Positions 1 to 63,512 of a stretch of 63,512 bases of DNA are shown here, piece after piece. The notes under the pieces are model-generated. The model was not told where the DNA came from. It was given only the letters and a program-made list of their open reading frames with translations, and searched no databases. Origin of the DNA: a virus. The stretch lies in the IMG/VR virus record IMGVR_UViG_3300031708_000019, positions 1 through 63,512 of that record. The stretch is one strand, 5' to 3'. Position 1 is the first letter of the stretch. The number at the start of each line of letters is the position of its first letter. The translations under genes were made by a program, and so were the position numbers.

Positions 1-2
1 GT

Positions 3-152
3 TCTGTTATCAATCGTCGCCTAAGTGGCAAGGCGAATATGACGGAAGAGTCCATTGCCGACATGGTTTGGGGGATGGATTATGACATCGACATAAACAT
101 CTATGATCCTGCCGAAACCCAAAACAAACGCCGCGCGGAGGGCAAAGCATGA
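3..152 (+). CDS. C-terminal fragment of an unknown protein (5' partial)
   Basis: An open frame enters from the left edge without a start and stops with TGA at 150-152, giving 49 residues rich in charged and Asp residues (ending RRAEGKA). The next small gene starts at 149 with an ATGA overlap, which supports this frame as coding. It sits directly upstream of the terminase, where a small terminase subunit is often found, but the fragment is too short to assign. It shows that the contig begins inside a gene. Confidence 0.5.
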   Translation, partial: SVINRRLSGKANMTEESIADMVWGMDYDIDINIYDPAETQNKRRAEGKA

Positions 153-244
153 CTGCGCTCATAGTCGGCATCGTCGTGCTTGTCTCGTTGGCATTTGTCG
201 TCGCTGGGGTATGGTGGCTCACGCATACGGATTTCAGTAAGTGA
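149..244 (+). CDS. Tiny single-span membrane protein (31 aa)
   Basis: The ATG at 149 overlaps the preceding stop as ATGA. The 31 residues start MTALIVGIVVLVSLAFVV and are almost entirely hydrophobic up to residue 22 or so (ending in a Trp pair), followed by a short polar tail HTDFSK. This is the profile of one transmembrane helix. A role cannot be assigned: small one-helix phage proteins include pinholins, spanin-like parts and many unknowns. The coupling to its neighbours argues that it is translated. Confidence 0.5.
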   Translation: MTALIVGIVVLVSLAFVVAGVWWLTHTDFSK

Positions 245-254
245 AAGCTTCGTG

Positions 255-1997
255 ATGCTCCCTGATCTACACCAGCAGGCCGTCCGAACGCTTCTAGCGG
301 AGAAAGAGCGGCGCCAGAACAAGGAGGAAATGGGCCGCCAGCTCGAGGAGGAGAAGGTCAAGCTCGAAGGCAGCCTGATCGACTTCTTCGTCGCTGCGTG
401 GCCTGAGATTGATCCGGCGCCGCTAGAGGTTAACTGGCACCACGAGGCGATTGCCGAGCACTTGGAGGCGGTCGCCTACGGGCAGATACGTAAACTTCTC
501 ATAAACGTGCCGCCGAGGTTTACGAAAACGATCCTCTCGAGCATCGTATTTCCCGCTTGGATCTGGGCGCAGCAACCGGACGCCGATTATCCACTGCTAG
601 GTCCGCAAGCCAAGTTCCTGTGCCTGTCCTATTCTGATCAACTGTCGATGGACAGCGCGACGACGGCTCGGCGGCTGATAAGCTCGTTCTGGTATCGGCA
701 TCGATGGGGCAGCCGAGTACAAATCACGGCGGATCAGGACGCCAAGAACAAGTTCGACACTCTTGTCGGAGGCACGAGGATATCGGCATCGTTTGGTGGC
801 ACGGTTACGGGCCGCGGCGGTGACATCCGAATAATCGATGATCCACACAAGATTGAGGATGCTGAGAGCGATGTCGTCCGCGAAGGCGTCTTACGGACGT
901 ATGACGGCACGCTGAAATCACGCATCACCGATCCGCATACCACGGCCGAAATTGTCATCATGCAGCGGGTGCATGAGAACGATTTATCCGGGCATATTCT
1001 GGATACGGACGAGGACTTTGTGCATCTGTGCCTACCGGCCGAATTCGAGTCAGATCGAAGGTGCGTAACCGTGCTCGGCTGGGAAGACCCTCGCAAAGCG
1101 GATGGCGAGCTGCTGTGGCCTGATCGGTTTGGGCTCCCGGAGTTAGTGCCGTTCAAACGCAACCCCTATGAGTGGGCCGGACAATGGCAGCAGCGGCCGG
1201 CGCCCAGAGGTGGCGCGATCTTCAAACGGGACTGGTGGCAGTTGTGGGAGCCGCCTGACGGCAAGTTTCCACCGTGCGATTACATTCTGGCATCGCTGGA
1301 TAGTGCCTATACGAGCAAGGAAGAGAACGATCCGTCCGGTTTTACGGTGTGGGGTGTGTTCAGCCCGAAGCATCTGACGCAGACGCCGACTGGCGGGATG
1401 GTTGAGTCGGCCGGGTCGCCTCGGGTTATCCTTATGGAGGCCTGGCGCAAGCACCTGCCGATCCATGGCGTTCATGTGGATTATCTGCCCGACGAGGAAG
1501 CCGACATTCTCGAGGCTGCGGACGAATCGATCGTGAAGGCGGCACAGAAACGCTACGAGAAGCGGGCCAAGCCGCTGTGGGGATTGGTCGAGTGGGTTGC
1601 CTATTCCTGCCGGCGCTTCAAGGTCGATCGGCTGATTATCGAGGCGAAGGCGTCAGGATTGGACGTGTCGCACGAAATGCGCCGGTTGTACGCTGACGAG
1701 GCGTGGACGGTGGATGAGCGGCAGGTTCAGGGCGACAAGGTTTCGCGCGCCCATGCGCAAGTGCCGATTTTCACACGCGGCTTGGTCTACGCACCTGATC
1801 GGGATTGGGCCGAGTTGGTCATTACCGAGATGGAGACGTTCCCGAAGGGGCGGTTCAAGGATTTAACCGACAGCGCGACGCAGGCGCTGAAATATCTTCG
1901 AGAGAACAACATCCTGGAGCATCCCGAAGAGAGGCAACGAGAGGAATTGCGGCGGATGCGGTTCCAGCGTAAGGTGCCGCGGCTCTATCCGATGTAA
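255..1997 (+). CDS. terL: Terminase large subunit (ATPase and nuclease)
   Basis: This is the motor that pumps DNA into the prohead and cuts it. From ATG 255 it has 580 residues, normal for the family. The ATPase half shows a Walker A-like NVPPRFTKTI near residues 84-93 and Walker B IRIIDD with acidic residues D195/D196. A conserved-looking block around TAEIVIMQRVHENDLSGHIL follows. The RNase H-like nuclease half shows D349 (LASLDSAY), E463 (LIIEAKASG) and D536/D539 (KDLTDSA), the expected acidic triad. The frame stays open upstream to an ATG at 180, but that would overlap most of the small membrane gene, so 255 (or GTG 252) is preferred. The ribosome binding site is weak. It lies upstream of the portal gene, as in many tailed phages. 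Confidence 0.93.
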   Translation: MLPDLHQQAVRTLLAEKERRQNKEEMGRQLEEEKVKLEGSLIDFFVAAWPEIDPAPLEVNWHHEAIAEHLEAVAYGQIRKLLINVPPRFTKTILSSIVFPAWIWAQQPDADYPLLGPQAKFLCLSYSDQLSMDSATTARRLISSFWYRHRWGSRVQITADQDAKNKFDTLVGGTRISASFGGTVTGRGGDIRIIDDPHKIEDAESDVVREGVLRTYDGTLKSRITDPHTTAEIVIMQRVHENDLSGHILDTDEDFVHLCLPAEFESDRRCVTVLGWEDPRKADGELLWPDRFGLPELVPFKRNPYEWAGQWQQRPAPRGGAIFKRDWWQLWEPPDGKFPPCDYILASLDSAYTSKEENDPSGFTVWGVFSPKHLTQTPTGGMVESAGSPRVILMEAWRKHLPIHGVHVDYLPDEEADILEAADESIVKAAQKRYEKRAKPLWGLVEWVAYSCRRFKVDRLIIEAKASGLDVSHEMRRLYADEAWTVDERQVQGDKVSRAHAQVPIFTRGLVYAPDRDWAELVITEMETFPKGRFKDLTDSATQALKYLRENNILEHPEERQREELRRMRFQRKVPRLYPM

Positions 1998-2005
1998 GGT
2001 TTACC

Positions 2006-2106
2006 CGAACTCGGGACGCCTCCCGGTTGGCTAGCGGGCTGGTCGGCTAACAGAAAGACGATCTGCGGTTTCCGAGTTCGTTCTCATTTGTCCGTACAAG
2101 ATCGTC
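2006..2106 (+). other. Interleaved inverted repeats in the intergenic leader (possible pseudoknot)
   Basis: Two inverted repeats interlock between the terminase stop and the next small gene. cgaactcgg (2006-2014) pairs with ccgagttcg (2072-2080), and gacgatct (2057-2064) pairs with agatcgtc (2099-2106). The A-B-A'-B' order would form a pseudoknot or two mutually exclusive stems in RNA. No T-tract follows, so it is not a classic terminator. Function is unknown. Confidence 0.4.
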
Positions 2107-2125
2107 GAAGCCCGCAAAAACATAG

Positions 2126-2218
<93 letters not shown>

Positions 2219-2238
2219 ATCCAAGGAGGAAGTGGGCA

Positions 2239-2571
2239 ATGACAGGCGAAGCGGAAATTGAAAACGAAATCAGACGGAAGGGGTTGAAAGCCCCGCGTAT
2301 TACGCCGGAACATATTGATTCTCTCATTGTCGCTGAGGTGAGCGGTCGCGCGTCGGTCCTCTTTTCGGGTCCGTCGCATTCGTCGCTTGAATGCTTAACG
2401 ATCTGCGTGCTCACTCTCAAAAACGGTTTCACGATCGTGGGCAAAAGCGCCTGTGCCAGCCCCGAAAACTATGACGCCGAACTCGGCCACAGGATTGCGC
2501 GCGACGATGCCCGCAGACAAATCTGGGCTCTTGAAGGCTATAAGCTTCGTTCGGACCTCGCCGCTCAATAG
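2239..2571 (+). CDS. N4 gp49 / Sf6 gene 66 family protein
   Basis: The ATG at 2239 follows a strong ribosome binding site (aaggagg at 2223-2229), so the longer frame from 2197 is not used. The 110-residue product has the hallmark C-terminal block of the N4 gp49/Sf6 gp66 family: LTLKNGFTIVGKSACASPEN, then NYDAELGHRIARDDARRQIW and LEGYKLR. Members are small, widespread in phages and of unknown biochemical role. Here it lies between the terminase and portal genes. The family call rests on remembered motif similarity. Confidence 0.8.
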   Translation: MTGEAEIENEIRRKGLKAPRITPEHIDSLIVAEVSGRASVLFSGPSHSSLECLTICVLTLKNGFTIVGKSACASPENYDAELGHRIARDDARRQIWALEGYKLRSDLAAQ

Positions 2572-2573
2572 CA

Positions 2574-3014
2574 ATGGATAATTCGCTTTACGACATAGCC
2601 AAGCGGATTGCTGACGCAGCCTTTGCGGCGGCTGATGAGGTCGAATCGCGTCACACGCTTGCGGAAACGCAAGCCCAGTTTGCGGCCAAGATTCTCGCTG
2701 TTGCGTGGGCCGATATGGTGCGGCGCATCATCCCGACGTGGCCGGACATGCCGGAAGACCGCAAGCGGGAGTTTGCGCTGGCTGCGGAACTGATGCGCAA
2801 GGAGCAGCCGTTTTTCAAAGATTATGACCCAATCTGTGCAACGCCGGGGATGGCCGCTCCGGTTTGTACGATAGGCGGCAAAAATGCCATCGCCATTGAG
2901 AACCTGATGGGCGGTGTGTATCCGCTGTCAGTGCGCTACATGGAACGCCTTCACGAACTGAGGGCAGGCAATGAAACGATTGCCGAGATCGAACGCGGAC
3001 TAACCAATGGATAA
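2574..3014 (+). CDS. Unknown protein upstream of portal
   Basis: This 146-residue soluble protein starts two bases after the preceding stop, without a clear ribosome binding site, so translation is probably coupled. The first half looks alpha-helical (Ala-rich, then WADMVRRIIPTWPDMPEDR). The second half contains CATPGMAAPVCTIGG and a helical end. Its stop overlaps the portal start by 8 bases. I do not recognise the family. Position suggests a packaging or portal-associated role, but nothing in the sequence proves it. Confidence 0.7.
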   Translation: MDNSLYDIAKRIADAAFAAADEVESRHTLAETQAQFAAKILAVAWADMVRRIIPTWPDMPEDRKREFALAAELMRKEQPFFKDYDPICATPGMAAPVCTIGGKNAIAIENLMGGVYPLSVRYMERLHELRAGNETIAEIERGLTNG

Positions 3015-5250
3015 CCTTTGGCAGCAGCCGCCCACATCTGCCGATCTCCCCGCAGAGCAAACCATCGAAGTACAGATGGACGGCGACGGCATCGCGCCGC
3101 AGATGACGGGCTCGGGTATTTCGCTGCCATTCCCGGACGGCTCCATAGAAGTCGATCTGAACCCGCAGCCGGAAGCCAAGGATACGGAGTTTGACGACAA
3201 CCTCGCCATGCACATGGACGACATGGAGCTGGCGAGGATTGCCGAGGATTTGCTGACTGGAATATCAGGGGACGACGAATCGCGGGCTGACTGGGTATCA
3301 ACGCGGGAGCTCGCGATCGATCTTCTGGGCTTGAGGATCGAGCAGCCTGGCGGCGACGTGACGACATCGACGGCGCCGATCGAGGGCATGGCGACGGTGC
3401 GCCATCCGGTACTGCTCGAGGCGGTATTGCGCAGCCAGGCGACGGCGTGCGCCGAACTCCTGCCCGCTTCTGGACCGGCCAAGGTCGAGATCATGGGGGA
3501 TGCCTCGCCTGATCTGATGAAGCTATCCGAGGCGCTGGAAACCGACATCAACGACTACCTGACGACGCGGGCGCGGGAATACTATCCCGACACGCGGCGA
3601 ACGCTGTTCTGGTCGTCGTTTGGCGGGTGTGGGTTCAAGAAAATTTATTTCTGCCCGATACGGCAGCGGCCAGTGTCGGAAAGCGTCGATGCGAAGGACA
3701 TCATCGTTTCGGCGGCTGCGACCGATTTGGGCAATGCCCAGCGGGTCACGCACGTCATTTCGATGCGCCAGTCCGTGCTTAAACGGATGCAGGTCATTGG
3801 TGCCTATCGGGACGTAGCGATGTCGCCGCCGACCGGCCAGCCGTCCGAATTGGACGAGAAGCAAGCGAGGGTCGAGGGCATAGCGGTTCGCGCCCAGCGG
3901 CCGGAGGATCAGCCCTATAAGATTTACGAGTGCTACTGCGAGCTCGATCTGGACGAGTTTGCGCCGCCGCAGTTCAAGGACAAAGCGATCCCGCTGCCGT
4001 TTCGGGTGACGATGGAGAAGGACAGCCGTGTCATCCTGGAGATACGGCGCAACTGGGACGAGGACGACGAGATATGCCTCGCCAAGCGGATATTCGTGAA
4101 ATACCCGTACATCGAGGCGATGGGGATTTACGGCATTGGGCTGCTGCACATCCTCGGCAACGCGAACATGGCGTTGACGGCAGCGTGGCGGCTTTACCTG
4201 GATAATTGCCAGTTTGCCAATTTCCCTTCCGGGATTGTGGACAAGGGCGCGACGCGGCAGAACACTAATGAACTGCGGGCGCCGGCAGGGTCGCTCATTC
4301 CGCTGGACTTTGGCAACCGCCGCGCGTCGGACGTGTTTGCACCGCTGCCGTATAAGCCGCTTGATGCGGTGTGCGTTCAATTCATCCAGCAGATTGAATC
4401 AACCGTTCAACGCCTTGGCGGTGCTGCGGAAATACAGGTTGGCGAGGGCAAACAGGATGCTCCTGTCGGGACGACTTTGGCGCTGATCGAGCAAGCGACG
4501 AAGATCGAGAGCGAGGTTCACAAGGGTTTACACGCGGCGCAGGCTGAGGAATTGCGGCTTCTGGCCGATCTGTTCCGTGATGATCCATCCGCGTTGTGGC
4601 GGGGCTGCAAGAAGAGTGCGATGTCGGAGCTGATGGGCATCAGCGGCAACGACGACGCGGCCGAGCAGCAGCGGCGAGAGACGTTTGTCCGGGCACTGAG
4701 CATCTGCGAGCTTGTGCCGGCGTCCGATCCGAATATCCCGAGCCACGTCCACCGCGACCTGAAGATGCAAATGCTGATGCAGATTGCGGCTGGGAATCCG
4801 AACATCAACAAGGATGAGGTTGACAAGATCGCGGTGCGTCAGCTTGGGTTTGACCCGCAACTGCTGTGGAATCCTCCGGCCCCGCCGCAGCAGGCACAGC
4901 CCGATCCTTTGGCGATTACGGCGCAGGCGCAGCAAACGACGGCGCAGGCCAAGATGGCGGACAGCCAGACCAAAGCTAAGGCCGCGCAGATCAACGCTCA
5001 GATCCAGGCGTTGAAGCTACAGACGCAGAAGGAGATCGCGGGCTTGGAATTGCAGCGGGAAGCGGTTATTCATGCTCACGACACGCAATTAGCGCAGCAG
5101 CAGACACAGGCTGATCTTGTGACGAGCCACATGGACCGGCAGGCGGATTTGGAGAAGCATCGGCTTACCCTCGCGGCGGACATCGTGAACAAAGCGCACG
5201 ACCGGGCCGCGCAGGGCTCCCAGAATAACGGAGGCATTGTGCCGCAATGA
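3007..5250 (+). CDS. Portal protein
   Basis: The portal forms the dodecameric ring at one head vertex through which DNA is packaged and ejected. The 747-residue length suits short-tailed phage portals. An acidic N-terminus (to about residue 75) leads into a helical region with DWVSTRELAIDLLG and PVLLEAVLRSQATACAELLP. A mixed core carries YIEAMGIYGIGLLHILGN and TAAWRLYLDN. The last 130 or so residues are a Gln/Ala/Lys-rich coiled coil (AQAQQTTAQAKMADSQTKAK), resembling the long C-terminal barrel of P22-type portals. Its position after the terminase fits. No family search was possible; the call rests on size, architecture and position. Confidence 0.82.
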   Translation: MDNLWQQPPTSADLPAEQTIEVQMDGDGIAPQMTGSGISLPFPDGSIEVDLNPQPEAKDTEFDDNLAMHMDDMELARIAEDLLTGISGDDESRADWVSTRELAIDLLGLRIEQPGGDVTTSTAPIEGMATVRHPVLLEAVLRSQATACAELLPASGPAKVEIMGDASPDLMKLSEALETDINDYLTTRAREYYPDTRRTLFWSSFGGCGFKKIYFCPIRQRPVSESVDAKDIIVSAAATDLGNAQRVTHVISMRQSVLKRMQVIGAYRDVAMSPPTGQPSELDEKQARVEGIAVRAQRPEDQPYKIYECYCELDLDEFAPPQFKDKAIPLPFRVTMEKDSRVILEIRRNWDEDDEICLAKRIFVKYPYIEAMGIYGIGLLHILGNANMALTAAWRLYLDNCQFANFPSGIVDKGATRQNTNELRAPAGSLIPLDFGNRRASDVFAPLPYKPLDAVCVQFIQQIESTVQRLGGAAEIQVGEGKQDAPVGTTLALIEQATKIESEVHKGLHAAQAEELRLLADLFRDDPSALWRGCKKSAMSELMGISGNDDAAEQQRRETFVRALSICELVPASDPNIPSHVHRDLKMQMLMQIAAGNPNINKDEVDKIAVRQLGFDPQLLWNPPAPPQQAQPDPLAITAQAQQTTAQAKMADSQTKAKAAQINAQIQALKLQTQKEIAGLELQREAVIHAHDTQLAQQQTQADLVTSHMDRQADLEKHRLTLAADIVNKAHDRAAQGSQNNGGIVPQ

Positions 5251-5426
5251 TTGCGCTCGTCATGCACAATCAGCTTGTCGGGCCGGTGACGACGATGCTG
5301 GACATGCTTGGCGACGAGACGAAAGACCCTGAGTTTGCTATTTCGGTTGTGGTATTGTTGCCGGATGGCAGATCGGTCGCGACCGAGTGCAAGCGGTGGA
5401 AGATTGTGGACGTGAAGGTGAATTGA
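5247..5426 (+). CDS. Small unknown protein (59 aa)
   Basis: It starts at ATG 5247, overlapping the portal stop as ATGA, and ends at TGA 5424-5426 immediately before the next ATG. The sequence begins MIALVMHNQLVGPVTTMLDM and ends with a basic strand-like CKRWKIVDVKVN. The alternating pattern suggests a small beta-containing fold. No function is recognised. Tight coupling on both sides supports translation. Confidence 0.6.
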   Translation: MIALVMHNQLVGPVTTMLDMLGDETKDPEFAISVVVLLPDGRSVATECKRWKIVDVKVN

Positions 5427-5630
5427 ATGAGCCCCATAACTAAACAGGCGCTGTCCAATAGGGACGCTCTCATTGAGACCATGCGGTTGGCCCTTCAAAG
5501 CGGAATCGATTTGGCCGAAAGCGGCGGTCACGGATCAGGGGCAGATTGTCCAACGTGCCACTTTGTCAGACAGGCAAAGCGGGCGCTCGGGCAGCCCGTT
5601 CCAGACCCGAAGGCGTCAAAACCGCAATGA
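5427..5630 (+). CDS. Small protein with a CPTCH cysteine motif (67 aa)
   Basis: The ATG directly abuts the previous stop (tga-atg). The N-terminal 30 residues are helical, followed by GGHGSGADCPTCHFVRQAKR with C41, C44 and H45 plus H35, which could bind one zinc ion. The tail is Pro/Lys-rich. I do not recognise a family. It is one of several small Cys-containing proteins in this cluster. Confidence 0.6.
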   Translation: MSPITKQALSNRDALIETMRLALQSGIDLAESGGHGSGADCPTCHFVRQAKRALGQPVPDPKASKPQ

Positions 5631-5645
5631 AAGAAACCGCATAAA

Positions 5646-5810
5646 ATGCCTCATCCTGCCCGCGAAGAGAAAGCCAGAGCTATTGCGGTAGCCATAGGCG
5701 AGTATGTCGCTGCGTACATCGCCCGCAACATCCATATGTCCGCCAAGAACGAAGTGGTTGACGAAGCCCTCGCCCGTCTCGCCGAGACGCTCGCCGAAGC
5801 GATCAGATAG
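5646..5810 (+). CDS. Small Ala-rich helical protein (54 aa)
   Basis: The frame from ATG 5646 to TAG 5808-5810 encodes an almost entirely helical, Ala/Glu-rich peptide (MPHPAREEKARAIAVAIGEY to ETLAEAIR). The stop lies just ahead of the ribosome binding site (aggagg) of the next gene. No clear ribosome binding site precedes its own start. Function is unknown. Confidence 0.5.
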   Translation: MPHPAREEKARAIAVAIGEYVAAYIARNIHMSAKNEVVDEALARLAETLAEAIR

Positions 5811-5823
5811 GAGGAATATTGTA

Positions 5824-6081
5824 ATGGCTTACGCACAAGCGATGGACGAATGGGAGACTGTTTTTACCCATCGGCCATGTACCGCCTGCAACGGCATTGC
5901 GAAGAGATGCAATGGAATGTGCAATGGGTCATCCGGCTATATTCTACAGCGCAGAAACCCAGCCGAAGTGGAGCGCATCAAGGCAAAACGTGAACGTCTG
6001 CGGGAAGAAGCCGAGTGGATTATCGCTCGCCGTCGCTGCGGTGAACCGGCCGGAAAATCACTTGACGAATTGAAACCATAA
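5824..6081 (+). CDS. Cys-rich small protein, putative zinc-binding (85 aa)
   Basis: ATG 5824 is chosen because aggagg lies 10 bases upstream; the frame is also open back to 5704 but that part overlaps the preceding gene. Cysteines at 19, 22, 29 and 33 (RPCTACNGIAKRCNGMC) form a compact CxxC-x6-CxxxC cluster that could hold one zinc. Residues 47-75 are a charged, probably coiled helix. Function is unknown; nucleic-acid or protein binding is a guess. Confidence 0.65.
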   Translation: MAYAQAMDEWETVFTHRPCTACNGIAKRCNGMCNGSSGYILQRRNPAEVERIKAKRERLREEAEWIIARRRCGEPAGKSLDELKP

Positions 6082-6093
6082 CAGGAGCCTCCG

Positions 6094-6864
6094 ATGCATT
6101 CCCACGAGGAACACAAAAGCCTTCACACCAAGCGCGTCGGTCGGATGCTGAAGGGCTACGCGCGCGGCGGCGCGGCTCATGCCGACGAGGCGCAGGACAA
6201 GAAGCTCGTCAAGCGGATGATGCGCAAGCACGATGCCGAGATGCACGGCCACAAGCCGAAAGGCCGGGGCGACAAGTTTGCGCGAGGTGGCCGGGCAAAG
6301 GGCGGCGGAAAGACGCATATCGCCGTCAACGTCATGCCGCAGAGCCAGCCGCCGCAGCGTGTTCCAGTCCCTGTGCCGGTTCCTGGTGGCGGCGCCCCGA
6401 TGCGTCCACCGATGCCGCCGGGTGGTGGAATGCCTCCCGGAGCGCCTGGTGCCGCGCCTGGCGGAATGCCGCCGGGCATGATGCCTCCTGGTGGCCCTCC
6501 CGGTATGCCTCCTGGGATGCCTCCCGGAATGCCGATGCGCAAGTCAGGCGGCCGGATCAAGGATGGCCCGGCATGGAAAGAGGGAATGCGCAATGGGACG
6601 AAGGTCCAGCATATCCCTGGCAAGGATCACAGCGATAATCTGCACAAGCCGTACCCGGTAACGCGGGCGACTGGCGGGCGAGCGGATTTCGGCGACAAGA
6701 TGAAAACGGCCGTCATGGCGAAGCGGAGCGGCGGATCGTCGGAGGGCGGCCGCGCTGCCAAGAGCAATTTCGGCGAGAAGATGAGCCAGCCCGACATCAT
6801 GCACGGCTCGGCTGGCGGATTGGGACGGCTTGAGAAGATCAAGCTGGAGCGTAAGCACCCGTGA
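6094..6864 (+). CDS. Basic Pro/Gly/Met-rich low-complexity protein (256 aa)
   Basis: It starts at ATG 6094 after aggag. A His/Lys/Arg-rich N-terminus with RGG-type motifs (YARGGAA, FARGGRAKGGG) is followed by a collagen-like but Met-rich tract at about residues 90-148 built from PPGM, PPGG and PGMPPGM units. The C-terminus is again basic, with repeated GGR motifs and two FG-D/E-KM elements (DFGDKMK, NFGEKMS). It looks largely disordered. A related composition appears in the product at 25910. Possible roles include DNA condensation or an internal virion component; none is shown. No family recognised. Confidence 0.72.
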   Translation: MHSHEEHKSLHTKRVGRMLKGYARGGAAHADEAQDKKLVKRMMRKHDAEMHGHKPKGRGDKFARGGRAKGGGKTHIAVNVMPQSQPPQRVPVPVPVPGGGAPMRPPMPPGGGMPPGAPGAAPGGMPPGMMPPGGPPGMPPGMPPGMPMRKSGGRIKDGPAWKEGMRNGTKVQHIPGKDHSDNLHKPYPVTRATGGRADFGDKMKTAVMAKRSGGSSEGGRAAKSNFGEKMSQPDIMHGSAGGLGRLEKIKLERKHP

Positions 6865-7040
6865 ACTCCGAGTTTCGCGCCAAGCTGGAAGCGAAGATCA
6901 ACGCCAACATCGAGGTGCGGAAGAACGAATTGACAAGGCCGCTGCGTCGCCGCGCATACATGGGATTGATCGGTGCTATTCAGGCGCTGCGCGGTGTGCT
7001 TGAGTTGTGCGAAGAGGTTGAACGGGAATTAAACCCATAA
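6861..7040 (+). CDS. Small helical protein with GTG start (59 aa)
   Basis: GTG 6861 overlaps the preceding stop (GTGA), and the frame ends TAA 7038-7040, ten bases before the next gene. The product is helical and charged (NSEFRAKLEAKINANIEVRK), with a central hydrophobic stretch AYMGLIGAIQALRGVLELC, and could form a helical hairpin. Function is unknown. The overlap and the intact frame support it. Confidence 0.55.
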   Translation: MNSEFRAKLEAKINANIEVRKNELTRPLRRRAYMGLIGAIQALRGVLELCEEVERELNP

Positions 7041-7049
7041 GGGGATGCA

Positions 7050-7595
7050 ATGCCTGTCGTAATGCCCACCCATCTAGCCACGCTGGCCAAAGCGCGGACG
7101 CCGGACGAGTTTAAGGAAATGGCTTGGCAGTTGCTTGGCCCGGCCCTGAAGAACTACAGGGTCATGGGGACGGACGTTCTCTTCGTGACTTACATTGAGC
7201 CGCCGCGCCAAGTGGCTGGGCCGAATGGAAGATCGGTCGAACTGTTCCAACCCGACAAGTCGCAGCAGGAAATTCTGTTTCAGGGCAATGTCGGATTGGT
7301 GATTGGCCTAGGTCCGCTGGTCAATAAATACGACGCCGCTGGTCATCCATGGGAGGATGCGCCAATCGCTCTAAACGATTGGGTCGTAACGAGATTTTCC
7401 GATGCTTGGGAAATCCACATTGACGGCGTGTCGTGTCGGCTGATTGATCCCGAGAATATCAGGGGCGTAATTACCGATCCGGCCATCATCACGAACCGGC
7501 CGGTGCAGAGCGTATTGCACAAGCAAGGGCTTATGGGAGGCATTGCGCTTTCGACGGCGTTCGGTCCTGGCACCATTACGTACACGGGGAACTGA
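7050..7595 (+). CDS. Unknown protein with possible GroES-like fold (181 aa)
   Basis: A ribosome binding site (aagggga) precedes ATG 7050. The order of strand-like segments resembles the GroES/Cpn10 pattern: VLFVTYIEPPRQ (43-54), EILFQGNVGLVIGLGPL (74-90), then NDWVVTRFSDAWEIHIDGVS (109-128) and CRLIDPENIRGVI (129-141), comparable to the mobile-loop, roof and closing strands of co-chaperonins. Some phages encode a co-chaperonin for capsid folding, and this gene lies just before the scaffold and capsid genes. The resemblance is by eye only; a neck or capsid accessory protein is an alternative. Confidence 0.6.
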   Translation: MPVVMPTHLATLAKARTPDEFKEMAWQLLGPALKNYRVMGTDVLFVTYIEPPRQVAGPNGRSVELFQPDKSQQEILFQGNVGLVIGLGPLVNKYDAAGHPWEDAPIALNDWVVTRFSDAWEIHIDGVSCRLIDPENIRGVITDPAIITNRPVQSVLHKQGLMGGIALSTAFGPGTITYTGN

Positions 7596-7596
7596 C

Positions 7597-8559
7597 ATGC
7601 CTGACGAACAGGAAATCGAGATCGATTTCAACGAGGCAGTTGCGGCGGCGGCAAATGGTGCGGAGTCTGCGAAGGCTGAACCAAAGGTTGAGGTTGTCGC
7701 ATCCGACGATAAGGCCATCAGCGAGCTCAAGCGGCAATATGACGACCTGAAAAAGCGCGACGAAAGCCGAGCGAAGGCTATCGAGGCTGCGGAGCGGTCT
7801 GCGGCCGAAGCCAACGCCAACGCGCAGCGAGCTTCGGCGGAAGCTGAGCAGGTCAAGACGCAGATCGTCTCGACCGAGCTTCAGTCGGCCATTGACAGGC
7901 TCGGGTCGGCGAAGTCTGAGGCTGATGCTGCGGAGCGAGAATACACGACGGCAATGGAAGCACAGAACTGGGCGGAGGCGGCTAAGGCGCAGCGTCGCCT
8001 GTCCAAGGCTGAGGCTAATCAGGTCGCCTTCGAGCGCGACAAGCAATATCTCGAATCCCGGCAGGTCGTGAGCGAAGGGCGTGTCGAGCCGCAACAGCGT
8101 CGCGCGCCGGCCGATCCGTTCGAGGCTGCAATTTCCCGGTTGACGCCAAAATCTCAGGCTTGGCTGCGCGATCACCCCGATTGCGTGACGGACGATGAGA
8201 TGCGCGCCAAGGCCGGCGCTGCCGATGCCGCAGCGCGCAAGAGGGGGTTGCGGGCTGACAGCGACGAATATTTTCAGTTTGCCGAGGAATATCTGGGCTA
8301 TAACCAGAATGCAAAATCGTCGGAGCCAACGAGACGAACGATGCCAGCAGCGCCAGTGTCCCGAGAGTCCAGCTCCCTGCCGAACAACAATACCGCCAAG
8401 GTCAAGCTTTCATCTGGCGAGGTTACCGCCGCGACTGACGGCACGATCCAGTGGAACACGGGGCCGAACAAGGGCAAGCCGATCGGCGTCAACGAGATGG
8501 CGCGCAGGAAGGCGTTGCTCGAGCGTGAGGGTGCTTACACGAGGAGGTTGCCGTCATGA
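7597..8559 (+). CDS. Probable scaffolding protein
   Basis: From ATG 7597 the 320-residue product is acidic at the N-terminus (MPDEQEIEIDFNEAVAAAAN) and then a long Ala/Glu/Lys/Arg-rich coiled coil at about 40-165 (KRQYDDLKKRDESRAKAIEA onward). A Pro-containing middle follows, then a Ser/Thr-rich and basic C-terminus. High helix content, disorder and a position one or two genes before the major capsid protein are typical of scaffolds. These are required for prohead assembly and are then lost. The longer frame from 7543 overlaps the upstream gene and is rejected. The stop overlaps the next start (ATGA). Confidence 0.65.
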   Translation: MPDEQEIEIDFNEAVAAAANGAESAKAEPKVEVVASDDKAISELKRQYDDLKKRDESRAKAIEAAERSAAEANANAQRASAEAEQVKTQIVSTELQSAIDRLGSAKSEADAAEREYTTAMEAQNWAEAAKAQRRLSKAEANQVAFERDKQYLESRQVVSEGRVEPQQRRAPADPFEAAISRLTPKSQAWLRDHPDCVTDDEMRAKAGAADAAARKRGLRADSDEYFQFAEEYLGYNQNAKSSEPTRRTMPAAPVSRESSSLPNNNTAKVKLSSGEVTAATDGTIQWNTGPNKGKPIGVNEMARRKALLEREGAYTRRLPS

Positions 8560-9149
8560 ACGAACCCAATCAAGAGCCAGTGACCCGCCGCCGTCCTGGG
8601 CGCCCCCGCCGAGACGAGCAAGCCACGTCCACCCTCCGGCCCGATTCCGCGACAGGGCGTCTGCAGGTTTGTGGGCGTGATGGCGCGGTGCTGATGCGCA
8701 AGCGCACCGGCAACATCGACCCTTATGCGATTCCGCCCCACGTCATCCCGGAAGGCTGGGATTATCAGTGGAACACCTATACGGTCGCGGGCGAGCAGGC
8801 CGTTGATAGCCAAATTCTCATGGCGGAGAACGGCTGGCGTCCGGTTCCTTCGGAACGTCACGAGGGAATGTTCATGCCGGAAGGCTACAAGGGGCAAATT
8901 CTACGCGGCGGCTTGAGGCTCGAGGAACGGCCCTTGGCGCTGACCATCGAGGCCCGCAACGAGGACTACGCGAGGGCGAAGGGGCAAGTGTCAGACCAGA
9001 ATGCCCAACTGGGAATGGGGGCAAAGGTGAATTTCGGCCGTGGTCATGAGGCTAGGAATTTCCTCGGCAACGGCCAGGCGGTACGGACGGCGCTAGAAAC
9101 TTCTGGCGATGTTCCGCGTCCGCGTGTACAGATCGACCCAGAGGGTTGA
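8556..9149 (+). CDS. Capsid-region unknown protein with AT-hook-like N-terminus (197 aa)
   Basis: The start overlaps the previous stop, with gaggagg 12 bases upstream. Residues 10-20 (TRRRPGRPRRDE) match the Arg-Pro-Gly-Arg-Pro core of an AT-hook, which suggests contact with DNA. A folded part follows with PEGWDYQWNTYTVAGEQ and NGWRPVPSERHEGMFMPEGY, then a helical basic end. The motif set looks conserved for phage virion genes next to capsid, but I cannot name the family. It is the last gene before the hairpin-rich leader. Confidence 0.65.
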   Translation: MNEPNQEPVTRRRPGRPRRDEQATSTLRPDSATGRLQVCGRDGAVLMRKRTGNIDPYAIPPHVIPEGWDYQWNTYTVAGEQAVDSQILMAENGWRPVPSERHEGMFMPEGYKGQILRGGLRLEERPLALTIEARNEDYARAKGQVSDQNAQLGMGAKVNFGRGHEARNFLGNGQAVRTALETSGDVPRPRVQIDPEG

Positions 9150-9160
9150 TTTCAAATCCC

Positions 9161-9190
9161 GGAAGCAGTCGCGCCGATTGCTTCCTTCTT
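9161..9190 (+). terminator. Hairpin downstream of the capsid-region gene (possible weak terminator)
   Basis: ggaagcagtc (9161-9170) pairs with gattgcttcc (9176-9185) through ten base pairs, one of them G-U, around a 5-base loop, and is followed by ttctt. The stem is strong but the T-tract is interrupted, so it may terminate only partly or act as a processing or stability element for the capsid mRNA. Confidence 0.5.
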
Positions 9191-9233
9191 AGATCCATCG
9201 GTCTAACTCTCGCCGCGCCGGCCATGAGGAAGA

Positions 9234-9249
9234 TCCTTCCAAGGAAGGA
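9234..9249 (+). promoter_or_regulatory. Hairpin containing the ribosome binding site of the 9255 gene
   Basis: tccttcc (9234-9240) can pair with ggaagga (9243-9249), which includes the Shine-Dalgarno sequence aaggaagga just before ATG 9255. The stem would hide the ribosome binding site, leaving a 4-base loop when the innermost pair opens. This suggests translational control of a capsid gene, or simply a purine-rich site with an accidental complement. Confidence 0.45.
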
Positions 9250-9254
9250 CTACT

Positions 9255-9899
9255 ATGGCCAACACCTTCAATCCATTTGGCTTCAATCAGATCGGGATTG
9301 CGGACGGGACTGCCGCGAATTTCGCGCTGGTCACGCGGGCGTTATCGTCTGGCGCGGGTGCCATCTTCCGAGGCGACCCGGTTATGATGCTCAGCACGGG
9401 CTACATCGCCCAGTGGTCGGCTGGCACGGCGGTTAGCCAGCTTATTGGCAACTTCTGGGGCTGCACGTACAACACCACGACAGGTTCGGGTGTGACCCGA
9501 TCCATTTACTGGCCCGGTTCTGGGGCTGGTGCCAGTGGGGATGTCTTCGCCGAGATCAGGCCGTGCATCCAGGGTTCTGGGGTGCCACAGTTTCTCGTCC
9601 AGACGGCCAACTCGAACACCACGGCGACGGCGTTTGCGCTTTCCGACGTTGGGCAGAACATCGATGTTGCGTTGGGCGGCGGCAATACCACGACCGGGTA
9701 TTCGACGGCCTACGCGGATCAACACACCGAAGGCACCACGGCGACGCTGCCGTTTCGCATCGTCGGTTTGTGGAGCGGCGGCATTCTCAATCCCATAGCG
9801 TCCGCTCCATATGGCGGCACTGGTAACGGTTCTGACCTGACGACGGCGTACAACTACGTCATCGTGCAGGCGAACAATTACCAGCAAACCGGCATCTAA
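9255..9899 (+). CDS. Putative capsid accessory / decoration protein (214 aa)
   Basis: A strong Shine-Dalgarno sequence precedes ATG 9255. The product is Gly/Ser/Thr/Ala-rich and strand-like throughout: NPFGFNQIGIADG, IFRGDPVMMLSTGYIAQW, DVFAEIRPCIQGSGVPQFLV and a closing YNYVIVQANNYQQTGI. It lies 14 bases before the major capsid gene, as many decoration or capsid-stabilising proteins do, and shares its transcript. No catalytic motif is visible. The role is inferred from position and composition. A competing frame at 9146-9436 overlaps it and has no comparable support. Confidence 0.65.
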   Translation: MANTFNPFGFNQIGIADGTAANFALVTRALSSGAGAIFRGDPVMMLSTGYIAQWSAGTAVSQLIGNFWGCTYNTTTGSGVTRSIYWPGSGAGASGDVFAEIRPCIQGSGVPQFLVQTANSNTTATAFALSDVGQNIDVALGGGNTTTGYSTAYADQHTEGTTATLPFRIVGLWSGGILNPIASAPYGGTGNGSDLTTAYNYVIVQANNYQQTGI

Positions 9900-9913
9900 G
9901 GGGAGCAACGCAC

Positions 9914-10828
9914 ATGGCCATCAATTTAGCCGCCATCCACTCGGAACTGCTCCCCGGTCTGTTCGACGTTCGTGGCTATTACGACGAAATCCCGCGTCAG
10001 TGGGACAAGGTCGTGAAGGTCCACAAGTCGAACATGGCAACGGAGTTCTCGACTCAGATGCGCTACACCACCCTGCCGATGCTCAAGCAGGAAGGTGGCG
10101 CAACGCAGTTTGACAACAACGCTGGTGAACGCTTCAAGTGGGCGTTCACGGCATTCGAGTTGGGTCTGGGTTATGCGATCACCCGCCCGGCCATCGCCGA
10201 CAATCTCTACAAGCAGCAGTTCAACCCGAACAACCTCGGACTGGCGTTCGTCTTCAACCAGTACAAGGAAATCCAGGTTGCCAATCTGCTGAACACGGGC
10301 GGCACGGCGATCGCAGGTCTCGGCGGCGACGGACAGCCGCTCGCATCGACTGCGCATCCCTACGACTTCGGCAGCTGGCCGAACACGTCGTCCACGGCCA
10401 AGCAGCTCAACGAATCCTCGCTGCTCGCCGATATGGTCAACGTGCGCACGCAGTTCGTCAACGAAGCCGGCTTGCGTATTCTGACGCGCGCCCGCAGGCT
10501 TATCGTCCCGCCCCCGCTGGAACAAGTCGCAATCCGTCTCACCAAGACGGAGCTGCGTCCCGGCACGGCGATGAACGATGTCAACGCCATCCTCACTACG
10601 GCCGGCGGCCTGCCCGAAGGTTACATCACGCTGGACTTCCTCTCGTCGCCCTTCGCGTGGTTTTTGACCACCAACGTTGGCGGATTGATCCTCATGCAAC
10701 GTGAGTCGTTCGAAATGGACATGTGGGTTGACAATTTGACGGACAACCTCCTGGTCAAGGGTTACGAGCGCTATTCTGTGGGGTATAATGATCCTAGAGC
10801 AGCTTGGCTGGAATACCCAACTAGCTAA
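9914..10828 (+). CDS. Major capsid protein (HK97-fold, Mu gpT-like)
   Basis: A ggggag ribosome binding site precedes ATG 9914. The 304-residue sequence shows features of the Mu gpT-like capsid group: N-terminal arm IHSELLPGLFDVRGYYDEIP, then RFKWAFTAFELGLGYAITRP, a central ASTAHPYDFGSW loop, and a helix with FVNEAGLRILTRARRLIVPP (compare the spine helix and following strand). The end reads WFLTTNVGGLILMQRES with MDMWVDNLTDNLLVKGYERY and YNDPRAAW. No N-terminal delta domain is obvious, consistent with a separate scaffold gene. It is followed by a strong terminator. The fold assignment is from sequence style and position. Confidence 0.88.
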   Translation: MAINLAAIHSELLPGLFDVRGYYDEIPRQWDKVVKVHKSNMATEFSTQMRYTTLPMLKQEGGATQFDNNAGERFKWAFTAFELGLGYAITRPAIADNLYKQQFNPNNLGLAFVFNQYKEIQVANLLNTGGTAIAGLGGDGQPLASTAHPYDFGSWPNTSSTAKQLNESSLLADMVNVRTQFVNEAGLRILTRARRLIVPPPLEQVAIRLTKTELRPGTAMNDVNAILTTAGGLPEGYITLDFLSSPFAWFLTTNVGGLILMQRESFEMDMWVDNLTDNLLVKGYERYSVGYNDPRAAWLEYPTS

Positions 10829-10873
10829 GGAAAACAGCGACACTATCGTTTGGCGTAAGCTCCACGTAGACTT

Positions 10874-10911
10874 CGCCGTGCTCTTCACCCTGTTGGGCAC
10901 GGCGGTTTTTT
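10874..10911 (+). terminator. Intrinsic terminator after the major capsid gene
   Basis: cgccgtgc (10874-10881) pairs perfectly with gcacggcg (10897-10904) around a 15-base loop, followed by g and six T residues (10906-10911). This is a classic Rho-independent terminator, 45 bases downstream of the capsid stop. It should separate capsid transcripts from the tail/structural genes that follow. Confidence 0.85.
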
Positions 10912-10956
10912 CCGAAGATCGGTGGCGGATAATCTGCCGGAACAAAGGAGACTGAA

Positions 10957-11904
10957 ATGGCGCTCTTCAATCAGACGTGGATCAACATTGCGAGCCAGTT
11001 CGGAATGCCACTGTTTGGCGTTTCTGGCACGCCGCCGTTCACCGGAAATGCGTTCTGGGTGGACGAGACGAACGGCTCGGACGGCAACACGGGTGGCCCG
11101 CAAGACCCGCTCACGACGCTTTCCCAGGCTCACAGTCTTTGCACCGCCAACAACAACGACGTGGTGTTTTTCACGGGGTCGATACATCAGACAGCGACGC
11201 TGAACTGGTCGAAGAACTGGACGCATCTGATCGGACTTTCGGCGCCATCAGTGAATGGACGAGCCCGAATTTCCTCGACGGGGACGACGCCGTTCAGTCC
11301 GCTGGTGAATGTGACTGCGCAGGGCTGCATCTTCAAGAATTTTGGCACGTTCCACGGCGGCTTTACGAGCCCGACCGGATCGCAAGTCTGCTGGGCGGAA
11401 GCCGGTGGACGGAACGGCTACAACAATACGCAATTGCTTGGCGGTGGCGATGCCACGGCGGCGGCGCTTACCGGGATGCGATCGGTCACGATAGGGTCCA
11501 GCGAAAACCTGTTCGAGGATTGCACGTTCGGCCTCGATACGATCGTCCGGGCTACGAATGCCAACTCGACGATGGAGATCATCAGTGGTGCGGCGCGCAA
11601 CGTGGTCCGTCGCGGCAATTTCCAGGCGTACTGCACGGATGCCAGCGATACGCACGTTTTGATCGCCGCGAACGGGATGGACCGATATCTCATTCTGGAC
11701 GACTGCGTGTTCCACAATTTCGGGGGCACCTTGCTCAATGCGGTGGTCTCGAATGCCGGCGGCTCGCCCGGTGGCGATGTGATCATCACGCCGAGCTGTA
11801 TTTCGGTCGGTGCCACGGCTATTGCGACGGCGGGAAGTGTCTACGTCGGTCAGATCAGCGCCGTCGGCCCGACAACCACCAATAAGGGCATCTTGGCCAC
11901 CTAA
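10957..11904 (+). CDS. Beta-helix-like structural protein (315 aa)
   Basis: An aaaggag site precedes ATG 10957. The motif FWVDETNGSDGNTGGPQDPL, then TTLSQAHSLC and DVVFFTGSIHQTATL, is the usual entry to right-handed parallel beta-helix domains in phage and bacterial surface proteins. Later rungs are visible (GCIFKNFGTFHGG, LFEDCTFGLDTIVRATN, LILDDCVFHNFGG). It is the first gene after the capsid terminator and could be a head spike or tail-spike-like adhesin. No catalytic residues are assigned. A 302-residue frame offset by one base (10977-11885) is an Arg/His/Gly-rich shadow and is rejected. Confidence 0.7.
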   Translation: MALFNQTWINIASQFGMPLFGVSGTPPFTGNAFWVDETNGSDGNTGGPQDPLTTLSQAHSLCTANNNDVVFFTGSIHQTATLNWSKNWTHLIGLSAPSVNGRARISSTGTTPFSPLVNVTAQGCIFKNFGTFHGGFTSPTGSQVCWAEAGGRNGYNNTQLLGGGDATAAALTGMRSVTIGSSENLFEDCTFGLDTIVRATNANSTMEIISGAARNVVRRGNFQAYCTDASDTHVLIAANGMDRYLILDDCVFHNFGGTLLNAVVSNAGGSPGGDVIITPSCISVGATAIATAGSVYVGQISAVGPTTTNKGILAT

Positions 11905-11975
11905 GCCTAGCCTGATCGCGAGCGGGTCAAATCTCGCGGCCGAGCCCACGGAGCCGGGTCACTAGGAGATTCGAT

Positions 11976-12305
11976 ATGAGCAGAGCGCGCCACAAGGAAA
12001 AGCACCGGGAGGCCGGTGGCAAGGTTCCTGGCGGTTCGAAGGCCGAATGGGCTGGCGGGGAGCCGGACGTGGAACGTGAGGCTGAGGCCAAGAAGCGCGG
12101 TGGGTCGATCCATGCGGCGAAGGCCAAGCACCACCTCGGCAAGCGCGGGCGGGCCACTGGTGGCCGTATAGGGGCCGACAGGGCACCATTGTCGTCAGCC
12201 CATTCCGGGGATGGCGGCTACGAGGCGCACAAGCACGGTGGCCGGGCGATGCACCGCAAGCACGGTGGCCGCACGGAGCACCACGAGGAACACGAGCGGG
12301 ACTGA
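11976..12305 (+). CDS. Very basic His/Lys/Gly-rich protein (109 aa), possibly frame-disrupted
   Basis: A taggag site precedes ATG 11976. The product is dominated by Lys, Arg, His and Gly (MSRARHKEKHREAGGKVPGG, then KHGGRAMHRKHGGRTEHHEE) with no hydrophobic core, so it is probably disordered and nucleic-acid- or capsid-associated. It ends in HHEEHERD and TGA at 12303-12305. The coding signal continues in another frame to 12520 without a start codon. That raises the possibility of an indel or programmed frameshift joining the two. Confidence 0.6.
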   Translation: MSRARHKEKHREAGGKVPGGSKAEWAGGEPDVEREAEAKKRGGSIHAAKAKHHLGKRGRATGGRIGADRAPLSSAHSGDGGYEAHKHGGRAMHRKHGGRTEHHEEHERD

Positions 12306-12394
12306 GGTCGGCGGCGGCCGGCGAAGAACGCAAGGACGGCGGGCGCACGAAGGATTTCCGCCCTGGCGGTGAGAAGGGAAAGCTTCATCGCGAG

Positions 12395-12520
12395 ATGGGC
12401 GTCCCGGAGGGCCAGAAAATCCCCGCCGACAAGCTTGCAGCGGCGGCGCGCCAGACCCGTGATCCTGAGAAGAGACGCGATGCGATCCGCGCTCAGACGA
12501 TGAAAAAGTGGCATCACTAG
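12395..12520 (+). CDS. C-terminal part of a small phage protein lacking a normal start
   Basis: The frame is open from 12086 to TAG 12518-12520, but its first ATG is 12395 (41 residues). The protein-like part begins earlier: from about 12332 it reads KDGGRTKDFRPGGEKGKLHR, then MGVPEGQKIPADKLAAAARQ and KKWHH. This resembles small phage proteins with a 'K-G-xLHRxLGVPEGEKIPAKKL' pattern, usually complete small proteins of about 60-80 residues. No ATG, GTG or TTG start occurs in frame upstream of 12395. It may be fused to the preceding gene by a frameshift, or the sequence may contain an indel. Confidence 0.45.
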   Translation: MGVPEGQKIPADKLAAAARQTRDPEKRRDAIRAQTMKKWHH

Positions 12521-12595
12521 GAACCGCGGTGCAATCCGTATGTTTTTTGTTTGATACTTCAACCTGAAATTCGCGCAAGCGAGAAGGAGATAAAC

Positions 12596-13063
12596 ATGGA
12601 TAAGACCATCCCGGTTCTTGTCGAGCTCACCAAAGTCACTTCGACCAGCAAAGACAAAATTCTTGTCCCGCCCAACGATATTGTTGCGTCACCTTCTGGA
12701 AAGGGTGCGCCAACGGGCGCCCAGACTTCGATTACCGTTCACGGCACTAACCACCATGTTGCCGAAACGATGGATCAGATCGTCGCGCTGTGCAGCGGCG
12801 AGGTGCCTGCCAAGCAGTTATCCTCGCTGGCATGGGCCGCTGCCGTCGCGCCTGCTACCGGAGGCACTGTGACGGCCAAGACTGTTACACCACACAATTT
12901 CCCGGTTAATTCGACGCAGAACCTCGTCATTGCCACTGCGGTCCCGACTGGATACAACGGGCCGTTTACCTGTACCGTTACCGACGCGAGCACGTTCACA
13001 TACCTGCTCACGACTGATCCGGGGTTGGCAACGGCACCTGGCACCTACGCCTTGATCACGTAA
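12596..13063 (+). CDS. Small structural-type protein (155 aa)
   Basis: gaaggaga lies 5 bases before ATG 12596, which decides against the longer frame from 12551. The N-terminal half (MDKTIPVLVELTKVTSTSKD, then TSITVHGTNHHVAETMDQIV) looks mixed alpha/beta. The second half is strand- and Thr-rich, with VTDASTFTYLLTTDPG, like an immunoglobulin-type module of phage surface proteins. No specific function is recognised. It lies between capsid and tail-adaptor genes. Confidence 0.65.
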   Translation: MDKTIPVLVELTKVTSTSKDKILVPPNDIVASPSGKGAPTGAQTSITVHGTNHHVAETMDQIVALCSGEVPAKQLSSLAWAAAVAPATGGTVTAKTVTPHNFPVNSTQNLVIATAVPTGYNGPFTCTVTDASTFTYLLTTDPGLATAPGTYALIT

Positions 13064-13075
13064 GGCCTCCGTAAG

Positions 13076-13711
13076 ATGCCGCTGTCCTTCCAGACCAAGC
13101 TTGCTCTTGCCGCGGCGGTTGCGAACAACATCGCCCATGTGCAGACGCCAGGAGCTCCTGGCGCTCTGACGCTGGTATCCAACCCGGTTACGCTGGATGC
13201 CGCGCGGCAGGTGCTCATTACCTCTGGCACCAGCGACACCAGCATTACCTACACCGTTACGGGGACCAACCGTAACGACAACCCTCTGGCCGAGACGATC
13301 ACCGGCGGTGCCACGACCGCGAGCACCACTCAGGATTTTCTGACGGTTTCATCCGTGGTTGCCAACGGTACGCCTGCCGGGACGGTTACGGTTGGGACGA
13401 ACGGAGTTGGGTCAAGCCCGTGGCTCTTCGTTGACCGGGACGTGAATCCGGTCAATCTCGGCATTGGCGTTGTGGTAACGGGGACGATCAGCTTCACGGT
13501 CGAATACACTTACGATGACCCGAATGCGCCGTTTACCGGCACGTTCCCGACTGTGTTTTCGCAAACTGCCCTGGCGAGCAAGTCCGCCAATACCGACGCG
13601 GGGGCAACGTTCAACTTCCCAATCTTTGCCATCCGGCTGACGCAGAACTCGTTCACTTATCCGGCCACGGCCGCAATGATCGTATTGCAATCCGTGATAA
13701 CGCCGAGTTGA
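13076..13711 (+). CDS. Beta-rich virion-type protein (211 aa)
   Basis: ATG 13076 follows the previous stop by 12 bases. After a short helix (FQTKLALAAAVANNIAH) the product is Thr/Ser/Gly/Val-rich with alternating strands: SDTSITYTVTGTNRNDN, PLAETITGGATTASTTQDFL, WLFVDRDVNPVNLGIGVVVT and FTVEYTYDDPNAPF. This pattern fits a structural, Ig-like or tube-like protein. No family is recognised. Position immediately before the first adaptor candidate suggests a head or neck role. Confidence 0.65.
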   Translation: MPLSFQTKLALAAAVANNIAHVQTPGAPGALTLVSNPVTLDAARQVLITSGTSDTSITYTVTGTNRNDNPLAETITGGATTASTTQDFLTVSSVVANGTPAGTVTVGTNGVGSSPWLFVDRDVNPVNLGIGVVVTGTISFTVEYTYDDPNAPFTGTFPTVFSQTALASKSANTDAGATFNFPIFAIRLTQNSFTYPATAAMIVLQSVITPS

Positions 13712-13714
13712 TGC

Positions 13715-14401
13715 GTGACGACCTCAAATACTTACAATTTTTCCCCCTCGATCGGCGATCTTGCGCTGAACGCCTTCTCGCGCATCCAGGTAAAGCCGCC
13801 TGCCCTCGTCCAGGAGCATATGTTGCAGCTCCGGATCGAGGGCAATCTCCTGCAAGCGCAGTGGAGTAATGTCGGAGTCACCCTCTGGACTGTGGATTTG
13901 CAGACAGTCCCGCTGGTACAGGGCACCGCGACGTACACTGTACCGCCGTCCACGGTGATGATCCTCGACACGTATATCTCGACCGGCTCGCCGCCGACGA
14001 ACCGGATCATCATGCCGATGTCGCGCACCGATTATGCGGCGCTCCCTCAGCCCGCAGAGCAGGCCGTGCCGACCACGTACTGGTTCGACCGGCTTATCGC
14101 ACCGACGATCAATCTGTGGCCCGTCCCGGATGGATCGGCGAGCTACACGCTATCGTACTATCGCTATCGTCAGATCCAGGACGCGACGTTCGCGGGCGGC
14201 AATCAGCCGGAGGTGCAATACCTTTTTCTCGACGCATGGACCGCTGGGCTGGCGCATCGGCTGTCCCGTCACTTTGCGCCGTCGCTCGAGGCTCTGCGCA
14301 AGGTGGACGCCGCAGAGGCGTTTGACCTGGCGGCGAAGCAGAACGTTGAGGGGGTAAATTTCTACGTGTACCCGGCCTTGCAGGCCTACTGGCGCCCCTG
14401 A
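13715..14401 (+). CDS. Head-tail adaptor-like protein, first copy (228 aa)
   Basis: It starts at GTG 13715, three bases after the upstream stop. The N-terminus (SIGDLALNAFSRIQVKP), then HMLQLRIEGNLLQAQWSN, a strand pair VPLVQGTATYTVPPSTVMIL, ALPQPAEQAVPTTYWFDRL and a C-terminal helical bundle (LFLDAWTAGLAHRLSRHF) resemble podovirus adaptor proteins (P22 gp4-like, T7 gp11-like). These attach below the portal to build the neck. The protein at 22135 shows the same layout. Family membership is a visual inference. Confidence 0.55.
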   Translation: MTTSNTYNFSPSIGDLALNAFSRIQVKPPALVQEHMLQLRIEGNLLQAQWSNVGVTLWTVDLQTVPLVQGTATYTVPPSTVMILDTYISTGSPPTNRIIMPMSRTDYAALPQPAEQAVPTTYWFDRLIAPTINLWPVPDGSASYTLSYYRYRQIQDATFAGGNQPEVQYLFLDAWTAGLAHRLSRHFAPSLEALRKVDAAEAFDLAAKQNVEGVNFYVYPALQAYWRP

Positions 14402-14493
14402 TGTGGACAATTTACCTCATCGTTAATCAGGCGAACGGAAAACGCTACGTCGGCGCGACAACGTTTAAATTCGTAAACCAAGGTGCCGCATGA
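14401..14493 (+). pseudogene. Remnant of a GIY-YIG endonuclease (30 aa)
   Basis: ATG 14401 overlaps the adaptor stop, and the frame ends at TGA 14491-14493, overlapping the next ATG. The 30 residues contain TIYLIVNQANGKRYVGATT, which matches the N-terminus of GIY-YIG nucleases: a Tyr-containing GIY-equivalent (I4-Y5), the N-x2-NGK turn and YVG (Y16-V17-G18). The catalytic Arg and Glu that normally follow are absent because the frame ends after residue 30. It is best read as a decayed homing or mobile endonuclease. Its exact fit between two genes suggests it may still be translated as a coupling peptide. Confidence 0.6.
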
Positions 14494-14984
14494 GTTTCAG
14501 GCCACACCCCAAGAGAGCCCGCACCAACTCGCGATATCCGCAGGCGTGGGCTACGTCCGATTCGTCGGGGTTTGTGGGCAACCACATCGATATGGCCTGG
14601 CAATATGACTACAATGGCACCCAGCTTTTCAACAAACGCATTCTGCGCTTCCGGGACGAACTCGACACCCCGCAGCAGCAGTTTCGCGCGCTTGTGCTGC
14701 CGCCTGATCCGGTGCCGATCATGAACGCGCGGCCGGAACCGTATTCGATTGACGAAGCTGGCCCAGTGACGACGCAAATCACTGTCGATGCCGTGCAGGG
14801 CGATGCAACCCTGTTTGTGCAGGCGGTGACGGGGCTTGCCACCAGTCAGCCGATCATCGTTTACCTGGATAACGGCGGCTTTTGGAGCGTGACAATTACC
14901 GGCCTCGGCGTGGACTCCATCGGTATTTCGGTGCCGCTGCCGTCGTCGTGTTCGGTTAACCAGATCGTGAGCGCGGTTGGATAA
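14490..14984 (+). CDS. Unknown structural protein (164 aa)
   Basis: The start overlaps the GIY-YIG remnant, with aagg 6 bases upstream. The N-terminus is basic and aromatic (MSFRPHPKRARTNSRYPQAW, then GNHIDMAWQYDYNG), followed by RILRFRDELDTPQQQFRALV. A C-terminal strand-rich domain reads DATLFVQAVTGLATSQPIIV and VTITGLGVDSIGIS. It lies between the adaptor candidate and the glycosyltransferase-like gene and its stop overlaps the next start by one base (TAATG). No known family recognised. Confidence 0.65.
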   Translation: MSFRPHPKRARTNSRYPQAWATSDSSGFVGNHIDMAWQYDYNGTQLFNKRILRFRDELDTPQQQFRALVLPPDPVPIMNARPEPYSIDEAGPVTTQITVDAVQGDATLFVQAVTGLATSQPIIVYLDNGGFWSVTITGLGVDSIGISVPLPSSCSVNQIVSAVG

Positions 14985-16066
14985 TGCCGGAATCCAGTCC
15001 CGAAATCCTCGAGATAATCCAGAATTACTGGTATCTGGCAAAAACGCGCCGCTTCGATCACGTCGCCATAACGATGATCGACGCTTCGGACGATACTATC
15101 GCGTGCGCCGATTATGCCGGCATCGTCAGTCTCGAGCGCGCCCAGTACCAAGCCATGAGTGCGCTGCGCAAGCGCCTCGAAAGCTCGATTATGAACTGGA
15201 CGCTGCCAAAGCCAGATCCAAGCCTCGACGGAAGCCATGTGGTCTATAGCGTCGCTCACGATCCGATGTGCTTCGATTATATCGTCTGGCTTGTGAACTG
15301 CGAGATGGCCCGCATTCGCGAGGGTATGCCGGCACCCTTGAAGGTCGGCTTCTGGCTCGGAGCCAATCCGGATGCGGTGAAAGCGGACCCCTACCGGATG
15401 GGGTGGCTGAACAACGTCTTTCGTCCGGCACTGGCGCTCATCGGCGCGGTTGAGCACGACAGGGCAATCTACGGCACGCGGCGAGAGATGTTCGTCACTC
15501 GTAACATCGTGATGGCTTCGCAATTGGGGCAATTGATCCCGCAACTCAAGACGGACACGCGTTCGCGGTTTCCGGGGTATGTGGTTATCACCTTGCGTGA
15601 GGCGGATCACTGGCCGCACCGCAACAGCAATATCGATGCGTGGCGAAAGTTTGCGGCTTACCTTCAGAAGATCGGAGAGAAGGTGGTTTTCATTCGCGAT
15701 ACTGCCAAGGCGGACGAGCCGTTTGAGGATTTCCCGACTTGGCCGGAAGCCTCGCGCGACCTGGACATGAGAATGGCGGCCTATCAGGAGGCCAAGACCA
15801 ACTGGATGATCTCCAATGGGCCGATCGGGCTGTGCGAGTTCAGTTCGGTGCCGTGGGTGCAGTTTGTGCCCGTAGAACGGACAGGCGGCAATTACGAACC
15901 AAACACTGGCTTGTTCTGGAAAGACAGCAATGGCATAAATATCGGCGGCCAATTTCCGTGGTGTCGGCCGGACCAGCGTATTGTCTGGGAGCGCGACAGC
16001 CTCGAAAATCTGATGGCGGCATGGGACGAATATGCCCCGGTTTTGAGGGCGCAAAATGCGGCGTAG
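14984..16066 (+). CDS. Possible GT-B glycosyltransferase-like protein (360 aa)
   Basis: The second half has the look of the nucleotide-sugar-binding half of a GT-B enzyme: a strand GYVVITLREA (about 205-214), then RNSNIDAWRKFAAYLQKIGE, KVVFIRD, and NWMISNGPIGLCEFSSVPWV (a strand-turn-helix where donor binding usually sits). The first half has VAHDPMCFDYIVWLVNCEMA and FWLGANPDA. Such an enzyme could glycosylate a virion protein or host surface. The fold is inferred by eye, and catalytic residues are not identified. A 397-residue antisense frame (14861-16054) is Arg/His/Pro-rich and rejected. Confidence 0.6.
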   Translation: MPESSPEILEIIQNYWYLAKTRRFDHVAITMIDASDDTIACADYAGIVSLERAQYQAMSALRKRLESSIMNWTLPKPDPSLDGSHVVYSVAHDPMCFDYIVWLVNCEMARIREGMPAPLKVGFWLGANPDAVKADPYRMGWLNNVFRPALALIGAVEHDRAIYGTRREMFVTRNIVMASQLGQLIPQLKTDTRSRFPGYVVITLREADHWPHRNSNIDAWRKFAAYLQKIGEKVVFIRDTAKADEPFEDFPTWPEASRDLDMRMAAYQEAKTNWMISNGPIGLCEFSSVPWVQFVPVERTGGNYEPNTGLFWKDSNGINIGGQFPWCRPDQRIVWERDSLENLMAAWDEYAPVLRAQNAA

Positions 16067-16391
16067 CGACGGCGAAAGCTATCTGCTGATAGACCATCGG
16101 GAGAGCCCCGGCTTCACCCCGGATGAATGCGCCAGGGCTGGCGTTCCAACGCACGCGCACGGTATCTTCGCCAAAGGGGTAAAGGCCGAGTTCGGCACCA
16201 AGTCGTGCTCGCACTGCCAGAAGCAAATCGTGCTAAGACCTGAGCGGATCAGACCTCGCCATTTCTGCCCGAAATGTGATAAGTACATCTGCGACAACTG
16301 CAACGTTAATTTTGTTCTAACCCACGAGTGCGTCCCGTTCGCAAAACGGATGGAAGATTATTTGCGCAAGGCTGCGCAGATCAAACTCTAG
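16056..16391 (+). CDS. Zinc-ribbon protein (111 aa)
   Basis: It overlaps the end of the upstream gene by 11 bases, with gaggg before ATG 16056. Cysteines C51/C54 (CSHC), C71/C74 (CPKC), C79/C82 (CDNC) and H90/C92 (HEC) make four metal-binding pairs, enough for two zinc ions in a treble-clef or cross-brace arrangement. The N-terminus (SPGFTPDECARAGVPTHAHG) and the helical C-terminus flank the ribbon. It may bind nucleic acid or a partner protein. No named family. Confidence 0.7.
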   Translation: MRRSDGESYLLIDHRESPGFTPDECARAGVPTHAHGIFAKGVKAEFGTKSCSHCQKQIVLRPERIRPRHFCPKCDKYICDNCNVNFVLTHECVPFAKRMEDYLRKAAQIKL

Positions 16392-16439
16392 TCTGCGGCG
16401 CGCCGCCGCTTATCGTAGCCATCGAAAGGAAACGACATC

Positions 16440-16955
16440 ATGGCCCGCCGCATCATCTCCTACACCACGATTACGCCTACCGCGTTCGCCGACACGACCA
16501 ACCTGACCAACACGACTTACCCGCTGTTCCTTCAGGGCGGCACCGCGACCCAGCAGAACAAGATCCACGAAATCAGCATCTCCGGGCAGGCGGCATCGTC
16601 GTCGTCACCCACGTTCATGATCCTGTCGCGCGATTCCACGGTGGCGGCATCGTCTATCAGCTTTCCAGCCGATACCGGAATGGATGCCTCAATGGATACG
16701 GCAACCGCTGCCCTTGCCGCGCCTCCTCTTTCGGGCAACGCCGCGACTACGCTGCCGCAGCGTTCGTCCACGCTGCATCTGATGAACTGCTCGCTCAACG
16801 CCTTTGGCGGTGTCTATTTCTGGCGCGCCAACAAATGGGACGAGTGCGTGGACATCGTCGGCAATGCCGCGTCGTTCGGCGAGGTGTCGCTGTCGGCGTT
16901 TACAGGCGGAACGCCTGGGGCTGTCGGCGTGCACCTAATATATGAGAGTTTATAG
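16440..16955 (+). CDS. Beta-rich structural protein (171 aa)
   Basis: gaaagga precedes ATG 16440. The sequence is Ser/Thr/Ala-rich and strand-like, beginning MARRIISYTTITPTAFADTT and including TFMILSRDSTVAASSISFPA. The end forms a compact domain (GGVYFWRANKWDECVDIVGN to VGVHLIYESL). The pattern fits a small tail or capsid surface protein. The 205-residue frame at 16328-16945 offset by one base is a His/Arg-rich shadow. Function unknown. Confidence 0.65.
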   Translation: MARRIISYTTITPTAFADTTNLTNTTYPLFLQGGTATQQNKIHEISISGQAASSSSPTFMILSRDSTVAASSISFPADTGMDASMDTATAALAAPPLSGNAATTLPQRSSTLHLMNCSLNAFGGVYFWRANKWDECVDIVGNAASFGEVSLSAFTGGTPGAVGVHLIYESL

Positions 16956-16985
16956 AACAAAATCAAATACTTAAAGCTAGGTCCA

Positions 16986-17429
16986 ATGGACAAGCCCCGC
17001 TGGCAGCAAATCTACGAGGAATGGAAGGCGCGGAACGACGAGCCGCGCCCTCTTGTTAACAATTCCATCACGCAGGAAATGCGGCAGCGTGCGGTGGAGC
17101 CGGAACAGGTATCGCTGACGCCAGAGCAAAAACTGGCGACGTTGCGCCCCCGCCGGCCACGGAGTGCCGCTGGTGAACTGTGCGCCGATGTTTGTCAGTG
17201 GTGTCTCAATCCGTTCAACTTCACCATGAAGCGATCCGGCAAACCGCGGGATTCGATCGAATACGAGCCGCTGCGCAGGGCGCTCAAGATTACCGATGCA
17301 GCTTTCGATCCGGTGATCTGCGATTCCTGCTACGGACAGGTGATGAAATCCGCCCCGGATGACAGGTTAATGCCTGGCACATCTAACTTTGTCGATGCCG
17401 GGCATAATCTGCTAATACGGACGATATGA
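16986..17429 (+). CDS. Small Cys-cluster protein, likely zinc-binding (147 aa)
   Basis: The product starts MDKPRWQQIYEEWKARNDEP, a Trp-rich helix, followed by a polar linker. Cysteines C66, C70 and C73 (CADVCQWC) and C112/C115 (ICDSC) suggest a zinc-ribbon-like site with about 40 residues between the knuckles. Its stop overlaps the start of the next gene (ATGA). Function is unknown; it is the second ribbon-type protein in this fibre-region cluster. Confidence 0.65.
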   Translation: MDKPRWQQIYEEWKARNDEPRPLVNNSITQEMRQRAVEPEQVSLTPEQKLATLRPRRPRSAAGELCADVCQWCLNPFNFTMKRSGKPRDSIEYEPLRRALKITDAAFDPVICDSCYGQVMKSAPDDRLMPGTSNFVDAGHNLLIRTI

Positions 17430-17596
17430 CCAGTTTGACTCCGCAGAATGCTTTCCCTGGAATACCGTTCCCGTTGCATGTGGCCATTCCTACGTCCGAT
17501 ATATTTACAGGCGCGGTTCAGCCGCAGGGCAATTCTACGGTCTTGACGTTCAAGACAGTGTCGCATTTAGTGTTGGTGCCGATCCCGTTCTTTTGA
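17426..17596 (+). CDS. Small protein with an FPGIP module (56 aa)
   Basis: ATG 17426 overlaps the upstream stop. The sequence MTSLTPQNAFPGIPFPLHVA and TGAVQPQGN reproduces the module found twice in the product at 18935 (NAFPGIPAPQHLAGQ and GAVQPQ). The C-terminal half is strand-like (VLTFKTVSHLVLVPIPFF). The shared module points to duplication among neighbouring genes and perhaps a common binding partner. No known family. Confidence 0.6.
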   Translation: MTSLTPQNAFPGIPFPLHVAIPTSDIFTGAVQPQGNSTVLTFKTVSHLVLVPIPFF

Positions 17597-17617
17597 CAAT
17601 TACGCCGTGAGGGATGA

Positions 17618-18922
17618 ATGACCATAAACGCAACCGCGATCTGGCGCGTTTGCCCGTCTGGCTCGAACACCAACGGCGGCGGCTATGATCCTGGCATCTC
17701 TGGGGCCGCCACGGACTATTCACGGCAGAACGCGGCGCAGGCTACCGGGACGCACGGCACGACGGTCGGGACCACGACGTTCACCGACCTGACGGCGCTC
17801 GCCTTCACGGCGGCGATGATCGGCAACGCGATCTATATCACGGGTACTGGGCAGACGACGGGCTGGTACTTTGTTACGGCGTTCACGAGTTCTTCCATTG
17901 TCACGCTCGACCGCTCGCCTGGAACGGGCACGTTGGCGACGTGGAATTTGGGCGGCGGCTGGGCTGATCCGTGGACCAATCTGACGTCGAGCGGGCCGCT
18001 CGTTCCCGGAAATATTGTTTACGTGCTCGGCAGCGGCACGCCAAATCCGGCTTCCTACACATACGACTACGACACTGGCGGCGACTTTACGCTCACCTCT
18101 GGTAACGATACGGCGGGTTACGTCACCATCGCCAACGATCCATCGACGCCAGGCTACAAAGCGCCGCCCGATACGACTGGCGGAATGCCGTGCATCCGGA
18201 CGGGTGGTCTGGTTTATATCCTTGCGGGCTACAACAAGCTTCAGGGTTTGTTCTTCGTGCTCAACGGCACCTCTGGCAATAACGTCCTTTTTTTCACGTC
18301 CACCAATCCGACTGTTATTACCGGGTGCGTCTGCGACCAGTTCGGAAACGACTGCGGGTTCACGTTCCAGGACGGGACACTTGCGCTGTTTGGCAACGAG
18401 GTGTTCACATCGGTTGCGCCCGGATCGAGTGGTTCGAAGTACGCCATCAACATTGATAGCATCAACACGACGATAATCGGTAACAACATCCACGACACAG
18501 TTGGTCCCGGTATTCTTGCCAACCGTGGCGCGTTTATCGAGGGCAATATCATCGCCAAATGCCGCGGTGTCGGGCTCCTGCTCAGTGACTCGTCGGCGTT
18601 CCCGATTACGGTCGTCAGGGGCAACACGATCGACGGCAATCTGGGTAACGGAATGGAAGTGTCGTCACAGGTCACATTGAGCTACGCCGCTATCCAGAAC
18701 AACAACATCACCAACCACACGCAGAGCGGCACTTATGGCTTCACGGTGGATGCGGGGACGGCAGCAGCGAATAGTCTGGTGGCGTTGCTGTTTGACAACC
18801 AGGTCTGGCAGGGCAACACCACCGACGTTAACGCGATCAACAAGGGTCCGCACGACACTACTCCACCGTCGTCGCCCTCAATTTACGTCAATCAATCGAC
18901 CGAAAATTATACGCTGGCCTAG
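17618..18922 (+). CDS. Tailspike-like right-handed beta-helix protein (434 aa)
   Basis: gaggga precedes ATG 17618. After an N-terminal Gly/Thr-rich domain (IWRVCPSGSNTNGGGYDPGI), the product shows regular beta-helix rungs: GYVTIANDPSTPGYKAP, KLQGLFFVLNGTSGNNVLFF, TTIIGNNIHDTVGPGILANR, GAFIEGNIIAKCRGVGLLLS, FPITVVRGNTIDGNLGNGME and AIQNNNITNH. The Asn/Gly-rich turns and Ile/Val ladders match parallel beta-helix proteins of the tailspike/pectate-lyase type, which bind or cut host surface glycans. No catalytic site is assigned. Confidence 0.75.
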   Translation: MTINATAIWRVCPSGSNTNGGGYDPGISGAATDYSRQNAAQATGTHGTTVGTTTFTDLTALAFTAAMIGNAIYITGTGQTTGWYFVTAFTSSSIVTLDRSPGTGTLATWNLGGGWADPWTNLTSSGPLVPGNIVYVLGSGTPNPASYTYDYDTGGDFTLTSGNDTAGYVTIANDPSTPGYKAPPDTTGGMPCIRTGGLVYILAGYNKLQGLFFVLNGTSGNNVLFFTSTNPTVITGCVCDQFGNDCGFTFQDGTLALFGNEVFTSVAPGSSGSKYAINIDSINTTIIGNNIHDTVGPGILANRGAFIEGNIIAKCRGVGLLLSDSSAFPITVVRGNTIDGNLGNGMEVSSQVTLSYAAIQNNNITNHTQSGTYGFTVDAGTAAANSLVALLFDNQVWQGNTTDVNAINKGPHDTTPPSSPSIYVNQSTENYTLA

Positions 18923-18934
18923 CAGGATGATCGA

Positions 18935-19213
18935 ATGCCGAGCGTTCTGCAGCCGTCCAACGCCTTTCCCGGCATCCCTGCTCCGCAGCACTTGGCGGGG
19001 CAGAGCTCCGTTCAGAGCTACCAGTATCCAGGCGCGGTTCAGCCGCAGTCCACAAAACCTGTCGTGCTGACCTACACGGATGGTTTTCCAGGTATCCCAG
19101 CGCCCAATCATTTATCTGGACAATCGCATCCACAAAATTACATCTTTCCGGGCGGTCTACAGCCGCAACTTGCTTCGGGACTGCCGCCAGGGACAAACAT
19201 GATCTTCATGTGA
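18935..19213 (+). CDS. FPGIP-repeat protein (92 aa)
   Basis: The product holds two copies, 40 residues apart, of a module FPGIPAP-(Q/N)-HL-(A/S)-GQS at residues 11-24 and 51-64, each followed about 8 residues later by a YPGAVQPQ/FPGGLQPQ element. A third version occurs in the 17426 gene. The protein is Pro/Gln/Ser-rich and lacks a hydrophobic core, so it may be an extended linker or binding peptide. Its stop lies one base before the LWRYD-repeat gene. No known family. Confidence 0.6.
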   Translation: MPSVLQPSNAFPGIPAPQHLAGQSSVQSYQYPGAVQPQSTKPVVLTYTDGFPGIPAPNHLSGQSHPQNYIFPGGLQPQLASGLPPGTNMIFM

Positions 19214-19214
19214 C

Positions 19215-20600
19215 ATGCCTCAATTTTTTACCCCGAGCCCGCACGATTACTACGACGACGTATGGCAGTGGCGTGCGCAACGGGGCGTGCTGTCGATCCT
19301 CACGGCGCAAAAGCCCAAGAACAAGCAACTCTGGCGCTATGATCTAGATACCGATGTGCGGGTGTGGACTCCGCTGATCGACAATCTCAATTCGTCGGGG
19401 GTTCTTACGCCGCTGACTTCAGGCGGACGGCCGAAAAACAAACAACTATGGCGTTATGACCCGGTTCCTGATCCGCCGTGGCAGGCTCCTCCATGGATGC
19501 TGAGCAACGCGGATACGGCAAACCTTCCGACCAAGACAAATCCATTCTTCAGGCTGTGGCGGTATGATCTCGACACTGACGTTAAGGCTTGGGCACCTCC
19601 GAAACTGGGTTCCTACGCGGCTTCCTATGCGTCCAACTACGTCATGCGAGCGCCCTTCTATACGCAGCGCGGGGCCGAATTTCCGCCGTGGCAGTTCCCC
19701 AATTTCTGGGAAAATGCCGACGCGCTGTATCTGCCAAAGCCTACGGTTTCTGTCCTCCAGCAGCATAATTTCTGGAAGGCGCAGTATCTCTATGACCCGC
19801 CGCCGTGGGTGGGTACGCCGCAAAGTTCGTTGGCGTTGTTCGAGCTGGTCGAGGGCGGCACGCCGTTCAACAAGCTTTGGCGCTGGGATTTTGTCGAGCA
19901 GCCAGGTTGGTATTGGCAAGGTACAAAGGCGAATGTCCTGTTTGATTTTGTGGCTGGCGGAGAACCATTCTCGAAACTCTGGCGCTGGGATAACGTGCCG
20001 CAGCCTGATTGGCTGGGAAGCCCGTATGGTATCTCACAGCCGCTGCGCAATGTTACGCCAACGCCGTTCTATAAACTCTGGCGCTATGATTTAGACAGCG
20101 ACGTTAGAGTCTGGAACGCTCGGCCGACAGGGGCCACACAGAACCAACTCGCGGCCAAGACAAATCCATTCTTTAGGCTGTGGCGATGGGACAACGTTCC
20201 AGATTCAGTGTGGGTCGGCACACCAATTCCGGGATACACGCTCACTCAGCCGACACCGTCGCAGAACCCGTTTTTCAATACCAGACAGTTCAACTACGTG
20301 TCTCAACCGGAGTGGGTCGGAAGCCCCTCGGGATCGCTATCAGTCAGACTACCTCCCGCCGTTACGCCGAAGCCATTCCATCAGTTATGGCGCTACGACT
20401 ACGTCCCGGCCAGCGAATGGGTCGGTCATCAAGTCGGCTCTGCGGTCATCTTCCTGCCGCCGCAGGTCGCCAATCAACTCTTACGCAATGTCATTCTGCG
20501 AACGCGGGAACTGGTCAACGAAATCGAGCGCGAGCGGGAATTGCGTAATGTCATTCTCAGGTCGCGAGTCTTGGTCTTCGGCGGCCCTACCTATCATTAG
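19215..20600 (+). CDS. Tryptophan-rich LWRYD-repeat protein (461 aa)
   Basis: The protein is built from about 11 units spaced 33-40 residues apart. The signature is P-F-x2-L-W-R-(Y/W)-D-x5-(V/W), often followed by W-V-G-(T/S)-P. Clear LWR cores lie at residues 39, 78, 114, 221, 255, 288, 322 and 391. Degenerate units sit near 149, 189 and 356. Three units carry DLD(T/S)DV(R/K) and five carry (V/E)-P/Q-x-W. The end has two LRNVILR copies within a charged helix (425-449). It lacks transmembrane or catalytic motifs. The gene lies in the fibre cluster, so a surface or fibre-associated role is plausible. I know of no named family with this repeat. Confidence 0.7.
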   Translation: MPQFFTPSPHDYYDDVWQWRAQRGVLSILTAQKPKNKQLWRYDLDTDVRVWTPLIDNLNSSGVLTPLTSGGRPKNKQLWRYDPVPDPPWQAPPWMLSNADTANLPTKTNPFFRLWRYDLDTDVKAWAPPKLGSYAASYASNYVMRAPFYTQRGAEFPPWQFPNFWENADALYLPKPTVSVLQQHNFWKAQYLYDPPPWVGTPQSSLALFELVEGGTPFNKLWRWDFVEQPGWYWQGTKANVLFDFVAGGEPFSKLWRWDNVPQPDWLGSPYGISQPLRNVTPTPFYKLWRYDLDSDVRVWNARPTGATQNQLAAKTNPFFRLWRWDNVPDSVWVGTPIPGYTLTQPTPSQNPFFNTRQFNYVSQPEWVGSPSGSLSVRLPPAVTPKPFHQLWRYDYVPASEWVGHQVGSAVIFLPPQVANQLLRNVILRTRELVNEIERERELRNVILRSRVLVFGGPTYH

Positions 20601-20608
20601 GATAAGCA

Positions 20609-21748
20609 ATGGCTACTTTCTTTTGGGTCGGCGGCGCGGGGACGTGGGACAACTCCAGCACGGGAAACTGGTCAACGTCATCTGGTGGGTCAAGCGGAGC
20701 TGGGCCGCCGACATCGAGCGACACGGCGAAGATTGACGGGAATTCCGGGTCTACTTTCAATATCACCATAGCGGCCAGCACTACGGTGACGTGTGAGGTT
20801 CTGGATTGGACTGGGACAAACGGAAACTTTGTCGGCTTCCAGGCTGGATCGGGCGCGATCCAGGTTGGCAATGGCACCACTGGTCAGATAAAGGGCAACG
20901 GCCTAATCGGAAGTAACGTTAGCTGGACCATCAACGGCTCCGTGACGATCACTGGTGGCGATAATTACGGTAGCTCGTCGTGGGCGTTTTCCGGTTCAGG
21001 TGATACGTTCATTATCGGAGACCTTGCGAATTACGGGCTTATTTTCCCCGATATCCCATCGGGCTGCGAGATAAATGTAAACGGCAACCAACTCAACCTG
21101 TCCAACGCTACGACGCTGGAAGGCACCATTGTCCTCAATGGCGGCACCATATACTTCTCCAGTCCGTTCAGTATCGACAACCGCTCTGGCACACTTACGG
21201 TTGATACGGGCACTGTCGAATTTTCGAATGGGTTCTCCAACCCTGGCAACTTTGGCGTACCGGGCACCTTCAGTGCAGCGAGCGGGACCGTCGTATTAGC
21301 TGGCGGCACCGGCGCTTTCGGCGGCGCCACGATTGGGACTTTTATCGTTGGTGGCACCTGCACCATCACTGGCAACAACAGCTACGGGACATTCTCCTGT
21401 CCGGCCGCTGCGGGGTATGCTGAAAATTTGTTTCAGCCGCTCGGCAATGTCACAATAACGCTTGGCGCCAGTTCGACGCAGACTATTACAACGGCAAGTG
21501 GGCTTTCCCTTCTGGGCAACGTCTCTAATGTCATCACGATCAATAGTTCATCGCCCGGAACGCAGGCCAATTTCTCGATGGCGTCGGGCACTTGCACCGG
21601 CGCTTACCTGTCATTGAAGGACAACAACGCAACGGGGGGTGCCACGTTCAACCCCGGCACCGGCTCCGTCCTGCTTAGCGATGTTACCGGATGGACCGTC
21701 GCCGCCGCCACCACGCCGCTTCCGGTGCAGACTTTGATTGTCATGTGA
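20609..21748 (+). CDS. Gly/Ser/Thr-rich beta-solenoid protein, spike or fibre-like (379 aa)
   Basis: An aggat site precedes ATG 20609. The N-terminus MATFFWVGGAGTWDNSSTGN, then WSTSSGGSSGAGPPTSSDTA, is a common opening of phage and autotransporter-like solenoid proteins. Repeating strand-turn units follow: ITGGDNYGSSSWAFSGSGDT, LSNATTLEGTIVLNGGTIYF, TLTVDTGTVEFSNGFSN, TVVLAGGTGAFGGATIGTFI and VITINSSSPGTQANFSM. The low charge and Asn/Gly/Thr turns fit a parallel beta-solenoid. It is probably displayed on the virion; the target is unknown. Confidence 0.7.
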   Translation: MATFFWVGGAGTWDNSSTGNWSTSSGGSSGAGPPTSSDTAKIDGNSGSTFNITIAASTTVTCEVLDWTGTNGNFVGFQAGSGAIQVGNGTTGQIKGNGLIGSNVSWTINGSVTITGGDNYGSSSWAFSGSGDTFIIGDLANYGLIFPDIPSGCEINVNGNQLNLSNATTLEGTIVLNGGTIYFSSPFSIDNRSGTLTVDTGTVEFSNGFSNPGNFGVPGTFSAASGTVVLAGGTGAFGGATIGTFIVGGTCTITGNNSYGTFSCPAAAGYAENLFQPLGNVTITLGASSTQTITTASGLSLLGNVSNVITINSSSPGTQANFSMASGTCTGAYLSLKDNNATGGATFNPGTGSVLLSDVTGWTVAAATTPLPVQTLIVM

Positions 21749-21810
21749 TGGCGCTTTCATTGTGCAGTCGGTGCGACTAATATGGCGGAACTAGGAAATG
21801 GAGGCTCATC

Positions 21811-22125
21811 ATTTTTATAGGTCGCGAATTTGATCCAGCAGACGCGGGGGAAAGTCAGGTCTTTGGCTATGACTACACCAACGACCTCGCGCCTAGCGAT
21901 ACGATTTCATCGGTGACGACTGTAAATCTGACAGTACAGGTCGGCGTTGACCCGAGCCCTGGATCGCATCTCGTCGGGGCGCCAACTCTTACGTCCCCGA
22001 TCGTTGTCCAGCGGGTTTCGAATCTCGTGGCAGGCGTGACATACATCCTGCAGATCATTGTTGCGACGGCGGGAGGCGACACGCTTAGTCTCTATTCCCG
22101 CATTCCCTGTCGTCCAATCTATTAG
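21811..22125 (+). CDS. Small phage protein with a non-canonical start (104 aa)
   Basis: The conserved-looking N-terminus FIGREFDPADAGESQVFGYD and YTNDLAPSDTISS lies upstream of the first standard start (GTG 21913), so translation must begin earlier. The frame is closed by TAA at 21778-21780, and between there and 21913 it holds no ATG, GTG or TTG. GGAGG at 21800-21804 is followed six bases later by ATT 21811 (ATC at 21808 is also in frame), so ATT or ATC is the likely start. The rest is strand-like (TTVNLTVQVGVDPSPG to DTLSLYSRIPCRPIY). An indel is the alternative. Confidence 0.6.
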   Translation: MFIGREFDPADAGESQVFGYDYTNDLAPSDTISSVTTVNLTVQVGVDPSPGSHLVGAPTLTSPIVVQRVSNLVAGVTYILQIIVATAGGDTLSLYSRIPCRPIY

Positions 22126-22134
22126 GGCGCGCAA

Positions 22135-22884
22135 ATGGATTACCAGGAATTTGTCTTTATCGCCCAGAAAATCCTCAAATACGAGGCGACCGACACGACG
22201 TTTACCGACATGCTGCCGCGCATGATCGAGTACACCGAGGAACGAATCTACATTGACTTTGATTTTCTCTGCACGCTGACATCCCAGACCGCGTTGATGA
22301 CAGCCTCTAACCGGAACGTGACACTGCCGTCTAATATCATCGTCGCGCAATCGCTCAATGCGATCACACCGTTCACGGCCGCAAGCCCCGATCTCGGAAC
22401 GCGTAATCCGCTGACCCGCGTTGGCGTCGAATACATCAACGCGCTCTACCCAGATTCGACCAGTGCGGGGTTGCCTGTATATTACGCGATCATCGGGCTA
22501 CCAACCCTCACGCCTGTAATTACAGCGGGATCATACAACATCCTTCTGGGGCCGTTTCCCGATCAAGCCTACCCGCTGGAAACCATCGGAACGGTGCGGC
22601 CCGCGCCGCTATCGCCGACCAACACGACGACATTCATTGCGACGTATCTGCCGCATCTGTACGTGGCGGGCGCGATGGTGTTCGGCTTTGGCTATCAGCG
22701 CGACTTTGGTGCCCAGAGCGATGCTACCGGGACTGCCCAATCGTGGGAAGCTCAATACAACTCGCTTAAAGCCGGGGCCAACGTCGAGCAATTGCGCGCC
22801 AAGGCCGCTTCGGTGAGCTGGTCGCCATACCAGCCAACGCCCACCGCAAACGTATCAGGGGATCACGCGAGTGCCCCTGCATAG
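22135..22884 (+). CDS. Head-tail adaptor-like protein, second copy (249 aa)
   Basis: It starts MDYQEFVFIAQKILKYEATD, then DMLPRMIEYTEERIYIDFDF, a typical helical N-terminus of podovirus adaptor proteins. A strand-rich middle includes ASNRNVTLPSNIIVAQSLNA and TPVITAGSYNILLGPFPD. A C-terminal helix (SWEAQYNSLKAGANVEQLRA) carries a short tail. The layout matches that of the 13715 protein. These proteins join the portal to the tail. It overlaps the next gene by 14 bases. The function is inferred from architecture and its position before the hub candidate. Confidence 0.6.
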   Translation: MDYQEFVFIAQKILKYEATDTTFTDMLPRMIEYTEERIYIDFDFLCTLTSQTALMTASNRNVTLPSNIIVAQSLNAITPFTAASPDLGTRNPLTRVGVEYINALYPDSTSAGLPVYYAIIGLPTLTPVITAGSYNILLGPFPDQAYPLETIGTVRPAPLSPTNTTTFIATYLPHLYVAGAMVFGFGYQRDFGAQSDATGTAQSWEAQYNSLKAGANVEQLRAKAASVSWSPYQPTPTANVSGDHASAPA

Positions 22885-24910
22885 GTTGGAATGGACAGCC
22901 GGATTCAATAGCCAAGCCACCCAGACGAAGAATCGTCAGGGCTGGTTTGCTGGCAACCTGGTGCGCTGGCGCTACGGCTTGCTGGAAAAGGTCGCGGGCT
23001 GGCAACAGCTATTTTCGCAGACCGCCGCAGGGATCGTCCGCGCTCTGCACGCCTACGAGGATTTGCTGACCAACGTCAATCTCCTGATCGGCGGCGATGG
23101 CGGCGCGCAAATCTATGTGGGCGGTACGCTCTATACATTTGCGTTTAATCTCGGAACCGGAGACCCAGGCAACTTCACGGTTTCGGTCAACAGCGGAACC
23201 AAGCAGGTTACGGTTATGCAGGGCAATTTCGGTAATCTCCAGATCGGAAACGAGATCGAGATACTTTGCACGATGTCGATTGGTGGAGAGATTTTGACTC
23301 CCGGAACGATACTCCTTGTGACTGGCGTTGTGCCGTTCACGTCATTCACGTTCAACTTGCCCGTCAATGCATCAACGACGCAGACTAATGTTATTCCGAC
23401 CCCTCAGTTTCAGAACCAAGCATACCCGACAATCAACGTTACATTGATAAATCACGGATTGATTACGGGGAACACGTTTACCTTCGACATCACTACTGAT
23501 GTTAATGTCCAGATCGAGGCCCTGTTTACGTTCTTGAATATTCCGGCGGGCAGCACGGCAACCATCACGAAGATCGACAACGACACATTCTCGTTTAACG
23601 CAACGCCGTTCGGGTCGTTCAATACGGTCAATGCCTTGTATTCTGAGGGCCTCATTGATACTGGCGACGGTGACAGTTATTCTCCCAGCTTTGCTTATGT
23701 CGGCCTAGCGCCGTCGCCTTCCCCTGCGGCGTGGTTTCTCGACAATCTCGGAACAAACGGGATCGTCAGCTACACCAATGGACCAATTTATATTTACACG
23801 CCGCCGATTGGGACCGGAGCGGTCCTCAATAATGCCGGCGTTCCCGATCCGACGATTACCGGCAGCGGCACTCCGCAGATCAATGCTGGCGTTTTTGTCG
23901 CCATGCCGCAGGCGCAGGTTATCGCTTTCGGCTCGGAAGTCATTCTCGGCGGCGGTCAACAAGACCCGTTGCTTGTCCGTTTTTCCGATGCCGGAAGCTA
24001 TAATTCATGGACGGCAACGGTTTCAAATCAGGCCGGTAGTTTTCATCTTGGCGGCTCTGGGACCAAAATCGTTGGCGGCTTCCAGGTTCCCCAGACGACG
24101 CTGCTGTGGACGAATAACGATCTGTGGTCGATGCTTTATGTCGGGCCGCCGTTCATCTACAGCTTCACAGTTATTGGTTCGCAATGCGGATTGATCGCGC
24201 CCCATGCTTTTGCCCTCATCGGGCGCACAACGTGGTGGGTGACACTCAACTCAGTCTTTAACTTTTCGGACAGCGGTATTACGCCGATCGAATGTCCGCT
24301 TTGGGATGTCATGTTCACGGATCTTGATACGGCCAATCAGGAAAAGATTTTCCTCGGTGCGAGCCAGTCATCGAACGAGGTCTGGATATTCTATCCGTCG
24401 ATCTCCGGGGGCACGGGAGAGTGCGACAAATATCTTAAGGTCAATATTCTTGAAAACTTATGGGACTACGGCTCGCTCGAGCGGAGCGCGTGGCTTCCCG
24501 AGAATGCCTTCGGTCTGCCGCTCGGTGCTGAGACGAGTACGCTTCTGATCCAGCAGCATGAAGTCGGTTATGACGCTAACGGCCAGCCGATGACAGGCGT
24601 CTATGCCGAGACAGGCTATGCGGATGTAGGCGACGGTGAGCAGATACTCTTTGTGGACGAGTACATCAACGACATGAAATGGTTTGGCAGCGAGGGTGCT
24701 GTCTCTCTGACGCTCTACGGTGTCAACTACCCCGGCGATAGCCCGTTTGTGAAAGGGCCTTACGGGCTGGATTCGAAGAACCGTTATATCCGGCCTGAGC
24801 TCCGTTGCCGACAGATAGCGTTGCGGCTTGACTGGGCGGCACGCACTGGGTTTTCAGCACGGCTTGGAACACCGCGGGTGCGCGCGATTCCGGCGGGGTC
24901 GCGGCCGTGA
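22871..24910 (+). CDS. Large tail hub / gp10-like protein (679 aa)
   Basis: It begins at GTG 22871 inside the upstream gene. The N-terminus (WTAGFNSQATQTKNRQGWFA, then NLVRWRYGLLEKVAGWQQLF) resembles the opening of P22 gp10/T7 gp12-type tail proteins. These carry a beta-propeller-like body and close the tail channel. An inserted strand-rich domain occupies about residues 95-260. The body then shows propeller-like blades with WFLDNLG, WTNNDLWSMLYVGPPFIYSF, RTTWWVTLNSVFNFSDSG and EVWIFYPSISGG. The end (DWAARTGFSARLGTPRVRAI) is also typical. A tail hub or nozzle is the best reading, inferred without a search. Confidence 0.68.
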   Translation: MPLHRLEWTAGFNSQATQTKNRQGWFAGNLVRWRYGLLEKVAGWQQLFSQTAAGIVRALHAYEDLLTNVNLLIGGDGGAQIYVGGTLYTFAFNLGTGDPGNFTVSVNSGTKQVTVMQGNFGNLQIGNEIEILCTMSIGGEILTPGTILLVTGVVPFTSFTFNLPVNASTTQTNVIPTPQFQNQAYPTINVTLINHGLITGNTFTFDITTDVNVQIEALFTFLNIPAGSTATITKIDNDTFSFNATPFGSFNTVNALYSEGLIDTGDGDSYSPSFAYVGLAPSPSPAAWFLDNLGTNGIVSYTNGPIYIYTPPIGTGAVLNNAGVPDPTITGSGTPQINAGVFVAMPQAQVIAFGSEVILGGGQQDPLLVRFSDAGSYNSWTATVSNQAGSFHLGGSGTKIVGGFQVPQTTLLWTNNDLWSMLYVGPPFIYSFTVIGSQCGLIAPHAFALIGRTTWWVTLNSVFNFSDSGITPIECPLWDVMFTDLDTANQEKIFLGASQSSNEVWIFYPSISGGTGECDKYLKVNILENLWDYGSLERSAWLPENAFGLPLGAETSTLLIQQHEVGYDANGQPMTGVYAETGYADVGDGEQILFVDEYINDMKWFGSEGAVSLTLYGVNYPGDSPFVKGPYGLDSKNRYIRPELRCRQIALRLDWAARTGFSARLGTPRVRAIPAGSRP

Positions 24911-25428
24911 CCGCGAACAATCCGTCGAACACCACGACAGCGCCCGATCTGACGAGGCTTATTGCGCAGGCGCAGGCGACGACGCAGGCGATCAACAATC
25001 TCAATCAAACGTTGACAACGAGCAATACATCACTGGCGGCGTTGGCAGCATCGTTTACCGCCCTCGTTGCCGATATTCCAGGAGTCCCGAATGGCGCGAC
25101 GGTGATTTCGGCAAGTTCTGGCCCATCGGGCACCACGGCGACGGCGACCCTGACGCCAGGTTCAGGGACGATGTGGATCACGGGATACGACATTGGGTTT
25201 ACTGGATCGTCGTCGGCAACGGTGCTCGCTGTAACAATCACCGGAACGACGGCCGACCTGTATTTGCCCTTTGCTATTCCGACTCCGGCGGCGTCCACCG
25301 GGGGGCAGTTCCCGTACAAATTCCCAACACCGATTCCGGCGTCTGCTGCGGGAACGCCTATCAGCGTTGTGATGGAGGCGGTGCCAGGAGGAACGGCTTA
25401 TGCCAATGCCTACGGCTTCTACCTTTAG
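24907..25428 (+). CDS. Tail-associated protein with a helical N-terminus (173 aa)
   Basis: GTG 24907 overlaps the hub stop. A helical segment (LTRLIAQAQATTQAINNLNQ, then TLTTSNTSLAALAASFTALV) suggests a coiled coil, followed by a strand-rich domain (STGGQFPYKFPTPIPASAAG to GGTAYANAYGFYL) that could be a small beta-sandwich. A coiled coil plus beta head is common for short trimeric tail fibres or needles. The 252-residue frame at 24828-25586 is an offset shadow. Function is inferred only. Confidence 0.6.
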   Translation: MTANNPSNTTTAPDLTRLIAQAQATTQAINNLNQTLTTSNTSLAALAASFTALVADIPGVPNGATVISASSGPSGTTATATLTPGSGTMWITGYDIGFTGSSSATVLAVTITGTTADLYLPFAIPTPAASTGGQFPYKFPTPIPASAAGTPISVVMEAVPGGTAYANAYGFYL

Positions 25429-25897
25429 CGCAACGCTGGCTCGTTCCTATGAGGAACGCCATACCGGAATGGTTGGTGCGATCGCTGATTTTCGCAAGGG
25501 CGCGGCCGATCCAAAGTTTCTGGCGCAAGCCAAGGCGGAACATGATAGATTGGCGGCACTGGATGCTAATTCAGGGTGCCCGCTGACGCAGCGGTGTTAT
25601 GCATCGGCTCATCAGTTGAAGTTTTTGCAGGCCGCTTTCGCTTCGTTGAAGAGCTCTCCTATAGCCGAGGAAGACATGCCATCAAAACTTAATTCACTAG
25701 CGGCACTGGCCAAAGGCGCGGTGGCTGACATCGAGACTGGCGCCGCGGCTGCGTTGGTGCGACTGAACAAGGCCAAGGACAGCGCCGGGAAGGGCGTCGA
25801 TGGCGTCAATGCTGTTTCGGCTCAGATCGAGCAGGCAGCGAAGGATCTGAGCACGTTTGCCGCTGAGACCAGCAATTTCCCTCCTGGCGAGAAATAG
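25400..25897 (+). CDS. Helical virion-type protein (165 aa)
   Basis: aggagg lies 8 bases before ATG 25400, which overlaps the end of the upstream gene. The product is almost wholly helical (FSATLARSYEERHTGMVGAI, then KFLAQAKAEHDRLAALDANS, and IEQAAKDLSTFAAETSN). An internal ATG at 25676 preceded by gaggaag could allow a shorter product starting MPSKLNSLAALAKG. It contains three Cys/Thr-type residues but no motif. It may be a minor tail or internal protein. No family recognised. Confidence 0.6.
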   Translation: MPMPTASTFSATLARSYEERHTGMVGAIADFRKGAADPKFLAQAKAEHDRLAALDANSGCPLTQRCYASAHQLKFLQAAFASLKSSPIAEEDMPSKLNSLAALAKGAVADIETGAAAALVRLNKAKDSAGKGVDGVNAVSAQIEQAAKDLSTFAAETSNFPPGEK

Positions 25898-25909
25898 AGA
25901 GTCCATCCA

Positions 25910-26803
25910 ATGCCCCCCATTGCCGGCTTAACAGGATTCCCTGGCCCGCTCCCGCAGCAGGCCCCGCAAGCGCAGCAGCCGCAGCAAATGTCGTCCGGCG
26001 GGATGCAAGGAGCGCCGCAGCAGGGGGCACCGCAAGGGCAGCCGGGCATCGGCGGTATCCAGCCGCAGCAATTAGCGATGCTTCAAGCGCGAATGGCGCA
26101 GCAGGGCGGAAACATGCCGCAGGGGACACCGCAAGGAATGCCGCAGCAAATGCCGCCCGGTGGGATGCAAGGAGCGCCGCAGCGGATGCCGCCGATGACG
26201 GGCTACGGTGGGCGGCCATTCATGCAGGGGGCGCCGCAAGGTCAGCCGGCTCCTGTTATGCCGGTGGGAGATGCCGTCGGCGCAAAGCGCGGCGGGTCGA
26301 TCGGTTTTGCGATGGGCGGCGCACCGGATTTCTTCGCGCGCCGAGCCATGTCCCAGATGCACGCGCCTGGGCTGATCAACTCGGCGGTGCCGGGGCGTAC
26401 CGATCATATCCCAATCAACGTACCGAGCGGCTCCTACGTCTTGCCTGCAGACCACGTCTCGCATTTAGGCCAAGGCAATTCGGCTGCTGGGGGCAAGGTG
26501 CTTGACGGCATGTTTTCGGCGCCGGGAATGACGCACCTGCATTCCAATATTCCGAAGCCGCCGCAGCCGATGCGGTTTGCCAAAGGTGGCCCAGTCGGCA
26601 GACCGACGCCGATCATCGTAGCCGGCGGCGAATATTTGCTCCATCCTGAACAAGTACGCCGTGCTGACGAGGTGGCCCACAAATTGCCGCCCGGAACTGG
26701 TGACATCAAGCGCGGCCACGAAGTTCTCGATAAGTGGGTGACGGAAGAACGAAAGAAGCATGTTAAGAAGCTGAAATCGCTTCCTGGCCCACGTAAGGAT
26801 TAA
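25910..26803 (+). CDS. Gln/Pro/Gly/Met-rich protein with a folded C-terminus (297 aa)
   Basis: The first 120 residues are a low-complexity tract of QQ, APQ, PQGM and GAPQG units. Residues 160-190 (VPGRTDHIPINVPSGSYVLP) match a short motif often seen in phage tail or internal proteins, where a 'D-x-IP-x-L-x-GEYVL' element occurs. A second copy may be IIVAGGEYLLHPEQVRR (235-251). The C-terminus is Lys-rich and helical. Its position at the start of the ejection-type block suggests an internal virion or tail protein. Biochemical role unknown. Confidence 0.65.
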   Translation: MPPIAGLTGFPGPLPQQAPQAQQPQQMSSGGMQGAPQQGAPQGQPGIGGIQPQQLAMLQARMAQQGGNMPQGTPQGMPQQMPPGGMQGAPQRMPPMTGYGGRPFMQGAPQGQPAPVMPVGDAVGAKRGGSIGFAMGGAPDFFARRAMSQMHAPGLINSAVPGRTDHIPINVPSGSYVLPADHVSHLGQGNSAAGGKVLDGMFSAPGMTHLHSNIPKPPQPMRFAKGGPVGRPTPIIVAGGEYLLHPEQVRRADEVAHKLPPGTGDIKRGHEVLDKWVTEERKKHVKKLKSLPGPRKD

Positions 26804-26805
26804 AA

Positions 26806-27282
26806 ATGGACTCCGTGGTGCGCCTAGGCGATCAGGCCGACGAGTCGGCGATAATTCGCCTGCTTGTACAGATGCATCAAGAGAACGGTTTGTTTCCATT
26901 CTCGATCAATCGCGTTCGCGAGCTGGTCAGGATGGTGCTTGACGCTCCGAAAAAGCCGCTGGCTACACCGGCGATGATCGGCGTCATAGGAACGCCGACC
27001 GACATGCAAGCGACAATCGGACTGATGGTCTCGCGTATTTATTACACCGATGAATGGCATTTGGGAGATTTATGGGTGTTTGTCCGTCCCGATTGCCGGA
27101 AATCGACCCACGCCAAGGCATTGCTCGAGTTCGGCAAGCGAACCGCGTCCGACCTTGGCTTGAAATTTATGAGCGGCGTGGTCTCAAACGCGCGGACGGA
27201 AGAAAAGATGCGCTTGTACAGACGCAGGCTCGGCACATCGGTAGGCGGCTATTTTCTTTATGATCCAGTGACGGCGGCATAA
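26806..27282 (+). CDS. GNAT-type N-acetyltransferase (158 aa)
   Basis: aagga precedes ATG 26806. The fold is recognisable: N-terminal VVRLGDQADESAIIRLLVQM, core strands AMIGVIG and ATIGLMVSRIYY, then WHLGDLWVFVRPDCRKSTHA, where the motif A strand and pyrophosphate loop (RPDCRKSTHAKALLEFG) bind acetyl-CoA. The tail is GLKFMSGVVSNARTEEKMRL followed by YRRRLGTSVGGYFLY. It would transfer an acetyl group from acetyl-CoA to an amine. Its substrate is unknown; a place among virion genes suggests it acts on a virion or early-injected target. Phage GNATs of this size are known. Confidence 0.8.
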   Translation: MDSVVRLGDQADESAIIRLLVQMHQENGLFPFSINRVRELVRMVLDAPKKPLATPAMIGVIGTPTDMQATIGLMVSRIYYTDEWHLGDLWVFVRPDCRKSTHAKALLEFGKRTASDLGLKFMSGVVSNARTEEKMRLYRRRLGTSVGGYFLYDPVTAA

Positions 27283-27284
27283 TC

Positions 27285-30200
27285 ATGGGATCACTTTGCG
27301 CTCCCAGCACTAACACAGCCACCACATCAAGTTCTCCGCCTCCGCAGGTTCTGCAAAACTATCAGAATATCGTCAATCAGGCCCAGGGTGTTTCGAATAC
27401 TCTCAGTTCTGCGCCGGGCCCTCCCGTTGCGGGGATTACGCCAGAGCAGAGCGCTGGCATTTCCACCGTAAACGCCGCAGCCGGCCCGCAGACGCAAGCC
27501 GATTACAACATGGGCACGCAGGCGATGGGGACCGGACTTGGGACCGTCGCTTCGGGTCTCAGTTATCTGCCGTCCGAAATCTCCGGCATTGCCGGCGCGC
27601 AGGAAGGCGTTGCCGGCGCGCAGAGCATCATTGCCGGCGCGCAGAGCATGTTGCCGACAGCCGAAGGCTATGTCAGCAGCGCCGCCCCCGATTATGCGGC
27701 GGGTGCGAGTGCTGTTGGCGAAAGCGAGGTCAACCCGATCACCTCGGGCGGCATCAGCGCGTACATGAACCCGTACACGCAGGATGTGGTTAATTCCACC
27801 GAAGCTGCGTTCAACAATCAGAACGCTATACAGGCGAATCAGCTAACCGGGTCGGCCATTCTCGGCGGCAACGCTTTCGGCGGTGATAGAGCTGGCGTGG
27901 CTCAAGCGGCCCTCGCCGGTCAGCAACAGACAGCCGAAGCACCCGTTATCGCCGGCTTGGAAAGCTCTGGCTATACAAGCGCCGTCCAAGAGGCCGAACA
28001 GCAACAGCAACTCGAGCAATCGGGCGCCAGTATCTACGGCAGCTTGGGTGCGGGACTTGGCTCGCTCGGCAGTATCACGGGAGGCTTGGCGAGCACGGCG
28101 GGCGGTCTCGCGAGCACGGCGGGCGGTCTCGCGAGCACGGCGGGCGGTCTCGCGGGCATGTATGGGACGGCGGCATCGACTGCCGGGAGCCTCGGTGCGA
28201 CGCAGGCCGGTATTGGGTCGCAAGAGGTTGCCGCAGGGTCGTCGCTCGCCAGCACGTTGCTTGGTACGGGGACGGCCGAGGAGACCGCTGGCGCGACGCA
28301 ACAAGCCACCCAACAGGCACAACTGAACTCCGAATATCAGCAATACCTCAATTCGATCGGCGTTACCGGGACCAGCTTTCTTGCGCCGATTGTCGAAGGA
28401 ACAGGCAGCCTGTCTGGGGGCACTTCGACGACGACCTCGGCGGGGCCAAGCACGTTAAGCCAACTGTCCGGTGTCGCGCTTGGCGGTCTCGGGCTTTTGG
28501 GAGTGACTGGCGCGTTTGGCGCTAACGGCTATCTTACCGGGAGTAGTGGCGCGAGCAGCGGTGGGACCAGCACCGGCGGCCGGATCAACTACGACGACGG
28601 CGGCTCCGTTGATGACGACCAGCTTGATTTTGGTACGTCCGGCAGTCCAGCCCCGCAACAGCAACAGCCGGGACTCGGCGGTATCGTGGGGTACGATGCT
28701 CTCGCCAGAGAATTGAGCCAAGGCATAGCGGCAAATCAATTGGGGGCGGCACAGGGAGGCTTTGACGGCGGTGGTGGTGTTGTGGCCCCTGCTGGCGCAC
28801 AGCCACTCCCTGGCCTTGCCAGCCTGCCTACGGGGGCTTCTTCTAACTCGGGCATCATTGGCCCGATGGGGATGAACGTGCCGCGCGGGTCTGGTCCGCC
28901 CGGTATCCATATGGGCATGGGGCCTCCCCAGCCGCCCAGGGCTGCGGCGAGCGACAACGACCTCGCCAACATCACGAAGCAGATTACGCAGGTCGCGGGC
29001 TTGATGCGCCAGCCGGGGAATTCACGGACACAAGCGATGGGCGGCCAAGATGCGGGCGGCCAAGCGACGGGCGGCCGTGTGTTTCCCGGTATCGTCGCCC
29101 AAGGCTACGCGGATGGCGGCGCGCCGGACCAGGACTATACGGCGGTTGATCCCGGCATAGGTGGGGTTAGCGGGGCGGCAGCGGACGTGCCGAACGCGCC
29201 TGACGTGACGGTGAATGGAACGCCGCAGGCGATAGTCCCGGCAGACGCATTGCCACAGAACGCGACGCCCGATGCGGGGACGGCATCGCCTGGCCTCGCT
29301 GCGTTGCAGAATGCGACCTACGGCCAGGAAAGCGGCTACGGCAGAAACACTGGAACGAGCAGCGCCGGGGCTGTAGGGCCGATGCAGATCGAGCCCGCCA
29401 CATTTGCCAAATATGCCCAGCCGGGAGAACGGATCGACAATCCGACGGATAACAAGGCAGTCGGCGACCGCATACTGGCTGACTACACCGACAAATACGG
29501 TGATCCCGCGCGAGCTGCGGTCGCTTATTACTCTGGCCCTGGCAACGTGGCCCCGGCCGACAGTCCGACGCCATGGAAACATGACATCAGCCACGACCGC
29601 AATGGCAACCCGATCAAGCCGGTATCGTCCTATGTGAGCGACGTTATGGGCCGGATGGGCGGAGCGCCGCCTTCGGGCAGTCAGCCTTCCTCCGGCGCAG
29701 CTCCGGGCACTCCTGGGATCACAGCGGCAAACCCGTCGTCACTCGACATTGGCAAGCCCAATCCGTGGGAATCCGTCCTGGCCTCAGGCCTGGGAATGAT
29801 GGCCGGGCAATCGCCTCATGCCTTGTCGAATATCGGCGCGGGCGGTCTTGCCGGACTGCAGAATTACCAGGAACAGCAGGCCGAGCTGAGGGCCGAGGCG
29901 ACCACCAAACAGGGCGCGCAGCGGCTGACCAACGAGGCAAGTTATCAACAGCAGCAAATGAACGTGCAAACGGCTGAACTCGCACTCAGGCAGCAGCAAT
30001 CGAAAGCGGATATTGCGCTGAAACAAAAGACATTGGAGCAAGGCCGCATTCCGCCTGGATACACAATGCAGAACGGGCAACTTATCCCGTTGCCGGGTGG
30101 CCCTGCCGATCCTGTTGCCGTCAGGCAGCTTAAGGAGGCGGGAGTTCTACCGAAAGCCCAAGTGCTGAAAAATTCCGACAATTCGGAACAGGTTGTCTGG

Positions 30201-30989
30201 CTCGATCCTATCAAACAGCAGGTACTTGGTGCGAACGGAGAACCCTACGTTCCGGAAACTGGTCAGGGGACCAAGGCGATTGCCACAGCCATCGAAACCG
30301 GAATACAGCCGCCGACAACGGCCGGTCTGTACCGGAACGCGTCAGCCGTGCGCGCCCAGTTGGCCAAGGATGGCTTTGATCTGACGAGCGCCAATCTCGA
30401 ATACGAAGCGGCCCATAAGCAGGTTTTGTCGCTCAACGGCCCGCAGATGGTTCGCTATTCAGGGTTGGCGCATAGCGTTCTCAATACGATTGATGAAACA
30501 AACAGTCTTGCGGGGCAGATGCAGAATACCGGAGTGCCCCTGTTCAACCAGGCGCGGCTGCAGGCATACATTCAAACAGCCGGCAATTCAGCGAATGGAC
30601 AACTTGCGGCCAAGTATCTGGCGTCGGTTAACACCCTGAAAGAGGAATTTGCCAACCTGGCTCAAGGCGGATACGCGCCAACGGAAGCGGCATGGGGCCT
30701 CGCCAACCAACAAATCAATGGCAATTACGGCGTGAAGGAATTGGGCGCGAGTCTGAACGAGGTTCAACGCTTGTTGCGCTATCGCCTCCAAGGCATTCCA
30801 AACATGGGAACGCTCGGGCCTGGGGCAGCCAATCGTTATACCGGGCAGAGCGGCAACCAACCGACCGTTGGCGAGCAGACTAGCGCGCCTGCCGCGTCGT
30901 CGCAGGATCAGCAGGCGCTGTCTTGGGCTAAGGCCAACCCAAATGACCCGCGCTCGGCCGCCATCCTTAAGAAACTAGGCGTGCAGTAA
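27285..30989 (+). CDS. Large internal/ejection protein with lytic transglycosylase domain (1234 aa)
   Basis: The N-terminal third is Ala/Gly/Ser-rich and low-complexity, with two 7-residue repeat tracts. At about 670-790 lies a lysozyme-like transglycosylase domain: catalytic E682 in YGQESGYGRN, then GAVGPMQIEPATFAKY, DNKAVGDRILADYTDKYGDP and AAVAYYSGPGNV. It would cut peptidoglycan when DNA is ejected. From about 880 to 1234 it is Gln/Ala-rich and helical (KADIALKQKTLEQGR, NTLKEEFANLAQGG). Large podovirus ejection proteins have similar build. The stop overlaps the next start by one base (TAATG). Confidence 0.82.
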   Translation: MGSLCAPSTNTATTSSSPPPQVLQNYQNIVNQAQGVSNTLSSAPGPPVAGITPEQSAGISTVNAAAGPQTQADYNMGTQAMGTGLGTVASGLSYLPSEISGIAGAQEGVAGAQSIIAGAQSMLPTAEGYVSSAAPDYAAGASAVGESEVNPITSGGISAYMNPYTQDVVNSTEAAFNNQNAIQANQLTGSAILGGNAFGGDRAGVAQAALAGQQQTAEAPVIAGLESSGYTSAVQEAEQQQQLEQSGASIYGSLGAGLGSLGSITGGLASTAGGLASTAGGLASTAGGLAGMYGTAASTAGSLGATQAGIGSQEVAAGSSLASTLLGTGTAEETAGATQQATQQAQLNSEYQQYLNSIGVTGTSFLAPIVEGTGSLSGGTSTTTSAGPSTLSQLSGVALGGLGLLGVTGAFGANGYLTGSSGASSGGTSTGGRINYDDGGSVDDDQLDFGTSGSPAPQQQQPGLGGIVGYDALARELSQGIAANQLGAAQGGFDGGGGVVAPAGAQPLPGLASLPTGASSNSGIIGPMGMNVPRGSGPPGIHMGMGPPQPPRAAASDNDLANITKQITQVAGLMRQPGNSRTQAMGGQDAGGQATGGRVFPGIVAQGYADGGAPDQDYTAVDPGIGGVSGAAADVPNAPDVTVNGTPQAIVPADALPQNATPDAGTASPGLAALQNATYGQESGYGRNTGTSSAGAVGPMQIEPATFAKYAQPGERIDNPTDNKAVGDRILADYTDKYGDPARAAVAYYSGPGNVAPADSPTPWKHDISHDRNGNPIKPVSSYVSDVMGRMGGAPPSGSQPSSGAAPGTPGITAANPSSLDIGKPNPWESVLASGLGMMAGQSPHALSNIGAGGLAGLQNYQEQQAELRAEATTKQGAQRLTNEASYQQQQMNVQTAELALRQQQSKADIALKQKTLEQGRIPPGYTMQNGQLIPLPGGPADPVAVRQLKEAGVLPKAQVLKNSDNSEQVVWLDPIKQQVLGANGEPYVPETGQGTKAIATAIETGIQPPTTAGLYRNASAVRAQLAKDGFDLTSANLEYEAAHKQVLSLNGPQMVRYSGLAHSVLNTIDETNSLAGQMQNTGVPLFNQARLQAYIQTAGNSANGQLAAKYLASVNTLKEEFANLAQGGYAPTEAAWGLANQQINGNYGVKELGASLNEVQRLLRYRLQGIPNMGTLGPGAANRYTGQSGNQPTVGEQTSAPAASSQDQQALSWAKANPNDPRSAAILKKLGVQ
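27591..27653 (+). repeat. 21-bp tandem repeat, 3 copies, inside the transglycosylase gene
   Basis: Three units beginning gccggcgcgcag at 27591, 27612 and 27633 encode AGAQEGV, AGAQSII and AGAQSML. The copy number may vary between relatives by slippage. The 7-residue period would suit a helix or coiled coil. Confidence 0.8.
28083..28154 (+). repeat. 21-bp tandem repeat, 3.4 copies, inside the transglycosylase gene
   Basis: Units starting at 28083, 28104 and 28125, plus a partial at 28146, encode GLASTAG three times and then GLA. The last two full copies are identical; the first differs only by ggcttg instead of ggtctc, which are synonymous. Recent duplication is likely. The tract lies in the Gly/Ala-rich N-terminal part of the protein. 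Confidence 0.85.
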
Positions 30990-31756
30990 TGGCTGATTTT
31001 GATCCAGACGCCTACCTGTCTGGCGGCGATGGAAGTTCTGCGGCGTTTGACCCGGATGCTTATCTGGGAAATACCAAGCCGTCCTTGGTAGAAGCTGCCA
31101 CCAAGCCGATCACTGACATCCCGTCCGTTTACTCCGATACCGTGAACCAATCGGTCTCACAGATGGGGCGGGGAGTTGGTCAGTTAGAGAGTGGCGACCC
31201 GTGGACCATGACGAAGGGCGCGGGCAATGTCGCCTTGGGCGGCCTCGGTTACGTCACTGCGCCGATAAATGCGCCGTTGCAAAGCATCGTTGGCAATCCT
31301 GTCAGGGACGCCGCATCGTATGCTGGGCTTAGTCCGACCGCGAGTCAGCTTGCCGGGAATCTGGCAACGGCCGGAGCCGGTTTTTTTCTGCCGCTGCCAG
31401 GAGCCGGCACTCTAGCCAGAACCGCCAAACTGCCAGAGGTTGATCCTGCATTTGGCTTGCCCTTGACCGCAGGCGAGGCCGCGCAGAGTCCCGCTATGGT
31501 TCGCGCAGAGCAGCAGGCCATTCGGCAGGGCAAGCAATATGCTGCCGACTTTTCTGCAGATCGGACACAACGGCTTGGAGATGTGCAGGAACAAGTCACC
31601 GGGGGAATGGGGCCATCCGGCTGGAAGCCGCCGGCCACTCCGCAACAGGCCGGAGAAACGGTTTCCGCTCGCGTGCAACAAGCGGCAGCAACCAAGAAGG
31701 CCGCCGTCACGGAATATTATAACGTTGCGAAGGCATTTCCAGGCGAGATAGACGCC
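30989..31756 (+). CDS. N-terminal part of an ejection-type protein, truncated at the axis (256 codons)
   Basis: ATG 30989 overlaps the upstream stop by one base. The N-terminus has a duplicated FDPDAYL motif (residues 4-10 and 20-26), seen at the start of very large internal proteins in several podoviruses. Then follow Gly/Ala-rich stretches (WTMTKGAGNVALGGLGYVTA) and a helical part ending KKAAVTEYYNVAKAFPGEID. The frame runs exactly to codon 256 at base 31756, where the sequence turns into its own antisense; translation past this point (to 32101) is artificial. The missing part may be large. Confidence 0.7.
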
Positions 31757-31772
31757 GGCGTCTATCTCGCCT
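31741..31772. other. Axis of symmetry (fold-back junction)
   Basis: The two arms meet between 31756 and 31757 within the self-complementary 12-mer gacgccggcgtc. There is no unique loop or spacer. The axis falls exactly at the end of codon 256 of an open gene, so that gene runs into its own antisense strand. Missing-adapter reads, template fold-back or palindromic assembly can produce this pattern. A covalently closed hairpin end also would, but such ends are not expected inside a gene. Confidence 0.95.
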
Positions 31773-32524
31773 GGAAATGCCTTCGCAACGTTATAATATT
31801 CCGTGACGGCGGCCTTCTTGGTTGCTGCCGCTTGTTGCACGCGAGCGGAAACCGTTTCTCCGGCCTGTTGCGGAGTGGCCGGCGGCTTCCAGCCGGATGG
31901 CCCCATTCCCCCGGTGACTTGTTCCTGCACATCTCCAAGCCGTTGTGTCCGATCTGCAGAAAAGTCGGCAGCATATTGCTTGCCCTGCCGAATGGCCTGC
32001 TGCTCTGCGCGAACCATAGCGGGACTCTGCGCGGCCTCGCCTGCGGTCAAGGGCAAGCCAAATGCAGGATCAACCTCTGGCAGTTTGGCGGTTCTGGCTA
32101 GAGTGCCGGCTCCTGGCAGCGGCAGAAAAAAACCGGCTCCGGCCGTTGCCAGATTCCCGGCAAGCTGACTCGCGGTCGGACTAAGCCCAGCATACGATGC
32201 GGCGTCCCTGACAGGATTGCCAACGATGCTTTGCAACGGCGCATTTATCGGCGCAGTGACGTAACCGAGGCCGCCCAAGGCGACATTGCCCGCGCCCTTC
32301 GTCATGGTCCACGGGTCGCCACTCTCTAACTGACCAACTCCCCGCCCCATCTGTGAGACCGATTGGTTCACGGTATCGGAGTAAACGGACGGGATGTCAG
32401 TGATCGGCTTGGTGGCAGCTTCTACCAAGGACGGCTTGGTATTTCCCAGATAAGCATCCGGGTCAAACGCCGCAGAACTTCCATCGCCGCCAGACAGGTA
32501 GGCGTCTGGATCAAAATCAGCCAT
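31757..32524 (-). CDS. Truncated ejection-type protein, second-arm copy
   Basis: Mirror of the gene at 30989-31756, with the same duplicated FDPDAYL start. It is cut at the axis from the other side; the apparent extension on the minus strand down to 31412 is antisense of the left copy. Confidence 0.68.
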
Positions 32525-35500
32525 TACTGCACGCCTAGTTTCTTAAGGATGGCGGCCGAGCGCGGGTCATTTGGGTTGGCCTTAGCCCAAGACAGCGCCT
32601 GCTGATCCTGCGACGACGCGGCAGGCGCGCTAGTCTGCTCGCCAACGGTCGGTTGGTTGCCGCTCTGCCCGGTATAACGATTGGCTGCCCCAGGCCCGAG
32701 CGTTCCCATGTTTGGAATGCCTTGGAGGCGATAGCGCAACAAGCGTTGAACCTCGTTCAGACTCGCGCCCAATTCCTTCACGCCGTAATTGCCATTGATT
32801 TGTTGGTTGGCGAGGCCCCATGCCGCTTCCGTTGGCGCGTATCCGCCTTGAGCCAGGTTGGCAAATTCCTCTTTCAGGGTGTTAACCGACGCCAGATACT
32901 TGGCCGCAAGTTGTCCATTCGCTGAATTGCCGGCTGTTTGAATGTATGCCTGCAGCCGCGCCTGGTTGAACAGGGGCACTCCGGTATTCTGCATCTGCCC
33001 CGCAAGACTGTTTGTTTCATCAATCGTATTGAGAACGCTATGCGCCAACCCTGAATAGCGAACCATCTGCGGGCCGTTGAGCGACAAAACCTGCTTATGG
33101 GCCGCTTCGTATTCGAGATTGGCGCTCGTCAGATCAAAGCCATCCTTGGCCAACTGGGCGCGCACGGCTGACGCGTTCCGGTACAGACCGGCCGTTGTCG
33201 GCGGCTGTATTCCGGTTTCGATGGCTGTGGCAATCGCCTTGGTCCCCTGACCAGTTTCCGGAACGTAGGGTTCTCCGTTCGCACCAAGTACCTGCTGTTT
33301 GATAGGATCGAGCCAGACAACCTGTTCCGAATTGTCGGAATTTTTCAGCACTTGGGCTTTCGGTAGAACTCCCGCCTCCTTAAGCTGCCTGACGGCAACA
33401 GGATCGGCAGGGCCACCCGGCAACGGGATAAGTTGCCCGTTCTGCATTGTGTATCCAGGCGGAATGCGGCCTTGCTCCAATGTCTTTTGTTTCAGCGCAA
33501 TATCCGCTTTCGATTGCTGCTGCCTGAGTGCGAGTTCAGCCGTTTGCACGTTCATTTGCTGCTGTTGATAACTTGCCTCGTTGGTCAGCCGCTGCGCGCC
33601 CTGTTTGGTGGTCGCCTCGGCCCTCAGCTCGGCCTGCTGTTCCTGGTAATTCTGCAGTCCGGCAAGACCGCCCGCGCCGATATTCGACAAGGCATGAGGC
33701 GATTGCCCGGCCATCATTCCCAGGCCTGAGGCCAGGACGGATTCCCACGGATTGGGCTTGCCAATGTCGAGTGACGACGGGTTTGCCGCTGTGATCCCAG
33801 GAGTGCCCGGAGCTGCGCCGGAGGAAGGCTGACTGCCCGAAGGCGGCGCTCCGCCCATCCGGCCCATAACGTCGCTCACATAGGACGATACCGGCTTGAT
33901 CGGGTTGCCATTGCGGTCGTGGCTGATGTCATGTTTCCATGGCGTCGGACTGTCGGCCGGGGCCACGTTGCCAGGGCCAGAGTAATAAGCGACCGCAGCT
34001 CGCGCGGGATCACCGTATTTGTCGGTGTAGTCAGCCAGTATGCGGTCGCCGACTGCCTTGTTATCCGTCGGATTGTCGATCCGTTCTCCCGGCTGGGCAT
34101 ATTTGGCAAATGTGGCGGGCTCGATCTGCATCGGCCCTACAGCCCCGGCGCTGCTCGTTCCAGTGTTTCTGCCGTAGCCGCTTTCCTGGCCGTAGGTCGC
34201 ATTCTGCAACGCAGCGAGGCCAGGCGATGCCGTCCCCGCATCGGGCGTCGCGTTCTGTGGCAATGCGTCTGCCGGGACTATCGCCTGCGGCGTTCCATTC
34301 ACCGTCACGTCAGGCGCGTTCGGCACGTCCGCTGCCGCCCCGCTAACCCCACCTATGCCGGGATCAACCGCCGTATAGTCCTGGTCCGGCGCGCCGCCAT
34401 CCGCGTAGCCTTGGGCGACGATACCGGGAAACACACGGCCGCCCGTCGCTTGGCCGCCCGCATCTTGGCCGCCCATCGCTTGTGTCCGTGAATTCCCCGG
34501 CTGGCGCATCAAGCCCGCGACCTGCGTAATCTGCTTCGTGATGTTGGCGAGGTCGTTGTCGCTCGCCGCAGCCCTGGGCGGCTGGGGAGGCCCCATGCCC
34601 ATATGGATACCGGGCGGACCAGACCCGCGCGGCACGTTCATCCCCATCGGGCCAATGATGCCCGAGTTAGAAGAAGCCCCCGTAGGCAGGCTGGCAAGGC
34701 CAGGGAGTGGCTGTGCGCCAGCAGGGGCCACAACACCACCACCGCCGTCAAAGCCTCCCTGTGCCGCCCCCAATTGATTTGCCGCTATGCCTTGGCTCAA
34801 TTCTCTGGCGAGAGCATCGTACCCCACGATACCGCCGAGTCCCGGCTGTTGCTGTTGCGGGGCTGGACTGCCGGACGTACCAAAATCAAGCTGGTCGTCA
34901 TCAACGGAGCCGCCGTCGTCGTAGTTGATCCGGCCGCCGGTGCTGGTCCCACCGCTGCTCGCGCCACTACTCCCGGTAAGATAGCCGTTAGCGCCAAACG
35001 CGCCAGTCACTCCCAAAAGCCCGAGACCGCCAAGCGCGACACCGGACAGTTGGCTTAACGTGCTTGGCCCCGCCGAGGTCGTCGTCGAAGTGCCCCCAGA
35101 CAGGCTGCCTGTTCCTTCGACAATCGGCGCAAGAAAGCTGGTCCCGGTAACGCCGATCGAATTGAGGTATTGCTGATATTCGGAGTTCAGTTGTGCCTGT
35201 TGGGTGGCTTGTTGCGTCGCGCCAGCGGTCTCCTCGGCCGTCCCCGTACCAAGCAACGTGCTGGCGAGCGACGACCCTGCGGCAACCTCTTGCGACCCAA
35301 TACCGGCCTGCGTCGCACCGAGGCTCCCGGCAGTCGATGCCGCCGTCCCATACATGCCCGCGAGACCGCCCGCCGTGCTCGCGAGACCGCCCGCCGTGCT
35401 CGCGAGACCGCCCGCCGTGCTCGCCAAGCCTCCCGTGATACTGCCGAGCGAGCCAAGTCCCGCACCCAAGCTGCCGTAGATACTGGCGCCCGATTGCTCG

Positions 35501-36228
35501 AGTTGCTGTTGCTGTTCGGCCTCTTGGACGGCGCTTGTATAGCCAGAGCTTTCCAAGCCGGCGATAACGGGTGCTTCGGCTGTCTGTTGCTGACCGGCGA
35601 GGGCCGCTTGAGCCACGCCAGCTCTATCACCGCCGAAAGCGTTGCCGCCGAGAATGGCCGACCCGGTTAGCTGATTCGCCTGTATAGCGTTCTGATTGTT
35701 GAACGCAGCTTCGGTGGAATTAACCACATCCTGCGTGTACGGGTTCATGTACGCGCTGATGCCGCCCGAGGTGATCGGGTTGACCTCGCTTTCGCCAACA
35801 GCACTCGCACCCGCCGCATAATCGGGGGCGGCGCTGCTGACATAGCCTTCGGCTGTCGGCAACATGCTCTGCGCGCCGGCAATGATGCTCTGCGCGCCGG
35901 CAACGCCTTCCTGCGCGCCGGCAATGCCGGAGATTTCGGACGGCAGATAACTGAGACCCGAAGCGACGGTCCCAAGTCCGGTCCCCATCGCCTGCGTGCC
36001 CATGTTGTAATCGGCTTGCGTCTGCGGGCCGGCTGCGGCGTTTACGGTGGAAATGCCAGCGCTCTGCTCTGGCGTAATCCCCGCAACGGGAGGGCCCGGC
36101 GCAGAACTGAGAGTATTCGAAACACCCTGGGCCTGATTGACGATATTCTGATAGTTTTGCAGAACCTGCGGAGGCGGAGAACTTGATGTGGTGGCTGTGT
36201 TAGTGCTGGGAGCGCAAAGTGATCCCAT
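32524..36228 (-). CDS. Transglycosylase-bearing ejection protein, second-arm copy
   Basis: Identical 1234-residue translation to the gene at 27285-30989, including catalytic E682 and both heptad tracts. Confidence 0.8.
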   Translation of the reverse strand: MGSLCAPSTNTATTSSSPPPQVLQNYQNIVNQAQGVSNTLSSAPGPPVAGITPEQSAGISTVNAAAGPQTQADYNMGTQAMGTGLGTVASGLSYLPSEISGIAGAQEGVAGAQSIIAGAQSMLPTAEGYVSSAAPDYAAGASAVGESEVNPITSGGISAYMNPYTQDVVNSTEAAFNNQNAIQANQLTGSAILGGNAFGGDRAGVAQAALAGQQQTAEAPVIAGLESSGYTSAVQEAEQQQQLEQSGASIYGSLGAGLGSLGSITGGLASTAGGLASTAGGLASTAGGLAGMYGTAASTAGSLGATQAGIGSQEVAAGSSLASTLLGTGTAEETAGATQQATQQAQLNSEYQQYLNSIGVTGTSFLAPIVEGTGSLSGGTSTTTSAGPSTLSQLSGVALGGLGLLGVTGAFGANGYLTGSSGASSGGTSTGGRINYDDGGSVDDDQLDFGTSGSPAPQQQQPGLGGIVGYDALARELSQGIAANQLGAAQGGFDGGGGVVAPAGAQPLPGLASLPTGASSNSGIIGPMGMNVPRGSGPPGIHMGMGPPQPPRAAASDNDLANITKQITQVAGLMRQPGNSRTQAMGGQDAGGQATGGRVFPGIVAQGYADGGAPDQDYTAVDPGIGGVSGAAADVPNAPDVTVNGTPQAIVPADALPQNATPDAGTASPGLAALQNATYGQESGYGRNTGTSSAGAVGPMQIEPATFAKYAQPGERIDNPTDNKAVGDRILADYTDKYGDPARAAVAYYSGPGNVAPADSPTPWKHDISHDRNGNPIKPVSSYVSDVMGRMGGAPPSGSQPSSGAAPGTPGITAANPSSLDIGKPNPWESVLASGLGMMAGQSPHALSNIGAGGLAGLQNYQEQQAELRAEATTKQGAQRLTNEASYQQQQMNVQTAELALRQQQSKADIALKQKTLEQGRIPPGYTMQNGQLIPLPGGPADPVAVRQLKEAGVLPKAQVLKNSDNSEQVVWLDPIKQQVLGANGEPYVPETGQGTKAIATAIETGIQPPTTAGLYRNASAVRAQLAKDGFDLTSANLEYEAAHKQVLSLNGPQMVRYSGLAHSVLNTIDETNSLAGQMQNTGVPLFNQARLQAYIQTAGNSANGQLAAKYLASVNTLKEEFANLAQGGYAPTEAAWGLANQQINGNYGVKELGASLNEVQRLLRYRLQGIPNMGTLGPGAANRYTGQSGNQPTVGEQTSAPAASSQDQQALSWAKANPNDPRSAAILKKLGVQ
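35359..35430 (-). repeat. 21-bp tandem repeat (GLASTAG), second-arm copy
   Basis: Mirror of the repeat at 28083-28154. Confidence 0.82.
35860..35922 (-). repeat. 21-bp tandem repeat (AGAQ), second-arm copy
   Basis: Mirror of the repeat at 27591-27653. Confidence 0.78.
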
Positions 36229-36230
36229 GA

Positions 36231-36707
36231 TTATGCCGCCGTCACTGGATCATAAAGAAAATAGCCGCCTACCGATGTGCCGAGCCTGCGTCTGTACAAG
36301 CGCATCTTTTCTTCCGTCCGCGCGTTTGAGACCACGCCGCTCATAAATTTCAAGCCAAGGTCGGACGCGGTTCGCTTGCCGAACTCGAGCAATGCCTTGG
36401 CGTGGGTCGATTTCCGGCAATCGGGACGGACAAACACCCATAAATCTCCCAAATGCCATTCATCGGTGTAATAAATACGCGAGACCATCAGTCCGATTGT
36501 CGCTTGCATGTCGGTCGGCGTTCCTATGACGCCGATCATCGCCGGTGTAGCCAGCGGCTTTTTCGGAGCGTCAAGCACCATCCTGACCAGCTCGCGAACG
36601 CGATTGATCGAGAATGGAAACAAACCGTTCTCTTGATGCATCTGTACAAGCAGGCGAATTATCGCCGACTCGTCGGCCTGATCGCCTAGGCGCACCACGG
36701 AGTCCAT
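36231..36707 (-). CDS. GNAT acetyltransferase, second-arm copy
   Basis: Identical to the 158-residue product of 26806-27282. Confidence 0.78.
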   Translation of the reverse strand: MDSVVRLGDQADESAIIRLLVQMHQENGLFPFSINRVRELVRMVLDAPKKPLATPAMIGVIGTPTDMQATIGLMVSRIYYTDEWHLGDLWVFVRPDCRKSTHAKALLEFGKRTASDLGLKFMSGVVSNARTEEKMRLYRRRLGTSVGGYFLYDPVTAA

Positions 36708-36709
36708 TT

Positions 36710-37603
36710 TTAATCCTTACGTGGGCCAGGAAGCGATTTCAGCTTCTTAACATGCTTCTTTCGTTCTTCCGTCACCCACTTATCGAGAACTTCGTGGCCG
36801 CGCTTGATGTCACCAGTTCCGGGCGGCAATTTGTGGGCCACCTCGTCAGCACGGCGTACTTGTTCAGGATGGAGCAAATATTCGCCGCCGGCTACGATGA
36901 TCGGCGTCGGTCTGCCGACTGGGCCACCTTTGGCAAACCGCATCGGCTGCGGCGGCTTCGGAATATTGGAATGCAGGTGCGTCATTCCCGGCGCCGAAAA
37001 CATGCCGTCAAGCACCTTGCCCCCAGCAGCCGAATTGCCTTGGCCTAAATGCGAGACGTGGTCTGCAGGCAAGACGTAGGAGCCGCTCGGTACGTTGATT
37101 GGGATATGATCGGTACGCCCCGGCACCGCCGAGTTGATCAGCCCAGGCGCGTGCATCTGGGACATGGCTCGGCGCGCGAAGAAATCCGGTGCGCCGCCCA
37201 TCGCAAAACCGATCGACCCGCCGCGCTTTGCGCCGACGGCATCTCCCACCGGCATAACAGGAGCCGGCTGACCTTGCGGCGCCCCCTGCATGAATGGCCG
37301 CCCACCGTAGCCCGTCATCGGCGGCATCCGCTGCGGCGCTCCTTGCATCCCACCGGGCGGCATTTGCTGCGGCATTCCTTGCGGTGTCCCCTGCGGCATG
37401 TTTCCGCCCTGCTGCGCCATTCGCGCTTGAAGCATCGCTAATTGCTGCGGCTGGATACCGCCGATGCCCGGCTGCCCTTGCGGTGCCCCCTGCTGCGGCG
37501 CTCCTTGCATCCCGCCGGACGACATTTGCTGCGGCTGCTGCGCTTGCGGGGCCTGCTGCGGGAGCGGGCCAGGGAATCCTGTTAAGCCGGCAATGGGGGG
37601 CAT
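36710..37603 (-). CDS. Gln/Pro/Gly/Met-rich protein, second-arm copy
   Basis: Identical to the 297-residue product of 25910-26803. Confidence 0.63.
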   Translation of the reverse strand: MPPIAGLTGFPGPLPQQAPQAQQPQQMSSGGMQGAPQQGAPQGQPGIGGIQPQQLAMLQARMAQQGGNMPQGTPQGMPQQMPPGGMQGAPQRMPPMTGYGGRPFMQGAPQGQPAPVMPVGDAVGAKRGGSIGFAMGGAPDFFARRAMSQMHAPGLINSAVPGRTDHIPINVPSGSYVLPADHVSHLGQGNSAAGGKVLDGMFSAPGMTHLHSNIPKPPQPMRFAKGGPVGRPTPIIVAGGEYLLHPEQVRRADEVAHKLPPGTGDIKRGHEVLDKWVTEERKKHVKKLKSLPGPRKD

Positions 37604-37615
37604 TGGATGGACTCT

Positions 37616-38113
37616 CTATTTCTCGCCAGGAGGGAAATTGCTGGTCTCAGCGGCAAACGTGCTCAGATCCTTCGCTGCCTGCTCGATCTGAGCCGAAACA
37701 GCATTGACGCCATCGACGCCCTTCCCGGCGCTGTCCTTGGCCTTGTTCAGTCGCACCAACGCAGCCGCGGCGCCAGTCTCGATGTCAGCCACCGCGCCTT
37801 TGGCCAGTGCCGCTAGTGAATTAAGTTTTGATGGCATGTCTTCCTCGGCTATAGGAGAGCTCTTCAACGAAGCGAAAGCGGCCTGCAAAAACTTCAACTG
37901 ATGAGCCGATGCATAACACCGCTGCGTCAGCGGGCACCCTGAATTAGCATCCAGTGCCGCCAATCTATCATGTTCCGCCTTGGCTTGCGCCAGAAACTTT
38001 GGATCGGCCGCGCCCTTGCGAAAATCAGCGATCGCACCAACCATTCCGGTATGGCGTTCCTCATAGGAACGAGCCAGCGTTGCGCTAAAGGTAGAAGCCG
38101 TAGGCATTGGCAT
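37616..38113 (-). CDS. Helical virion-type protein, second-arm copy
   Basis: Identical to the 165-residue product of 25400-25897, with the same overlap into its upstream neighbour. Confidence 0.58.
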   Translation of the reverse strand: MPMPTASTFSATLARSYEERHTGMVGAIADFRKGAADPKFLAQAKAEHDRLAALDANSGCPLTQRCYASAHQLKFLQAAFASLKSSPIAEEDMPSKLNSLAALAKGAVADIETGAAAALVRLNKAKDSAGKGVDGVNAVSAQIEQAAKDLSTFAAETSNFPPGEK

Positions 38114-38606
38114 AAGCCGTTCCTCCTGGCACCGCCTCCATCACAACGCTGATAGGCGTTCCCGCAGCAGACGCCGGAATCGGTGTTGGGAATTTGTACG
38201 GGAACTGCCCCCCGGTGGACGCCGCCGGAGTCGGAATAGCAAAGGGCAAATACAGGTCGGCCGTCGTTCCGGTGATTGTTACAGCGAGCACCGTTGCCGA
38301 CGACGATCCAGTAAACCCAATGTCGTATCCCGTGATCCACATCGTCCCTGAACCTGGCGTCAGGGTCGCCGTCGCCGTGGTGCCCGATGGGCCAGAACTT
38401 GCCGAAATCACCGTCGCGCCATTCGGGACTCCTGGAATATCGGCAACGAGGGCGGTAAACGATGCTGCCAACGCCGCCAGTGATGTATTGCTCGTTGTCA
38501 ACGTTTGATTGAGATTGTTGATCGCCTGCGTCGTCGCCTGCGCCTGCGCAATAAGCCTCGTCAGATCGGGCGCTGTCGTGGTGTTCGACGGATTGTTCGC
38601 GGTCAC
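38085..38606 (-). CDS. Tail-associated protein with helical N-terminus, second-arm copy
   Basis: Identical to the 173-residue GTG-start product of 24907-25428. Confidence 0.58.
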   Translation of the reverse strand: MTANNPSNTTTAPDLTRLIAQAQATTQAINNLNQTLTTSNTSLAALAASFTALVADIPGVPNGATVISASSGPSGTTATATLTPGSGTMWITGYDIGFTGSSSATVLAVTITGTTADLYLPFAIPTPAASTGGQFPYKFPTPIPASAAGTPISVVMEAVPGGTAYANAYGFYL

Positions 38607-40642
38607 GGCCGCGACCCCGCCGGAATCGCGCGCACCCGCGGTGTTCCAAGCCGTGCTGAAAACCCAGTGCGTGCCGCCCAGTCAAGCCGCAACGCTATCT
38701 GTCGGCAACGGAGCTCAGGCCGGATATAACGGTTCTTCGAATCCAGCCCGTAAGGCCCTTTCACAAACGGGCTATCGCCGGGGTAGTTGACACCGTAGAG
38801 CGTCAGAGAGACAGCACCCTCGCTGCCAAACCATTTCATGTCGTTGATGTACTCGTCCACAAAGAGTATCTGCTCACCGTCGCCTACATCCGCATAGCCT
38901 GTCTCGGCATAGACGCCTGTCATCGGCTGGCCGTTAGCGTCATAACCGACTTCATGCTGCTGGATCAGAAGCGTACTCGTCTCAGCACCGAGCGGCAGAC
39001 CGAAGGCATTCTCGGGAAGCCACGCGCTCCGCTCGAGCGAGCCGTAGTCCCATAAGTTTTCAAGAATATTGACCTTAAGATATTTGTCGCACTCTCCCGT
39101 GCCCCCGGAGATCGACGGATAGAATATCCAGACCTCGTTCGATGACTGGCTCGCACCGAGGAAAATCTTTTCCTGATTGGCCGTATCAAGATCCGTGAAC
39201 ATGACATCCCAAAGCGGACATTCGATCGGCGTAATACCGCTGTCCGAAAAGTTAAAGACTGAGTTGAGTGTCACCCACCACGTTGTGCGCCCGATGAGGG
39301 CAAAAGCATGGGGCGCGATCAATCCGCATTGCGAACCAATAACTGTGAAGCTGTAGATGAACGGCGGCCCGACATAAAGCATCGACCACAGATCGTTATT
39401 CGTCCACAGCAGCGTCGTCTGGGGAACCTGGAAGCCGCCAACGATTTTGGTCCCAGAGCCGCCAAGATGAAAACTACCGGCCTGATTTGAAACCGTTGCC
39501 GTCCATGAATTATAGCTTCCGGCATCGGAAAAACGGACAAGCAACGGGTCTTGTTGACCGCCGCCGAGAATGACTTCCGAGCCGAAAGCGATAACCTGCG
39601 CCTGCGGCATGGCGACAAAAACGCCAGCATTGATCTGCGGAGTGCCGCTGCCGGTAATCGTCGGATCGGGAACGCCGGCATTATTGAGGACCGCTCCGGT
39701 CCCAATCGGCGGCGTGTAAATATAAATTGGTCCATTGGTGTAGCTGACGATCCCGTTTGTTCCGAGATTGTCGAGAAACCACGCCGCAGGGGAAGGCGAC
39801 GGCGCTAGGCCGACATAAGCAAAGCTGGGAGAATAACTGTCACCGTCGCCAGTATCAATGAGGCCCTCAGAATACAAGGCATTGACCGTATTGAACGACC
39901 CGAACGGCGTTGCGTTAAACGAGAATGTGTCGTTGTCGATCTTCGTGATGGTTGCCGTGCTGCCCGCCGGAATATTCAAGAACGTAAACAGGGCCTCGAT
40001 CTGGACATTAACATCAGTAGTGATGTCGAAGGTAAACGTGTTCCCCGTAATCAATCCGTGATTTATCAATGTAACGTTGATTGTCGGGTATGCTTGGTTC
40101 TGAAACTGAGGGGTCGGAATAACATTAGTCTGCGTCGTTGATGCATTGACGGGCAAGTTGAACGTGAATGACGTGAACGGCACAACGCCAGTCACAAGGA
40201 GTATCGTTCCGGGAGTCAAAATCTCTCCACCAATCGACATCGTGCAAAGTATCTCGATCTCGTTTCCGATCTGGAGATTACCGAAATTGCCCTGCATAAC
40301 CGTAACCTGCTTGGTTCCGCTGTTGACCGAAACCGTGAAGTTGCCTGGGTCTCCGGTTCCGAGATTAAACGCAAATGTATAGAGCGTACCGCCCACATAG
40401 ATTTGCGCGCCGCCATCGCCGCCGATCAGGAGATTGACGTTGGTCAGCAAATCCTCGTAGGCGTGCAGAGCGCGGACGATCCCTGCGGCGGTCTGCGAAA
40501 ATAGCTGTTGCCAGCCCGCGACCTTTTCCAGCAAGCCGTAGCGCCAGCGCACCAGGTTGCCAGCAAACCAGCCCTGACGATTCTTCGTCTGGGTGGCTTG
40601 GCTATTGAATCCGGCTGTCCATTCCAACCTATGCAGGGGCAC
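38603..40642 (-). CDS. Tail hub / gp10-like protein, second-arm copy
   Basis: Identical to the 679-residue GTG-start product of 22871-24910. Confidence 0.66.
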   Translation of the reverse strand: MPLHRLEWTAGFNSQATQTKNRQGWFAGNLVRWRYGLLEKVAGWQQLFSQTAAGIVRALHAYEDLLTNVNLLIGGDGGAQIYVGGTLYTFAFNLGTGDPGNFTVSVNSGTKQVTVMQGNFGNLQIGNEIEILCTMSIGGEILTPGTILLVTGVVPFTSFTFNLPVNASTTQTNVIPTPQFQNQAYPTINVTLINHGLITGNTFTFDITTDVNVQIEALFTFLNIPAGSTATITKIDNDTFSFNATPFGSFNTVNALYSEGLIDTGDGDSYSPSFAYVGLAPSPSPAAWFLDNLGTNGIVSYTNGPIYIYTPPIGTGAVLNNAGVPDPTITGSGTPQINAGVFVAMPQAQVIAFGSEVILGGGQQDPLLVRFSDAGSYNSWTATVSNQAGSFHLGGSGTKIVGGFQVPQTTLLWTNNDLWSMLYVGPPFIYSFTVIGSQCGLIAPHAFALIGRTTWWVTLNSVFNFSDSGITPIECPLWDVMFTDLDTANQEKIFLGASQSSNEVWIFYPSISGGTGECDKYLKVNILENLWDYGSLERSAWLPENAFGLPLGAETSTLLIQQHEVGYDANGQPMTGVYAETGYADVGDGEQILFVDEYINDMKWFGSEGAVSLTLYGVNYPGDSPFVKGPYGLDSKNRYIRPELRCRQIALRLDWAARTGFSARLGTPRVRAIPAGSRP

Positions 40643-41378
40643 TCGCGTGATCCCCTGATACGTTTGCGGTGGGCGTTGGCTGGTATGGCGACCAGCTCAC
40701 CGAAGCGGCCTTGGCGCGCAATTGCTCGACGTTGGCCCCGGCTTTAAGCGAGTTGTATTGAGCTTCCCACGATTGGGCAGTCCCGGTAGCATCGCTCTGG
40801 GCACCAAAGTCGCGCTGATAGCCAAAGCCGAACACCATCGCGCCCGCCACGTACAGATGCGGCAGATACGTCGCAATGAATGTCGTCGTGTTGGTCGGCG
40901 ATAGCGGCGCGGGCCGCACCGTTCCGATGGTTTCCAGCGGGTAGGCTTGATCGGGAAACGGCCCCAGAAGGATGTTGTATGATCCCGCTGTAATTACAGG
41001 CGTGAGGGTTGGTAGCCCGATGATCGCGTAATATACAGGCAACCCCGCACTGGTCGAATCTGGGTAGAGCGCGTTGATGTATTCGACGCCAACGCGGGTC
41101 AGCGGATTACGCGTTCCGAGATCGGGGCTTGCGGCCGTGAACGGTGTGATCGCATTGAGCGATTGCGCGACGATGATATTAGACGGCAGTGTCACGTTCC
41201 GGTTAGAGGCTGTCATCAACGCGGTCTGGGATGTCAGCGTGCAGAGAAAATCAAAGTCAATGTAGATTCGTTCCTCGGTGTACTCGATCATGCGCGGCAG
41301 CATGTCGGTAAACGTCGTGTCGGTCGCCTCGTATTTGAGGATTTTCTGGGCGATAAAGACAAATTCCTGGTAATCCAT
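40629..41378 (-). CDS. Second head-tail adaptor-like protein, second-arm copy
   Basis: Identical to the 249-residue product of 22135-22884. Confidence 0.58.
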   Translation of the reverse strand: MDYQEFVFIAQKILKYEATDTTFTDMLPRMIEYTEERIYIDFDFLCTLTSQTALMTASNRNVTLPSNIIVAQSLNAITPFTAASPDLGTRNPLTRVGVEYINALYPDSTSAGLPVYYAIIGLPTLTPVITAGSYNILLGPFPDQAYPLETIGTVRPAPLSPTNTTTFIATYLPHLYVAGAMVFGFGYQRDFGAQSDATGTAQSWEAQYNSLKAGANVEQLRAKAASVSWSPYQPTPTANVSGDHASAPA

Positions 41379-41387
41379 TTGCGCGCC

Positions 41388-41702
41388 CTAATAGATTGGA
41401 CGACAGGGAATGCGGGAATAGAGACTAAGCGTGTCGCCTCCCGCCGTCGCAACAATGATCTGCAGGATGTATGTCACGCCTGCCACGAGATTCGAAACCC
41501 GCTGGACAACGATCGGGGACGTAAGAGTTGGCGCCCCGACGAGATGCGATCCAGGGCTCGGGTCAACGCCGACCTGTACTGTCAGATTTACAGTCGTCAC
41601 CGATGAAATCGTATCGCTAGGCGCGAGGTCGTTGGTGTAGTCATAGCCAAAGACCTGACTTTCCCCCGCGTCTGCTGGATCAAATTCGCGACCTATAAAA
41701 AT
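41388..41702 (-). CDS. Non-canonical-start small protein, second-arm copy
   Basis: Mirror of 21811-22125; the same absence of ATG, GTG or TTG before the conserved N-terminus is seen, so this copy gives no independent test of an indel. Confidence 0.58.
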   Translation of the reverse strand: MFIGREFDPADAGESQVFGYDYTNDLAPSDTISSVTTVNLTVQVGVDPSPGSHLVGAPTLTSPIVVQRVSNLVAGVTYILQIIVATAGGDTLSLYSRIPCRPIY

Positions 41703-41764
41703 GATGAGCCTCCATTTCCTAGTTCCGCCATATTAGTCGCACCGACTGCACAATGAAAGCGCCA

Positions 41765-42904
41765 TCACATGACAATCAAAGTCTGCACCGGAAGCGGCGT
41801 GGTGGCGGCGGCGACGGTCCATCCGGTAACATCGCTAAGCAGGACGGAGCCGGTGCCGGGGTTGAACGTGGCACCCCCCGTTGCGTTGTTGTCCTTCAAT
41901 GACAGGTAAGCGCCGGTGCAAGTGCCCGACGCCATCGAGAAATTGGCCTGCGTTCCGGGCGATGAACTATTGATCGTGATGACATTAGAGACGTTGCCCA
42001 GAAGGGAAAGCCCACTTGCCGTTGTAATAGTCTGCGTCGAACTGGCGCCAAGCGTTATTGTGACATTGCCGAGCGGCTGAAACAAATTTTCAGCATACCC
42101 CGCAGCGGCCGGACAGGAGAATGTCCCGTAGCTGTTGTTGCCAGTGATGGTGCAGGTGCCACCAACGATAAAAGTCCCAATCGTGGCGCCGCCGAAAGCG
42201 CCGGTGCCGCCAGCTAATACGACGGTCCCGCTCGCTGCACTGAAGGTGCCCGGTACGCCAAAGTTGCCAGGGTTGGAGAACCCATTCGAAAATTCGACAG
42301 TGCCCGTATCAACCGTAAGTGTGCCAGAGCGGTTGTCGATACTGAACGGACTGGAGAAGTATATGGTGCCGCCATTGAGGACAATGGTGCCTTCCAGCGT
42401 CGTAGCGTTGGACAGGTTGAGTTGGTTGCCGTTTACATTTATCTCGCAGCCCGATGGGATATCGGGGAAAATAAGCCCGTAATTCGCAAGGTCTCCGATA
42501 ATGAACGTATCACCTGAACCGGAAAACGCCCACGACGAGCTACCGTAATTATCGCCACCAGTGATCGTCACGGAGCCGTTGATGGTCCAGCTAACGTTAC
42601 TTCCGATTAGGCCGTTGCCCTTTATCTGACCAGTGGTGCCATTGCCAACCTGGATCGCGCCCGATCCAGCCTGGAAGCCGACAAAGTTTCCGTTTGTCCC
42701 AGTCCAATCCAGAACCTCACACGTCACCGTAGTGCTGGCCGCTATGGTGATATTGAAAGTAGACCCGGAATTCCCGTCAATCTTCGCCGTGTCGCTCGAT
42801 GTCGGCGGCCCAGCTCCGCTTGACCCACCAGATGACGTTGACCAGTTTCCCGTGCTGGAGTTGTCCCACGTCCCCGCGCCGCCGACCCAAAAGAAAGTAG
42901 CCAT
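41765..42904 (-). CDS. Beta-solenoid spike-like protein, second-arm copy
   Basis: Identical to the 379-residue product of 20609-21748. Confidence 0.68.
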   Translation of the reverse strand: MATFFWVGGAGTWDNSSTGNWSTSSGGSSGAGPPTSSDTAKIDGNSGSTFNITIAASTTVTCEVLDWTGTNGNFVGFQAGSGAIQVGNGTTGQIKGNGLIGSNVSWTINGSVTITGGDNYGSSSWAFSGSGDTFIIGDLANYGLIFPDIPSGCEINVNGNQLNLSNATTLEGTIVLNGGTIYFSSPFSIDNRSGTLTVDTGTVEFSNGFSNPGNFGVPGTFSAASGTVVLAGGTGAFGGATIGTFIVGGTCTITGNNSYGTFSCPAAAGYAENLFQPLGNVTITLGASSTQTITTASGLSLLGNVSNVITINSSSPGTQANFSMASGTCTGAYLSLKDNNATGGATFNPGTGSVLLSDVTGWTVAAATTPLPVQTLIVM

Positions 42905-42912
42905 TGCTTATC

Positions 42913-44298
42913 CTAATGATAGGTAGGGCCGCCGAAGACCAAGACTCGCGACCTGAGAATGACATTACGCAATTCCCGCTCGCGCTCGATTTCGTTGACC
43001 AGTTCCCGCGTTCGCAGAATGACATTGCGTAAGAGTTGATTGGCGACCTGCGGCGGCAGGAAGATGACCGCAGAGCCGACTTGATGACCGACCCATTCGC
43101 TGGCCGGGACGTAGTCGTAGCGCCATAACTGATGGAATGGCTTCGGCGTAACGGCGGGAGGTAGTCTGACTGATAGCGATCCCGAGGGGCTTCCGACCCA
43201 CTCCGGTTGAGACACGTAGTTGAACTGTCTGGTATTGAAAAACGGGTTCTGCGACGGTGTCGGCTGAGTGAGCGTGTATCCCGGAATTGGTGTGCCGACC
43301 CACACTGAATCTGGAACGTTGTCCCATCGCCACAGCCTAAAGAATGGATTTGTCTTGGCCGCGAGTTGGTTCTGTGTGGCCCCTGTCGGCCGAGCGTTCC
43401 AGACTCTAACGTCGCTGTCTAAATCATAGCGCCAGAGTTTATAGAACGGCGTTGGCGTAACATTGCGCAGCGGCTGTGAGATACCATACGGGCTTCCCAG
43501 CCAATCAGGCTGCGGCACGTTATCCCAGCGCCAGAGTTTCGAGAATGGTTCTCCGCCAGCCACAAAATCAAACAGGACATTCGCCTTTGTACCTTGCCAA
43601 TACCAACCTGGCTGCTCGACAAAATCCCAGCGCCAAAGCTTGTTGAACGGCGTGCCGCCCTCGACCAGCTCGAACAACGCCAACGAACTTTGCGGCGTAC
43701 CCACCCACGGCGGCGGGTCATAGAGATACTGCGCCTTCCAGAAATTATGCTGCTGGAGGACAGAAACCGTAGGCTTTGGCAGATACAGCGCGTCGGCATT
43801 TTCCCAGAAATTGGGGAACTGCCACGGCGGAAATTCGGCCCCGCGCTGCGTATAGAAGGGCGCTCGCATGACGTAGTTGGACGCATAGGAAGCCGCGTAG
43901 GAACCCAGTTTCGGAGGTGCCCAAGCCTTAACGTCAGTGTCGAGATCATACCGCCACAGCCTGAAGAATGGATTTGTCTTGGTCGGAAGGTTTGCCGTAT
44001 CCGCGTTGCTCAGCATCCATGGAGGAGCCTGCCACGGCGGATCAGGAACCGGGTCATAACGCCATAGTTGTTTGTTTTTCGGCCGTCCGCCTGAAGTCAG
44101 CGGCGTAAGAACCCCCGACGAATTGAGATTGTCGATCAGCGGAGTCCACACCCGCACATCGGTATCTAGATCATAGCGCCAGAGTTGCTTGTTCTTGGGC
44201 TTTTGCGCCGTGAGGATCGACAGCACGCCCCGTTGCGCACGCCACTGCCATACGTCGTCGTAGTAATCGTGCGGGCTCGGGGTAAAAAATTGAGGCAT
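42913..44298 (-). CDS. LWRYD-repeat protein, second-arm copy
   Basis: Identical to the 461-residue product of 19215-20600, with all repeat units retained. Confidence 0.68.
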   Translation of the reverse strand: MPQFFTPSPHDYYDDVWQWRAQRGVLSILTAQKPKNKQLWRYDLDTDVRVWTPLIDNLNSSGVLTPLTSGGRPKNKQLWRYDPVPDPPWQAPPWMLSNADTANLPTKTNPFFRLWRYDLDTDVKAWAPPKLGSYAASYASNYVMRAPFYTQRGAEFPPWQFPNFWENADALYLPKPTVSVLQQHNFWKAQYLYDPPPWVGTPQSSLALFELVEGGTPFNKLWRWDFVEQPGWYWQGTKANVLFDFVAGGEPFSKLWRWDNVPQPDWLGSPYGISQPLRNVTPTPFYKLWRYDLDSDVRVWNARPTGATQNQLAAKTNPFFRLWRWDNVPDSVWVGTPIPGYTLTQPTPSQNPFFNTRQFNYVSQPEWVGSPSGSLSVRLPPAVTPKPFHQLWRYDYVPASEWVGHQVGSAVIFLPPQVANQLLRNVILRTRELVNEIERERELRNVILRSRVLVFGGPTYH

Positions 44299-44299
44299 G

Positions 44300-44578
44300 T
44301 CACATGAAGATCATGTTTGTCCCTGGCGGCAGTCCCGAAGCAAGTTGCGGCTGTAGACCGCCCGGAAAGATGTAATTTTGTGGATGCGATTGTCCAGATA
44401 AATGATTGGGCGCTGGGATACCTGGAAAACCATCCGTGTAGGTCAGCACGACAGGTTTTGTGGACTGCGGCTGAACCGCGCCTGGATACTGGTAGCTCTG
44501 AACGGAGCTCTGCCCCGCCAAGTGCTGCGGAGCAGGGATGCCGGGAAAGGCGTTGGACGGCTGCAGAACGCTCGGCAT
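44300..44578 (-). CDS. FPGIP-repeat protein, second-arm copy
   Basis: Identical to the 92-residue product of 18935-19213. Confidence 0.58.
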   Translation of the reverse strand: MPSVLQPSNAFPGIPAPQHLAGQSSVQSYQYPGAVQPQSTKPVVLTYTDGFPGIPAPNHLSGQSHPQNYIFPGGLQPQLASGLPPGTNMIFM

Positions 44579-44590
44579 TCGATCATCCTG

Positions 44591-45895
44591 CTAGGCCAGC
44601 GTATAATTTTCGGTCGATTGATTGACGTAAATTGAGGGCGACGACGGTGGAGTAGTGTCGTGCGGACCCTTGTTGATCGCGTTAACGTCGGTGGTGTTGC
44701 CCTGCCAGACCTGGTTGTCAAACAGCAACGCCACCAGACTATTCGCTGCTGCCGTCCCCGCATCCACCGTGAAGCCATAAGTGCCGCTCTGCGTGTGGTT
44801 GGTGATGTTGTTGTTCTGGATAGCGGCGTAGCTCAATGTGACCTGTGACGACACTTCCATTCCGTTACCCAGATTGCCGTCGATCGTGTTGCCCCTGACG
44901 ACCGTAATCGGGAACGCCGACGAGTCACTGAGCAGGAGCCCGACACCGCGGCATTTGGCGATGATATTGCCCTCGATAAACGCGCCACGGTTGGCAAGAA
45001 TACCGGGACCAACTGTGTCGTGGATGTTGTTACCGATTATCGTCGTGTTGATGCTATCAATGTTGATGGCGTACTTCGAACCACTCGATCCGGGCGCAAC
45101 CGATGTGAACACCTCGTTGCCAAACAGCGCAAGTGTCCCGTCCTGGAACGTGAACCCGCAGTCGTTTCCGAACTGGTCGCAGACGCACCCGGTAATAACA
45201 GTCGGATTGGTGGACGTGAAAAAAAGGACGTTATTGCCAGAGGTGCCGTTGAGCACGAAGAACAAACCCTGAAGCTTGTTGTAGCCCGCAAGGATATAAA
45301 CCAGACCACCCGTCCGGATGCACGGCATTCCGCCAGTCGTATCGGGCGGCGCTTTGTAGCCTGGCGTCGATGGATCGTTGGCGATGGTGACGTAACCCGC
45401 CGTATCGTTACCAGAGGTGAGCGTAAAGTCGCCGCCAGTGTCGTAGTCGTATGTGTAGGAAGCCGGATTTGGCGTGCCGCTGCCGAGCACGTAAACAATA
45501 TTTCCGGGAACGAGCGGCCCGCTCGACGTCAGATTGGTCCACGGATCAGCCCAGCCGCCGCCCAAATTCCACGTCGCCAACGTGCCCGTTCCAGGCGAGC
45601 GGTCGAGCGTGACAATGGAAGAACTCGTGAACGCCGTAACAAAGTACCAGCCCGTCGTCTGCCCAGTACCCGTGATATAGATCGCGTTGCCGATCATCGC
45701 CGCCGTGAAGGCGAGCGCCGTCAGGTCGGTGAACGTCGTGGTCCCGACCGTCGTGCCGTGCGTCCCGGTAGCCTGCGCCGCGTTCTGCCGTGAATAGTCC
45801 GTGGCGGCCCCAGAGATGCCAGGATCATAGCCGCCGCCGTTGGTGTTCGAGCCAGACGGGCAAACGCGCCAGATCGCGGTTGCGTTTATGGTCAT
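44591..45895 (-). CDS. Tailspike-like beta-helix protein, second-arm copy
   Basis: Identical to the 434-residue product of 17618-18922. Confidence 0.72.
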   Translation of the reverse strand: MTINATAIWRVCPSGSNTNGGGYDPGISGAATDYSRQNAAQATGTHGTTVGTTTFTDLTALAFTAAMIGNAIYITGTGQTTGWYFVTAFTSSSIVTLDRSPGTGTLATWNLGGGWADPWTNLTSSGPLVPGNIVYVLGSGTPNPASYTYDYDTGGDFTLTSGNDTAGYVTIANDPSTPGYKAPPDTTGGMPCIRTGGLVYILAGYNKLQGLFFVLNGTSGNNVLFFTSTNPTVITGCVCDQFGNDCGFTFQDGTLALFGNEVFTSVAPGSSGSKYAINIDSINTTIIGNNIHDTVGPGILANRGAFIEGNIIAKCRGVGLLLSDSSAFPITVVRGNTIDGNLGNGMEVSSQVTLSYAAIQNNNITNHTQSGTYGFTVDAGTAAANSLVALLFDNQVWQGNTTDVNAINKGPHDTTPPSSPSIYVNQSTENYTLA

Positions 45896-45916
45896 TCATC
45901 CCTCACGGCGTAATTG

Positions 45917-46087
45917 TCAAAAGAACGGGATCGGCACCAACACTAAATGCGACACTGTCTTGAACGTCAAGACCGTAGAATTGCCCTGCGGCTGAACCGC
46001 GCCTGTAAATATATCGGACGTAGGAATGGCCACATGCAACGGGAACGGTATTCCAGGGAAAGCATTCTGCGGAGTCAAACTGGTCAT
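45917..46087 (-). CDS. Small FPGIP-module protein, second-arm copy
   Basis: Mirror of the 56-residue gene at 17426-17596. Confidence 0.58.
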   Translation of the reverse strand: MTSLTPQNAFPGIPFPLHVAIPTSDIFTGAVQPQGNSTVLTFKTVSHLVLVPIPFF

Positions 46088-46527
46088 ATCGTCCGTATTA
46101 GCAGATTATGCCCGGCATCGACAAAGTTAGATGTGCCAGGCATTAACCTGTCATCCGGGGCGGATTTCATCACCTGTCCGTAGCAGGAATCGCAGATCAC
46201 CGGATCGAAAGCTGCATCGGTAATCTTGAGCGCCCTGCGCAGCGGCTCGTATTCGATCGAATCCCGCGGTTTGCCGGATCGCTTCATGGTGAAGTTGAAC
46301 GGATTGAGACACCACTGACAAACATCGGCGCACAGTTCACCAGCGGCACTCCGTGGCCGGCGGGGGCGCAACGTCGCCAGTTTTTGCTCTGGCGTCAGCG
46401 ATACCTGTTCCGGCTCCACCGCACGCTGCCGCATTTCCTGCGTGATGGAATTGTTAACAAGAGGGCGCGGCTCGTCGTTCCGCGCCTTCCATTCCTCGTA
46501 GATTTGCTGCCAGCGGGGCTTGTCCAT
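46084..46527 (-). CDS. Cys-cluster protein, second-arm copy
   Basis: Identical to the 147-residue product of 16986-17429. Confidence 0.62.
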   Translation of the reverse strand: MDKPRWQQIYEEWKARNDEPRPLVNNSITQEMRQRAVEPEQVSLTPEQKLATLRPRRPRSAAGELCADVCQWCLNPFNFTMKRSGKPRDSIEYEPLRRALKITDAAFDPVICDSCYGQVMKSAPDDRLMPGTSNFVDAGHNLLIRTI

Positions 46528-46557
46528 TGGACCTAGCTTTAAGTATTTGATTTTGTT

Positions 46558-47073
46558 CTATAAACTCTCATATATTAGGTGCACGCCGACAGCCCCAGGC
46601 GTTCCGCCTGTAAACGCCGACAGCGACACCTCGCCGAACGACGCGGCATTGCCGACGATGTCCACGCACTCGTCCCATTTGTTGGCGCGCCAGAAATAGA
46701 CACCGCCAAAGGCGTTGAGCGAGCAGTTCATCAGATGCAGCGTGGACGAACGCTGCGGCAGCGTAGTCGCGGCGTTGCCCGAAAGAGGAGGCGCGGCAAG
46801 GGCAGCGGTTGCCGTATCCATTGAGGCATCCATTCCGGTATCGGCTGGAAAGCTGATAGACGATGCCGCCACCGTGGAATCGCGCGACAGGATCATGAAC
46901 GTGGGTGACGACGACGATGCCGCCTGCCCGGAGATGCTGATTTCGTGGATCTTGTTCTGCTGGGTCGCGGTGCCGCCCTGAAGGAACAGCGGGTAAGTCG
47001 TGTTGGTCAGGTTGGTCGTGTCGGCGAACGCGGTAGGCGTAATCGTGGTGTAGGAGATGATGCGGCGGGCCAT
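46558..47073 (-). CDS. Beta-rich structural protein, second-arm copy
   Basis: Identical to the 171-residue product of 16440-16955. Confidence 0.62.
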   Translation of the reverse strand: MARRIISYTTITPTAFADTTNLTNTTYPLFLQGGTATQQNKIHEISISGQAASSSSPTFMILSRDSTVAASSISFPADTGMDASMDTATAALAAPPLSGNAATTLPQRSSTLHLMNCSLNAFGGVYFWRANKWDECVDIVGNAASFGEVSLSAFTGGTPGAVGVHLIYESL

Positions 47074-47121
47074 GATGTCGTTTCCTTTCGATGGCTACGA
47101 TAAGCGGCGGCGCGCCGCAGA

Positions 47122-47457
47122 CTAGAGTTTGATCTGCGCAGCCTTGCGCAAATAATCTTCCATCCGTTTTGCGAACGGGACGCACTCGTGGGTTAGAACA
47201 AAATTAACGTTGCAGTTGTCGCAGATGTACTTATCACATTTCGGGCAGAAATGGCGAGGTCTGATCCGCTCAGGTCTTAGCACGATTTGCTTCTGGCAGT
47301 GCGAGCACGACTTGGTGCCGAACTCGGCCTTTACCCCTTTGGCGAAGATACCGTGCGCGTGCGTTGGAACGCCAGCCCTGGCGCATTCATCCGGGGTGAA
47401 GCCGGGGCTCTCCCGATGGTCTATCAGCAGATAGCTTTCGCCGTCGCTACGCCGCAT
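47122..47457 (-). CDS. Zinc-ribbon protein, second-arm copy
   Basis: Identical to the 111-residue product of 16056-16391. Confidence 0.67.
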   Translation of the reverse strand: MRRSDGESYLLIDHRESPGFTPDECARAGVPTHAHGIFAKGVKAEFGTKSCSHCQKQIVLRPERIRPRHFCPKCDKYICDNCNVNFVLTHECVPFAKRMEDYLRKAAQIKL

Positions 47458-48529
47458 TTTGCGCCCTCAAAACCGGGGCATATTCGTCCCATGCCGCCAT
47501 CAGATTTTCGAGGCTGTCGCGCTCCCAGACAATACGCTGGTCCGGCCGACACCACGGAAATTGGCCGCCGATATTTATGCCATTGCTGTCTTTCCAGAAC
47601 AAGCCAGTGTTTGGTTCGTAATTGCCGCCTGTCCGTTCTACGGGCACAAACTGCACCCACGGCACCGAACTGAACTCGCACAGCCCGATCGGCCCATTGG
47701 AGATCATCCAGTTGGTCTTGGCCTCCTGATAGGCCGCCATTCTCATGTCCAGGTCGCGCGAGGCTTCCGGCCAAGTCGGGAAATCCTCAAACGGCTCGTC
47801 CGCCTTGGCAGTATCGCGAATGAAAACCACCTTCTCTCCGATCTTCTGAAGGTAAGCCGCAAACTTTCGCCACGCATCGATATTGCTGTTGCGGTGCGGC
47901 CAGTGATCCGCCTCACGCAAGGTGATAACCACATACCCCGGAAACCGCGAACGCGTGTCCGTCTTGAGTTGCGGGATCAATTGCCCCAATTGCGAAGCCA
48001 TCACGATGTTACGAGTGACGAACATCTCTCGCCGCGTGCCGTAGATTGCCCTGTCGTGCTCAACCGCGCCGATGAGCGCCAGTGCCGGACGAAAGACGTT
48101 GTTCAGCCACCCCATCCGGTAGGGGTCCGCTTTCACCGCATCCGGATTGGCTCCGAGCCAGAAGCCGACCTTCAAGGGTGCCGGCATACCCTCGCGAATG
48201 CGGGCCATCTCGCAGTTCACAAGCCAGACGATATAATCGAAGCACATCGGATCGTGAGCGACGCTATAGACCACATGGCTTCCGTCGAGGCTTGGATCTG
48301 GCTTTGGCAGCGTCCAGTTCATAATCGAGCTTTCGAGGCGCTTGCGCAGCGCACTCATGGCTTGGTACTGGGCGCGCTCGAGACTGACGATGCCGGCATA
48401 ATCGGCGCACGCGATAGTATCGTCCGAAGCGTCGATCATCGTTATGGCGACGTGATCGAAGCGGCGCGTTTTTGCCAGATACCAGTAATTCTGGATTATC
48501 TCGAGGATTTCGGGACTGGATTCCGGCAT
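47447..48529 (-). CDS. Glycosyltransferase-like protein, second-arm copy
   Basis: Identical to the 360-residue product of 14984-16066; the overlapping 397-residue plus-strand frame is its shadow. Confidence 0.58.
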   Translation of the reverse strand: MPESSPEILEIIQNYWYLAKTRRFDHVAITMIDASDDTIACADYAGIVSLERAQYQAMSALRKRLESSIMNWTLPKPDPSLDGSHVVYSVAHDPMCFDYIVWLVNCEMARIREGMPAPLKVGFWLGANPDAVKADPYRMGWLNNVFRPALALIGAVEHDRAIYGTRREMFVTRNIVMASQLGQLIPQLKTDTRSRFPGYVVITLREADHWPHRNSNIDAWRKFAAYLQKIGEKVVFIRDTAKADEPFEDFPTWPEASRDLDMRMAAYQEAKTNWMISNGPIGLCEFSSVPWVQFVPVERTGGNYEPNTGLFWKDSNGINIGGQFPWCRPDQRIVWERDSLENLMAAWDEYAPVLRAQNAA

Positions 48530-49023
48530 TATCCAACCGCGCTCACGATCTGGTTAACCGAACACGACGACGGCAGCGGCACCGAAATACCGATGGAGTC
48601 CACGCCGAGGCCGGTAATTGTCACGCTCCAAAAGCCGCCGTTATCCAGGTAAACGATGATCGGCTGACTGGTGGCAAGCCCCGTCACCGCCTGCACAAAC
48701 AGGGTTGCATCGCCCTGCACGGCATCGACAGTGATTTGCGTCGTCACTGGGCCAGCTTCGTCAATCGAATACGGTTCCGGCCGCGCGTTCATGATCGGCA
48801 CCGGATCAGGCGGCAGCACAAGCGCGCGAAACTGCTGCTGCGGGGTGTCGAGTTCGTCCCGGAAGCGCAGAATGCGTTTGTTGAAAAGCTGGGTGCCATT
48901 GTAGTCATATTGCCAGGCCATATCGATGTGGTTGCCCACAAACCCCGACGAATCGGACGTAGCCCACGCCTGCGGATATCGCGAGTTGGTGCGGGCTCTC
49001 TTGGGGTGTGGCCTGAAACTCAT
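48529..49023 (-). CDS. Unknown structural protein, second-arm copy
   Basis: Identical to the 164-residue product of 14490-14984. Confidence 0.62.
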   Translation of the reverse strand: MSFRPHPKRARTNSRYPQAWATSDSSGFVGNHIDMAWQYDYNGTQLFNKRILRFRDELDTPQQQFRALVLPPDPVPIMNARPEPYSIDEAGPVTTQITVDAVQGDATLFVQAVTGLATSQPIIVYLDNGGFWSVTITGLGVDSIGISVPLPSSCSVNQIVSAVG

Positions 49024-49112
49024 GCGGCACCTTGGTTTACGAATTTAAACGTTGTCGCGCCGACGTAGCGTTTTCCGTTCGCCTGATTAACGATGAGGTA
49101 AATTGTCCACAT
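49020..49112 (-). pseudogene. GIY-YIG endonuclease remnant, second-arm copy
   Basis: Mirror of the 30-residue remnant at 14401-14493. Confidence 0.57.
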
Positions 49113-49798
49113 CAGGGGCGCCAGTAGGCCTGCAAGGCCGGGTACACGTAGAAATTTACCCCCTCAACGTTCTGCTTCGCCGCCAGGTCAAACGCCTCTG
49201 CGGCGTCCACCTTGCGCAGAGCCTCGAGCGACGGCGCAAAGTGACGGGACAGCCGATGCGCCAGCCCAGCGGTCCATGCGTCGAGAAAAAGGTATTGCAC
49301 CTCCGGCTGATTGCCGCCCGCGAACGTCGCGTCCTGGATCTGACGATAGCGATAGTACGATAGCGTGTAGCTCGCCGATCCATCCGGGACGGGCCACAGA
49401 TTGATCGTCGGTGCGATAAGCCGGTCGAACCAGTACGTGGTCGGCACGGCCTGCTCTGCGGGCTGAGGGAGCGCCGCATAATCGGTGCGCGACATCGGCA
49501 TGATGATCCGGTTCGTCGGCGGCGAGCCGGTCGAGATATACGTGTCGAGGATCATCACCGTGGACGGCGGTACAGTGTACGTCGCGGTGCCCTGTACCAG
49601 CGGGACTGTCTGCAAATCCACAGTCCAGAGGGTGACTCCGACATTACTCCACTGCGCTTGCAGGAGATTGCCCTCGATCCGGAGCTGCAACATATGCTCC
49701 TGGACGAGGGCAGGCGGCTTTACCTGGATGCGCGAGAAGGCGTTCAGCGCAAGATCGCCGATCGAGGGGGAAAAATTGTAAGTATTTGAGGTCGTCAC
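49112..49798 (-). CDS. First head-tail adaptor-like protein, second-arm copy
   Basis: Identical to the 228-residue GTG-start product of 13715-14401. Confidence 0.54.
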   Translation of the reverse strand: MTTSNTYNFSPSIGDLALNAFSRIQVKPPALVQEHMLQLRIEGNLLQAQWSNVGVTLWTVDLQTVPLVQGTATYTVPPSTVMILDTYISTGSPPTNRIIMPMSRTDYAALPQPAEQAVPTTYWFDRLIAPTINLWPVPDGSASYTLSYYRYRQIQDATFAGGNQPEVQYLFLDAWTAGLAHRLSRHFAPSLEALRKVDAAEAFDLAAKQNVEGVNFYVYPALQAYWRP

Positions 49799-49801
49799 GC
49801 A

Positions 49802-50437
49802 TCAACTCGGCGTTATCACGGATTGCAATACGATCATTGCGGCCGTGGCCGGATAAGTGAACGAGTTCTGCGTCAGCCGGATGGCAAAGATTGGGAAGTT
49901 GAACGTTGCCCCCGCGTCGGTATTGGCGGACTTGCTCGCCAGGGCAGTTTGCGAAAACACAGTCGGGAACGTGCCGGTAAACGGCGCATTCGGGTCATCG
50001 TAAGTGTATTCGACCGTGAAGCTGATCGTCCCCGTTACCACAACGCCAATGCCGAGATTGACCGGATTCACGTCCCGGTCAACGAAGAGCCACGGGCTTG
50101 ACCCAACTCCGTTCGTCCCAACCGTAACCGTCCCGGCAGGCGTACCGTTGGCAACCACGGATGAAACCGTCAGAAAATCCTGAGTGGTGCTCGCGGTCGT
50201 GGCACCGCCGGTGATCGTCTCGGCCAGAGGGTTGTCGTTACGGTTGGTCCCCGTAACGGTGTAGGTAATGCTGGTGTCGCTGGTGCCAGAGGTAATGAGC
50301 ACCTGCCGCGCGGCATCCAGCGTAACCGGGTTGGATACCAGCGTCAGAGCGCCAGGAGCTCCTGGCGTCTGCACATGGGCGATGTTGTTCGCAACCGCCG
50401 CGGCAAGAGCAAGCTTGGTCTGGAAGGACAGCGGCAT
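49802..50437 (-). CDS. Beta-rich virion-type protein, second-arm copy
   Basis: Identical to the 211-residue product of 13076-13711. Confidence 0.62.
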   Translation of the reverse strand: MPLSFQTKLALAAAVANNIAHVQTPGAPGALTLVSNPVTLDAARQVLITSGTSDTSITYTVTGTNRNDNPLAETITGGATTASTTQDFLTVSSVVANGTPAGTVTVGTNGVGSSPWLFVDRDVNPVNLGIGVVVTGTISFTVEYTYDDPNAPFTGTFPTVFSQTALASKSANTDAGATFNFPIFAIRLTQNSFTYPATAAMIVLQSVITPS

Positions 50438-50449
50438 CTTACGGAGGCC

Positions 50450-50917
50450 TTACGTGATCAAGGCGTAGGTGCCAGGTGCCGTTGCCAACCCCGGATCAGT
50501 CGTGAGCAGGTATGTGAACGTGCTCGCGTCGGTAACGGTACAGGTAAACGGCCCGTTGTATCCAGTCGGGACCGCAGTGGCAATGACGAGGTTCTGCGTC
50601 GAATTAACCGGGAAATTGTGTGGTGTAACAGTCTTGGCCGTCACAGTGCCTCCGGTAGCAGGCGCGACGGCAGCGGCCCATGCCAGCGAGGATAACTGCT
50701 TGGCAGGCACCTCGCCGCTGCACAGCGCGACGATCTGATCCATCGTTTCGGCAACATGGTGGTTAGTGCCGTGAACGGTAATCGAAGTCTGGGCGCCCGT
50801 TGGCGCACCCTTTCCAGAAGGTGACGCAACAATATCGTTGGGCGGGACAAGAATTTTGTCTTTGCTGGTCGAAGTGACTTTGGTGAGCTCGACAAGAACC
50901 GGGATGGTCTTATCCAT
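50450..50917 (-). CDS. Small structural-type protein, second-arm copy
   Basis: Identical to the 155-residue product of 12596-13063, with the same ribosome binding site. Confidence 0.62.
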   Translation of the reverse strand: MDKTIPVLVELTKVTSTSKDKILVPPNDIVASPSGKGAPTGAQTSITVHGTNHHVAETMDQIVALCSGEVPAKQLSSLAWAAAVAPATGGTVTAKTVTPHNFPVNSTQNLVIATAVPTGYNGPFTCTVTDASTFTYLLTTDPGLATAPGTYALIT

Positions 50918-50992
50918 GTTTATCTCCTTCTCGCTTGCGCGAATTTCAGGTTGAAGTATCAAACAAAAAACATACGGATTGCACCGCGGTTC

Positions 50993-51118
50993 CTAGTGAT
51001 GCCACTTTTTCATCGTCTGAGCGCGGATCGCATCGCGTCTCTTCTCAGGATCACGGGTCTGGCGCGCCGCCGCTGCAAGCTTGTCGGCGGGGATTTTCTG
51101 GCCCTCCGGGACGCCCAT
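50993..51118 (-). CDS. Start-less C-terminal phage protein fragment, second-arm copy
   Basis: Mirror of 12395-12520; the same lack of an in-frame start is present. Confidence 0.43.
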   Translation of the reverse strand: MGVPEGQKIPADKLAAAARQTRDPEKRRDAIRAQTMKKWHH

Positions 51119-51207
51119 CTCGCGATGAAGCTTTCCCTTCTCACCGCCAGGGCGGAAATCCTTCGTGCGCCCGCCGTCCTTGCGTTCTTCGCCGGCCGCC
51201 GCCGACC

Positions 51208-51537
51208 TCAGTCCCGCTCGTGTTCCTCGTGGTGCTCCGTGCGGCCACCGTGCTTGCGGTGCATCGCCCGGCCACCGTGCTTGTGCGCCTCGTAGCCGCC
51301 ATCCCCGGAATGGGCTGACGACAATGGTGCCCTGTCGGCCCCTATACGGCCACCAGTGGCCCGCCCGCGCTTGCCGAGGTGGTGCTTGGCCTTCGCCGCA
51401 TGGATCGACCCACCGCGCTTCTTGGCCTCAGCCTCACGTTCCACGTCCGGCTCCCCGCCAGCCCATTCGGCCTTCGAACCGCCAGGAACCTTGCCACCGG
51501 CCTCCCGGTGCTTTTCCTTGTGGCGCGCTCTGCTCAT
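51208..51537 (-). CDS. Basic His/Lys/Gly-rich protein, second-arm copy
   Basis: Identical to the 109-residue product of 11976-12305. Confidence 0.57.
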   Translation of the reverse strand: MSRARHKEKHREAGGKVPGGSKAEWAGGEPDVEREAEAKKRGGSIHAAKAKHHLGKRGRATGGRIGADRAPLSSAHSGDGGYEAHKHGGRAMHRKHGGRTEHHEEHERD

Positions 51538-51608
51538 ATCGAATCTCCTAGTGACCCGGCTCCGTGGGCTCGGCCGCGAGATTTGACCCGCTCGCGATCA
51601 GGCTAGGC

Positions 51609-52556
51609 TTAGGTGGCCAAGATGCCCTTATTGGTGGTTGTCGGGCCGACGGCGCTGATCTGACCGACGTAGACACTTCCCGCCGTCGCAATAGCCGTGG
51701 CACCGACCGAAATACAGCTCGGCGTGATGATCACATCGCCACCGGGCGAGCCGCCGGCATTCGAGACCACCGCATTGAGCAAGGTGCCCCCGAAATTGTG
51801 GAACACGCAGTCGTCCAGAATGAGATATCGGTCCATCCCGTTCGCGGCGATCAAAACGTGCGTATCGCTGGCATCCGTGCAGTACGCCTGGAAATTGCCG
51901 CGACGGACCACGTTGCGCGCCGCACCACTGATGATCTCCATCGTCGAGTTGGCATTCGTAGCCCGGACGATCGTATCGAGGCCGAACGTGCAATCCTCGA
52001 ACAGGTTTTCGCTGGACCCTATCGTGACCGATCGCATCCCGGTAAGCGCCGCCGCCGTGGCATCGCCACCGCCAAGCAATTGCGTATTGTTGTAGCCGTT
52101 CCGTCCACCGGCTTCCGCCCAGCAGACTTGCGATCCGGTCGGGCTCGTAAAGCCGCCGTGGAACGTGCCAAAATTCTTGAAGATGCAGCCCTGCGCAGTC
52201 ACATTCACCAGCGGACTGAACGGCGTCGTCCCCGTCGAGGAAATTCGGGCTCGTCCATTCACTGATGGCGCCGAAAGTCCGATCAGATGCGTCCAGTTCT
52301 TCGACCAGTTCAGCGTCGCTGTCTGATGTATCGACCCCGTGAAAAACACCACGTCGTTGTTGTTGGCGGTGCAAAGACTGTGAGCCTGGGAAAGCGTCGT
52401 GAGCGGGTCTTGCGGGCCACCCGTGTTGCCGTCCGAGCCGTTCGTCTCGTCCACCCAGAACGCATTTCCGGTGAACGGCGGCGTGCCAGAAACGCCAAAC
52501 AGTGGCATTCCGAACTGGCTCGCAATGTTGATCCACGTCTGATTGAAGAGCGCCAT
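51609..52556 (-). CDS. Beta-helix-like protein, second-arm copy
   Basis: Identical to the 315-residue product of 10957-11904. Confidence 0.67.
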   Translation of the reverse strand: MALFNQTWINIASQFGMPLFGVSGTPPFTGNAFWVDETNGSDGNTGGPQDPLTTLSQAHSLCTANNNDVVFFTGSIHQTATLNWSKNWTHLIGLSAPSVNGRARISSTGTTPFSPLVNVTAQGCIFKNFGTFHGGFTSPTGSQVCWAEAGGRNGYNNTQLLGGGDATAAALTGMRSVTIGSSENLFEDCTFGLDTIVRATNANSTMEIISGAARNVVRRGNFQAYCTDASDTHVLIAANGMDRYLILDDCVFHNFGGTLLNAVVSNAGGSPGGDVIITPSCISVGATAIATAGSVYVGQISAVGPTTTNKGILAT

Positions 52557-52601
52557 TTCAGTCTCCTTTGTTCCGGCAGATTATCCGCCACCGATCTTCG
52601 G

Positions 52602-52639
52602 AAAAAACCGCCGTGCCCAACAGGGTGAAGAGCACGGCG
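52602..52639 (-). terminator. Intrinsic terminator after the major capsid gene, second-arm copy
   Basis: Mirror of 10874-10911; on the minus strand the 8-bp stem is followed by six T residues. Confidence 0.83.
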
Positions 52640-52684
52640 AAGTCTACGTGGAGCTTACGCCAAACGATAGTGTCGCTGTTTTCC

Positions 52685-53599
52685 TTAGCTAGTTGGGTAT
52701 TCCAGCCAAGCTGCTCTAGGATCATTATACCCCACAGAATAGCGCTCGTAACCCTTGACCAGGAGGTTGTCCGTCAAATTGTCAACCCACATGTCCATTT
52801 CGAACGACTCACGTTGCATGAGGATCAATCCGCCAACGTTGGTGGTCAAAAACCACGCGAAGGGCGACGAGAGGAAGTCCAGCGTGATGTAACCTTCGGG
52901 CAGGCCGCCGGCCGTAGTGAGGATGGCGTTGACATCGTTCATCGCCGTGCCGGGACGCAGCTCCGTCTTGGTGAGACGGATTGCGACTTGTTCCAGCGGG
53001 GGCGGGACGATAAGCCTGCGGGCGCGCGTCAGAATACGCAAGCCGGCTTCGTTGACGAACTGCGTGCGCACGTTGACCATATCGGCGAGCAGCGAGGATT
53101 CGTTGAGCTGCTTGGCCGTGGACGACGTGTTCGGCCAGCTGCCGAAGTCGTAGGGATGCGCAGTCGATGCGAGCGGCTGTCCGTCGCCGCCGAGACCTGC
53201 GATCGCCGTGCCGCCCGTGTTCAGCAGATTGGCAACCTGGATTTCCTTGTACTGGTTGAAGACGAACGCCAGTCCGAGGTTGTTCGGGTTGAACTGCTGC
53301 TTGTAGAGATTGTCGGCGATGGCCGGGCGGGTGATCGCATAACCCAGACCCAACTCGAATGCCGTGAACGCCCACTTGAAGCGTTCACCAGCGTTGTTGT
53401 CAAACTGCGTTGCGCCACCTTCCTGCTTGAGCATCGGCAGGGTGGTGTAGCGCATCTGAGTCGAGAACTCCGTTGCCATGTTCGACTTGTGGACCTTCAC
53501 GACCTTGTCCCACTGACGCGGGATTTCGTCGTAATAGCCACGAACGTCGAACAGACCGGGGAGCAGTTCCGAGTGGATGGCGGCTAAATTGATGGCCAT
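52685..53599 (-). CDS. Major capsid protein, second-arm copy
   Basis: Identical to the 304-residue product of 9914-10828. Confidence 0.86.
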   Translation of the reverse strand: MAINLAAIHSELLPGLFDVRGYYDEIPRQWDKVVKVHKSNMATEFSTQMRYTTLPMLKQEGGATQFDNNAGERFKWAFTAFELGLGYAITRPAIADNLYKQQFNPNNLGLAFVFNQYKEIQVANLLNTGGTAIAGLGGDGQPLASTAHPYDFGSWPNTSSTAKQLNESSLLADMVNVRTQFVNEAGLRILTRARRLIVPPPLEQVAIRLTKTELRPGTAMNDVNAILTTAGGLPEGYITLDFLSSPFAWFLTTNVGGLILMQRESFEMDMWVDNLTDNLLVKGYERYSVGYNDPRAAWLEYPTS

Positions 53600-53613
53600 G
53601 TGCGTTGCTCCCC

Positions 53614-54258
53614 TTAGATGCCGGTTTGCTGGTAATTGTTCGCCTGCACGATGACGTAGTTGTACGCCGTCGTCAGGTCAGAACCGTTACCAGTGCCGCC
53701 ATATGGAGCGGACGCTATGGGATTGAGAATGCCGCCGCTCCACAAACCGACGATGCGAAACGGCAGCGTCGCCGTGGTGCCTTCGGTGTGTTGATCCGCG
53801 TAGGCCGTCGAATACCCGGTCGTGGTATTGCCGCCGCCCAACGCAACATCGATGTTCTGCCCAACGTCGGAAAGCGCAAACGCCGTCGCCGTGGTGTTCG
53901 AGTTGGCCGTCTGGACGAGAAACTGTGGCACCCCAGAACCCTGGATGCACGGCCTGATCTCGGCGAAGACATCCCCACTGGCACCAGCCCCAGAACCGGG
54001 CCAGTAAATGGATCGGGTCACACCCGAACCTGTCGTGGTGTTGTACGTGCAGCCCCAGAAGTTGCCAATAAGCTGGCTAACCGCCGTGCCAGCCGACCAC
54101 TGGGCGATGTAGCCCGTGCTGAGCATCATAACCGGGTCGCCTCGGAAGATGGCACCCGCGCCAGACGATAACGCCCGCGTGACCAGCGCGAAATTCGCGG
54201 CAGTCCCGTCCGCAATCCCGATCTGATTGAAGCCAAATGGATTGAAGGTGTTGGCCAT
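53614..54258 (-). CDS. Putative capsid accessory protein, second-arm copy
   Basis: Identical to the 214-residue product of 9255-9899. Confidence 0.63.
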   Translation of the reverse strand: MANTFNPFGFNQIGIADGTAANFALVTRALSSGAGAIFRGDPVMMLSTGYIAQWSAGTAVSQLIGNFWGCTYNTTTGSGVTRSIYWPGSGAGASGDVFAEIRPCIQGSGVPQFLVQTANSNTTATAFALSDVGQNIDVALGGGNTTTGYSTAYADQHTEGTTATLPFRIVGLWSGGILNPIASAPYGGTGNGSDLTTAYNYVIVQANNYQQTGI

Positions 54259-54263
54259 AGTAG

Positions 54264-54279
54264 TCCTTCCTTGGAAGGA
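54264..54279 (-). promoter_or_regulatory. Hairpin over the ribosome binding site, second-arm copy
   Basis: Mirror of the hairpin at 9234-9249. Confidence 0.43.
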
Positions 54280-54322
54280 TCTTCCTCATGGCCGGCGCGG
54301 CGAGAGTTAGACCGATGGATCT

Positions 54323-54352
54323 AAGAAGGAAGCAATCGGCGCGACTGCTTCC
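54323..54352 (-). terminator. Possible weak terminator hairpin, second-arm copy
   Basis: Mirror of the hairpin at 9161-9190. Confidence 0.48.
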
Positions 54353-54363
54353 GGGATTTGAAA

Positions 54364-54957
54364 TCAACCCTCTGGGTCGATCTGTACACGCGGACGCGGA
54401 ACATCGCCAGAAGTTTCTAGCGCCGTCCGTACCGCCTGGCCGTTGCCGAGGAAATTCCTAGCCTCATGACCACGGCCGAAATTCACCTTTGCCCCCATTC
54501 CCAGTTGGGCATTCTGGTCTGACACTTGCCCCTTCGCCCTCGCGTAGTCCTCGTTGCGGGCCTCGATGGTCAGCGCCAAGGGCCGTTCCTCGAGCCTCAA
54601 GCCGCCGCGTAGAATTTGCCCCTTGTAGCCTTCCGGCATGAACATTCCCTCGTGACGTTCCGAAGGAACCGGACGCCAGCCGTTCTCCGCCATGAGAATT
54701 TGGCTATCAACGGCCTGCTCGCCCGCGACCGTATAGGTGTTCCACTGATAATCCCAGCCTTCCGGGATGACGTGGGGCGGAATCGCATAAGGGTCGATGT
54801 TGCCGGTGCGCTTGCGCATCAGCACCGCGCCATCACGCCCACAAACCTGCAGACGCCCTGTCGCGGAATCGGGCCGGAGGGTGGACGTGGCTTGCTCGTC
54901 TCGGCGGGGGCGCCCAGGACGGCGGCGGGTCACTGGCTCTTGATTGGGTTCGTTCAT
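54364..54957 (-). CDS. AT-hook-like capsid-region protein, second-arm copy
   Basis: Identical to the 197-residue product of 8556-9149. Confidence 0.63.
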   Translation of the reverse strand: MNEPNQEPVTRRRPGRPRRDEQATSTLRPDSATGRLQVCGRDGAVLMRKRTGNIDPYAIPPHVIPEGWDYQWNTYTVAGEQAVDSQILMAENGWRPVPSERHEGMFMPEGYKGQILRGGLRLEERPLALTIEARNEDYARAKGQVSDQNAQLGMGAKVNFGRGHEARNFLGNGQAVRTALETSGDVPRPRVQIDPEG

Positions 54958-55916
54958 GACGGCAACCTCCTCGTGTAAGCACCCTCACGCTCGAGCAACG
55001 CCTTCCTGCGCGCCATCTCGTTGACGCCGATCGGCTTGCCCTTGTTCGGCCCCGTGTTCCACTGGATCGTGCCGTCAGTCGCGGCGGTAACCTCGCCAGA
55101 TGAAAGCTTGACCTTGGCGGTATTGTTGTTCGGCAGGGAGCTGGACTCTCGGGACACTGGCGCTGCTGGCATCGTTCGTCTCGTTGGCTCCGACGATTTT
55201 GCATTCTGGTTATAGCCCAGATATTCCTCGGCAAACTGAAAATATTCGTCGCTGTCAGCCCGCAACCCCCTCTTGCGCGCTGCGGCATCGGCAGCGCCGG
55301 CCTTGGCGCGCATCTCATCGTCCGTCACGCAATCGGGGTGATCGCGCAGCCAAGCCTGAGATTTTGGCGTCAACCGGGAAATTGCAGCCTCGAACGGATC
55401 GGCCGGCGCGCGACGCTGTTGCGGCTCGACACGCCCTTCGCTCACGACCTGCCGGGATTCGAGATATTGCTTGTCGCGCTCGAAGGCGACCTGATTAGCC
55501 TCAGCCTTGGACAGGCGACGCTGCGCCTTAGCCGCCTCCGCCCAGTTCTGTGCTTCCATTGCCGTCGTGTATTCTCGCTCCGCAGCATCAGCCTCAGACT
55601 TCGCCGACCCGAGCCTGTCAATGGCCGACTGAAGCTCGGTCGAGACGATCTGCGTCTTGACCTGCTCAGCTTCCGCCGAAGCTCGCTGCGCGTTGGCGTT
55701 GGCTTCGGCCGCAGACCGCTCCGCAGCCTCGATAGCCTTCGCTCGGCTTTCGTCGCGCTTTTTCAGGTCGTCATATTGCCGCTTGAGCTCGCTGATGGCC
55801 TTATCGTCGGATGCGACAACCTCAACCTTTGGTTCAGCCTTCGCAGACTCCGCACCATTTGCCGCCGCCGCAACTGCCTCGTTGAAATCGATCTCGATTT
55901 CCTGTTCGTCAGGCAT
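54954..55916 (-). CDS. Probable scaffolding protein, second-arm copy
   Basis: Identical to the 320-residue product of 7597-8559. Confidence 0.63.
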   Translation of the reverse strand: MPDEQEIEIDFNEAVAAAANGAESAKAEPKVEVVASDDKAISELKRQYDDLKKRDESRAKAIEAAERSAAEANANAQRASAEAEQVKTQIVSTELQSAIDRLGSAKSEADAAEREYTTAMEAQNWAEAAKAQRRLSKAEANQVAFERDKQYLESRQVVSEGRVEPQQRRAPADPFEAAISRLTPKSQAWLRDHPDCVTDDEMRAKAGAADAAARKRGLRADSDEYFQFAEEYLGYNQNAKSSEPTRRTMPAAPVSRESSSLPNNNTAKVKLSSGEVTAATDGTIQWNTGPNKGKPIGVNEMARRKALLEREGAYTRRLPS

Positions 55917-55917
55917 G

Positions 55918-56463
55918 TCAGTTCCCCGTGTACGTAATGGTGCCAGGACCGAACGCCGTCGAAAGCGCAATGCCTCCCATAAGCCCTTGCTTGTGCAATA
56001 CGCTCTGCACCGGCCGGTTCGTGATGATGGCCGGATCGGTAATTACGCCCCTGATATTCTCGGGATCAATCAGCCGACACGACACGCCGTCAATGTGGAT
56101 TTCCCAAGCATCGGAAAATCTCGTTACGACCCAATCGTTTAGAGCGATTGGCGCATCCTCCCATGGATGACCAGCGGCGTCGTATTTATTGACCAGCGGA
56201 CCTAGGCCAATCACCAATCCGACATTGCCCTGAAACAGAATTTCCTGCTGCGACTTGTCGGGTTGGAACAGTTCGACCGATCTTCCATTCGGCCCAGCCA
56301 CTTGGCGCGGCGGCTCAATGTAAGTCACGAAGAGAACGTCCGTCCCCATGACCCTGTAGTTCTTCAGGGCCGGGCCAAGCAACTGCCAAGCCATTTCCTT
56401 AAACTCGTCCGGCGTCCGCGCTTTGGCCAGCGTGGCTAGATGGGTGGGCATTACGACAGGCAT
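55918..56463 (-). CDS. Possible GroES-like protein, second-arm copy
   Basis: Identical to the 181-residue product of 7050-7595. Confidence 0.58.
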   Translation of the reverse strand: MPVVMPTHLATLAKARTPDEFKEMAWQLLGPALKNYRVMGTDVLFVTYIEPPRQVAGPNGRSVELFQPDKSQQEILFQGNVGLVIGLGPLVNKYDAAGHPWEDAPIALNDWVVTRFSDAWEIHIDGVSCRLIDPENIRGVITDPAIITNRPVQSVLHKQGLMGGIALSTAFGPGTITYTGN

Positions 56464-56472
56464 TGCATCCCC

Positions 56473-56652
56473 TTATGGGTTTAATTCCCGTTCAACCTCT
56501 TCGCACAACTCAAGCACACCGCGCAGCGCCTGAATAGCACCGATCAATCCCATGTATGCGCGGCGACGCAGCGGCCTTGTCAATTCGTTCTTCCGCACCT
56601 CGATGTTGGCGTTGATCTTCGCTTCCAGCTTGGCGCGAAACTCGGAGTTCAC
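56473..56652 (-). CDS. Small GTG-start helical protein, second-arm copy
   Basis: Mirror of the 59-residue gene at 6861-7040. Confidence 0.53.
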   Translation of the reverse strand: MNSEFRAKLEAKINANIEVRKNELTRPLRRRAYMGLIGAIQALRGVLELCEEVERELNP

Positions 56653-57419
56653 GGGTGCTTACGCTCCAGCTTGATCTTCTCAAGCCGTCCCAATCCGCCA
56701 GCCGAGCCGTGCATGATGTCGGGCTGGCTCATCTTCTCGCCGAAATTGCTCTTGGCAGCGCGGCCGCCCTCCGACGATCCGCCGCTCCGCTTCGCCATGA
56801 CGGCCGTTTTCATCTTGTCGCCGAAATCCGCTCGCCCGCCAGTCGCCCGCGTTACCGGGTACGGCTTGTGCAGATTATCGCTGTGATCCTTGCCAGGGAT
56901 ATGCTGGACCTTCGTCCCATTGCGCATTCCCTCTTTCCATGCCGGGCCATCCTTGATCCGGCCGCCTGACTTGCGCATCGGCATTCCGGGAGGCATCCCA
57001 GGAGGCATACCGGGAGGGCCACCAGGAGGCATCATGCCCGGCGGCATTCCGCCAGGCGCGGCACCAGGCGCTCCGGGAGGCATTCCACCACCCGGCGGCA
57101 TCGGTGGACGCATCGGGGCGCCGCCACCAGGAACCGGCACAGGGACTGGAACACGCTGCGGCGGCTGGCTCTGCGGCATGACGTTGACGGCGATATGCGT
57201 CTTTCCGCCGCCCTTTGCCCGGCCACCTCGCGCAAACTTGTCGCCCCGGCCTTTCGGCTTGTGGCCGTGCATCTCGGCATCGTGCTTGCGCATCATCCGC
57301 TTGACGAGCTTCTTGTCCTGCGCCTCGTCGGCATGAGCCGCGCCGCCGCGCGCGTAGCCCTTCAGCATCCGACCGACGCGCTTGGTGTGAAGGCTTTTGT
57401 GTTCCTCGTGGGAATGCAT
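56649..57419 (-). CDS. Pro/Gly/Met-rich basic protein, second-arm copy
   Basis: Identical to the 256-residue product of 6094-6864. Confidence 0.7.
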   Translation of the reverse strand: MHSHEEHKSLHTKRVGRMLKGYARGGAAHADEAQDKKLVKRMMRKHDAEMHGHKPKGRGDKFARGGRAKGGGKTHIAVNVMPQSQPPQRVPVPVPVPGGGAPMRPPMPPGGGMPPGAPGAAPGGMPPGMMPPGGPPGMPPGMPPGMPMRKSGGRIKDGPAWKEGMRNGTKVQHIPGKDHSDNLHKPYPVTRATGGRADFGDKMKTAVMAKRSGGSSEGGRAAKSNFGEKMSQPDIMHGSAGGLGRLEKIKLERKHP

Positions 57420-57431
57420 CGGAGGCTCCTG

Positions 57432-57689
57432 TTATGGTTTCAATTCGTCAAGTGATTTTCCGGCCGGTTCACCGCAGCGACGGCGAGCGATAATCCACTC
57501 GGCTTCTTCCCGCAGACGTTCACGTTTTGCCTTGATGCGCTCCACTTCGGCTGGGTTTCTGCGCTGTAGAATATAGCCGGATGACCCATTGCACATTCCA
57601 TTGCATCTCTTCGCAATGCCGTTGCAGGCGGTACATGGCCGATGGGTAAAAACAGTCTCCCATTCGTCCATCGCTTGTGCGTAAGCCAT
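57432..57689 (-). CDS. Cys-rich small protein, second-arm copy
   Basis: Identical to the 85-residue product of 5824-6081. Confidence 0.62.
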   Translation of the reverse strand: MAYAQAMDEWETVFTHRPCTACNGIAKRCNGMCNGSSGYILQRRNPAEVERIKAKRERLREEAEWIIARRRCGEPAGKSLDELKP

Positions 57690-57702
57690 TACAATATTCC
57701 TC

Positions 57703-57867
57703 CTATCTGATCGCTTCGGCGAGCGTCTCGGCGAGACGGGCGAGGGCTTCGTCAACCACTTCGTTCTTGGCGGACATATGGATGTTGCGGGCGATGTACG
57801 CAGCGACATACTCGCCTATGGCTACCGCAATAGCTCTGGCTTTCTCTTCGCGGGCAGGATGAGGCAT
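57703..57867 (-). CDS. Small Ala-rich helical protein, second-arm copy
   Basis: Mirror of the 54-residue gene at 5646-5810. Confidence 0.48.
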   Translation of the reverse strand: MPHPAREEKARAIAVAIGEYVAAYIARNIHMSAKNEVVDEALARLAETLAEAIR

Positions 57868-57882
57868 TTTATGCGGTTTCTT

Positions 57883-58086
57883 TCATTGCGGTTTTGACGC
57901 CTTCGGGTCTGGAACGGGCTGCCCGAGCGCCCGCTTTGCCTGTCTGACAAAGTGGCACGTTGGACAATCTGCCCCTGATCCGTGACCGCCGCTTTCGGCC
58001 AAATCGATTCCGCTTTGAAGGGCCAACCGCATGGTCTCAATGAGAGCGTCCCTATTGGACAGCGCCTGTTTAGTTATGGGGCTCAT
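57883..58086 (-). CDS. Small CPTCH protein, second-arm copy
   Basis: Identical to the 67-residue product of 5427-5630. Confidence 0.58.
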   Translation of the reverse strand: MSPITKQALSNRDALIETMRLALQSGIDLAESGGHGSGADCPTCHFVRQAKRALGQPVPDPKASKPQ

Positions 58087-58266
58087 TCAATTCACCTTCA
58101 CGTCCACAATCTTCCACCGCTTGCACTCGGTCGCGACCGATCTGCCATCCGGCAACAATACCACAACCGAAATAGCAAACTCAGGGTCTTTCGTCTCGTC
58201 GCCAAGCATGTCCAGCATCGTCGTCACCGGCCCGACAAGCTGATTGTGCATGACGAGCGCAATCAT
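58087..58266 (-). CDS. Small unknown protein (59 aa), second-arm copy
   Basis: Mirror of the gene at 5247-5426. Confidence 0.57.
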   Translation of the reverse strand: MIALVMHNQLVGPVTTMLDMLGDETKDPEFAISVVVLLPDGRSVATECKRWKIVDVKVN

Positions 58267-60506
58267 TGCGGCACAATGCCTCCGTTATTCTGGGAGCCCT
58301 GCGCGGCCCGGTCGTGCGCTTTGTTCACGATGTCCGCCGCGAGGGTAAGCCGATGCTTCTCCAAATCCGCCTGCCGGTCCATGTGGCTCGTCACAAGATC
58401 AGCCTGTGTCTGCTGCTGCGCTAATTGCGTGTCGTGAGCATGAATAACCGCTTCCCGCTGCAATTCCAAGCCCGCGATCTCCTTCTGCGTCTGTAGCTTC
58501 AACGCCTGGATCTGAGCGTTGATCTGCGCGGCCTTAGCTTTGGTCTGGCTGTCCGCCATCTTGGCCTGCGCCGTCGTTTGCTGCGCCTGCGCCGTAATCG
58601 CCAAAGGATCGGGCTGTGCCTGCTGCGGCGGGGCCGGAGGATTCCACAGCAGTTGCGGGTCAAACCCAAGCTGACGCACCGCGATCTTGTCAACCTCATC
58701 CTTGTTGATGTTCGGATTCCCAGCCGCAATCTGCATCAGCATTTGCATCTTCAGGTCGCGGTGGACGTGGCTCGGGATATTCGGATCGGACGCCGGCACA
58801 AGCTCGCAGATGCTCAGTGCCCGGACAAACGTCTCTCGCCGCTGCTGCTCGGCCGCGTCGTCGTTGCCGCTGATGCCCATCAGCTCCGACATCGCACTCT
58901 TCTTGCAGCCCCGCCACAACGCGGATGGATCATCACGGAACAGATCGGCCAGAAGCCGCAATTCCTCAGCCTGCGCCGCGTGTAAACCCTTGTGAACCTC
59001 GCTCTCGATCTTCGTCGCTTGCTCGATCAGCGCCAAAGTCGTCCCGACAGGAGCATCCTGTTTGCCCTCGCCAACCTGTATTTCCGCAGCACCGCCAAGG
59101 CGTTGAACGGTTGATTCAATCTGCTGGATGAATTGAACGCACACCGCATCAAGCGGCTTATACGGCAGCGGTGCAAACACGTCCGACGCGCGGCGGTTGC
59201 CAAAGTCCAGCGGAATGAGCGACCCTGCCGGCGCCCGCAGTTCATTAGTGTTCTGCCGCGTCGCGCCCTTGTCCACAATCCCGGAAGGGAAATTGGCAAA
59301 CTGGCAATTATCCAGGTAAAGCCGCCACGCTGCCGTCAACGCCATGTTCGCGTTGCCGAGGATGTGCAGCAGCCCAATGCCGTAAATCCCCATCGCCTCG
59401 ATGTACGGGTATTTCACGAATATCCGCTTGGCGAGGCATATCTCGTCGTCCTCGTCCCAGTTGCGCCGTATCTCCAGGATGACACGGCTGTCCTTCTCCA
59501 TCGTCACCCGAAACGGCAGCGGGATCGCTTTGTCCTTGAACTGCGGCGGCGCAAACTCGTCCAGATCGAGCTCGCAGTAGCACTCGTAAATCTTATAGGG
59601 CTGATCCTCCGGCCGCTGGGCGCGAACCGCTATGCCCTCGACCCTCGCTTGCTTCTCGTCCAATTCGGACGGCTGGCCGGTCGGCGGCGACATCGCTACG
59701 TCCCGATAGGCACCAATGACCTGCATCCGTTTAAGCACGGACTGGCGCATCGAAATGACGTGCGTGACCCGCTGGGCATTGCCCAAATCGGTCGCAGCCG
59801 CCGAAACGATGATGTCCTTCGCATCGACGCTTTCCGACACTGGCCGCTGCCGTATCGGGCAGAAATAAATTTTCTTGAACCCACACCCGCCAAACGACGA
59901 CCAGAACAGCGTTCGCCGCGTGTCGGGATAGTATTCCCGCGCCCGCGTCGTCAGGTAGTCGTTGATGTCGGTTTCCAGCGCCTCGGATAGCTTCATCAGA
60001 TCAGGCGAGGCATCCCCCATGATCTCGACCTTGGCCGGTCCAGAAGCGGGCAGGAGTTCGGCGCACGCCGTCGCCTGGCTGCGCAATACCGCCTCGAGCA
60101 GTACCGGATGGCGCACCGTCGCCATGCCCTCGATCGGCGCCGTCGATGTCGTCACGTCGCCGCCAGGCTGCTCGATCCTCAAGCCCAGAAGATCGATCGC
60201 GAGCTCCCGCGTTGATACCCAGTCAGCCCGCGATTCGTCGTCCCCTGATATTCCAGTCAGCAAATCCTCGGCAATCCTCGCCAGCTCCATGTCGTCCATG
60301 TGCATGGCGAGGTTGTCGTCAAACTCCGTATCCTTGGCTTCCGGCTGCGGGTTCAGATCGACTTCTATGGAGCCGTCCGGGAATGGCAGCGAAATACCCG
60401 AGCCCGTCATCTGCGGCGCGATGCCGTCGCCGTCCATCTGTACTTCGATGGTTTGCTCTGCGGGGAGATCGGCAGATGTGGGCGGCTGCTGCCAAAGGTT
60501 ATCCAT
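58263..60506 (-). CDS. Portal protein, second-arm copy
   Basis: Identical to the 747-residue product of 3007-5250. Confidence 0.8.
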   Translation of the reverse strand: MDNLWQQPPTSADLPAEQTIEVQMDGDGIAPQMTGSGISLPFPDGSIEVDLNPQPEAKDTEFDDNLAMHMDDMELARIAEDLLTGISGDDESRADWVSTRELAIDLLGLRIEQPGGDVTTSTAPIEGMATVRHPVLLEAVLRSQATACAELLPASGPAKVEIMGDASPDLMKLSEALETDINDYLTTRAREYYPDTRRTLFWSSFGGCGFKKIYFCPIRQRPVSESVDAKDIIVSAAATDLGNAQRVTHVISMRQSVLKRMQVIGAYRDVAMSPPTGQPSELDEKQARVEGIAVRAQRPEDQPYKIYECYCELDLDEFAPPQFKDKAIPLPFRVTMEKDSRVILEIRRNWDEDDEICLAKRIFVKYPYIEAMGIYGIGLLHILGNANMALTAAWRLYLDNCQFANFPSGIVDKGATRQNTNELRAPAGSLIPLDFGNRRASDVFAPLPYKPLDAVCVQFIQQIESTVQRLGGAAEIQVGEGKQDAPVGTTLALIEQATKIESEVHKGLHAAQAEELRLLADLFRDDPSALWRGCKKSAMSELMGISGNDDAAEQQRRETFVRALSICELVPASDPNIPSHVHRDLKMQMLMQIAAGNPNINKDEVDKIAVRQLGFDPQLLWNPPAPPQQAQPDPLAITAQAQQTTAQAKMADSQTKAKAAQINAQIQALKLQTQKEIAGLELQREAVIHAHDTQLAQQQTQADLVTSHMDRQADLEKHRLTLAADIVNKAHDRAAQGSQNNGGIVPQ

Positions 60507-60939
60507 TGGTTAGTCCGCGTTCGATCTCGGCAATCGTTTCATTGCCTGCCCTCAGTTCGTGAAGGCGTTCCATGTAGCGCACTGACAGCGGATACACACC
60601 GCCCATCAGGTTCTCAATGGCGATGGCATTTTTGCCGCCTATCGTACAAACCGGAGCGGCCATCCCCGGCGTTGCACAGATTGGGTCATAATCTTTGAAA
60701 AACGGCTGCTCCTTGCGCATCAGTTCCGCAGCCAGCGCAAACTCCCGCTTGCGGTCTTCCGGCATGTCCGGCCACGTCGGGATGATGCGCCGCACCATAT
60801 CGGCCCACGCAACAGCGAGAATCTTGGCCGCAAACTGGGCTTGCGTTTCCGCAAGCGTGTGACGCGATTCGACCTCATCAGCCGCCGCAAAGGCTGCGTC
60901 AGCAATCCGCTTGGCTATGTCGTAAAGCGAATTATCCAT
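60499..60939 (-). CDS. Unknown protein upstream of portal, second-arm copy
   Basis: Identical to the 146-residue product of 2574-3014. Confidence 0.67.
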   Translation of the reverse strand: MDNSLYDIAKRIADAAFAAADEVESRHTLAETQAQFAAKILAVAWADMVRRIIPTWPDMPEDRKREFALAAELMRKEQPFFKDYDPICATPGMAAPVCTIGGKNAIAIENLMGGVYPLSVRYMERLHELRAGNETIAEIERGLTNG

Positions 60940-60941
60940 TG

Positions 60942-61274
60942 CTATTGAGCGGCGAGGTCCGAACGAAGCTTATAGCCTTCAAGAGCCCAGATTTGTCTGC
61001 GGGCATCGTCGCGCGCAATCCTGTGGCCGAGTTCGGCGTCATAGTTTTCGGGGCTGGCACAGGCGCTTTTGCCCACGATCGTGAAACCGTTTTTGAGAGT
61101 GAGCACGCAGATCGTTAAGCATTCAAGCGACGAATGCGACGGACCCGAAAAGAGGACCGACGCGCGACCGCTCACCTCAGCGACAATGAGAGAATCAATA
61201 TGTTCCGGCGTAATACGCGGGGCTTTCAACCCCTTCCGTCTGATTTCGTTTTCAATTTCCGCTTCGCCTGTCAT
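60942..61274 (-). CDS. N4 gp49 / Sf6 gene 66 family protein, second-arm copy
   Basis: Identical to the 110-residue product of 2239-2571. Confidence 0.78.
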   Translation of the reverse strand: MTGEAEIENEIRRKGLKAPRITPEHIDSLIVAEVSGRASVLFSGPSHSSLECLTICVLTLKNGFTIVGKSACASPENYDAELGHRIARDDARRQIWALEGYKLRSDLAAQ

Positions 61275-61294
61275 TGCCCACTTCCTCCTTGGAT

Positions 61295-61387
<93 letters not shown>

Positions 61388-61406
61388 CTATGTTTTTGCG
61401 GGCTTC

Positions 61407-61507
61407 GACGATCTTGTACGGACAAATGAGAACGAACTCGGAAACCGCAGATCGTCTTTCTGTTAGCCGACCAGCCCGCTAGCCAACCGGGAGGCGTCCC
61501 GAGTTCG
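61407..61507 (-). other. Interleaved inverted repeats, second-arm copy
   Basis: Mirror of the structured leader at 2006-2106. Confidence 0.38.
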
Positions 61508-61515
61508 GGTAAACC

Positions 61516-63258
61516 TTACATCGGATAGAGCCGCGGCACCTTACGCTGGAACCGCATCCGCCGCAATTCCTCTCGTTGCCTCTCTTCGGGATGCTCCAGG
61601 ATGTTGTTCTCTCGAAGATATTTCAGCGCCTGCGTCGCGCTGTCGGTTAAATCCTTGAACCGCCCCTTCGGGAACGTCTCCATCTCGGTAATGACCAACT
61701 CGGCCCAATCCCGATCAGGTGCGTAGACCAAGCCGCGTGTGAAAATCGGCACTTGCGCATGGGCGCGCGAAACCTTGTCGCCCTGAACCTGCCGCTCATC
61801 CACCGTCCACGCCTCGTCAGCGTACAACCGGCGCATTTCGTGCGACACGTCCAATCCTGACGCCTTCGCCTCGATAATCAGCCGATCGACCTTGAAGCGC
61901 CGGCAGGAATAGGCAACCCACTCGACCAATCCCCACAGCGGCTTGGCCCGCTTCTCGTAGCGTTTCTGTGCCGCCTTCACGATCGATTCGTCCGCAGCCT
62001 CGAGAATGTCGGCTTCCTCGTCGGGCAGATAATCCACATGAACGCCATGGATCGGCAGGTGCTTGCGCCAGGCCTCCATAAGGATAACCCGAGGCGACCC
62101 GGCCGACTCAACCATCCCGCCAGTCGGCGTCTGCGTCAGATGCTTCGGGCTGAACACACCCCACACCGTAAAACCGGACGGATCGTTCTCTTCCTTGCTC
62201 GTATAGGCACTATCCAGCGATGCCAGAATGTAATCGCACGGTGGAAACTTGCCGTCAGGCGGCTCCCACAACTGCCACCAGTCCCGTTTGAAGATCGCGC
62301 CACCTCTGGGCGCCGGCCGCTGCTGCCATTGTCCGGCCCACTCATAGGGGTTGCGTTTGAACGGCACTAACTCCGGGAGCCCAAACCGATCAGGCCACAG
62401 CAGCTCGCCATCCGCTTTGCGAGGGTCTTCCCAGCCGAGCACGGTTACGCACCTTCGATCTGACTCGAATTCGGCCGGTAGGCACAGATGCACAAAGTCC
62501 TCGTCCGTATCCAGAATATGCCCGGATAAATCGTTCTCATGCACCCGCTGCATGATGACAATTTCGGCCGTGGTATGCGGATCGGTGATGCGTGATTTCA
62601 GCGTGCCGTCATACGTCCGTAAGACGCCTTCGCGGACGACATCGCTCTCAGCATCCTCAATCTTGTGTGGATCATCGATTATTCGGATGTCACCGCCGCG
62701 GCCCGTAACCGTGCCACCAAACGATGCCGATATCCTCGTGCCTCCGACAAGAGTGTCGAACTTGTTCTTGGCGTCCTGATCCGCCGTGATTTGTACTCGG
62801 CTGCCCCATCGATGCCGATACCAGAACGAGCTTATCAGCCGCCGAGCCGTCGTCGCGCTGTCCATCGACAGTTGATCAGAATAGGACAGGCACAGGAACT
62901 TGGCTTGCGGACCTAGCAGTGGATAATCGGCGTCCGGTTGCTGCGCCCAGATCCAAGCGGGAAATACGATGCTCGAGAGGATCGTTTTCGTAAACCTCGG
63001 CGGCACGTTTATGAGAAGTTTACGTATCTGCCCGTAGGCGACCGCCTCCAAGTGCTCGGCAATCGCCTCGTGGTGCCAGTTAACCTCTAGCGGCGCCGGA
63101 TCAATCTCAGGCCACGCAGCGACGAAGAAGTCGATCAGGCTGCCTTCGAGCTTGACCTTCTCCTCCTCGAGCTGGCGGCCCATTTCCTCCTTGTTCTGGC
63201 GCCGCTCTTTCTCCGCTAGAAGCGTTCGGACGGCCTGCTGGTGTAGATCAGGGAGCAT
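61516..63258 (-). CDS. terL: Terminase large subunit, second-arm copy
   Basis: Identical to the 580-residue product of 255-1997. Confidence 0.9.
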   Translation of the reverse strand: MLPDLHQQAVRTLLAEKERRQNKEEMGRQLEEEKVKLEGSLIDFFVAAWPEIDPAPLEVNWHHEAIAEHLEAVAYGQIRKLLINVPPRFTKTILSSIVFPAWIWAQQPDADYPLLGPQAKFLCLSYSDQLSMDSATTARRLISSFWYRHRWGSRVQITADQDAKNKFDTLVGGTRISASFGGTVTGRGGDIRIIDDPHKIEDAESDVVREGVLRTYDGTLKSRITDPHTTAEIVIMQRVHENDLSGHILDTDEDFVHLCLPAEFESDRRCVTVLGWEDPRKADGELLWPDRFGLPELVPFKRNPYEWAGQWQQRPAPRGGAIFKRDWWQLWEPPDGKFPPCDYILASLDSAYTSKEENDPSGFTVWGVFSPKHLTQTPTGGMVESAGSPRVILMEAWRKHLPIHGVHVDYLPDEEADILEAADESIVKAAQKRYEKRAKPLWGLVEWVAYSCRRFKVDRLIIEAKASGLDVSHEMRRLYADEAWTVDERQVQGDKVSRAHAQVPIFTRGLVYAPDRDWAELVITEMETFPKGRFKDLTDSATQALKYLRENNILEHPEERQREELRRMRFQRKVPRLYPM

Positions 63259-63268
63259 CACGAAGCTT

Positions 63269-63364
63269 TCACTTACTGAAATCCGTATGCGTGAGCCACC
63301 ATACCCCAGCGACGACAAATGCCAACGAGACAAGCACGACGATGCCGACTATGAGCGCAGTCAT
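63269..63364 (-). CDS. Tiny membrane protein (31 aa), second-arm copy
   Basis: Mirror of the gene at 149-244. Confidence 0.48.
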   Translation of the reverse strand: MTALIVGIVVLVSLAFVVAGVWWLTHTDFSK

Positions 63365-63510
63365 GCTTTGCCCTCCGCGCGGCGTTTGTTTTGGGTTTCG
63401 GCAGGATCATAGATGTTTATGTCGATGTCATAATCCATCCCCCAAACCATGTCGGCAATGGACTCTTCCGTCATATTCGCCTTGCCACTTAGGCGACGAT
63501 TGATAACAGA
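63361..63510 (-). CDS. C-terminal fragment of an unknown protein, second-arm copy (5' partial)
   Basis: Mirror of the open frame at 3-152; it enters from the right edge without a start codon. Confidence 0.48.
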   Translation of the reverse strand, partial: SVINRRLSGKANMTEESIADMVWGMDYDIDINIYDPAETQNKRRAEGKA

Positions 63511-63512
63511 AC

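Follow-up and report, generated by a model that had tools for sequence, protein, structure and literature searches.

Among described repeat proteins, the array considered here comes locally closest to the kelch/beta-propeller class (i.e., Kelch_3, PF13415), in which units span ~50 aa and carry a GG doublet; the four-stranded blades of ring-type folds span ~44–56 aa. Among described phage proteins, the nearest are Gly_rich_2 (PF21722) tail-fibre proteins and the Mu Gp48 baseplate wedge (PF10076), domains that are fused to such arrays in loci L009 and L087 and thus share their place in the virion; the array region itself matches neither domain. Phage receptor-binding proteins mostly attach by their N-terminus. 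The array was found within the window, by which is meant the whole 63,512-nt stretch of DNA that was analysed (IMG/VR record IMGVR_UViG_3300031708_000019, positions 1–63512). Its segment LWRYDLDTDVRVW is locally like the kelch ...YDLDTNTW strand, but this was a lone fragment scoring 18.4 bits, under the Pfam gathering cut-off of 22, and no stretch was significant alone. The units, at 32–41 aa, are shorter than those of kelch, lack the GG doublet, and were not predicted to form a propeller. Nor do they resemble four-stranded ring blades, since units across the family measure 27–43 aa and AlphaFold2 (at low confidence) gave no strands. A weak local match to phrog_8622, of unknown function, covered residues 31–56 (E=0.0019); it was one fragment without a repeat, below reliable threshold, and the other arrays did not match.

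The array protein (19215–20600, + strand; 461 aa from an ATG start; supported by its ORF, a unit HMM and selection) consists of LWRYD units rich in Trp and Pro, about 11 in tandem, and contains 6.1% Trp and 11.7% Pro. LWR cores occur at residues 39, 78, 114, 221, 255, 288, 322 and 391, and degenerate units at residues ~159, 187–198 and 358–367. The protein begins with a conserved N-terminal cap unit (19215–19313, +; F-x-x-P-x-P...DDVWQW...ILTAQK) common to most family members, as compared by eye with L074, L078, L034, L033, L093, L102 and L107; the array N-terminus (F-x-x-P-x-P...W...ILTAQK) is a family signature in itself. Within the repeat region (19314–20486, +) the second conserved Trp of each unit falls at residues 51, 89, 126, (159), 198, 232, 266, 300, 333, 367 and 402, a spacing of 33–38 aa apart from one 72-aa gap that contains a degenerate unit, and Trp autocorrelation was highest at lag 34, followed by 67. 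The C-terminal tail (LLRNVILRTRELVNEIERERELRNVILRSRVL; 20487–20597, +) is not part of the repeats and is ~90% identical in record G003 (RELVNEIERERELRNVI), the closest relative.

An HMM built solely from arrays of other viruses, with the window protein and its closest relative L028 left out, scored 85.2 bits on the window protein and 127 bits on L028; the best of 972 shuffled copies of the window protein reached 9.5 bits. The preliminary description had reported ~11 Trp-rich LWRYD units at regular spacing, and both points are confirmed by these scores and by the Trp periodicity. We define the LWRYD family by a held-out profile match, at least 4 tandem units and the invariant second Trp; the window protein belongs to it by its profile match and 11 units. 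Compared with its homologue in G003, the array gene gave pN 0.28, pS 0.77 and 128/86/218 substitutions across the three codon positions; the two genes differ by whole units gained or lost, and the non-repeat tail is nearly invariant. From this substitution pattern the ORF is a real gene under purifying selection.

The window itself consists of two 31,756-bp arms forming a perfect inverted duplication (0 mismatches) centred at 31756/31757, so that an exact mirror copy of the array gene, overlooked in the preliminary description, lies at 42913–44298 (− strand), and ORFs spanning the centre (e.g., 30989–32101) are chimeric. As the source record is an IMG/VR virus contig, the palindrome is probably an assembly artefact; the second array copy is then no evidence for duplication, and it and the centre-crossing ORFs are to be disregarded. 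A probably artefactual palindrome could raise the suspicion of a spurious ORF or a low-complexity frame, but this was ruled out, and its likelihood made negligible, by the purifying selection, by homologous arrays in ~20 independent contigs, and by 85 bits under the held-out HMM against at most 9.5 for shuffles. No tRNA and no Rfam family were detected.

About 20 uncultivated phages carry homologous arrays. Searching IMG/VR with alignments of the units and with degenerate DNA patterns spanning two units, we recovered L010/L028/L035 (record G003), L029, L033, L034, L021/L039, L019, L018/L032, L003 and L009 (which share a contig), L008, L074 and L078. Unit counts ranged from 4 to ~20 per array, with spacing of 27–43 aa (mostly 32–35; N-terminal units 41–43). 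Trp, Tyr, Arg and Asp are conserved in most units, and the linkers are variable. Across 37 aligned three-unit segments the second Trp was invariant, but as this residue had helped to select the segments, independent evidence comes from the co-conserved P-F, W-R and W-x-G-x-P.

The array gave nothing at curated cut-offs in Pfam, PHROGs v4 or NCBIfam, and no match to PDB sequences, to 50,697 INPHARED phage records (tblastn), or in a literature search on its motifs. Neither the window protein nor its gp10-like neighbour gave a match when back-translated and searched as exact 8-mers. Samples of 385 alphaproteobacterial, 369 gammaproteobacterial and 297 acidobacterial genomes held no credible match, and all 15 pattern matches in genome contigs were judged by HMM to be chance. 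Two weak array-like matches in bacterial genomes (L079 and L118, in G825 and G114) contain in-frame stops, and may be chance or decayed prophage remnants. A profile built from the units, a step suggested earlier, detected arrays in IMG/VR; the initial statement that no described family has this signature holds across Pfam, PHROGs, NCBIfam, PDB and the 50,697 phage records, leaving only the sub-threshold Kelch_3 and phrog_8622 fragments. Among the records searched, the LWRYD family appears to be known only from phages of environmental DNA.

Array-bearing phages differ in their virion genes: a P22-like gp10 in the window and G003, a siphoviral Ig-like major tail protein in L029, T7-type tail or portal proteins in L033 and L039, and a Mu-like baseplate in L009. 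Nine of them nevertheless share, upstream of the array, a 171-aa protein (54–86% identity) and a Cys-rich protein. In the window the 171-aa protein (MARRI...NAFGGVYFWRAN...) lies at 16440–16955 (+) and is 54–86% identical among otherwise unrelated phages; it had no family or structure match, a PDB/fold search giving one match at E=0.78. At 38 IMG/VR loci (L080–L117) this protein (MARRI...LNAFGGVYFWRAN) is the marker of a mobile cassette. A refined HMM, which gave no match at E<0.001 on 1,147 control ORFs, detected an LWRYD array at 18 of 39 marker loci, the window included; the L091 and L099 arrays had passed an earlier HMM, and that of L107 is clear by eye. Comparison of these loci places the array in a mobile cassette marked by the 171-aa protein, and establishes LWRYD arrays, at the level of sequence, as a new repeat family that has spread horizontally and lies among the virion genes of very different phages.

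Other cassette members in the window (all +) include a zinc-finger-like Cys-rich 111-aa protein (16056–16391; IDHRESPGFTPxxA) and a CxxC protein (16986–17429) with homologues in 5 other contigs. A 360-aa protein at 14984–16066, 45–72% identical in G003, L034 and L039, is GT-B glycosyltransferase-like by eye (without a Pfam or NCBIfam match) and could modify virion proteins. A 434-aa protein (17618–18922) is a probable beta-helix spike by eye, without a family match. The array had been placed between FPGIP-module and spike-like genes, as is indeed the case: 5' of it is a 92-aa FPGIPAP-module protein (18935–19213) whose stop codon adjoins the array start, and 3' of it a 379-aa beta-rich spike-like protein (20609–21748). 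Then follow an 88-aa Ig/FN3-like protein (21859–22125, GTG start), a phrog_2941 virion structural protein (22135–22884; E=8e-6), and a phrog_3287 virion structural protein, the P22 gp10-like stabilisation protein (22871–24910). In relatives with known genes, the position corresponding to the array slot, between tail-adaptor genes and the gp10-like gene, is occupied by a tail-fibre gene. In the variable slot of the window's spike-like genes, L035 has at 16491–17813 a 441-aa protein that is glycoside hydrolase-like by eye.

Diverged "MAKR" marker loci, a second lineage of the cassette, carry in the slot after the marker gene a sister array of WPNP/WPxP units instead. YDWPNP arrays (YDWPNP / DWPLP...LRTWL...LIGQDxIYGAPGQVP) were located at L104:6546–9083, L106:2487–3662, L113:6560–8056 and L114:8287–9531, and degenerate WPNP/WPxP arrays in L103 and L098. 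Like LWRYD arrays, they are built of Trp/Pro-rich units, and the two share a segment, LLxQxxFFGA(P/x)GQVP (hhalign E=1.7e-6), and a C-terminal domain; however, their core is WPNP and LRTW rather than LWRYD, a wider profile comparison (A6 vs A8) was not significant, and the short shared segment alone is no proof of whole-unit homology. The WPNP arrays and the divergent marker found no match among phages by tblastn, although controls matched; these arrays, too, are absent from the libraries searched.

Several arrays are fused to domains of the adsorption apparatus. In L009/L014 (from two samples) a single ORF comprises Gly_rich_2, 4 units and Phage_Mu_Gp48; L087 joins Gly_rich_2, array and an Ig-like domain; L104 joins a Gly-rich region, the WPNP array and a C-terminal domain as in L087; and in L032 a beta-rich domain is fused N-terminally to the array. 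In the window and L035 the Ig-like domain has a gene of its own, located downstream of the array, whereas in L087 it is fused to the array C-terminus (E=5e-5). L037 (IMGVR_UViG_3300041955_000038) carries a stand-alone LWRYD array as well as a different one that is fused between Gly_rich_2 and Mu Gp48.

Stand-alone proteins around arrays bear a short hydrophobic C-terminal tag (~QxLIFM/QxLIMM; e.g., LPPGTNMIFM, LPVQTLIVM, PPGTQMIFM, GAQPMIMM, NTQQLMFM). In the window it ends the 92-aa FPGIPAP protein (LPPGTNMIFM, 19181–19210) and the 379-aa spike-like protein (LPVQTLIVM, 21719–21745), and elsewhere it occurs on fibre, lectin and spike-like proteins unrelated to each other, in L035, L081, L083, L085, L087, L089–L093, L099–L101, L105 and L117. 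ORFs ending in Met numbered 24 of 282 within 5 kb of the marker and 1 of 108 beyond that distance (p=0.0045), a count that missed the window's tagged 92-aa protein because the ORF caller overlooked its gene; about 21 of the 24 fit the hydrophobic pattern and about 3 do not. Tag-like ends were seen on Gly-rich, Laminin_G_3 and beta-rich proteins, the tagged lectin neighbour matching Laminin_G_3 at E=8e-22; beta-rich tagged proteins beyond the Gly-rich and LamG families formed no cluster among themselves. In MAKR-type cassettes, tags of the form LMGQxxL apparently replace QxLIFM/QxLIMM (L096, L106, L112, L114). Stand-alone members of the Gly-rich family stop 6–15 aa past the domain, most with a tag, and fused members continue into the array at that point; within this one family, as aligned, tag and array take the same position after the domain.

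We examined what the array might do for the virion. Its slot in the window lineage, and the fusions to tail and fibre domains in relatives, point to the adsorption apparatus, and the virion-surface role first proposed for it gains support from the tail-fibre slot, the lectin and fibre neighbours or fusions, and the baseplate fusion. The reading we place first, while giving it a little less than an even chance, takes the array to be a virion-surface scaffold or stalk of multiple units, probably extended in shape, that bears adhesin domains. It would attach adhesin, fibre or tail domains to the virion, either fused or docked; an unfused domain would plug its C-terminal hydrophobic tag into a groove of the Trp/Pro-rich units, so that one adhesin or more could be displayed in several copies, and unit number would set length or valency. 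Such a contact between tag and array, resembling cohesin-dockerin-type display, we infer from the fusions and the co-occurrence; alternatively, the partner of the tag could be the 171-aa protein or another site on the virion. A scaffold accommodates the Ig-like domain that is unfused in the window and L035 and fused in L087, the Gly_rich_2, Mu Gp48, Ig-like and beta-rich fusions, the tag that takes the place of the array in the Gly-rich family, the excess of Met-ending ORFs near the marker, the tail-fibre slot, the lectin neighbour, and the occurrence of the array in unrelated virion types. Against it, the adhesin domain lies N-terminal to the array, unlike the arrangement in most phage receptor-binding proteins, and about 3 of the 24 Met-ending proteins depart from the tag pattern.

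The main rival to a scaffold is that the array itself binds the receptor, its units being aromatic carbohydrate-binding elements (a Trp/Tyr platform with Arg/Asp) of a multivalent lectin-like fibre, and its neighbours independent. The Trp, Tyr, Arg and Asp conserved in most units amid variable linkers, the lectin-type neighbours, and the gain and loss of units between relatives would agree with this; but no similarity to carbohydrate-binding modules was found in Pfam or PDB, and the fusions make the array a connector between an adhesin domain and the baseplate or an Ig domain, and we regard it as unlikely, though a serious contender. The single-ORF fusions to Mu gp48 and Gly_rich_2 also speak against a protein outside the virion, i.e., a chaperone for assembly or folding, or a factor in superinfection or defence whose gene lies among the structural genes; such a role is decidedly improbable, even if the cassette moves between unrelated phages and includes the Cys-rich protein and a possible glycosyltransferase as well. 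As to its fold, one unit per repeat in blades or a solenoid had been suggested. The regular spacing (32–35 aa) and the Kelch_3 fragment would favour a beta-propeller or solenoid; however, AlphaFold2 predicted no strands and almost no helix for either 5 units (16 alignment rows, pLDDT 43.2) or 3 units (37 rows, pLDDT 62.8), with an array pTM of 0.15–0.16, a negative that is weak because the alignments were shallow and only monomers were folded. Foldseek with the predicted array models found no match, and no fixed ring fits unit lengths of 27–43 aa and counts of 4 to ~20. The suggestion was thus not upheld, and a propeller or solenoid is considered very improbable. The models would fit a Pro-rich chain that is extended, or that needs an oligomeric state or a partner in order to fold.

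Current annotation reads the whole cassette as hypothetical, because neither it nor the repeat family, both recurrent in environmental phages, is present in Pfam, PHROGs, NCBIfam or the records of cultured phages. A broader possibility, which we hold to be rather doubtful, is a display system independent of virion type, in which the units would accept the tags of exchangeable lectin, fibre and spike proteins, and which would travel, together with a strongly conserved 171-aa adaptor, as a mobile cassette between phages of podo-, sipho- and myovirus-like type. If scaffold and tag function as proposed, the cassette would be a plug-in way to swap receptor-binding domains in unrelated phages, and tag and array would provide testable markers for adhesins in metagenomic phages.
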